Virus record (IMG/VR): IMGVR_UViG_3300035695_000233
Location: 1 to 23,058 of that record
DNA: 23,058 bases
Direction: 5' to 3' (one strand)
DNA from: a virus
Shown: positions 1 through 23,058 of the stretch, in pieces
Layout of the letters: every line of letters begins with the position of its first letter
How positions within the stretch are numbered: the first letter of the stretch is position 1
The notes under the pieces: generated by a model
Told to the model about the DNA's origin: nothing
Database searches by the model: none
What the model saw: the letters and a program-made list of their open reading frames with translations, nothing else
Made by a program: the position numbers and the translations under genes

Positions 1-185
1 AGGTCGGTGCTCGCGCTGCCGTTCAGGCGGACAGCACCGCCGAGCCACATGACGATAAACAGCGGCCATCCCAGCGTGTGGATCAGCAGCGGCCATACCG
101 CGCGAGGATTGGTGGCGCGCATGCCGAGGCCGAGAGGAAGGCTGGCGACGATGCCGCCGAGGTAGAAGGTGAGAGCTAGGTTCAC
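1..185 (-). CDS. Small membrane protein, partial (C-terminus off the window)
   Basis: Reading from a GTG at 185 the minus strand stays open to the window edge for about 61 codons. The product has two strongly hydrophobic stretches, LALTFYLGGIVASLPLGLGM near the N-terminus and VWPLLIHTLGWPLFIVMWLG about 30 residues in, so it is probably an inner-membrane protein with two helices. The GTG overlaps the TGA of the upstream ASCH gene as GTGA, the coupling seen throughout this operon, which supports the start. Function is unknown. In phages such small membrane proteins may be holin-like or exclusion proteins, but nothing here decides this. Confidence 0.6.
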   Translation of the reverse strand, partial: MNLALTFYLGGIVASLPLGLGMRATNPRAVWPLLIHTLGWPLFIVMWLGGAVRLNGSASTD

Positions 186-934
186 GGGTTAAGCACCTCG
201 AATGAGACCGCCCAGACCCATGGGTTTGCGGCCCACGTTCCCGGGCCGTTGATGTGTTCCCAGAGTTGGCGGTAAGCGAATTGCGGCGTCGGCGCCCACT
301 GATCGCGCCGCCGCTCGGCCTTGGTCAGGCCCCACCCTTGCGGCACGCCAGGAACCATCCAGACGCCCTCATCAAACTGCCGCCACTCCTCGCGCGCGGG
401 CTCCACGCCAGTCCGATCCACGGTCCACTCTTGAAACCATTCTCGGTCTTCGTCCGTCGGCTTGGAGCGGTAGAGACCCTCGGCGACGGCGTCGGCCTCG
501 CTGATGTCGTTCAGCCGCTCGACCCGCACGTCCGCGACCTGAAGCGTGAGCCGCGAGGCCCAGCGGGGCATGTGGATGGACGGCTTCGGCCTCGTGAAGT
601 CGCCGCTCGTCGGGTTTCCGTCAGCCCAATACCAGGGCGGCAAGAAGCCGTTCCCGTCGACGTCGAGGGTCTCGTAGGAGAAGCACTCCCGCACCCACAG
701 GGCGTCGCCGGGGCCGCCGTAGGGGCATCTCCGAAAGTCCATCTCGGGATCGGCGCTCTCTGCCCAGGTCGCGCGATCAATCGGCCCCTGCCACCCTTCG
801 GAGGTCGTCGAACAGCAAGGCTCGGGGCGATCCCAATCAGGCTGGGGTTTGATGGCGCGCCGCGTCTGGGTCTTCCTCCCGTCCAGGAGTGCGCGAACCA
901 TCGGGGCGCTGAAGAGGATCGGGCGCTCGGTCAT
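182..934 (-). CDS. ASCH-domain phage protein
   Basis: A 250-residue protein opening with RPILFSAPMVRALLDGRKTQ and TRR, then a WVRE motif about 80 residues in. This is the pattern of phage ASCH-domain proteins, often annotated as hypothetical or 'morphogenetic'. The ASCH fold resembles PUA and is thought to bind RNA or modified nucleotides; no reaction can be assigned from the sequence. The ATG at 934 overlaps the stop of the preceding gene (ATGA), and the TGA overlaps the GTG of the next one. It sits near the distal end of the early-left operon, away from the recombination genes, so it is probably accessory. Family call fairly sure, role unknown. Confidence 0.8.
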   Translation of the reverse strand: MTERPILFSAPMVRALLDGRKTQTRRAIKPQPDWDRPEPCCSTTSEGWQGPIDRATWAESADPEMDFRRCPYGGPGDALWVRECFSYETLDVDGNGFLPPWYWADGNPTSGDFTRPKPSIHMPRWASRLTLQVADVRVERLNDISEADAVAEGLYRSKPTDEDREWFQEWTVDRTGVEPAREEWRQFDEGVWMVPGVPQGWGLTKAERRRDQWAPTPQFAYRQLWEHINGPGTWAANPWVWAVSFEVLNP

Positions 935-1212
935 GCCGCCACCGCCGCGTCAGGGAAGTCGTCCGCGTCCAGCTGCTCGCCGGTCTCAAGCGCCGCACCC
1001 GCACCCTGGGCCGTGAGGTAGAACAGGTCCGCGCCGCCGTAGGGGACCTTCGACGCCTCGATCATGTAGGCGTCTCCGGATTGGACCATCGCAAGCCAGT
1101 CGGCGTGGTCTCGGTTGCCGGCAGCGGAGGTGAAGTGGCGCCGATAGCTGCGCGCCCTTCTGTTCGGCAGGCCGAGGGCATGGCGTGCGAGCTCGCGCTG
1201 GGCGGGGGTCAT
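931..1212 (-). CDS. Hypothetical phage protein, 93 aa
   Basis: I do not recognise a named domain. The protein starts TPAQRELARHALGLPNRR and has a basic N-terminus followed by a mixed alpha/beta-looking body with YGGADLFYLTAQG. It lacks signal peptide, membrane segment and cysteine motif. It begins at the ATG overlapping the upstream stop (ATGA at 1209-1212) and ends by overlapping the ASCH start, so it is a coupled member of the early-left operon. The C-terminus is Val-Ala-Ala, one of many Ala-Ala ends in this window. Confidence 0.75.
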   Translation of the reverse strand: MTPAQRELARHALGLPNRRARSYRRHFTSAAGNRDHADWLAMVQSGDAYMIEASKVPYGGADLFYLTAQGAGAALETGEQLDADDFPDAAVAA

Positions 1213-1646
1213 GCTGATGCGCTCCGGTTGAATGGCGCACAGACCTCAACGACCCGTCGCGCGGTCGCCGCATCGAACATTCCGATGTGAGTTTCCTTGG
1301 CGTCGATGCCGAGCCGTTCTGACAGCCAGCGATAAGCCTTGGCGCGGGCGTGGCCCTTGGCGATCCCCGCCTGCTCAGCCTTGCGGCGCCACAGTGGGTC
1401 GAAGGCCGCGTGGGCGGCGATCCGGGCCTGGCGCGTCTCGTGGCCGCTGGGCGAGCCCTTCGGGTTGAACGTGCCGTCGTGGCAGCCGACGTAAGCCCCG
1501 CAGACGCACTTCCAGAAGGCCTTGGCGTGAAGGTCTGGGCGGTGCGGATAGATCGTGCGGCCGTCAACGAGGCCCGCCGGCTTGCCGCATTCGCCGCAAT
1601 CGACCCTTGCCAGCTTTTCAGTCTGAGCGCGCTTCCGAACCGCCAT
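1209..1646 (-). CDS. DUF3268-type zinc-finger protein
   Basis: A 145-residue protein with a zinc-ribbon-like N-terminal half: a CGECG knuckle near residue 20 and a KCVCGAYVGCH cluster near residue 48. Between them lies a GRTIYPHRPDLH stretch. The C-terminal half is helical (DPLWRRKAEQ, AYRWLSERLG). This arrangement fits the DUF3268 zinc-finger family common in phage early regions, of unknown biochemical role; nucleic-acid binding is the usual guess. The ATG forms TGATG with the stop of the DUF5131 gene. A GTG one codon upstream (1649) is an equally possible start. Confidence 0.75.
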   Translation of the reverse strand: MAVRKRAQTEKLARVDCGECGKPAGLVDGRTIYPHRPDLHAKAFWKCVCGAYVGCHDGTFNPKGSPSGHETRQARIAAHAAFDPLWRRKAEQAGIAKGHARAKAYRWLSERLGIDAKETHIGMFDAATARRVVEVCAPFNRSASA

Positions 1647-2701
1647 CACAGCACCGCCGGCATGGCGTCGTGCAAGACGCCATCGATCAGGCGACCGGAG
1701 CGCTTCTTGCCCACCCGGGTCACGATCCGGCAGTCATCATCGTCGCCGAATCGCGCCCACCCGTGAGGCGCATTGTCGGGTCTGCCCAGGAAGTTCATGG
1801 TGCCGTCGTCGAGCAAGCCGTGCTCGCCAAACTGGCACCACTCGCCGTTCTGCTTGTGGTGGTAGGGCACCTTAGCGGCGAGGGCCTGGTCGCGAATTGA
1901 GCGGAACCAGTCGGGGTCGGCAGGCCTCGCCTTGTGGGCGCCTTGGTCGGTTTCGCCGCCGGTGATTATCCAGTCGAGAGCCGGCGCCCGCGTCGCACTG
2001 GCGTCGCCGAACAGGCCTTCGAGCTCGCCGGTCAGGGCGTTTAGGATCTCCGCGCCCCGGAACTGCAGGGTCGAGATGCGCCTCAGGTCCACCGGCCCCA
2101 ACAGTGGCTCCATCGAAACGAACGCGAAGGCGGGGTTCAGAGCAGCCTTGGCGGCGAGCAGCCGTGGGATGTTCTGATCGGCGCGGACCTGGTCCTCCAC
2201 CGTGGTTCCGATGGCGGCGTTCCGCGGCCAGGCCCCCGGCATCGGCCCCAGCTTCATGATGTTGCCCGGCCGCTTGGTGAGCAGCAGCCAGGTGAGGTGC
2301 GGGGTGCTGTGGATCAGCAGGAACAGATCAGCCCGCCAGGTGGGGTCCACCTCGTTGTCGAACACGTCGGCCAAGGAGGCGCAGAAGACGAAGCGTTGCG
2401 GTCTTGGGCCTGGGTCCACGGCGAGCACCTGCGGGAAGCCGGCTCGCTTCTTCTCCCACGCCGTCACTTCCGCGGCGGCCTCGCGATTCCACTTCAGCGG
2501 CTGCCGCCAGTTCGCCGGCGCAGTCCTGGCGCGCGTACCGGCTCCACAGCCGGGCTCGCCCCACTCGACGCGCTTCATGCGCCCTTCCATGCCCATCAGG
2601 TTGGCCGCGTAGCAGCCGTCGCATGCCGGCGAGATTCTGGTGCAGCCGATCCAGGGATTGAAGGTGTCGCTGGCCCAGCTGATCGCGGTGTTCTCAGCCA
2701 C
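1646..2701 (-). CDS. DUF5131 (phage Gp37/Gp68) family protein
   Basis: A 351-residue protein with the family's opening TAISWASDTFNPWIGCTRIS followed by PACDGCYA, placing cysteines at residues 20, 27 and 30. Further in are FVFCASLADVFD, WLLLTKRP, SMEPLLGPVDL and DWIITGGETD, all hallmarks of the DUF5131 phage Gp37/Gp68 family. The cysteine cluster and fold suggest a radical-SAM-like iron-sulfur enzyme, but the substrate is not known. The start is a GTG at 2701 preceded by GGGGAG; it overlaps the upstream gene by 8 bases. Length is in the usual range and no disruption is visible. Family confident, reaction unknown. Confidence 0.88.
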   Translation of the reverse strand: MAENTAISWASDTFNPWIGCTRISPACDGCYAANLMGMEGRMKRVEWGEPGCGAGTRARTAPANWRQPLKWNREAAAEVTAWEKKRAGFPQVLAVDPGPRPQRFVFCASLADVFDNEVDPTWRADLFLLIHSTPHLTWLLLTKRPGNIMKLGPMPGAWPRNAAIGTTVEDQVRADQNIPRLLAAKAALNPAFAFVSMEPLLGPVDLRRISTLQFRGAEILNALTGELEGLFGDASATRAPALDWIITGGETDQGAHKARPADPDWFRSIRDQALAAKVPYHHKQNGEWCQFGEHGLLDDGTMNFLGRPDNAPHGWARFGDDDDCRIVTRVGKKRSGRLIDGVLHDAMPAVL

Positions 2702-2996
2702 TGGCTTGCTCCCCGACGAAAATCCTGGCCGAGGGCTGGGGAGCGGCTATCTCGACGATCTCCCCGGCGCGCAGGCGCTCCAGGGCACGGGCGCCGCTGT
2801 CGGTGATGGTCCAGTGCTGGCCGACCCGCCGGACCAGGCCGTCACCCTCGAGTCCGCAAAGCCGATGCCAGATGTTCCGGCAATCGACGCCGGGCAGGGC
2901 GAGCCGGGCCAACAGGTCGATGTGGTTGGCCTGGCCTGCCGCCACGGCGGCAAGGGTCATGGCGGGCAGGCGGTTGGGCTTGTAGGCGCCGGGCAT
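2694..2996 (-). CDS. Hypothetical winged-helix-like protein, 100 aa
   Basis: The protein starts PGAYKPNRLPAMTLAAVAAG and continues with DCRNIWHRLCGLEGDGLVRR and ITDSGARALERL. The order helix, recognition helix, 'GLVRR' wing and 'ITDSGARAL' is typical of small winged-helix proteins that read DNA in phages, so DNA binding is a reasonable inference. No catalytic motif is seen. The start forms TGATG with the previous stop and the end overlaps the DUF5131 gene by 8 bases. Confidence 0.7.
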   Translation of the reverse strand: MPGAYKPNRLPAMTLAAVAAGQANHIDLLARLALPGVDCRNIWHRLCGLEGDGLVRRVGQHWTITDSGARALERLRAGEIVEIAAPQPSARIFVGEQASG

Positions 2997-3709
2997 CAGC
3001 CCCTCCGTCCGGCAAGGGCCTTGCCCCGGCCGTTCAGCGCCGCGACGACGCGCTTCGACGCGGCCTCATCTTCGTCCGCTAACTCGGCGAACCGCGCCTG
3101 GTTATCGGGGTTGGCGAAGAAGGCATCGATGTCGGCCCTAGAGGAGAAGACGTCACCTTCCAGGGCGCTGAAGACGCCATGCATCCACCGCACGGCCGCG
3201 CTGACGTCGGCGTCTTCGCGGTCCCCGGGGAATCCATCGTCGGAAGGTCCGAAGCTACGCGTCTCCTCGCGGCCCCGCTGAGCCGCGGCCGGGGCCTGCC
3301 TGGCTCGGTCCTGCGACCGAAGCGGCTTGACCGTGTAGGGCTTGCGGTTGGCGCGCGTGGTGGTCAGCGCGAAGGTCACATCACGCTCGATGTGACTCAT
3401 GTGGCTTATCCGGGTGCCCCCAACGGCCACGCCCCCGAACATCACCTTGTCGTCGCGGTAGAGCGTCATGCTGCGCCCGGCGTAGACGTTGGCGTCCGGC
3501 CCCCAGACATGGACCAGCACCCGGCGCATCGACTTGCCCGGCTTGTAGGGTTTTCCGTTGTCGCCTTCGAAGTGGAGCGCGACCGGCTGCTCGTCGCCGG
3601 TGAGCGACACCTTCGTGAGCGTGATGGTGCGCGGCCCGCCGATCAGATCGTCAGAGTTGAGCTGGTCGCTCTTCGGCACGATGGTGTCGAGCATCGTGAT
3701 GGCGTTCAT
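2996..3709 (-). CDS. Unknown protein paired with the YqaJ exonuclease
   Basis: A 237-residue protein beginning MNAITMLDTIVPKSDQLNSD, preceded by AGGAG; the longer in-frame reading to 3913 lacks coding character, so 3709 (ATGA overlap with the exonuclease stop) is the start. Residues about 20-130 look beta-rich (TITLTKVSLTGDEQPVALHF, RRVLVHVWGP, RSMTLYRDDKVMFGGVAVGG), compatible with an OB-like or similar sheet. After a basic, Pro/Gln-rich linker comes a helical, acidic C-terminal part (residues about 175-237). I recognise the type from alphaproteobacterial phages but know no assigned function. Location directly after a YqaJ nuclease, where phages usually keep an annealing protein or SSB, suggests a recombination partner. 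Confidence 0.8.
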   Translation of the reverse strand: MNAITMLDTIVPKSDQLNSDDLIGGPRTITLTKVSLTGDEQPVALHFEGDNGKPYKPGKSMRRVLVHVWGPDANVYAGRSMTLYRDDKVMFGGVAVGGTRISHMSHIERDVTFALTTTRANRKPYTVKPLRSQDRARQAPAAAQRGREETRSFGPSDDGFPGDREDADVSAAVRWMHGVFSALEGDVFSSRADIDAFFANPDNQARFAELADEDEAASKRVVAALNGRGKALAGRRG

Positions 3710-4404
3710 AGGTAGATCTCCTGTTCGATCCGCCGCTTCGTTGCGATGAACCGGCGGGTGGCGAGGGCCTCCTTGAAGGCCTCCATCTTCTGGGCGATGC
3801 GCTCCTCGAAGGCCGTCGCAGCCTTGATGATCGCGTCTTGGATTTCGGGGTCTGGCAGGACGCGCATCACGGCCATGGGAAGGCCGGCGCTGTACGAGAT
3901 GAAGTCGCACCACTTCCGGCCGGACACGAGCATTCCGGTCTGCACCTGGATGACATGTTCATCCGGCACGGCGTTGTTGATGATCGTCTCGACCTGGAAC
4001 TTGTGGCGCCGGCTCTTGCTCTCGATCAGGCCGTCGTCACCCACCAGGCCGTCGGGCGAAAACCCCAGCGTGAAGCCGAAGCTGTCGTTCGTGATGAAGC
4101 CACCGTCGGTGACGGGCGCGTAGTTGGCCGCGTAGAGCAGCTTCGCGTCGATCTCATCCTCATGCCCGCGGAGCATGTCGAAGCCCTGGTAGCTCTCCTC
4201 GACGTAGCCGGTGACGCGCTGGGCGAGCAGTTCGAACAGATGGGTGCGCTCCTTTTCGTTGCTGGCGACCTTGAGCGTCGGCGTGATGATCAGTTTCATC
4301 TCGCTTGCGGTCAGCAGGCCGCAGCGGGCCTGGAGCCAGTCACCACTCCCCTGGACGAGGTCATGGTGGTACTTCGGACCACTGGGCTGGGCGAAGCCGT
4401 CCAT
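3706..4404 (-). CDS. YqaJ / lambda-exonuclease-like viral recombinase
   Basis: A 232-residue nuclease of the YqaJ family (PD-(D/E)XK fold), which degrades one strand of duplex DNA ends so that an annealing protein can recombine them. Visible motifs: GSGDWLQARCGLLTASE near the N-terminus, a helix with Glu (GHEDEIDAKLLYA), GFSPDG carrying the metal-binding Asp, IESKS carrying the Glu and Lys of the catalytic core, and HVIQVQTGMLVSG. Length matches phage homologues. Start taken at ATG 4404 in a TGATG overlap; a GTG one codon upstream at 4407 is possible. No recognisable RecT, Beta or Erf gene is next to it; the partner is probably the unknown gene at 2996-3709. Confidence 0.92.
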   Translation of the reverse strand: MDGFAQPSGPKYHHDLVQGSGDWLQARCGLLTASEMKLIITPTLKVASNEKERTHLFELLAQRVTGYVEESYQGFDMLRGHEDEIDAKLLYAANYAPVTDGGFITNDSFGFTLGFSPDGLVGDDGLIESKSRRHKFQVETIINNAVPDEHVIQVQTGMLVSGRKWCDFISYSAGLPMAVMRVLPDPEIQDAIIKAATAFEERIAQKMEAFKEALATRRFIATKRRIEQEIYL

Positions 4405-4682
4405 CACGATCTCCCCGCGATGGCTTCGAGCGTCTGAGCCCGCGCGTCCACGTCCTCGGCGAACCGGCGGGCCAGGTCCCGAACTCCGGGCGCAAAGGCG
4501 TCGCCACCCGCGGCGATCTCGGCGGCTAGGACCCGCGCGGCGCCCATGGCTTCGGACAGCGCCATGACGTGCTCGTGGGCCAGGGTCCGGATCTCGGCTT
4601 GCAGCGCCCGGATATGCTCGATGCGCGAAGGACCCACGGCCGACGTCTCGTCGGGCCCGACAAGGTGCAGCGGCGGCTTCAC
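4404..4682 (-). CDS. Hypothetical helical protein, 92 aa
   Basis: From a GTG at 4682 the product begins VKPPLHLVGPDETSAVG and then is almost wholly helical and alanine-rich (IRALQAEIRTLAHEHVMALS, ARRFAEDVDARAQTLEAIAG), possibly a short coiled coil. The GTG overlaps the stop of the 38-residue membrane peptide gene (GTGA), so I prefer it to a longer in-frame reading whose N-terminus is a basic shadow of that gene. It sits directly before the exonuclease, so it may belong to the recombination set, but no function can be assigned. Confidence 0.7.
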   Translation of the reverse strand: MKPPLHLVGPDETSAVGPSRIEHIRALQAEIRTLAHEHVMALSEAMGAARVLAAEIAAGGDAFAPGVRDLARRFAEDVDARAQTLEAIAGRS

Positions 4683-4795
4683 AGCAGCACGCCCTGGACG
4701 GCTTCGAACGCGGTGCAGACCAGCGCCAGGCCGGCGGCCCATATCCACACCCAGTCGGACAGGCCGAGCAGGTGGTGTTCGCGGCGCGGGGTCAT
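4679..4795 (-). CDS. Small single-pass membrane protein, 38 aa
   Basis: A very short reading frame starting MTPRREHHLLGLSDWVWIWA and ending with a second hydrophobic half (AGLALVCTAFEAVQGVLL). A basic N-terminus followed by about 25 hydrophobic residues predicts one inner-membrane helix with the N-terminus inside. The start overlaps the previous stop (ATGA, 4792-4795) and the stop overlaps the next GTG, so both ends fit the operon's coupling rule; this is the main support. Function unknown. Confidence 0.65.
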   Translation of the reverse strand: MTPRREHHLLGLSDWVWIWAAGLALVCTAFEAVQGVLL

Positions 4796-5013
4796 GTGCG
4801 GCTCCTCAGGGCATCGTCGATGAGGCTGACGAGGCGCTTGGCCTCGGGGTCGGCGGGGTGATCCAGGTCGGCGATGAAGGCGCGAGCCGCGATCAGCGCG
4901 GCGTCCTTGCGGGCGTGGGGTTCAAGGCCTTGGCGGATCAGCTGGCGGGTCGTGGCGATGGCGCCCAGGTTGATGGGCGAGCGCCGGGCGCGGGAGGGGG
5001 AGCCGTCGGGCAT
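4792..5013 (-). CDS. Hypothetical protein, 73 aa
   Basis: A small basic protein starting MPDGSPSRARRSPINLGAIA and then helical (TRQLIRQGLEPHARKDAALI, EAKRLVSLIDDALRSRT). No domain recognised. GGAAGGAGC lies at good distance before the ATG at 5013, which forms TGATG with the methyltransferase stop; a GTG one codon upstream is the alternative. A longer frame to 5163 overlaps the methyltransferase gene and is not believed. Confidence 0.65.
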   Translation of the reverse strand: MPDGSPSRARRSPINLGAIATTRQLIRQGLEPHARKDAALIAARAFIADLDHPADPEAKRLVSLIDDALRSRT

Positions 5014-6416
5014 CACCAACGCTCCTTCCGTCCGATGACGCAGAGGACGGTGTTCACCATCGTCCCGGACTCCTTGAACGAGCCCTCTGGGAGGTCGCGC
5101 CAGTGTCCGCCGCGGCGTTCCATCTCGGCCCGCAGCTGGGCGTGGCGCGTGGTCTCCCGCCACTCCGCGCTGGCCGACATCACCGAGACCAGGATTCCGC
5201 CCGGCTCCAGGAACCGCAGGGCGTGCATGACGTGGTCGACGTCTCGGCCCATGTCGAAGGGCGGGTTCATCACGATCCGGTCGAACAGACCGAGTGTCGC
5301 TGGGGCCTCGTCGAAGAAATCGCGGGCGACCACCTGGGCGAAAGCGCCGGACCGCGCCAATCCGGCGGCGAGGTTGGGTTGGATTTCGACGCAGACCACC
5401 TCGCGGCCCTCGCCGACGGCGGCCAGGGCGATGCGCCCATTGCCCGCCGATGGCTCCAGAACCCGCTTCGTCCCGCGTAGCTGGGCCGCCTGGATCACGT
5501 CTTCGACCACCGCATCCGGCGTCTCGAACAGGCTGAAGTTGCGCGTCGGCATCCGGTTGGGGGCGTGGTGGACATCGGCCGCGTCTGGCCCGGCGCCGAG
5601 GTTGGCGCCGTAGTAGTCGGCCAGCAGCAGGTTCACCCGGTCGACCAGATCATCCCGGCTGAACCACAGGTGGGCGTTGCCGTTCTTGTAGACCTGGACC
5701 TTGAAGTAGTCGCTGTGCGCGGTGTAGGCGGCCGCTCCGAACGCGGAGCCGTTGTGGGCGTCCTTCGCAGCCCTGACGGCAGCGATGATATCGACCCGGT
5801 CTTCGTCCGGCTTCGCCTTACCGTCCAGGACCAGGAAGGTCCGCTCGATGTCGGCCAGGGTGTCGGCGGTGCGGCCGTGGTGGATGTAGCCGTCGCGGTC
5901 GGCGAAGTAGGTCAGGATCACGCGCGACCCGATCTTGAACCCGTCGTGGGACCGAAAGCGGCGATCCAGCTTCGAGAACACGTTGGCGATCCCGCGCTTG
6001 AAGATCATGCCGCTGTCGGCGCGCAGCTGCTCGAACACTTGCCGGCAGGCCTCGGCAGTAACCTCCGGCGGGTCCAGGTCGAGCTGGCGCGAGAACTCGT
6101 CCTTCGCCTGCTTGTCCATCAGGGTGGCCAACTGGGTCACCCGCAGGAGGTGCAGCCAGATCGCCTTGTCGAGCGGCTTCCGGACATCGCCCAGGAAGGC
6201 CTCAAGCTGGTCGCTCCGGAAATCCCGGTTGCGGTTGGTGAGCTCGGGCAGGCTGCTGTGGCCACCGCCGGCCAGCACCGCAGCTGTCCCGGCGTCGCGC
6301 ACGACGTTCCAGGCCGAGGCGTAGAGCTCAAGGCACCGGTTGCGGTTGGCCACGATCTCGTCGATCGAGGCGCGCAGGGCCGGAGCCTGGGCGGAAGGCA
6401 TGTCGGAGCCGTCCAT
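5013..6416 (-). CDS. DUF4942 plus class I DNA methyltransferase
   Basis: A 467-residue two-domain protein. Residues roughly 90-280 match the DUF4942 module found in phage and plasmid methyltransferases (IFKRGIANVFSKLDRRFRSH, a FKIGSRVILTYF strand, HLWFSRDDLVDRVN). Residues about 300-467 form a SAM-dependent methyltransferase: PTRNFSLFETPD, the SAM-binding VLEPSAGNGRIALAAV (about 316-331), CVEIQPNLA, and catalytic NPPF (about 383-386), which indicates amino-group methylation, probably N6-adenine. It likely modifies phage DNA against host restriction or sensing; the recognition site is not deducible. No restriction partner is adjacent. The ATG at 6416 forms TGATG with the preceding stop. Confidence 0.88.
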   Translation of the reverse strand: MDGSDMPSAQAPALRASIDEIVANRNRCLELYASAWNVVRDAGTAAVLAGGGHSSLPELTNRNRDFRSDQLEAFLGDVRKPLDKAIWLHLLRVTQLATLMDKQAKDEFSRQLDLDPPEVTAEACRQVFEQLRADSGMIFKRGIANVFSKLDRRFRSHDGFKIGSRVILTYFADRDGYIHHGRTADTLADIERTFLVLDGKAKPDEDRVDIIAAVRAAKDAHNGSAFGAAAYTAHSDYFKVQVYKNGNAHLWFSRDDLVDRVNLLLADYYGANLGAGPDAADVHHAPNRMPTRNFSLFETPDAVVEDVIQAAQLRGTKRVLEPSAGNGRIALAAVGEGREVVCVEIQPNLAAGLARSGAFAQVVARDFFDEAPATLGLFDRIVMNPPFDMGRDVDHVMHALRFLEPGGILVSVMSASAEWRETTRHAQLRAEMERRGGHWRDLPEGSFKESGTMVNTVLCVIGRKERW

Positions 6417-6598
6417 CAGGCGCCCGCCCCGAACTGGCTGTTGTCCTCGTGGGCCTGATCGGCGCAGTCGTCACAGACGAGCAGATCGTAGGCCTCGAAA
6501 CACTCGACGTTAGGGCTGCAATCCCACTCTTGGCAGTAGGCGCAGCCGGGGACCGATGAAGGTTGGACTTCGGCCATGGCGGTGATCTGGGCGCTCAT
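6416..6598 (-). CDS. Small cysteine-rich (zinc-binding) protein, 60 aa
   Basis: The product carries CAYCQEWDC and LLVCDDCADQAHE: CxxC knuckles at residues 19/22 and 42/45, with extra cysteines at 27 and 33. This is the layout of a small zinc-binding protein of about 60 residues. The ATG at 6598 overlaps the previous stop (ATGA); a further ATG at 6577 is possible, while the reading to 6736 is a shadow of the gene upstream. Function unknown; interaction with nucleic acid or a host protein is possible. Confidence 0.65.
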   Translation of the reverse strand: MSAQITAMAEVQPSSVPGCAYCQEWDCSPNVECFEAYDLLVCDDCADQAHEDNSQFGAGA

Positions 6599-6891
6599 GC
6601 TGGCGCTCCGCCGCTGGCCCGCCATTGGCCGACCAGCTTCTTCGCGCGCTTCTTCCCGACGCCCATGAAGGTGCGGAGGTAGAAGGCCGCTTGAGCCCGA
6701 TGCGCGCCTGGAAGGTCGTTCAGGTACTCGCGGCATTCTTCGTCGGTCGAGACGAGATCGGCGCCGTTGCGGTAAGCTTCGGCCTCAGCGCCAGTCATGG
6801 GCCAGCCGGGGCCGTCTTCGCCGTCGAAGTTCCACTCGGCGGTTTCGCAATCCATCGTGCCGTCGAGCATCATGTCGGCTATTTCGCCCAT
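6595..6891 (-). CDS. Hypothetical protein, 98 aa
   Basis: It begins MGEIADMMLDGTMDCETAEW, an opening I associate with small phage early proteins of unknown role. The acidic N-terminal half contains DGEDGPGWPMTGAEAEAYR; the C-terminal half is basic and helical (FYLRTFMGVGKKRAKKLVGQ), a possible nucleic-acid contact resembling a helix-hairpin-helix turn (GVGKKRAKKL). Start at ATG 6891 in TGATG; a GTG at 6894 is the alternative. Coupled at both ends. Confidence 0.7.
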   Translation of the reverse strand: MGEIADMMLDGTMDCETAEWNFDGEDGPGWPMTGAEAEAYRNGADLVSTDEECREYLNDLPGAHRAQAAFYLRTFMGVGKKRAKKLVGQWRASGGAPA

Positions 6892-7115
6892 CACGCAGCC
6901 CTCGCCGCGAGCGCCACCGGCTCAGCGTCGCCCTTAAGCGCCGCCTCCAGCAGGTCGATCTCGCGGCGGATTTGGGCGATACCGAGCGTGGCCGAGAAGC
7001 CATGGACCGAGCTCTCGGTCTCGGCGAACCTGGCGGCGTCCATCGCCAGCGTCAGCGCCAACTTGGCGGCGTGCTGTGCACAGACGATCACCTGAAGCTT
7101 GCGGTCGGCGTTCAT
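6891..7115 (-). CDS. Hypothetical helical protein, 74 aa
   Basis: Starts MNADRKLQVIVCAQHAAKLA and is helical and alanine-rich, ending EAALKGDAEPVALAARAA. No domain recognised. The ATG at 7115 is part of TGATG with the preceding stop (GTG at 7118 also possible). The longer frame to 7250 gives a basic low-complexity N-terminus typical of a shadow of the neighbouring gene and was not used. Confidence 0.65.
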   Translation of the reverse strand: MNADRKLQVIVCAQHAAKLALTLAMDAARFAETESSVHGFSATLGIAQIRREIDLLEAALKGDAEPVALAARAA

Positions 7116-7528
7116 CACGCTGCGACCAACTGGAGGGCCGCCACGTAGTCGGCGAGCGCGGCACGCGCCTGATCGGCGGCGGGGCCTTCCATCTCGCCCA
7201 GAAGCTTGGCGGCGAAGTGGTGGTTCGTGTCCAGGCCACGGTTGCGGCACGACAGCAGGGTGTCGTCGCCAGTCGCCTCGTAGATCAGCCGGGCCGCCGT
7301 AGTGAACCGGCCATCAGGCGTCAGTTCCCAGGCCAGCCTCTCGTCGAACTCGCGTTCCAGCCGGGCCGCTACAGCGTCGACGTCCTGAACTTCGACGTGG
7401 CGCGAGGTCGTCAGGCCGGACCAGCAGACGCCCCTGGGTTGGACGGCCGCATTGTGGGCGATCTGGCCAGCGACGATCTCGCTGGCCTTGGCTTGGAAGT
7501 CGGGGCGGGGTTGGGTGGTGGAAGGCAT
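7115..7528 (-). CDS. Hypothetical protein, first gene of the early-left operon
   Basis: A 137-residue protein starting MPSTTQPRPDFQAKASEIVA with RLEREFDERLAWELTPDGRF, ARLIYEATGDDTLLSCRNRG and a helical C-terminus ending ADYVAALQLVAA. I do not recognise a domain. It is the first gene after promoter PL, with GGAG placed before the ATG, so it is the most strongly and earliest expressed protein of the left operon. First genes of phage early operons often encode host-takeover or anti-defence proteins; here this is only inference from position. Confidence 0.75.
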   Translation of the reverse strand: MPSTTQPRPDFQAKASEIVAGQIAHNAAVQPRGVCWSGLTTSRHVEVQDVDAVAARLEREFDERLAWELTPDGRFTTAARLIYEATGDDTLLSCRNRGLDTNHHFAAKLLGEMEGPAADQARAALADYVAALQLVAA

Positions 7529-7551
7529 CGGGTGGCTCCGTTTGTGGAACC

Positions 7552-7580
7552 ACTATGCGAAAACCTCACAGAAGCGTCAA
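7552..7580 (-). promoter_or_regulatory. Early-left promoter PL
   Basis: On the minus strand TTGACG (7580-7575) is followed after exactly 17 bases by CATAGT (7557-7552), a good sigma70 arrangement (5/6 and 4/6 matches). Transcription would begin near 7545, about 17 bases before the first gene's ATG at 7528, leaving room for its GGAG. The -35 lies inside CCTCATTGACG, the 11-mer also found at PR. Confidence 0.65.
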
Positions 7581-7612
7581 TGAGGAATATGCATAATTAT
7601 GCGATATTCTCA
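7564..7612. promoter_or_regulatory. Operator cluster at PL with a 12-bp perfect palindrome
   Basis: CCTCA at 7564-7568 faces TGAGG at 7581-7585 across the PL -35 region, and another CTCA lies at 7609-7612. Next to them GCATAATTATGC (7591-7602) is a perfect palindrome, flanked by AATAT (7586-7590) and ATATT (7604-7608). The TGAG/CTCA elements recur around PR and are the best candidates for repressor or Cro half-sites. The AT-rich palindrome does not recur there and may bind a different regulator or act as an UP element. Confidence 0.45.
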
Positions 7613-7639
7613 CTGTCGACATCCCCTCCCTAACGCAGG

Positions 7640-7657
7640 CACCCGCCGAAGCGGGTG
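7640..7657 (-). terminator. Hairpin ending the repressor operon
   Basis: CACCCGC and GCGGGTG form a 7-bp stem; read on the minus strand the loop is TTCG closed by C-G, the very stable UUCG tetraloop. It lies about 35 bases beyond the last gene of the repressor operon (stop at 7692). No clear T-tract follows, so termination efficiency is uncertain. The rest of 7529-7691 holds PL and its operators and no gene. Confidence 0.5.
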
Positions 7658-7691
7658 GGATGCGCGTGACGCTTAGCAGGGAAGATATGGG

Positions 7692-7997
7692 TTAGCTGTC
7701 GCGTCGGCCGCCCTGCCGGGCGAATTCGGTAAAGGCCCGGATTTCTTCTCGGAGACGATCCAGATCGAGGCTTGAGCCCGCCGCGCGCGCCTTGTTCCAC
7801 GCGTCCAAATTCACCCTGGCGCGCCGTCCCATCCAACCCTTGCAGGCTCGACAGTAGACCATTGCCATGGCCCCAATATCCTCAAGGTCGTCCTGTTCGT
7901 AACCGCCACACGACTTGCAGATCAGTTCGTACCTCGGCCAGTTGTCGACCACGACACCAAGGAGAACGACCTCATAGTCGACCATCCTGCGGCCCAT
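7692..7997 (-). CDS. Zinc-ribbon protein of the lysogeny operon, 101 aa
   Basis: The product has two CxxC knuckles, ICKSCGG (Cys27/30) and VYCRACKGW (Cys49/52), spaced as in a zinc ribbon, preceded by a hydrophobic strand (YEVVLLGVVVDNW) and followed by a charged helical tail (DLDRLREEIRAFTEFARQGG). The ATG at 7997 overlaps the previous TAA (TAATG); MVDYEV at 7985 is an alternative start. As the last gene of the repressor transcript it would be expressed in the lysogen. Function unknown; position suggests lysogenic conversion or immunity cargo. Confidence 0.65.
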   Translation of the reverse strand: MGRRMVDYEVVLLGVVVDNWPRYELICKSCGGYEQDDLEDIGAMAMVYCRACKGWMGRRARVNLDAWNKARAAGSSLDLDRLREEIRAFTEFARQGGRRDS

Positions 7998-8455
7998 TAG
8001 AAGTCGTCCGACACCGGGCCGCTAATTACGCATGCCGCGATGCGGGTGGACTGGTTCCTCATGTCCAGCAGGGCGCCGCCCGGATAGTTCATCGCCGAAT
8101 ATGCCGAGCGATCGGTGGCGACCTCGAACTCGCCATGGCTGATGCGGAACCGCCCGTCCTTAGCCTCAAAGGTGATGGTGGTCCTGTAATTCAGACCAAA
8201 CATCCCCGAGCCCTTCCAGGCGTTTCGGGCCTGCACGAAGCCGGCCTCGACATCGCTGGAGACTATGGTGTTGGCGGTGGTGAGCCCGGAGGTCGCGAAT
8301 TTGGGAATACAGACCAGCGCGCGCTTGGCGAGAGTCTGGTGGTCTTGGCCCTCAGCCGGGAAAACCTCTTGGACCGAATGAACCTCTTCCATCGCCCGCG
8401 CCGCGCCGGGAGCGGCTATCGCCAGGGCCACGATCAAAGCCGGCGCGCGAGCCAT
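7997..8455 (-). CDS. Secreted DUF4468-like protein of the lysogeny operon
   Basis: A 152-residue protein with a clear signal peptide (MARAPALIVALAIAAPGAAR, likely cleavage after ARA at about residue 21). The mature part contains YRTTITFEAKDGRFRISHGE, the beta hairpin pattern of DUF4468 (TBP-like fold) proteins; that family call is tentative. Two cysteines (in ALVCIP and AACVIS) could form a periplasmic disulfide. Start at 8455 is preceded by GGGGAGA and lies 22 bases inside the repressor gene, so it is co-transcribed with the repressor and should be made during lysogeny. An exported protein there could alter the cell surface or exclude other phages; this is inference. Confidence 0.7.
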   Translation of the reverse strand: MARAPALIVALAIAAPGAARAMEEVHSVQEVFPAEGQDHQTLAKRALVCIPKFATSGLTTANTIVSSDVEAGFVQARNAWKGSGMFGLNYRTTITFEAKDGRFRISHGEFEVATDRSAYSAMNYPGGALLDMRNQSTRIAACVISGPVSDDF

Positions 8456-9141
8456 ACAGGTCTCCCCATGATTGTGACCTCCTCCGGGTCCGCCTCATCA
8501 TCGGAATAGGCTGGGTTATTGGAGAAAATGCGCAACTTCCCCGTGCGCCGGATTATCTCGACGTTCTTCAGCACATAGCCGTCATCGAACCAGAGGGCGA
8601 AGGCGCCGGGCTGGCGCGGGTTCGTGTCGCGGCGGTCTATGACAACCTGGTCGCCATGCATGAACCCCTTGCCAGTCTGAGGATTGAACATGCTGTCGCC
8701 GCGCAGGTTTAGGATCAGGAGATCTGAAGGCTGCGCTCGAAGTTCCTGGCTTACCAGGCTGCGCGGCATGAGCGCGGTTTCGGGGTCAGCGTCCCCCGAG
8801 CCGCCACCACCCAAGCCGGCGTGGGTCGGCAACACCTCGACGGCGACATAATCGATCATGGGGTCGACGTCGGGAAGGTCCGGCGTATTTCCAATATGGG
8901 ACCTAGATGCCATGGCATCGCCGGGTGACGTCGCCGCCAGGTAGGCGCGAATCTTGTCCGCCTCCTTCGCGCTGATGTCGCGCTTCCCCTGGGCCATCCG
9001 GTTCACGATCGCCGCGCTCGTTACGCCCAGAAACCGGGCGAGCGCCGACTGCGAGCGGCCGGGCTTTGCCAGCTCCGCCTTCAGCCAATCCGGATCGATG
9101 CTCAACTGCTCCGCCATCGCGGGAGTAAGCGGAAACCTCAT
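8434..9141 (-). CDS. CI-type repressor with S24 autopeptidase domain
   Basis: A 235-residue phage repressor. Residues about 28-70 form a helix-turn-helix (SQSALARFLGVTSAAIVNRM with AQGKRDISAKEADKIRAYLA). Residues about 95-225 are a LexA/CI-like S24 domain: nucleophile in GDSM (Ser150), general base in YVLKNVE (Lys192), and a likely Ala108-Gly109 self-cleavage site in HAGLGGGG. It should therefore be inactivated through RecA after DNA damage, giving inducible lysogeny. It is divergent from the Cro-like gene, with CTCA repeats between. No Shine-Dalgarno is seen before ATG 9141, but TATAGC ends 7 bases upstream, so the mRNA may be leaderless; ATG 9117 is an alternative start. Confidence 0.9.
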   Translation of the reverse strand: MRFPLTPAMAEQLSIDPDWLKAELAKPGRSQSALARFLGVTSAAIVNRMAQGKRDISAKEADKIRAYLAATSPGDAMASRSHIGNTPDLPDVDPMIDYVAVEVLPTHAGLGGGGSGDADPETALMPRSLVSQELRAQPSDLLILNLRGDSMFNPQTGKGFMHGDQVVIDRRDTNPRQPGAFALWFDDGYVLKNVEIIRRTGKLRIFSNNPAYSDDEADPEEVTIMGRPVWLARRL

Positions 9142-9214
9142 AGGGGAGGCTATAGAGGAAGGCTCACAGGTTATGCCGAAACCTCATTGACGAGTTGTGC
9201 GAATTGCTCATAGG
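9136..9214. promoter_or_regulatory. Divergent immunity region: promoter PR, repressor promoter and CTCA operators
   Basis: PR on the plus strand: TTGACG (9187-9192), 16 bases, CATAGG (9209-9214), inside CCTCATTGACG (9182-9192), the same 11-mer as at PL. For the repressor on the minus strand TATAGC (9154-9149) is a plausible -10 with no clear -35, as expected of an activator-dependent maintenance promoter. Four CTCA elements in the same orientation end at 9140, 9166, 9186 and 9210; two of them are followed by GAG after six bases (CTC-N6-GAG at 9137 and 9183). These are likely repressor/Cro sites. Confidence 0.6.
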
Positions 9215-9222
9215 TTGCGGTC

Positions 9223-9483
9223 ATGACACCCGCATCCGACATCATCGCGCGCTGCGGCGGCTTCAAAACCGTCGCGGATTGGCTTGGCCTCGAACGAACT
9301 GCGGTCCAGCGGTGGACGTATCCAGCCCCTAAGGGGACTGGCGAGCAAATACCGATGAAGCACTGGTCGGTGCTCATAGAGGCCGCTCGCGCTCATGGCG
9401 TCGACGTGACTTTGGCCGAACTGATGCCGGCGGACGTTGCAAGGATCGCGGCTGACGAGGCCGCTGAGCGGTCCGCGGCCTAA
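9223..9483 (+). CDS. Cro-like regulator, carph-isopro domain
   Basis: An 86-residue protein starting TPASDIIARCGGFKTVADWL and continuing GLERTAVQRWTYPAPKGTGE and QIPMKHWSVLIEAARAHG. The 'GG-x-x-x-A-x-W-L-G-V-x-x-x-A-V-x-x-W' pattern is the HTH of the carph-isopro family, which takes the Cro place in many alphaproteobacterial prophages. It is transcribed divergently from the repressor and would repress it to commit to lytic growth. The predicted PR -10 ends 8 bases before the ATG and no Shine-Dalgarno is present, so the transcript is probably leaderless. Confidence 0.85.
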   Translation: MTPASDIIARCGGFKTVADWLGLERTAVQRWTYPAPKGTGEQIPMKHWSVLIEAARAHGVDVTLAELMPADVARIAADEAAERSAA

Positions 9484-9484
9484 G

Positions 9485-9598
9485 ATGCCCCTCCGCTCCA
9501 TCCTGGCCTTCGCCCTCATGGGCTTTGTCGCGGCAGGCTGCGTAGTCGGTGCCGGGTTCTGGCTGGGCGTGCTGGCTCATCGATTGGAGCTGGGGTGA
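9485..9598 (+). CDS. Small single-pass membrane protein, 37 aa
   Basis: A short frame beginning MPLRSILAFALMGFVAAGCV and continuing as a hydrophobic stretch (VGAGFWLGVLAHRLELG). A basic start followed by a helix of about 26 residues with a possible lipobox-like AAGC at residues 16-19 predicts an inner-membrane or lipid-modified peptide. It starts one base after the Cro-like stop, so it is expressed from PR immediately after induction. Function unknown. Confidence 0.55.
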   Translation: MPLRSILAFALMGFVAAGCVVGAGFWLGVLAHRLELG

Positions 9599-9678
9599 TG
9601 AACGGATCATCGACCCAAATGACATCTGAACATGCGCGGCAGGCCGTCGAACAGCCCCCCCGGCCGGCCATGCGTGTC

Positions 9679-9711
9679 TGTGGGGCGGCGCCTCTCCTGG
9701 GCCGCCCCACA
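9679..9711 (+). terminator. Terminator-like hairpin after the Cro-like gene
   Basis: TGTGGGGCGGC (9679-9689) and GCCGCCCCACA (9701-9711) are perfect complements, an 11-bp GC-rich stem with an 11-base loop, followed by GAGTCCCTTTTCCC. This resembles a rho-independent terminator with a weak T-tract and occupies the place of lambda tR1. The replication genes lie beyond it, so read-through or antitermination is expected to matter. Confidence 0.6.
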
Positions 9712-9729
9712 GAGTCCCTTTTCCCGCCG

Positions 9730-9864
9730 TCATGCCCTGCTGAGCACCACGGCCTGAAGATACCGACGGGCGAGCCGCGTCAGCGCCAGCTGGGTGCGGA
9801 GATCCTTTCCATCGCGCGCCGCCAATACTCGACGCGCCGCGGCTACAGCGTTCGTTCCAGCCAT
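9730..9864 (-). CDS. Possible small antisense protein, 44 aa
   Basis: Minus-strand frame starting MAGTNAVAAARRVLAARDGK and continuing DLRTQLALTRLARRYLQAVV, a clean amphipathic helical sequence that looks more protein-like than the plus-strand reading. A purine-rich GGTTGGGGG lies upstream of the ATG. Against it: it opposes the early-right operon, its third-position GC is lower than in neighbouring genes, and no promoter was identified. It occupies the place where lambda makes the antisense oop RNA. Confidence 0.3.
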   Translation of the reverse strand: MAGTNAVAAARRVLAARDGKDLRTQLALTRLARRYLQAVVLSRA

Positions 9865-9944
9865 TCTGGCCCCCAACCTTCGACGGCGGCCAACCTGCAC
9901 CTTGGCGCTAGCGGTCTCATCCGGAAAAGCGCGGGAGCCATCCG

Positions 9945-10361
9945 GTGAACAGGCGCTTCCACGCTCGTCTGGCCCGGCAGTTGATCGAAGCCTGCGGTGG
10001 CCTCGAGGAGGCGATGTCCGTCTGCCGGGTTGGCCGCTCTCAGCTCAGTGACAGTCAGGTCCCGCACGGCGTCGCCTTTCTCCCCGCCGATGTGATCCAT
10101 GACCTGGAGCAGCACTGCGGCCAGACCATCTACAGCCGCGCGCTCTACGAGGCCCGGCCGGCCGCCATTCAAGTCCACGACCTGCGCGAAGAGGTGAGCG
10201 AGGCCACCGAGGCCGTCGCCGATCTGCAGCGCGAGGTCCGTCTCGCCACCCGCGACGGCGTCCTGACCCCAAACGAACAAGAGCGCCTGGCCCGCAAGTA
10301 CGCGGAAGCCGAGGCCCAGCTGCGCGACGTCGGCGCCCTGATCAACGCCGGCAACGGCTGA
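9945..10361 (+). CDS. Probable phage regulator (HTH plus coiled coil), 138 aa
   Basis: From GTG 9945, preceded by GGGAG at 8 bases. Residues 5-60 (ARLARQLIEACGGLEEAMSV, CRVGRSQLSDSQVP, FLPADVIHDLEQHCGQTIYS) have the look of the small HTH regulators that follow Cro in alphaproteobacterial phages, and they occupy the position of lambda cII. Residues 65-135 form a charged helix likely to be a coiled coil for oligomerisation (VHDLREEVSEATEAVADLQR). A CII-like activator of lysogeny is possible, but homology to CII itself is not evident. Confidence 0.75.
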   Translation: MNRRFHARLARQLIEACGGLEEAMSVCRVGRSQLSDSQVPHGVAFLPADVIHDLEQHCGQTIYSRALYEARPAAIQVHDLREEVSEATEAVADLQREVRLATRDGVLTPNEQERLARKYAEAEAQLRDVGALINAGNG

Positions 10362-10451
10362 CACCCGATGGCGCGCCGGGGGGCGAGCCGCGGACATCGA
10401 GATGGGGCAGGCGCCGGGCCCCCAAGACCGGCGCATCCACAGGAGGGGCCC

Positions 10452-10754
10452 ATGGCGGCATCCTTAGCGAGTGGCGGCACATTGGGGCCGGCGCAGAAGA
10501 AACAGGCGAAGGCCTTCAAGGACCGGATCCTCAACCTGCTCACCGAGCAGGATGAGATGAAGGAGACCGTGAAGAGCGTCTTCGATGAAGCTCGTGAAGC
10601 CGGCTTCGACCCGAAGATCCTTCGCAAAGCGATCAAACGGATTCGCGCCAACCCGGGCGACCACCGCGCCGAAGAGGAGATGATCGACGCCTATGTCGAG
10701 GCCATGGGCGGCCTCCCGCTGTTCGAAGCGGCCGACGCACGGGAAGCGGCCTGA
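10452..10754 (+). CDS. GapR-like (DUF2312) nucleoid protein
   Basis: A 100-residue protein whose residues about 15-85 follow the Caulobacter GapR pattern: a coiled-coil helix (FKDRILNLLTEQDEMKETVK) then SVFDEAREAGFDPKILRKAI and a C-terminal EEEMIDAYVEAMGG helix. GapR is an essential alphaproteobacterial protein that clamps overtwisted DNA ahead of replication and transcription and stimulates gyrase/topoisomerase IV. The phage copy could serve its own fork or interfere with the host's. Start at 10452 has AGGAGG at 6 bases; the longer frame from 10368 is not supported. The 90 bases before it hold no gene. It is followed 5 bases later by the VRR-NUC gene. Confidence 0.85.
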   Translation: MAASLASGGTLGPAQKKQAKAFKDRILNLLTEQDEMKETVKSVFDEAREAGFDPKILRKAIKRIRANPGDHRAEEEMIDAYVEAMGGLPLFEAADAREAA

Positions 10755-10759
10755 GACCG

Positions 10760-11221
10760 ATGGCTGACCGTCCATTCAAACTCAAGGCACGGAAGCGCAA
10801 CGACGAAGCCGACGGGCAGAAGCACGTCGTCAGGATGCTGCGCGCCTACCTGCCGGACGAGATTTGGTGGACGGTCAGCCTCTCGGGCATCCGCCTCCCT
10901 ATGCACATCGCCGCCGAGGCGAAGCGCATGGGTATGCAGCGCGGCGCCCCGGACTTCAGTTTCGTCTTTCCCGACGAAATGACCCGCTACATCGAGATGA
11001 AGACCGAGATCGGCGTCTTGTCTCTGGAGCAGCGCGGCGTCCGTCGCCGGGTCAGCAAGCACAACTTCGCGGTCTGCCACGTCTACCCCCACACCCCGGG
11101 TCGGACCTGGGCCGAGTTCAAGGCCGCGCTCGACGTCTGGATGGTCCCCCTCGGACTCAGGTGGTTGACCGACACGGAAAGCGTCCAGCGCGCGGCCTTC
11201 AAGGCGAGGTCGGCAGCGTGA
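10760..11221 (+). CDS. VRR-NUC domain nuclease
   Basis: A 153-residue single-domain nuclease of the VRR-NUC (PD-(D/E)XK) family. Visible core: a helix with Glu/Gln (NDEADGQKHVVRMLRAYL), GAPDFSFVFP with the metal-binding Asp, YIEMKTEIG with the catalytic Glu-x-Lys, and LSLEQRGVRRRV, the family's 'Q' helix. Phage VRR-NUC proteins act on branched or forked DNA, consistent with a role in replication or recombination intermediates. It lies between the GapR-like gene and a LexA-domain gene; its TGA shares one base with the next ATG. Confidence 0.9.
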   Translation: MADRPFKLKARKRNDEADGQKHVVRMLRAYLPDEIWWTVSLSGIRLPMHIAAEAKRMGMQRGAPDFSFVFPDEMTRYIEMKTEIGVLSLEQRGVRRRVSKHNFAVCHVYPHTPGRTWAEFKAALDVWMVPLGLRWLTDTESVQRAAFKARSAA

Positions 11222-11514
11222 TGGCCGTCACCCACCAGCAGGCCCGCGCCCTTGCTGCGATCAGGGTCCTCACCCACGACGGCGTCGCGCCGTCCTATGA
11301 GGAACTGCGCGCGGAGCTCGGCCTGGCCGCCGTCTCGGGCGTGAAGAGGCTGATCGACGGCTTGGTGCAGCGCGGGCTGGTTTCGACGATCCCACGCCAT
11401 GCCCGGTCGGTCAGGATCACGGGCGATCTGGACGGGCTCGAACGGCGCTCGACGGCCGACCTTGAGGCCCTGCGCCAACGGATCAACCACATCCTGAAGG
11501 GGAGGGCGCAATGA
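11221..11514 (+). CDS. LexA DNA-binding-domain-only regulator
   Basis: A 97-residue protein: residues 1-65 ([55 protein letters not shown]) follow the winged-helix N-terminal domain of LexA, including the 'P-S-x-x-E-L' start of the recognition region. The rest is a short helix ([18 protein letters not shown]). There is no S24 catalytic domain, so it could not self-cleave. It might occupy SOS-type operators constitutively or regulate phage genes. Start at ATG 11221 (TGATG); GTG 11218 possible. Confidence 0.8.
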
Positions 11515-11849
11515 GGTGCCCGAGCTGCGATCATCCTATCTCCGAGGTGAAGGACAGCCGTCCCAGCGAGGAGGAGATCCGGCGTCGCCGGCGATGCGCT
11601 GGCTGCGGCTGCCGTTTCACGACCTTCGAGGCCATTCGTGAAGAGGAGCCCAAGCTCCACGAGAACGACATCTTTCGTCACCAGCGCGCCCGGGAAATGG
11701 CCGAGCTCTTCCGGAACCTGGACCTCGACGACGCGCACATGATCCTGCGGATAGCGCGGAGGCTTAGCGCACAGCCGGCTGATCAAAGCATCGCCAGCTG
11801 CAGTGACCACGCCGCTGCGGAAATGGGCCTCCGGGAGCGTGCAGCATGA
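11511..11849 (+). CDS. NrdR-like zinc-ribbon protein lacking the ATP-cone
   Basis: A 112-residue protein whose first 40 residues match the zinc ribbon of NrdR, the repressor of ribonucleotide reductase genes: [20 protein letters not shown], then [19 protein letters not shown], with zinc ligands Cys3, Cys6, Cys29 and Cys32 and the IRRRRxC and RFTTFE signatures. The nucleotide-sensing ATP-cone of NrdR (about residues 45-140 there) is absent, replaced by a shorter helical region ([20 protein letters not shown]). It directly precedes nrdB (ATGA overlap), so the link to nucleotide reduction is contextual as well as by sequence. It may bind NrdR boxes without responding to dATP. Confidence 0.85.
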
Positions 11850-12892
11850 GGACGCCCGGCCTGCTGACCGCCTCCAAGTCCTACAAGCCCATCCGCTACC
11901 CATGGGCCCTCGAAGCCTGCCGGATGCAGCACCGTGTCCACTGGATCGCCGAGTCCGTGCCGCTGGGCGAGGATGTCCGCAACTGGCAGTGCGATCTGAC
12001 CGACGCCGAGCGCGGCCTGCTGTCCCAAATCTTCCGGTTCTTCACCCAGTCCGACATCGAGGTCAGCGACTGCTACCACGACAAATACGCCAAGGTGTTC
12101 CGGCCGACCGAGGTCAAGATGATGCTCGGCGCCTTCTCCTCGATGGAGAGCATCCACATCCTGGCCTACGCCCTGCTGCTCGAAACGGTGGGCATGCCGG
12201 ACGAGGAGTTCTCGGTCTTCGCTGAGATCCCAGCCATGAAGGCCAAGGTCGACTTCATGCACACCTTCGGGGTGCGGACCTTCGACGACATCCTCCGCAC
12301 CACGGCGATGTTCGGCGGCGCCACCGAGGGCCTGAGCCTCTTCAGCATGTTCGCCATGCTCATGAATTTCCCCCGGCAGAACCGGATGAAGGGTATGGGG
12401 CAGATCGTCTCCTGGTCAGTGCGTGACGAGAGCCTCCACGCCGAGAGCATAATCCGGCTGCACAACACCTTCGCAGCTGAGGTGGGCGGCCGGTCGGCGG
12501 CCGTCGAGCGCGATATCGTCGATGTCTTCCGCCAGCAGGTCGAGCTTGAGGACGCGTTCGTCGATACGGCGTTCGAGGCCGGAGAGGTGCCCGGCATGGA
12601 GCCAGGCGAGATCAAGGCCTACGTCCGGTTCATCGCCGACTGGCGGCTGCACCAGCTGCGCCTGCCGGCGGTCTTTGGCGTCGACAAGAACCCGCTGCCC
12701 TGGCTGCAGGTCATGCTCTCGGGCGTCGAGCACACCAACTTCTTCGAGAACCGGGCCACCGAATACTCCCAGGCATCTAGCCGCGGCGCCTGGCACGGCG
12801 ACGATGGGGTCTGGTCCGCCTTCGAGAAGCGCCCGGCCAACCACCCCAAGGACTATGACCCGAACAGCGGCTCTTGGAGGGCGCGGGCATGA
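11846..12892 (+). CDS. nrdB: Ribonucleotide reductase class I small subunit
   Basis: A 348-residue di-iron protein that generates the tyrosyl radical used by NrdA to make deoxyribonucleotides. All ligands are recognisable: Asp70 (FFTQSDIEV), Glu101 and His104 ([10 protein letters not shown]), Glu161 (GATEGLSLF), Glu195 and His198 ([10 protein letters not shown]); the radical Tyr108 is present. The sequence resembles alphaproteobacterial chromosomal NrdB (PIRYPWAL start, [37 protein letters not shown]). The C-terminus ([15 protein letters not shown]) extends past the conserved core; the C-terminal tail normally docks on NrdA. No nrdA is present in the window, so it may use host NrdA. Coupled to the NrdR-like gene and the next small gene. 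Confidence 0.93.
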
Positions 12893-13074
12893 TCAGTCCC
12901 GCCGAGGTCCACGGCCTACATGCCCGCACCAGCGAAGAGTTGCGTGAGATCGCGGCCCATATCGCCGGCATCCTCGCCCAACGGGACGGCTGCGACGAGG
13001 TCGCGGCGATGTACCTGCGCGTCAGCGAGCGGCTGACTTCCATGGGCCTGGCCGAGAAGAGGGCCGCGGCATGA
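12889..13074 (+). CDS. Hypothetical helical protein between nrdB and thyX, 61 aa
   Basis: Begins [20 protein letters not shown] and consists of two predicted helices (IAAHIAGILAQRDGCDEVAA, MYLRVSERLTSMGLAEKR). No domain is recognised. Both junctions are ATGA overlaps, so it is coupled to nrdB and thyX and may assist nucleotide synthesis, but this rests on position only. Confidence 0.7.
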   Translation: MISPAEVHGLHARTSEELREIAAHIAGILAQRDGCDEVAAMYLRVSERLTSMGLAEKRAAA

Positions 13075-13757
13075 TCGAGGTCAGCCTGGCCGAGCCGCCC
13101 ACCGGCACCGATCTGACGGTCGCCAATGCGGCCCGGCGGTCGTTCGGCGCCAGCTTCGACGCCTGGTCGGAGGAGCCGCGCACCCGCCGCGGCAGGTCCG
13201 ACCGGCAATTGATCGAGGACCTGGCGCGCGACGGCCACGAACTTCCGTTCCGCCACCCGCATGTGATGTTGACGTGCACGGCGCCGGTCCCGGTCGCCCG
13301 CCAGCTGGGCAAGCACCAGGTCGGGTTCTCCTGGTCGGAGATTTCTCGGCGCTACAAGACCACGGGCCTGTCCTGCCACCAGATCGAGGCGTGGCGGGCC
13401 GATGTAATCGACCGCCGGCAAGGGAGCGGCGTCCGGCTCACCGCAAGGGCGCAGGAGGCCCTCGTCGCGCTCCAGATGGCCAACATCGAACGCTGCGTCG
13501 GCGAATACCAGGCCGCGCTCGAGCTAGGCGCGGCGCCGGAGCAGGCGAGGTTCCTTCTCCCCCAGTCGATGGACGTGGCTTGGACCTGGACTGGCTCCCT
13601 CCTGGCCTGGTCGGATCTGTGCGCGAAGCGCCGCCATGCCGACACCCAGGAAGAGACCCGTGCGTTCGCCGAGGCCGTCTCCCGCGTCATCGCCCCACTT
13701 TTCCCGGTCTCATGGGTGGCCCTGGGCCGGCGCCGAACTGAGGGGGTGGCGGCATGA
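13071..13757 (+). CDS. thyX: FAD-dependent thymidylate synthase ThyX
   Basis: A 228-residue ThyX, which makes dTMP from dUMP using FAD, NADPH and methylene-tetrahydrofolate. The family motif region is RQLGKHQVGFSWSEISRRY (residues 77-95): KHQ-x8-S replaces the textbook RHR-x7-S, a variant I associate with phage-type ThyX, with the EISRRY end preserved. The C-terminal part carries FLLPQSMDVAWTWTGSLLAW and KRRHADTQEETRAFAEAV, the usual substrate-binding region. It follows nrdB in the same transcript, so the phage boosts dNTP supply at two steps. Confidence 0.88.
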   Translation: MIEVSLAEPPTGTDLTVANAARRSFGASFDAWSEEPRTRRGRSDRQLIEDLARDGHELPFRHPHVMLTCTAPVPVARQLGKHQVGFSWSEISRRYKTTGLSCHQIEAWRADVIDRRQGSGVRLTARAQEALVALQMANIERCVGEYQAALELGAAPEQARFLLPQSMDVAWTWTGSLLAWSDLCAKRRHADTQEETRAFAEAVSRVIAPLFPVSWVALGRRRTEGVAA

Positions 13758-14536
13758 CCTGGTACAACGACGAGGCCATCCTCGACGAAGTGATCCGCCG
13801 CTATGTCGCCGGCGAAGGGCCCAGCCAGATCGCGAAATCGTTCGATCTGACGCGCAATCAGATCCTCTCCAAGATGGTCCGCCTCGGGCTGGCGCGTCCA
13901 AAGCCGACCGACCCTGGCCGCCAGAGGCGAGAGACGATGGCCTCCGCTATCGCCGCCCGCCGCGCCGCCAATCTCTGTCGGCCGGCGAGGGCCACGCGGA
14001 AGACCGACGACCCCCACATTGTCCGTGTCGAACGCGCTCTGGCGAACGGCCCTAAGTCGGTCGCCGAAATCTCTGAATTCACGTCGCTGAGTAGCAGCGC
14101 CGCCTCCAGGGCGTGCCAGATCCTGGCCCGGCGCGGCGTGATAGAGCGCTGGGACAAGGGCGAGACTGGCCCGCGCTACCGGCTGCGACCGCGGGCGGCG
14201 CTCAACCTGGCCGCAGCGCCCACGCAAACAAAGACCAGATCAAGCATCAGCGCCGAGGAGGGCTATATTTCCCTGCGCCGGGGAGGCATGGCCCGCAACG
14301 ATGCGGCGGCCCGGCTTCACATAAGCGCGTCCAGCGTCCCGAACTTCGAGCGATCCTTCAGGCTCGACGTGGGCACAACTCAGGGTCAGACCGACAGCTC
14401 GACGCCTAAGTTCGCCAACCACGATCTTCACCTTCGCGCGGTCGGCCGAGGCTACCCCGCGCTGTCCGAACGGCGAGGCCCCAACGGTTTCGTGGCGCCG
14501 TGCCTGCCGCTTCTGTGGCCAGAGGCGCGGCCATGA
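13754..14536 (+). CDS. GcrA-like protein with two further HTH regions
   Basis: A 260-residue protein. Residues 1-50 (MTWYNDEAILDEVIRRYVAG, PSQIAKSFDLTRNQILSKMV, RLGLARP) reproduce the N-terminal DNA-binding HTH of GcrA, the alphaproteobacterial cell-cycle regulator that binds GANTC sites methylated by CcrM and recruits sigma70. Residues about 77-145 form a winged-helix-like block (VERALANGPKSVAEISEFTS, GVIERWDKGETGPRYRLRP). Residues about 165-200 contain a third possible HTH (GGMARNDAAARLHISASSVP). Beyond it the tail is low-complexity. GcrA's sigma70-binding C-terminal domain is not recognisable. It is coupled (ATGA) to ThyX and to the CtrA-like gene. Confidence 0.75.
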   Translation: MTWYNDEAILDEVIRRYVAGEGPSQIAKSFDLTRNQILSKMVRLGLARPKPTDPGRQRRETMASAIAARRAANLCRPARATRKTDDPHIVRVERALANGPKSVAEISEFTSLSSSAASRACQILARRGVIERWDKGETGPRYRLRPRAALNLAAAPTQTKTRSSISAEEGYISLRRGGMARNDAAARLHISASSVPNFERSFRLDVGTTQGQTDSSTPKFANHDLHLRAVGRGYPALSERRGPNGFVAPCLPLLWPEARP

Positions 14537-15447
14537 GGATCCTGGTAATCCAGTCCGACGCCGAGACCTCGTGGTCCCTCGAACTGGTGCTTCGCGGCGA
14601 GGGCTTCAAGGTCGAGACCTGCGACACCGGCGATGACGGCATCGACGTCGCCAAAATCTACGAACACGAGCTGATCTTGCTGGACGGCCGGCTGGCCGAC
14701 ATGACCGGCCTGGAAGCCCTGCGGCGGCTGCGCGCCGCGAAGGTTGGAACGAACGTCATCATCCTGGGCGCCTCGGATCGCGTCGAGGACAAGGTGGCGG
14801 CCTTCACCGCCGGCGCCGACGACTACCTGATCAAGCCGTTCCACAGGGACGAACTGGTGGCGCGAATGTTGGCGATCGTGCGCCGCGTGGCCGGCGCCTC
14901 CCGGCCCGTGATCGAGGTCGGGCCCATAGAGGTCGATCTCCATCAGCACGTCGTCAGCGCCTTCGGTAGACCCCTGCATCTCACCGGCAAGGAGTTCGGG
15001 ATGATGGAGGCGATGGCCCTGCGAAAGGGCCAGGTGCTCTCCAAAGAAGCCCTGATGAATCACCTCTACGGCGGCATGGACGAGCCGGAACTGAAGATCA
15101 TCGACGTCTTCATCTGCAAGCTGCGCAAGAAGCTGGAAACGGCGGGAGCGAAAGACCACGTCGAGACCGTCTGGGGGCAGGGCTACCGACTAGTCGCGGC
15201 GCCCACTGAGGTCGCGGAAAGGCGCGAGCCGGCGCGTCGGACAATCACCCCTCTGATCGAGGTTGTGCTCGCCTCGCTGTCTGCGGGAGACATGAGCTTT
15301 CGGGCCATCGTGGCGTCATTGGATGGGCGCAGTTCCGTTTCCGTCCGCGGCGCCCTGGCTCGCCTTATGGATCGCGGCGAAGTTGTTAACGTGGGCGGCC
15401 CTCGCAGCGGTGTCTACCGGCTGGTCTCCAAGCAGGTGGCCGCATGA
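14533..15447 (+). CDS. CtrA-like response regulator with winged-helix extension
   Basis: A 304-residue OmpR-family regulator close to Caulobacter CtrA. The DNA-binding domain (about 125-225) retains long identical runs: HLTGKEF, NHLYGGMDEPELKIIDVFIC, KLRKKLE and ETVWGQGYRL. The receiver (1-115) keeps the phosphoacceptor Asp51 (ELILLDGRLADMTG) and Lys101 (YLIKPFH). The acidic pair of the metal site is Gln7-Ser8 instead of Glu-Asp, and the Thr/Ser switch is Gly79, so normal phosphorylation signalling is doubtful. Residues about 235-304, absent from CtrA, look like an additional winged helix (MSFRAIVASLDGRSSVSVRG, GPRSGVYRLV). It ends in Ala-Ala like CtrA, where that end is needed for ClpXP proteolysis. 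ATG 14533 overlaps the GcrA-like stop. Confidence 0.9.
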   Translation: MRILVIQSDAETSWSLELVLRGEGFKVETCDTGDDGIDVAKIYEHELILLDGRLADMTGLEALRRLRAAKVGTNVIILGASDRVEDKVAAFTAGADDYLIKPFHRDELVARMLAIVRRVAGASRPVIEVGPIEVDLHQHVVSAFGRPLHLTGKEFGMMEAMALRKGQVLSKEALMNHLYGGMDEPELKIIDVFICKLRKKLETAGAKDHVETVWGQGYRLVAAPTEVAERREPARRTITPLIEVVLASLSAGDMSFRAIVASLDGRSSVSVRGALARLMDRGEVVNVGGPRSGVYRLVSKQVAA

Positions 15448-16181
15448 CCGGTTCCCTCTTCGCCGGCATGGGCGGCCACCAGAGCGCGAGGTCGACCACG
15501 ACCACCTGGTTGACGCCGCCGCATATCATCTCGGCCCTGGGCGGCGCTGACAGCTTCGATCTCGACCCCTGCGCCTACCCGGGCTGGCCCACCGCGCAGG
15601 AAGGCTACAGCCTGCCGTCGAACGGCCTGGCCGCGCGATGGTTCGGGCGGGTCTGGCTGAACCCGCCCTACAGCACCGGCGAGATCGACCGCTGGATGCG
15701 CCGGCTCGCCGATCACGGCCGCGGCACGGCCCTGATCTTCGCGCGGACTGAGACCGAGATATTTCACCGTCACGTCTGGGAGCGGGCGTTCGGTATGCTG
15801 TTCCTCGAAGGGCGGCTGCACTTCCACTATCCCGATGGTCGGCGGGCTAAGGCCAACGCCGGCGCCCCTTCGGTTCTTTGCGCCTACGGTCAGGACGATC
15901 TCGACCGCCTTGCCGCCAGCGAGCTCGAGGGCGCGCTGATCCCTTTGCGTTTCGCCCGATTTGTCGTGGTCCAGGCTTTCTCAACGCAGCCTGACACTTG
16001 GCGGGAAGTCCTGGCCGCGCACATGGGCCACGGCCCGGTTTCAGTGTCCGATCTCTACCGCGCGTTGGCCCACCATCCCAAGGCGGCCGACAACCGCCAT
16101 GTCCGCGCGAAGATCCGCCAGATGCTGCAGCGCGGAGAGTACCGCCGGGTTCGGCGTGGCGTCTGGGAGCGCGCGGCATGA
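15444..16181 (+). CDS. Phage N6-adenine DNA methyltransferase
   Basis: A 245-residue protein: TTTTWLTPPHIISALG, then FDLDPCAYPGWPTA (about residues 38-51) and VWLNPPYSTGEIDRWM with the catalytic NPPY (about 72-75). This combination is the phage DNA N6-adenine-methyltransferase family (phage Dam type). The C-terminal 70 residues (GPVSVSDLYRALAHHPKAAD, RQMLQRGEYRRVRRGVW) look like a winged helix, perhaps for site choice. It directly follows the CtrA-like gene; because GcrA reads adenine methylation, a functional link to the two regulators is worth testing, but the target sequence is unknown. Confidence 0.88.
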   Translation: MTGSLFAGMGGHQSARSTTTTWLTPPHIISALGGADSFDLDPCAYPGWPTAQEGYSLPSNGLAARWFGRVWLNPPYSTGEIDRWMRRLADHGRGTALIFARTETEIFHRHVWERAFGMLFLEGRLHFHYPDGRRAKANAGAPSVLCAYGQDDLDRLAASELEGALIPLRFARFVVVQAFSTQPDTWREVLAAHMGHGPVSVSDLYRALAHHPKAADNRHVRAKIRQMLQRGEYRRVRRGVWERAA

Positions 16182-16453
16182 CCCGCCCTCGCTATCCCCG
16201 CTCGTGCTGCTCGGTGCCGTTCTGCCGGCGGACCACCACCACCTTTCCGCCGGGCCATGAATGGGTCTGCGGCGAGCACTGGCGCTTGGTCGATCGCGCG
16301 CTGAAGACGATCCGCGCCCGGCTGGTCCGGCGATGGAAGCGCAACGGTCGCTGGGCGCGCTATCAGCCCGGTGACGCCGTGGACCGCACGCTGGACGCCC
16401 TGTGGCGCCGGATGAAGCGCCAGGCCATCGAACGAGCGGCGGGGTCCGCCTGA
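16178..16453 (+). CDS. Small cysteine-containing phage protein, 91 aa
   Basis: Starts MTRPRYPRSCCSVPFCRRTT and continues TFPPGHEWVCGEHWRLVDRA, placing Cys/His residues as C-x4-C...C-x2-H, possibly a zinc site. The rest is basic and helical (RARLVRRWKRNGRW, DALWRRMKRQAIERAA). I recognise this as a frequent unknown in alphaproteobacterial phages but know no function. The ATG at 16178 overlaps the methyltransferase stop; its own stop shares a base with the primase start. Confidence 0.72.
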   Translation: MTRPRYPRSCCSVPFCRRTTTTFPPGHEWVCGEHWRLVDRALKTIRARLVRRWKRNGRWARYQPGDAVDRTLDALWRRMKRQAIERAAGSA

Positions 16454-17388
16454 TGTCCCTCGATGTCGCCACCCCCAACGCGCTGAAGAACACCGCGGTC
16501 GCCTACGCCGAGCGCCTGGGCTTCCACGTCTTCCCGGTGGCGGCCGACTGCCGAACCCCGATCAAGGTCGAGGGCGCGTATGAGAACGGCGTCCACGACG
16601 CCACCAGCGACCCCGACGAGATCCGCCGGCGCTGGACCCGGCACCCCCGCGCCAATATCGCCCTGGCGTGCGGACCACGGTCCGGCGTGTTCGCCCTCGA
16701 CATCGATGCGAAGGAGGGGGGCGTCGACGGCTTCGAGAGCTTGGCCCGCCTGGAGGCCGAGCATGGGCCGCTGCCGGCGACCTGGCGCAGCCTGACGCCG
16801 ACGCAGCCGGGGGAGCACAGGTTCTTCCGCCAGCCCGACGGCTGGCCGCTGCGAAACAAGGTCGGCCTGCGAACCTACGACTCGAAGGGCAGGGTCGATC
16901 AGAAGTACCTCGGGCTAGATATCCGCACCGACGGCGGGTCCGTCGCGCTCCCGCCGTCGTCTAAGCCGAACGGCTCCTACCGCTGGGTCGCCAAGCCCTC
17001 GGAAGTTCCTCTCGCCGACGCGCCGCTATGGTTGTTGAAGCTGGCGATGGACCCGCCGGCGCCAGCAAAACCTGATCGTGCACCGCTGCGCCGGGACTCC
17101 GCTGCCCGCATGGCGCGGTATGTCGAGAAGGCCATCGACGGCGAGTGCGGCGAGCTTTCGCGCATGGGACAGGGGACGGGCCGCAATGCGCGGCTGTTCC
17201 AGGCTGCCTGCCGCCTCGGGAGCCTCGTTGGCGCCAATCTGCTGCCCCAGGACCTGGCCGAGGCCGAACTGACCCAGGCGGCGCAGGAATGCGGCCTGCT
17301 GGGCGAGGACGGCCACCACGCCGTCAGGGCGACGATCCAGTCCGGTATGCGCAAGGGCATCGCCCAGCCCCGGGAGATCGCGCCATGA
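16453..17388 (+). CDS. PrimPol (bifunctional primase/polymerase N-terminal domain)
   Basis: A 311-residue protein with the archaeo-eukaryotic-type prim/pol domain of phages: AVAYAERLGFHVFPVAADCR and TPIK at the start, WTRHPRANIALACGPRSGVF, the metal-binding ALDIDAKEGG (Asp-x-Asp near residue 81), and DIRTDGGSVALPPS. Residues about 215-311 are helical and lack a helicase motor, which is instead encoded separately by the next gene. It should synthesise primers at the phage fork. Start chosen at ATG 16453 (TGATG overlap); the longer frame from 16402 is not supported. Confidence 0.88.
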   Translation: MSLDVATPNALKNTAVAYAERLGFHVFPVAADCRTPIKVEGAYENGVHDATSDPDEIRRRWTRHPRANIALACGPRSGVFALDIDAKEGGVDGFESLARLEAEHGPLPATWRSLTPTQPGEHRFFRQPDGWPLRNKVGLRTYDSKGRVDQKYLGLDIRTDGGSVALPPSSKPNGSYRWVAKPSEVPLADAPLWLLKLAMDPPAPAKPDRAPLRRDSAARMARYVEKAIDGECGELSRMGQGTGRNARLFQAACRLGSLVGANLLPQDLAEAELTQAAQECGLLGEDGHHAVRATIQSGMRKGIAQPREIAP

Positions 17389-18815
17389 GCCCGGCCACCG
17401 CCCGCCGCGACGACATCGAGCGCCACATCGTCGGGCCCACGGCGCCGGCTGCCGTGGAAGCTGAACGCGCGCTGCTTGGCATTGTCCTTACTGACCTAGG
17501 CGCCCTGGAGGCGATCGACCCGCTCGTCCCTACCCACTTCTACGACCCGCTGCTCGGGCGCCTCTGGGGGGCGATCCTCAAGCACCACGCAGCCGGCGTT
17601 CAGCCTGACCCCGTCCTCTTGGATGGCGAGTTCGCTGCCGACGAGAGCTACCGGATCGCGGGCGGCATCAGTTGGCTGGCCAACCTGGCCGAAGTCGCCC
17701 CGGGCGCGGGTCGGGCGCACGGATATGTCGCCGCCGTGCGCGAAGCTGCCCAGCTTCGCGGCTTGGCGCAACTCGGCCGCGACGTCGTAGGCGCCATCGA
17801 AGCGGGCGAGGCCGAGTCTGCCGACCTCATCACCAGGTTCCGGCGCGGTATCGAGACCATCGAGCAGGACGGAGCCGCCGCCGACCGCACAATGATCGAT
17901 GCGCCGGACGCCGCCGCGGCCGCCATCGTCGAGATGCGTGAGCGGGCCGCGCACGGCCGGCCCCGCGGCCTGATGACCGGCCTTCGCTGCATCGACCGGC
18001 GCCTCAACGGCCTGAAGCCGGGATCGCTGATCGTCATCGGCGGGCGGCCGAGCATGGGCAAGACCTCCGCGGCGCGCGCGATCATGCACGGCGCCTCGGT
18101 CCTGAACCCGAGCTACCTGTTCCCCTACCTGGGCCTGGAGATGGGGCCTGAGGAGATGGTCGAGCGCGAGCTCTCGGCGCTGACCCACGAGGCCGGCGAG
18201 GGCATCCCCTACCAGACCATGGAATCGGGCGCCCTGACGCCATTCGACCTCCAGGCGATCGACAACGCCCAGAGGAGGACGCCACCGAACCTGATCTTCG
18301 ACGACTGCCCGGCCCTGTCCGTTGGCGATGTGCGCCGGAAGGTCTGGGCATTGGGCCGGCGCGGGAAGGTCGGGGCCGTCGTCATCGACTACCTGCAGCT
18401 GATGACGCGGCCAGACGTCAGGGGCCGCAACGACGCGGCGATCCTGGGCGACATGACCAAGGGTCTTAAGCACATCGCCAGGCGGGCCGGCATCGCCATC
18501 ATTCTGCTGTCGCAGCTCTCGCGGGACCTCGAAAAGCGCGACGACAAGCGGCCGATGATGAGCGACCTGCGGGAGTCAGGCGCCATCGAGCAGGACGCCG
18601 ACGCAGTGCTCTTCGCCTACCGGGAATTCTACTACCTGGAGCGCCAGGAGCCGCCCAAGACCCAGGTCGAAAAGCATCTCGATTGGGAGATCCAGTGCGA
18701 GGAGCTCCGCCGGCGTCTGGACATGATCTGCGCCAAGCAGCGCAAGGGGCCGATCGGGGCCGACCGCCAGCGATATTTCGCCGAATACGACTTCATCGAG
18801 GATCACCATGATTAG
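17385..18815 (+). CDS. dnaB: Replicative DNA helicase, DnaB family
   Basis: A 476-residue hexameric helicase. The N-terminal domain (about 18-115) shows AVEAERALLGIVLTD and THFYDPLLGRLWGAIL. The RecA-like ATPase begins about residue 185 with GLMTGLRCIDRRLNGLKPGS; Walker A is GGRPSMGKTS (about 219-228), Walker B VVIDYLQLM (about 331-339), followed by ILLSQLSRDLEKR and LRESGAIEQDADAVLFAYRE, all standard for DnaB. Start at 17385 by ATGA overlap with the primase stop; the reading from 17145 runs through the primase gene. An insertion-like stretch (YYLERQEPPKTQVEKHLDWE) sits near the C-terminus. Confidence 0.93.
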   Translation: MSPATARRDDIERHIVGPTAPAAVEAERALLGIVLTDLGALEAIDPLVPTHFYDPLLGRLWGAILKHHAAGVQPDPVLLDGEFAADESYRIAGGISWLANLAEVAPGAGRAHGYVAAVREAAQLRGLAQLGRDVVGAIEAGEAESADLITRFRRGIETIEQDGAAADRTMIDAPDAAAAAIVEMRERAAHGRPRGLMTGLRCIDRRLNGLKPGSLIVIGGRPSMGKTSAARAIMHGASVLNPSYLFPYLGLEMGPEEMVERELSALTHEAGEGIPYQTMESGALTPFDLQAIDNAQRRTPPNLIFDDCPALSVGDVRRKVWALGRRGKVGAVVIDYLQLMTRPDVRGRNDAAILGDMTKGLKHIARRAGIAIILLSQLSRDLEKRDDKRPMMSDLRESGAIEQDADAVLFAYREFYYLERQEPPKTQVEKHLDWEIQCEELRRRLDMICAKQRKGPIGADRQRYFAEYDFIEDHHD

Positions 18816-19839
18816 GCCCGAACCCTTGGTGCCGGCGGAATGCACGATGTCGGGGAACGACTGGTTTCCCCTGCATTTCGACCGGCTGCGGAAATCGAAG
18901 TGGTGGCGCCGGGCCTCGGATCTCGCGCGCGCCAGGAACGTGATGCTCTGGGGTGAGGCCTATAAGCAGGTGCCCGGCGGCTCGATGCCGGACGACGACG
19001 ACGAGCTCGCTGAGGCGGCGGGCTTCGGCATGGATGTTGATGCCTTCATCGCCGTGAAGGCCGAAATCATGACCCCTTGGGTGCTCTGCAGCGACGGCCG
19101 CTGGTACCACCCGACGGTCTGCGAAGTGGTCCTCGACGCGTGGGATCGCGCGTCCGACCGGCGCAAGGCCGCCGCCGAGCGTCAGCGCCGCCGCAGGCAG
19201 AAAACCAGGGGTGTCACGTCGGAAATCGGCGGCGTAACGCCAGCAGAACACGATTTCACGCGTGACGAAGCCGATGTAACGCGTGACTCGGCCGAAATCG
19301 GGCGTGATTCCGGTATACAGACAAGACAGACAGGACAGGACACTACAGACAAACCCCCGTTACCCCCTAGGGGGGACGAGCAAGCCGATCTCGACCTCTG
19401 CGCAGCGCCACCCAAGGCCAGGCGAAAGCCACAGTGCTCGATCCCGCCGAGCTTCCCAGATGCCGAGGCGATCCTGGCCGAGCAGCTGAAGGCCCGCGCC
19501 GCCGGAGCCGATGTCGACGCAGCCTATCAGGCCGGGCGGTTCCGCAATTGGGCTGAGGGCAAGGACGCCAAATACGCCGACTGGCCGGCGACGTGGCGAA
19601 ACTGGATGCTCAAGGCCGTCAAGGAGGCGCCCAGGTCCATCGCCCACCGTGGCGCCGATCAGGCAACCGCGAACCCTTGGACGGCCAGGGTCCGGGAATT
19701 CAAGCGCAACGTCTACTGGAACGCCGTGGATTGGGGGCCGGCGCCTGGAAGGCCTGGCTGTGCGGCGCCTGCCGAGATCCAGCGCGAGTTCGGGATCGAG
19801 CCCGCGGCCCCGCAGCAGGTCGACGGGAGAGCGGCGTGA
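18808..19839 (+). CDS. DUF1376 replication-initiator-like protein
   Basis: A 343-residue protein. The N-terminal third (DWFPLHFDRLRKSKWWRRAS, AYKQVPGGSMPDDDDELAEA, DRRKAAAERQRRRRQK) is the DUF1376/YdaU-type domain found beside phage helicase genes, and is taken to recruit the helicase to an origin. A seven-residue repeat (VTSEIGG, VTPAEHD, FTRDEAD, VTRDSAE, IGRDSGI) follows at about 135-170, encoded by 21-bp DNA repeats. The C-terminal part has RFRNWAEGKDAKYADWPATW, a tryptophan-rich helix frequent in this protein class. ATG 18808 overlaps the end of dnaB by 8 bases; ATG 18847 is an alternative start. Confidence 0.82.
   Translation: MIRPEPLVPAECTMSGNDWFPLHFDRLRKSKWWRRASDLARARNVMLWGEAYKQVPGGSMPDDDDELAEAAGFGMDVDAFIAVKAEIMTPWVLCSDGRWYHPTVCEVVLDAWDRASDRRKAAAERQRRRRQKTRGVTSEIGGVTPAEHDFTRDEADVTRDSAEIGRDSGIQTRQTGQDTTDKPPLPPRGDEQADLDLCAAPPKARRKPQCSIPPSFPDAEAILAEQLKARAAGADVDAAYQAGRFRNWAEGKDAKYADWPATWRNWMLKAVKEAPRSIAHRGADQATANPWTARVREFKRNVYWNAVDWGPAPGRPGCAAPAEIQREFGIEPAAPQQVDGRAA
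19211..19358 (+). repeat. Candidate replication origin: five 21-bp repeats plus AC-rich tract
   Basis: Five direct repeat units of exactly 21 bp begin at 19211, 19232, 19253, 19274 and 19295. The core ACGCGTGAC is perfect in units 3 and 4 (19258, 19279), partly kept in unit 5 (GGGCGTGAT, 19300), and reduced to ACGC or ACG in units 2 and 1. GANTC sites occur at the same phase in units 4 and 5 (19285, 19306). Immediately downstream, 19312-19358 is a strand-asymmetric tract rich in A and C (ACAGACAAGACAGACAGGAC and on). This is the architecture of lambda's origin, which lies inside the O initiator gene. The repeat could instead be only a protein linker repeat. Confidence 0.55.
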
Positions 19840-20036
19840 GCGACATCGAAGATGCCGCCATCGAGACCGTCGCGGAGGCTGTGGCCGCCGTCCCCCAGCA
19901 GCGGGCCATGTGCTCGGCTCTGGCCCGTCACGCCGGCAACGCCCTGGCCCGCCTGACCAGCCACGAGGAGGCCTATCGGACGCTGACCGGTCTCGCTCGT
20001 CGACACCTGGAACGGATGGGGAGGCCGCAGCGATGA
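19836..20036 (+). CDS. Hypothetical helical protein, 66 aa
   Basis: From a GTG at 19836 (GTGA overlap with the initiator-like gene) the product is MSDIEDAAIETVAEAVAAVP and then helical (CSALARHAGNALARLTSHEE, AYRTLTGLARRHLERMGRP). No domain recognised; an acidic N-terminal and basic C-terminal helix are seen. The longer frame from 19593 is a shadow of the previous gene. Confidence 0.65.
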   Translation: MSDIEDAAIETVAEAVAAVPQQRAMCSALARHAGNALARLTSHEEAYRTLTGLARRHLERMGRPQR

Positions 20037-20290
20037 CCGCGGCGACAGCGATCCACGACCGGGCGCCGCCGCCCGGCGGCAAGAAGCCTGATCCCGGCCC
20101 GGCCGAGCACGCGGTATGCCGCGCCGCGCTGGCCTTCGCCGGCGCCGACCGGCGGCTCCGCGAGCACCGAGGCGCCAGGTCCGGGGAAGACTACGACGCC
20201 AACGTGGCCGCCTGGCGGGACGCCTACCAGGCGCTGCTGGCCGCCGCGACCAAGTACGAGGGAGGAAGCCATGCCGGAAACGAGGCTTAA
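20033..20290 (+). CDS. Hypothetical protein, 85 aa
   Basis: Begins MTAATAIHDRAPPPGGKKPD and has two helices (AVCRAALAFAGADRRLREHR and YDANVAAWRDAYQALLAAAT). No recognisable motif. The start overlaps the previous stop (ATGA at 20033-20036) and the 3' end overlaps the next gene by 20 bases; the GGAGGAAG before that next start lies within this gene. Function unknown. Confidence 0.65.
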   Translation: MTAATAIHDRAPPPGGKKPDPGPAEHAVCRAALAFAGADRRLREHRGARSGEDYDANVAAWRDAYQALLAAATKYEGGSHAGNEA

Positions 20291-21452
20291 GCCGAGATCG
20301 ACGCCGCAAAAGGGGCCACCACTCCCGCCGTCGCTGATGCTGGTCGGGCCGGAGCGTCTGATCCTGCCGGAGGGCCGAGTGCCGCGCAGGGCCTGGCCGG
20401 AACTGGCCTTCGCCATGCTGTTCCAGCCTGAGCCCAAGGAGCTCGCGGTCTGGATTGGCCGCCTCGAGCGCACATTGGGGGTCAACGACGACCATCGGCG
20501 CGCCATGGAGGACCGGGCGTTTGCCGCGGTTGAGAGCAGCGCCGACCGCCGCCGCCGCCGACTCGAGGAGCACCGCCGCGCCGCGTCCCTGCGGGCTCCG
20601 ATGCAGGACGAGCAGCTGGTCCTGCAGATCGCCGAGAAGGCCGCGGCTGCCGCCGCGCTCCGGACCCAGGCAGCGGCCCTCCGCGACGAGAATTCGAAGC
20701 GGAATAGGCGCGCGGCGAAGGTCCTGGAAAGCAAGGCCAAGGCGCTCGACGACGAGGCGGCGGCGAGGCGGGCGAGGGACGCCCACCAGATCGAGTCCTG
20801 GGGCGCGGCCCGCGAACCCATCCTGTGGGCCGAGCGGCGTGGAGAGATGGTCCACGTCCGCGAATCCGAGACCGCAGAAGTGGCGCGCGATCGCTTCGGC
20901 GCCCGGATCGTGCACGCCGACGGCGAAATGGCGGGCCTGCCGGCGCTGGTCTACAGCCGAGGCGCCCGGGCCAAGAAGCTGACCGGCATCGAGCACGCCT
21001 TCGCCGCCGGATATCTCGGCGACCTCGAGACCGAGATGCCGCGTGCCGAAAGGCTCCGTGAGATGGGAATCGACTACCGCGACGTCTACGAGATCGCCGA
21101 GGGCCGCACCGGGCGCAGCGGGGAGGGCGGCGGCGGCGGGGGTGGGCCCAAGGCGCCCCAGCCCCGCTTGGTGGAGGCCGGCGAGGACCTGGCCGACATG
21201 CGGCGCGGCCTCACCACCCGGCAGCGCAACGTACTGGATCTGGTCTGCGGCCAGGACTTCCGGGGCCGTGAGGCTGCGGCGAAGCTGGGCGCAAGCTGGC
21301 CGGCAACCCGGAGCGCCCTATGCAGCGGCTTGATCGCCGCGCGCGCCGCGCTTGTCGCCGGCCGGAAGAGGCGCGATGACAGCGAGGATATGTCGGTGGG
21401 GCTCAAGGTCCAGCTGGTTACCCAGGAACTGCGTAAGAGGGCCTTCCGATGA
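20271..21452 (+). CDS. Large coiled-coil protein with C-terminal HTH, possible late regulator
   Basis: A 393-residue protein with GGAGGAAGCC before its ATG. Residues about 60-175 are a long charged, alanine-rich coiled coil (SSADRRRRRLEEHRRAASLR, AAALRTQAAALRDENSKRNR). Residues about 180-280 form a compact domain (GAAREPILWAERRGEMVHVR, GLPALVYSRGARAKKLTGIE). After a polyglycine linker comes GLTTRQRNVLDLVCGQDFRG followed by REAAAKLGASWPATRSALCS, a sigma region-4 or LuxR-like HTH. It is the penultimate gene of the early-right operon, the position of antiterminators or late activators in lambdoid phages, so late-gene control is a reasonable guess. No named family recognised. Confidence 0.75.
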   Translation: MPETRLKPRSTPQKGPPLPPSLMLVGPERLILPEGRVPRRAWPELAFAMLFQPEPKELAVWIGRLERTLGVNDDHRRAMEDRAFAAVESSADRRRRRLEEHRRAASLRAPMQDEQLVLQIAEKAAAAAALRTQAAALRDENSKRNRRAAKVLESKAKALDDEAAARRARDAHQIESWGAAREPILWAERRGEMVHVRESETAEVARDRFGARIVHADGEMAGLPALVYSRGARAKKLTGIEHAFAAGYLGDLETEMPRAERLREMGIDYRDVYEIAEGRTGRSGEGGGGGGGPKAPQPRLVEAGEDLADMRRGLTTRQRNVLDLVCGQDFRGREAAAKLGASWPATRSALCSGLIAARAALVAGRKRRDDSEDMSVGLKVQLVTQELRKRAFR

Positions 21453-21718
21453 TCTGGAAACCGATCGACAGCGCCCCGACCAAGCCGGTGGACAAGGCGG
21501 ATGGGGGGAACGGCGTCGAGATCCTCTTCGGGCCGTTCGTTCGGCTGCGCCGCGACGAGACCGAGGTTCTGGGGCGGTGGCGGCACCCGGTAGAGGCCTT
21601 CGACATCGAGAAAGGCCAGAACCTTCGCCGCCAGGCCCGGTGGGAAGACCCCAACGGAGCGCCCATCGCATTCGAACCGACGCAGTGGGCGCCGCATAGC
21701 TCGGGCATGCCGCGCTGA
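21449..21718 (+). CDS. DUF551-like phage protein
   Basis: An 89-residue protein starting MIWKPIDSAPTKPVDKADGG, with VEILFGPFVRLRRDETEVLG and the ending FEPTQWAPHSSGMP. The W-x-P-I-x-S-A-P opening and 'PTxWxP' end are the signature of short DUF551-type phage proteins of unknown function. ATG 21449 overlaps the previous stop; it closes the early-right operon and is convergent with the gene at 21737. Confidence 0.75.
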   Translation: MIWKPIDSAPTKPVDKADGGNGVEILFGPFVRLRRDETEVLGRWRHPVEAFDIEKGQNLRRQARWEDPNGAPIAFEPTQWAPHSSGMPR

Positions 21719-21736
21719 TCGGGGCGGCGCCCAGGC

Positions 21737-21979
21737 CTAAGGTCGCGACGCCGACAGGCCGCCTGGCGGTAGCGCTCCCCCGAGCATCATCTCCACGGCC
21801 ACGGCCACTGGGCCGGGCACAGGCCCGGCGCGGTCAGCCTCATAATCGCGGATGCGCTCGCCCGGATCGCTCTTGGACATGCGCAGCGCGCGGCCGAGCT
21901 CGGCGGCATGTAGCGGCCGCTCCAGGCCCCAAAGCCTGCCCAGCGCCGCCCGCGCCTTGCGCAGATCGTCGCCGGTCAT
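21737..21979 (-). CDS. Small HTH regulator on the opposite strand, 80 aa
   Basis: From ATG 21979: MTGDDLRKARAALGRLWGLE, RPLHAAELGRALRMSKSDPG, ERIRDYEADRAGPVPGPVAV and a hydrophobic tail (AVEMMLGGALPPGG). The RpL-x-x-AELGRALR and RDYE pattern is an XRE-like helix-turn-helix common in alphaproteobacterial phages at the junction of replication and packaging genes. It is oriented against both operons, with the hairpin-rich leader of the ParB-methyltransferase upstream, so it may control that divergent transcription unit. The longer frame to 22267 runs through non-coding leader and was rejected. Confidence 0.75.
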   Translation of the reverse strand: MTGDDLRKARAALGRLWGLERPLHAAELGRALRMSKSDPGERIRDYEADRAGPVPGPVAVAVEMMLGGALPPGGLSASRP

Positions 21980-22026
21980 GGAATTCGCCCATGCATTTTG
22001 GCGGAAACACCCCGAAAAATCCCGCC

Positions 22027-22049
22027 CCCGATACGGGATATAACCCGAT
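22027..22049. promoter_or_regulatory. Candidate operator between the divergent HTH and ParB-methyltransferase genes
   Basis: CCCGATACGGG (22027-22037) runs into GGGATATAACCC (22035-22046) and CCCGAT (22044-22049): two short near-palindromes sharing GGG, with CCCGAT repeated 17 bases apart. TTATAT/TATAAC within it could serve as a -10 element on either strand. It lies about 50 bases upstream of the minus-strand HTH gene, which makes autoregulation plausible. Confidence 0.35.
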
Positions 22050-22160
22050 CCTCGCGCGCACACGAGCAGCGCAGCTTGTTGTTGCGAACCGTCCGGATTT
22101 CCAGCATGGATTCGGCATGGTGATGTTGCCGCGACCGGCGACCACCACTCCCAAAACAGT

Positions 22161-22275
22161 TCACCCGCCCAAGAGGCGGGAGTGAGAGGGCGCCAACCCT
22201 CTTCACCGCGAGCCGGAACTCGCATGACCCCAGTCGGCCGCCCTGCGGCCACCCCGCCACCGCGCACGCGGCGGG
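22161..22275 (+). ncRNA. Cluster of five consecutive hairpins in a gene leader
   Basis: The leader of the ParB-methyltransferase gene contains, in order, TCAC-CCGCC/GGCGG-GTGA (22161-22185, loop CAAGA), AGAGGG/CCCTCT (22185-22202, loop CGCCAA), GCGAG/CTCGC (22208-22223, loop CCGGAA), GGCCGC/GCGGCC (22236-22250, loop CCT) and CCCGCC/GGCGGG (22253-22275). Stems of 5-9 bp packed with few spacer bases suggest a structured RNA: a cis-acting leader, an attenuator, or a small RNA. In GC-rich DNA some hairpins occur by chance, so this is a candidate only. The rest of 21980-22160 holds no gene I accept. Confidence 0.4.
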
Positions 22276-22293
22276 ACGACCGTGGAATGAGTC

Positions 22294-23058
22294 ATGCCGA
22301 AAACCGAGTCCCGCCCCGCCAGCCGGCGGGCCCCTGAGCCGCGCCTGGTCGTCGCCTACCGCGACCCCGCGGCGCTGAAGCCCTACGAGCGAAACGCCCG
22401 CACCCACAGCGAAGCCCAGGTCCGCCAGATCAGGGCGTCGATGGACGCTTTCGGGAACAACAGCCCGATCCTGCTGCGCGATGACGACATGACCATCGGC
22501 GCCGGCCACGGCCGCTGGGAAGCGGCGCTGATGGATCCGCCGCTGGACCTGGTGCCGACGATCACGCTGCACGGCCTGACCGAGCGGCAGTGGCGCGCCT
22601 ACGTCATCGCCGACAACAAGATCGCCCTCAACTCCGGCTGGGACGAGGACCTGCTGCGCACCGAGGTGTCGGAACTGCTGCAGATGGACATCGGCGCGGA
22701 CCTGATCGGCTTCGACGAGCGCGAGCTCAAGGCGCTGATGGACAGCGTCGACACCCCGTCGAACTCGGGCGCGCTGCAGGAGCGGTTCCTGGCGGTGCCC
22801 TTCACCGTGCTGTCGGCTCGCGACGGCTGGTGGCAGGACCGCAAGCGCGCCTGGCTGGGTCTCGGCATCCAATCCGAGCTGGGTCGGACCGAGGACGTGC
22901 TGTTCGCGGCCGCCGGTCAGGCCCGGCTCAACGAGATCAAGGGCATCGGCGCCGCACTGGCGGCCGGCCGGACCTTCGGGCAGGTCAAGACCTTCGACGG
23001 CGCCGGCTCCATGACCGGGACCAGCATCTTCGATCCCGTCCTCTGCGAGCTCGCCTAC
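22294..23058 (+). CDS. ParB-domain DNA methyltransferase, partial (3' end off the window)
   Basis: 255 codons are visible and open to the edge. Residues about 18-120 are a ParB/sulfiredoxin-like domain: YRDPAALKPYERNARTHSEA, the IGAGHGRWEAA motif and YVIADNKIALNSGWDEDLLR. After a helical linker comes FLAVPFTVLSARDGWWQDRK, then GTSIFDPVLCELAY, the beginning of the methylase half of the phage 'ParB N-terminal plus DNA methylase' proteins; its NPPY/DPPY motif would lie beyond the window. The ATG at 22294 is fixed by an in-frame TGA two codons upstream. A GANTC site (GAGTC, 22289-22293) abuts the start codon. In related phages it opens the packaging operon before terminase. Confidence 0.85.
   Translation, partial: MPKTESRPASRRAPEPRLVVAYRDPAALKPYERNARTHSEAQVRQIRASMDAFGNNSPILLRDDDMTIGAGHGRWEAALMDPPLDLVPTITLHGLTERQWRAYVIADNKIALNSGWDEDLLRTEVSELLQMDIGADLIGFDERELKALMDSVDTPSNSGALQERFLAVPFTVLSARDGWWQDRKRAWLGLGIQSELGRTEDVLFAAAGQARLNEIKGIGAALAAGRTFGQVKTFDGAGSMTGTSIFDPVLCELAY

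What the first reader, a model, noticed from the sequence alone, without database searches (positions are those of the whole stretch)
7552..9214. Shared 11-mer CCTCATTGACG overlaps the -35 boxes of both early promoters
The identical sequence occurs at 9182-9192 on the plus strand (PR) and 7585-7575 on the minus strand (PL), each followed by a CATAG-type -10 after 16-17 bases. Additional CTCA elements (ends at 9140, 9166, 9210, 7568, 7612) surround them. This defines a two-promoter lambda-like switch and a probable operator. Unusually, the four sites between the divergent genes all face the same way.
Basis: seen in the sequence. Interest (0 to 1): 0.55.

Follow-up and report, generated by a model that had tools for sequence, protein, structure and literature searches.

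The report
Operators of a lambda-like phage switch
The repeated 11 letters are half of a likely repressor-binding site joined to a promoter's -35 box, and they belong to a set of seven such sites around the two early promoters of a temperate phage, an ordinary lambda-style on/off switch whose binding sites can now be read and tested.

Summary
CCTCATTGACG occurs exactly twice in the window, over the -35 boxes of PR and PL, and every listed CTCA is present. As an 11-mer alone it is weak evidence. The strong evidence: each of the seven CTCA words is the right half of a 17-bp dyad, TRTGMGR-NNN-YCKCAYA; the partner TGMG lies at one fixed offset in 7 of 7, against 11 of 111 other CTCA words. The 11-mer is thus the right half of operator O2 fused to the -35 hexamer; O1 covers the -10. 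A matrix from the window's sites, run on three related prophages, puts 13 of 13 hits above 10 bits in the cI-cro gap or one second cluster, the predicted PL. Genes fit the lambda plan: CI-like S24 repressor, Cro, CII-like protein, leftward exonuclease, rightward replication. 'All sites face the same way' is true here but not unusual: lambda's three OL sites do so too, and relatives differ. Best reading: a lambda-type CI/Cro switch, host probably Caulobacteraceae. New member of a known kind; binding untested. Side result: phiLM21-type phages carry paired dyads that may be the operators a 2025 paper did not find.

The parts
8434..9141 (-). cI: CI-like repressor, N-terminal helix-turn-helix and C-terminal S24 peptidase domain with A108-G109, S150, K192
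   Evidence: Pfam Peptidase_S24 2.7e-10; phrog_4 transcriptional repressor 2.1e-21; residues checked; low-confidence model, best Foldseek matches LexA and lambda repressor, none below E 0.001
9223..9483 (+). cro: Cro-like protein, near the carph-isopro domain family
   Evidence: NF046037 2e-9, 37.5 bits against cut-off 38; 41% to phiLM21 Cro-like; model pLDDT 91.6; best fold match Xfaso 1 Cro (E 0.025), N15 and P22 Cro in the top ten, none below E 0.001
9945..10361 (+). CII-like regulator downstream of cro
   Evidence: phrog_101 CII-like activator 1.2e-7; 54% to a gene in L129
9196..9212 (+). OR1: TGTGCGAATTGCTCATA, over the PR -10
   Evidence: leave-one-out 20.7 bits, above every non-site position
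9172..9188 (+). OR2: TATGCCGAAACCTCATT; its right half makes the left part of the 11-mer and overlaps the PR -35
   Evidence: leave-one-out 18.1
9152..9168 (+). OR3: ATAGAGGAAGGCTCACA, the weakest site, overlapping the predicted PRM -10
   Evidence: leave-one-out 8.7, still above every non-site position
9126..9142 (+). OR4: TAAGCGGAAACCTCATA, covering the first possible cI start codon
   Evidence: leave-one-out 20.2
7554..7570 (+). OL1: TATGCGAAAACCTCACA, over the PL -10
   Evidence: leave-one-out 21.7
7579..7595 (-). OL2: TATGCATATTCCTCATT on the - strand; its right half makes the left part of the 11-mer and overlaps the PL -35
   Evidence: leave-one-out 16.2
7598..7614 (+). OL3: TATGCGATATTCTCACT
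   Evidence: leave-one-out 19.6
9187..9214 (+). PR: TTGACG, 16 bases, CATAGG
   Evidence: read in sequence; TTGAC-operator-(-10) layout also in relatives; not listed by the strict promoter scan
7552..7580 (-). PL: TTGACG, 17 bases, CATAGT
   Evidence: the only promoter-like site the scan listed in 7000-9900 (shuffles: mean 0.5)
9149..9154 (-). predicted PRM -10 TATAGC, 7 bases before the ATG at 9141 (possibly leaderless cI mRNA)
   Evidence: sequence reading; TATAGG also 7 bases before an in-frame ATG in L126; inference
9182..9192 (+). the 11-mer at PR
7575..7585 (-). the 11-mer at PL
7115..7528 (-). first leftward open frame after PL, no family match
3706..4407 (-). recombination exonuclease in the leftward (PL) gene set
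   Evidence: phrog_149 8.2e-28

Best explanation
This is the immunity region of a temperate phage with a lambda-type CI/Cro switch. Seven 17-bp dyads (TRTGMGR-NNN-YCKCAYA), four at the cI-cro gap and three before the leftward operon, are the operators. At both PR and PL, O1 lies between -35 and -10 and covers part of the -10, and O2 lies 24 or 25 bp upstream with its right half running into the -35 TTGACG; that fusion is the shared 11-mer. A CI dimer on O1 and O2 would shut both early promoters and hold the prophage silent. OR3 and OR4, on the PRM -10 and the cI start, would let CI and Cro turn cI down. RecA-stimulated self-cleavage of CI would open PR and PL. Shown: genes, sites, their conservation. 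Inferred from lambda: who binds, in what order, with what effect.
For: Dyad partner at one offset in 7 of 7 CTCA against 11 of 111. Each site left out in turn still outscores every non-site position of the window. The window matrix run on three prophages with a homologous CI N-terminal domain and a Cro homolog (L126, L128, L129) gives 4, 4 and 5 hits at 10 bits or more, all 13 in the cI-cro gap or in one second cluster; Markov sequences give 1.35-1.5 per locus anywhere (the cluster bounds were set). The -35/O2 fusion CATTGAC is at PL in 4 of 4 (window, L126, L128, L129) and at PR in 2 of 4. A composite pattern, written after seeing these, occurs in 1 of 390 genomes, once, at the predicted PL of G352: it is specific. 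O1-O2 spacing is 24 and 25 here; lambda's annotated neighbours are 23 and 24 (right), 24 and 20 (left) apart. The core TGCGANNNTCKCA with at most 1 mismatch occurs at three places in the window, all among these sites. Gene content fits.
Against: No binding or transcription data. In relatives not every site is found: L126 OR2 scores only 6.6 bits, L128 has no OR2 and L129 has no O2 at 24 bp in PR. At 8 bits or more L126 has 2 and L128 has 1 hit outside the clusters. With 2 mismatches the core TGCGANNNTCKCA is not enriched in the window (42 matches, shuffles mean 55). Operator type does not follow the CI N-terminal domain strictly: L130 has another N-terminal domain but similar sites. PR is not flagged by the promoter scan. 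The CI model is poor (pLDDT 66.9). The dyad consensus was fitted to these seven sites, so only the leave-one-out and relative tests are independent of it.
Confidence: 0.88

Rival explanations
1. The 11-mer is shared only because both promoters carry a good -35 box (TTGACG) with similar flanks; CTCA words are incidental and there is no operator in it.
For: Six of the eleven letters are the -35 hexamer; 11-mer repeats are frequent in the window and 459 of 19,448 random segment pairs share one.
Against: All seven CTCA words, five of them not in the 11-mer, carry the dyad partner at one offset; the matrix finds two clusters in each of three relatives.
Confidence: 0.06
2. The CTCA words are asymmetric sites bound in a head-to-tail row or by a heteromer, so the repressor does not bind as a symmetric dimer.
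For: All seven CTCA halves read TGAG on the other strand and the partner halves mostly differ from TGAG; four in a row face the same way; asymmetric operators are reported for mycobacteriophage L1 repressor (PMC1934351, start of abstract in a search listing); Caulobacter XRE proteins have a motif with one strong and one weak half-site and heteromers are considered (PMC10688885, passages seen).
Against: Both halves match one half-site; a related phage has a perfect dyad (TGTGCGATAATCGCACA, L083) at the same place; the GAG half changes side between relatives; lambda sites are lopsided too and its OL sites all face one way.
Confidence: 0.05
3. The dyads are bound by Cro alone (or by another phage regulator), CI acting elsewhere.
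For: Cro recognition-helix type and operator type change together by eye in the relatives, and L073 (Cro VQRW as in the window) has sites of up to 20.3 bits with another CI N-terminal domain; L130 keeps similar sites with another CI N-terminal domain.
Against: Two CIs that share the window's C-terminal but not N-terminal domain lack such sites at their switch (L001, L131), and the three with a homologous N-terminal domain have them; in known lambda-type switches both proteins share operators (established knowledge).
Confidence: 0.1

Closest known systems
Phage lambda OR/OL and CI/Cro switch
   Same: Divergent cI and cro, 17-bp lopsided dyads at PR and PL, neighbour spacing about 19-26 bp, CII-like gene, leftward recombination and rightward replication genes, LexA-like CI
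   Different: Four predicted right sites instead of three; a different half-site (TRTGMGR); O2 half fused to the -35; Cro of another sequence family; host group probably Caulobacteraceae; nut sites and N not looked for
Sinorhizobium phage phiLM21 and phiLM21-type loci (same Cro family)
   Same: Cro 41% identical, cI-cro gap with dyads, second cluster past cI
   Different: Half-site is of TCGCTAC type, pairs about 33 bp apart in the cro gap; another CI; operators not found in PMC12429752 (passages seen)
Paracoccus phage vB_PbeS_Pben1
   Same: Annotated CI-like and Cro-like genes, TGCGATNATCGCA dyads near cro and about 1 kb away
   Different: Symmetric GCG half-sites; Cro 34%; annotated CI-like protein of only 153 residues
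Rhizobium phage 16-3 C repressor with oL1, oL2, oR1, oR2
   Same: An alphaproteobacterial phage whose operators are named in print (passage seen in PMC12429752)
   Different: Its operator sequences were not examined here

Membership tests
Lambda-type CI/Cro immunity switch | Divergent CI-like repressor and small Cro-like gene | tested here: met
Lambda-type CI/Cro immunity switch | Related multiple operators at both PR and PL overlapping promoter elements | tested here: met
   by sequence:
Lambda-type CI/Cro immunity switch | PL side has recombination genes; PR side has cro, cII, replication genes | tested here: met
   (gene order only; transcription not tested)
Lambda-type CI/Cro immunity switch | CI with S24 self-cleavage domain and its Ala-Gly, Ser, Lys | tested here: met
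   (residues at 108-109, 150, 192; their roles are inferred, the model is weak)
Lambda-type CI/Cro immunity switch | CI and Cro bind the same operators with different order, CI cooperatively | not testable with these tools
   needs footprinting
Lambda-type CI/Cro immunity switch | N/nut antitermination of early operons | not tested
   not looked for
Lambda-type CI/Cro immunity switch | CII binding repeats TTGC-N6-TTGC (motif recalled) | tested here: not met
   no match on either strand of the window; an accessory feature of lambda's own CII, not of the switch as a class
carph-isopro domain family NF046037 | Score at or above the curated cut-off of 38 bits | tested here: not met
   37.5 bits, E 2e-9, just under the cut-off; so named here as near that family only

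The most novel reading that the evidence does not exclude
Temperate phages of Alphaproteobacteria that share this Cro family carry one operator system split into at least three specificity classes: TRTGMGR (window, L126, L128, with L073), TTGCGATNATCGCAA or like (L063, L068, L069, Paracoccus phage Pben1) and GTTTC/GTAGCGA-ATCGCTAC (phiLM21-type). Cro's recognition helix and the operator change together, and in the window's group one operator half is fused to the -35 hexamer of PL, so repression and promoter strength must evolve together.
Probability: 0.45. Interest if true: 0.5.

Novelty: new member of a known kind. Interest (0 to 1): 0.35.

Why it matters
It gives exact, testable operator sequences for a group of alphaproteobacterial temperate phages whose switches are annotated, where I looked, only as CI-like and Cro-like. 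It also bears on a question left open in print: a 2025 study of phiLM21-like prophages reports no operators identical to those of lambda or 16-3 and considers that some prophages have lost regulation (passages of PMC12429752); phiLM21 itself and eight other loci with its Cro type carry such dyads at cro, and eight of the nine a second cluster. Otherwise the finding is ordinary phage biology.

Tried and rejected
Scanning viral contigs for the 11-mer plus CATAG gave 51 stretches; tblastn of CI and Cro against them found a relative in 0 of 51, so they look like chance matches. A composite pattern gave one viral stretch, L132; profile searches with the CI and Cro alignments found nothing in it, while the same searches find both genes in the window and in L063: chance. 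First ideas for the dyad were dropped: AACCTCAYAGGTT has no exact match on either strand (with a following CTCA), and CTC-N6-GAG fitted only part of the sites by eye; the offset scan shows a single peak. No phage DNA resembles 6800-10000. Searches for close relatives by CI, its N-terminal 63 residues or Cro alone gave one viral locus (L001), nothing or weak hits. No PDB relative of CI by sequence; for Cro only weak unrelated hits. TTGC-N6-TTGC repeats: none. Literature searches: with passages seen; in their listings I saw no paper describing these operators. That covers one open library and eight word searches only.

Rows dropped: L070 (phiLM21 again, as L002) and L066, L071, L076, L078, L079 (same cro-gap sequence as L063, L064, L075, L003, L065) were not counted apart; L080-L082 matched the Cro search but show no cI-cro layout and were left out; L060, L061, L063, L068, L069, L073 and L003 are of other operator types and are not in the nine phiLM21-type loci. 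In L061 the matrix finds no site at cro.

Full report
WHAT IS THERE. The window is a 23,058-base virus record for which no host is shown. CCTCATTGACG occurs exactly twice, at 9182-9192(+) and 7585-7575(-), with TTGACG as its last six letters. CATAGG follows after 16 bases at PR and CATAGT after 17 at PL. The genes around them are a CI-like S24 repressor (8434-9141, -), a Cro-like protein (9223-9483, +), a CII-like protein (9945-10361, +), a leftward set with a recombination exonuclease and a rightward set with ribonucleotide reductase, thymidylate synthase, DNA primase, DnaB-like helicase and a replication protein.

IS IT MORE THAN CHANCE. The 11-mer alone is modest evidence: the window holds 466 direct and 448 inverted 11-mer pairs, and 459 of 19,448 random segment pairs of the size of the two gaps share one. 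The dyad is the strong evidence. For the seven CTCA words (five + and one - in the two gaps, and the one at 9137 at the cI start), the word TGMG (at least 3 of 4 letters) starts exactly 9 bases upstream in 7 of 7, against 11 of 111 other CTCA words; at the other offsets from 4 to 20 the best is 3 of 7. The seven 17-mers read TRTGMGR-NNN-YCKCAYA in consensus. The ambiguous letters were chosen after seeing the sites; but when each site is left out of the matrix in turn it still scores above every non-site position of the window, the weakest (OR3, 9152-9168) with 8.7 bits. The core TGCGANNNTCKCA with two mismatches is not enriched in the window (42 matches, shuffles mean 55), but its matches with at most one mismatch are at three places only, 7556, 7600 and 9198, all in these sites.

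RELATIVES. An alignment of Cro with those of phiLM21 and Pben1 found 6 loci in genome contigs and 17 in viral contigs. The genome of one, a Caulobacter (L060, G001), served as centre for 390 genomes of its family: 204 have some CI match at E 0.001 or better, most of the listed ones to the S24 domain only, and 9 have a Cro match. Three prophages have both a homologous CI N-terminal domain and a homologous Cro: G335 (CI residues 11-87 68%, Cro 56%), G352 (residues 12-87 53%, Cro 51%) and G001 (CI 40%, Cro 46%). The symmetric matrix from the window's seven sites, run on 14-16 kb of each (L126, L128, L129), gave 4, 4 and 5 hits of 10 bits or more. All 13 lie in the cI-cro gap or in one second cluster (bounds set); Markov sequences give 1.35 to 1.5 hits per locus; at 8 bits or more 2, 1 and 0 hits lie elsewhere. 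The second clusters sit at a TTGAC promoter-like stretch in front of an ATG and are the predicted PL of each. Two records that share the CI C-terminal domain but not the N-terminal domain lack such sites at their switch (L131; L001, whose best hit of 9.9 bits lies about 2 kb from its cI gene). A third, L130, has an unlike N-terminal domain but does have similar sites in both clusters (5 of 6 hits at 8 bits or more); this counts against a strict rule that operators follow that domain.

ANATOMY. At PR and PL the order is O2, -35, O1, -10. O2's right half runs into the -35: CATTGAC at window PR and PL, L126 PR and PL, L128 PL and L129 PL; not at L128 PR and L129 PR. O1 lies in the spacer and its right half is part of the -10. 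O1 and O2 start 24 bp apart at PR and 25 at PL; all neighbour spacings in the window are 26, 20, 24 (right) and 25, 19 (left); lambda's annotated operators start 23 and 24 (right) and 24 and 20 (left) apart. A composite pattern of this layout, written after seeing the relatives, occurs once in 390 genomes, at the predicted PL of G352; it is too strict by a letter for the PLs of G335 and G001. In viral contigs a like pattern hit one unrelated stretch. So the shared 11-mer is an operator half fused to a -35 hexamer.

ORIENTATION. In the window each site has a TGAG half; the other half is TGCG in three and AGCG, TGCC, TGCA and AGAG in one each. All four right sites face +; of the left sites two face + and one -. 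In relatives the site over the PR -10 has GAG upstream (L126, L128), is symmetric (L129), or is like the window (L073). Lambda's three left sites all face one way, and two of its three right sites agree. The direction is thus not unusual and not conserved.

HOW IT MOST LIKELY WORKS. By the established model of lambda: CI dimers on O1 and O2 of both promoters keep PL and PR off in the lysogen; Cro made from PR takes over during lytic growth; OR3 and OR4, over the PRM -10 (TATAGC, 9154-9149) and the cI start, limit cI. A leaderless cI mRNA is possible: the ATG at 9141 lies 7 bases after that -10, as in L126; I did not see the same in L128. An alternative ATG eight codons on cannot be excluded. 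Residues that fit self-cleavage are present. These steps are inferred; only the sites and genes are shown.

PROTEIN FOLDS. The Cro model is good (pLDDT 91.6); its best PDB match is Xfaso 1 Cro (E 0.025, probability 1.00), with N15 and P22 Cro in the top ten, none below E 0.001. The CI model is weak (66.9); its best matches are LexA and lambda repressor (E 0.0024 and more), and XRE-type proteins for the N-terminal part.

A SIDE RESULT. In nine phiLM21-type loci a core (ATCGCTAC in five, ATCGATAC in two, TTCGATAC and TTCGCTAC in one each, chosen by eye from the cro gap of each) was counted over the whole locus: 3 to 6 hits, 0.2-0.25 expected. In 8 of 9 two hits 32-34 bp apart stand at cro (L062 has one), and in 8 of 9 there is a second cluster 0.8-3.3 kb on the cI side (L065 has none; L062 also has one lone hit elsewhere). 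PMC12429752 (passages seen) reports no operators identical to those of lambda or 16-3 in phiLM21-like prophages; it studied other prophages, and only phiLM21 itself is shared for certain with my nine loci. PMC5537653 and PMC6536676 do not use the word operator (term counts and passages). In the Cro alignment the stretch of the third helix (residues 25-31 here) is RTAVQRW, RNAVQRW or RSAVQRW in the window's group, ISTVQRW in L073, which has nearly the window's sites, ETRVRRW, VSRVRRW or VSRIHRW in the TTGCGATNATCGCAA group and mostly RTRVSNW in the phiLM21 group. So Cro and operator type change together by eye; no statistic was made.

VERDICT. A lambda-type CI/Cro switch with newly read operators; a new member of a known kind.

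Noticed in passing
L002 (phiLM21) at -1353, -1320, -49 and -16 from cro; also L062, L064, L067, L072, L074, L075, L077: Dyads with ATCGCTAC, ATCGATAC or TTCGATAC halves at cro and in a second cluster past cI: likely operators of phiLM21-type phages.
   Followed up: partly
L126 and L127 (G335:C1, about 22 kb and 67 kb): Two copies 99.98% identical over 15.1 kb lie 45.1 kb apart in one genome, which looks like a tandem double prophage.
   Followed up: no
window 8434-9141, L001, L130, L131: CI proteins with a similar C-terminal domain carry different N-terminal domains (L001 matches 77% over residues 81-235 only; alignment), which looks like domain swapping in the repressor.
   Followed up: partly
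window 7997-8455 (-): An open frame just downstream of cI on the same strand whose first residues look like a signal peptide; it could be made in the lysogen. L126 and L128 also have a small open frame between cI and PL, but on the strand opposite to cI.
   Followed up: no
window 9126-9142 and L130 7629-7645: The operator over the cI start is itself read as codons (MRFPL here, VRFPH in L130), so the operator shapes the repressor's first residues if that start is used.
   Followed up: no
window 5013-6416 (-): A DUF4942 plus methyltransferase protein in the leftward gene set.
   Followed up: no
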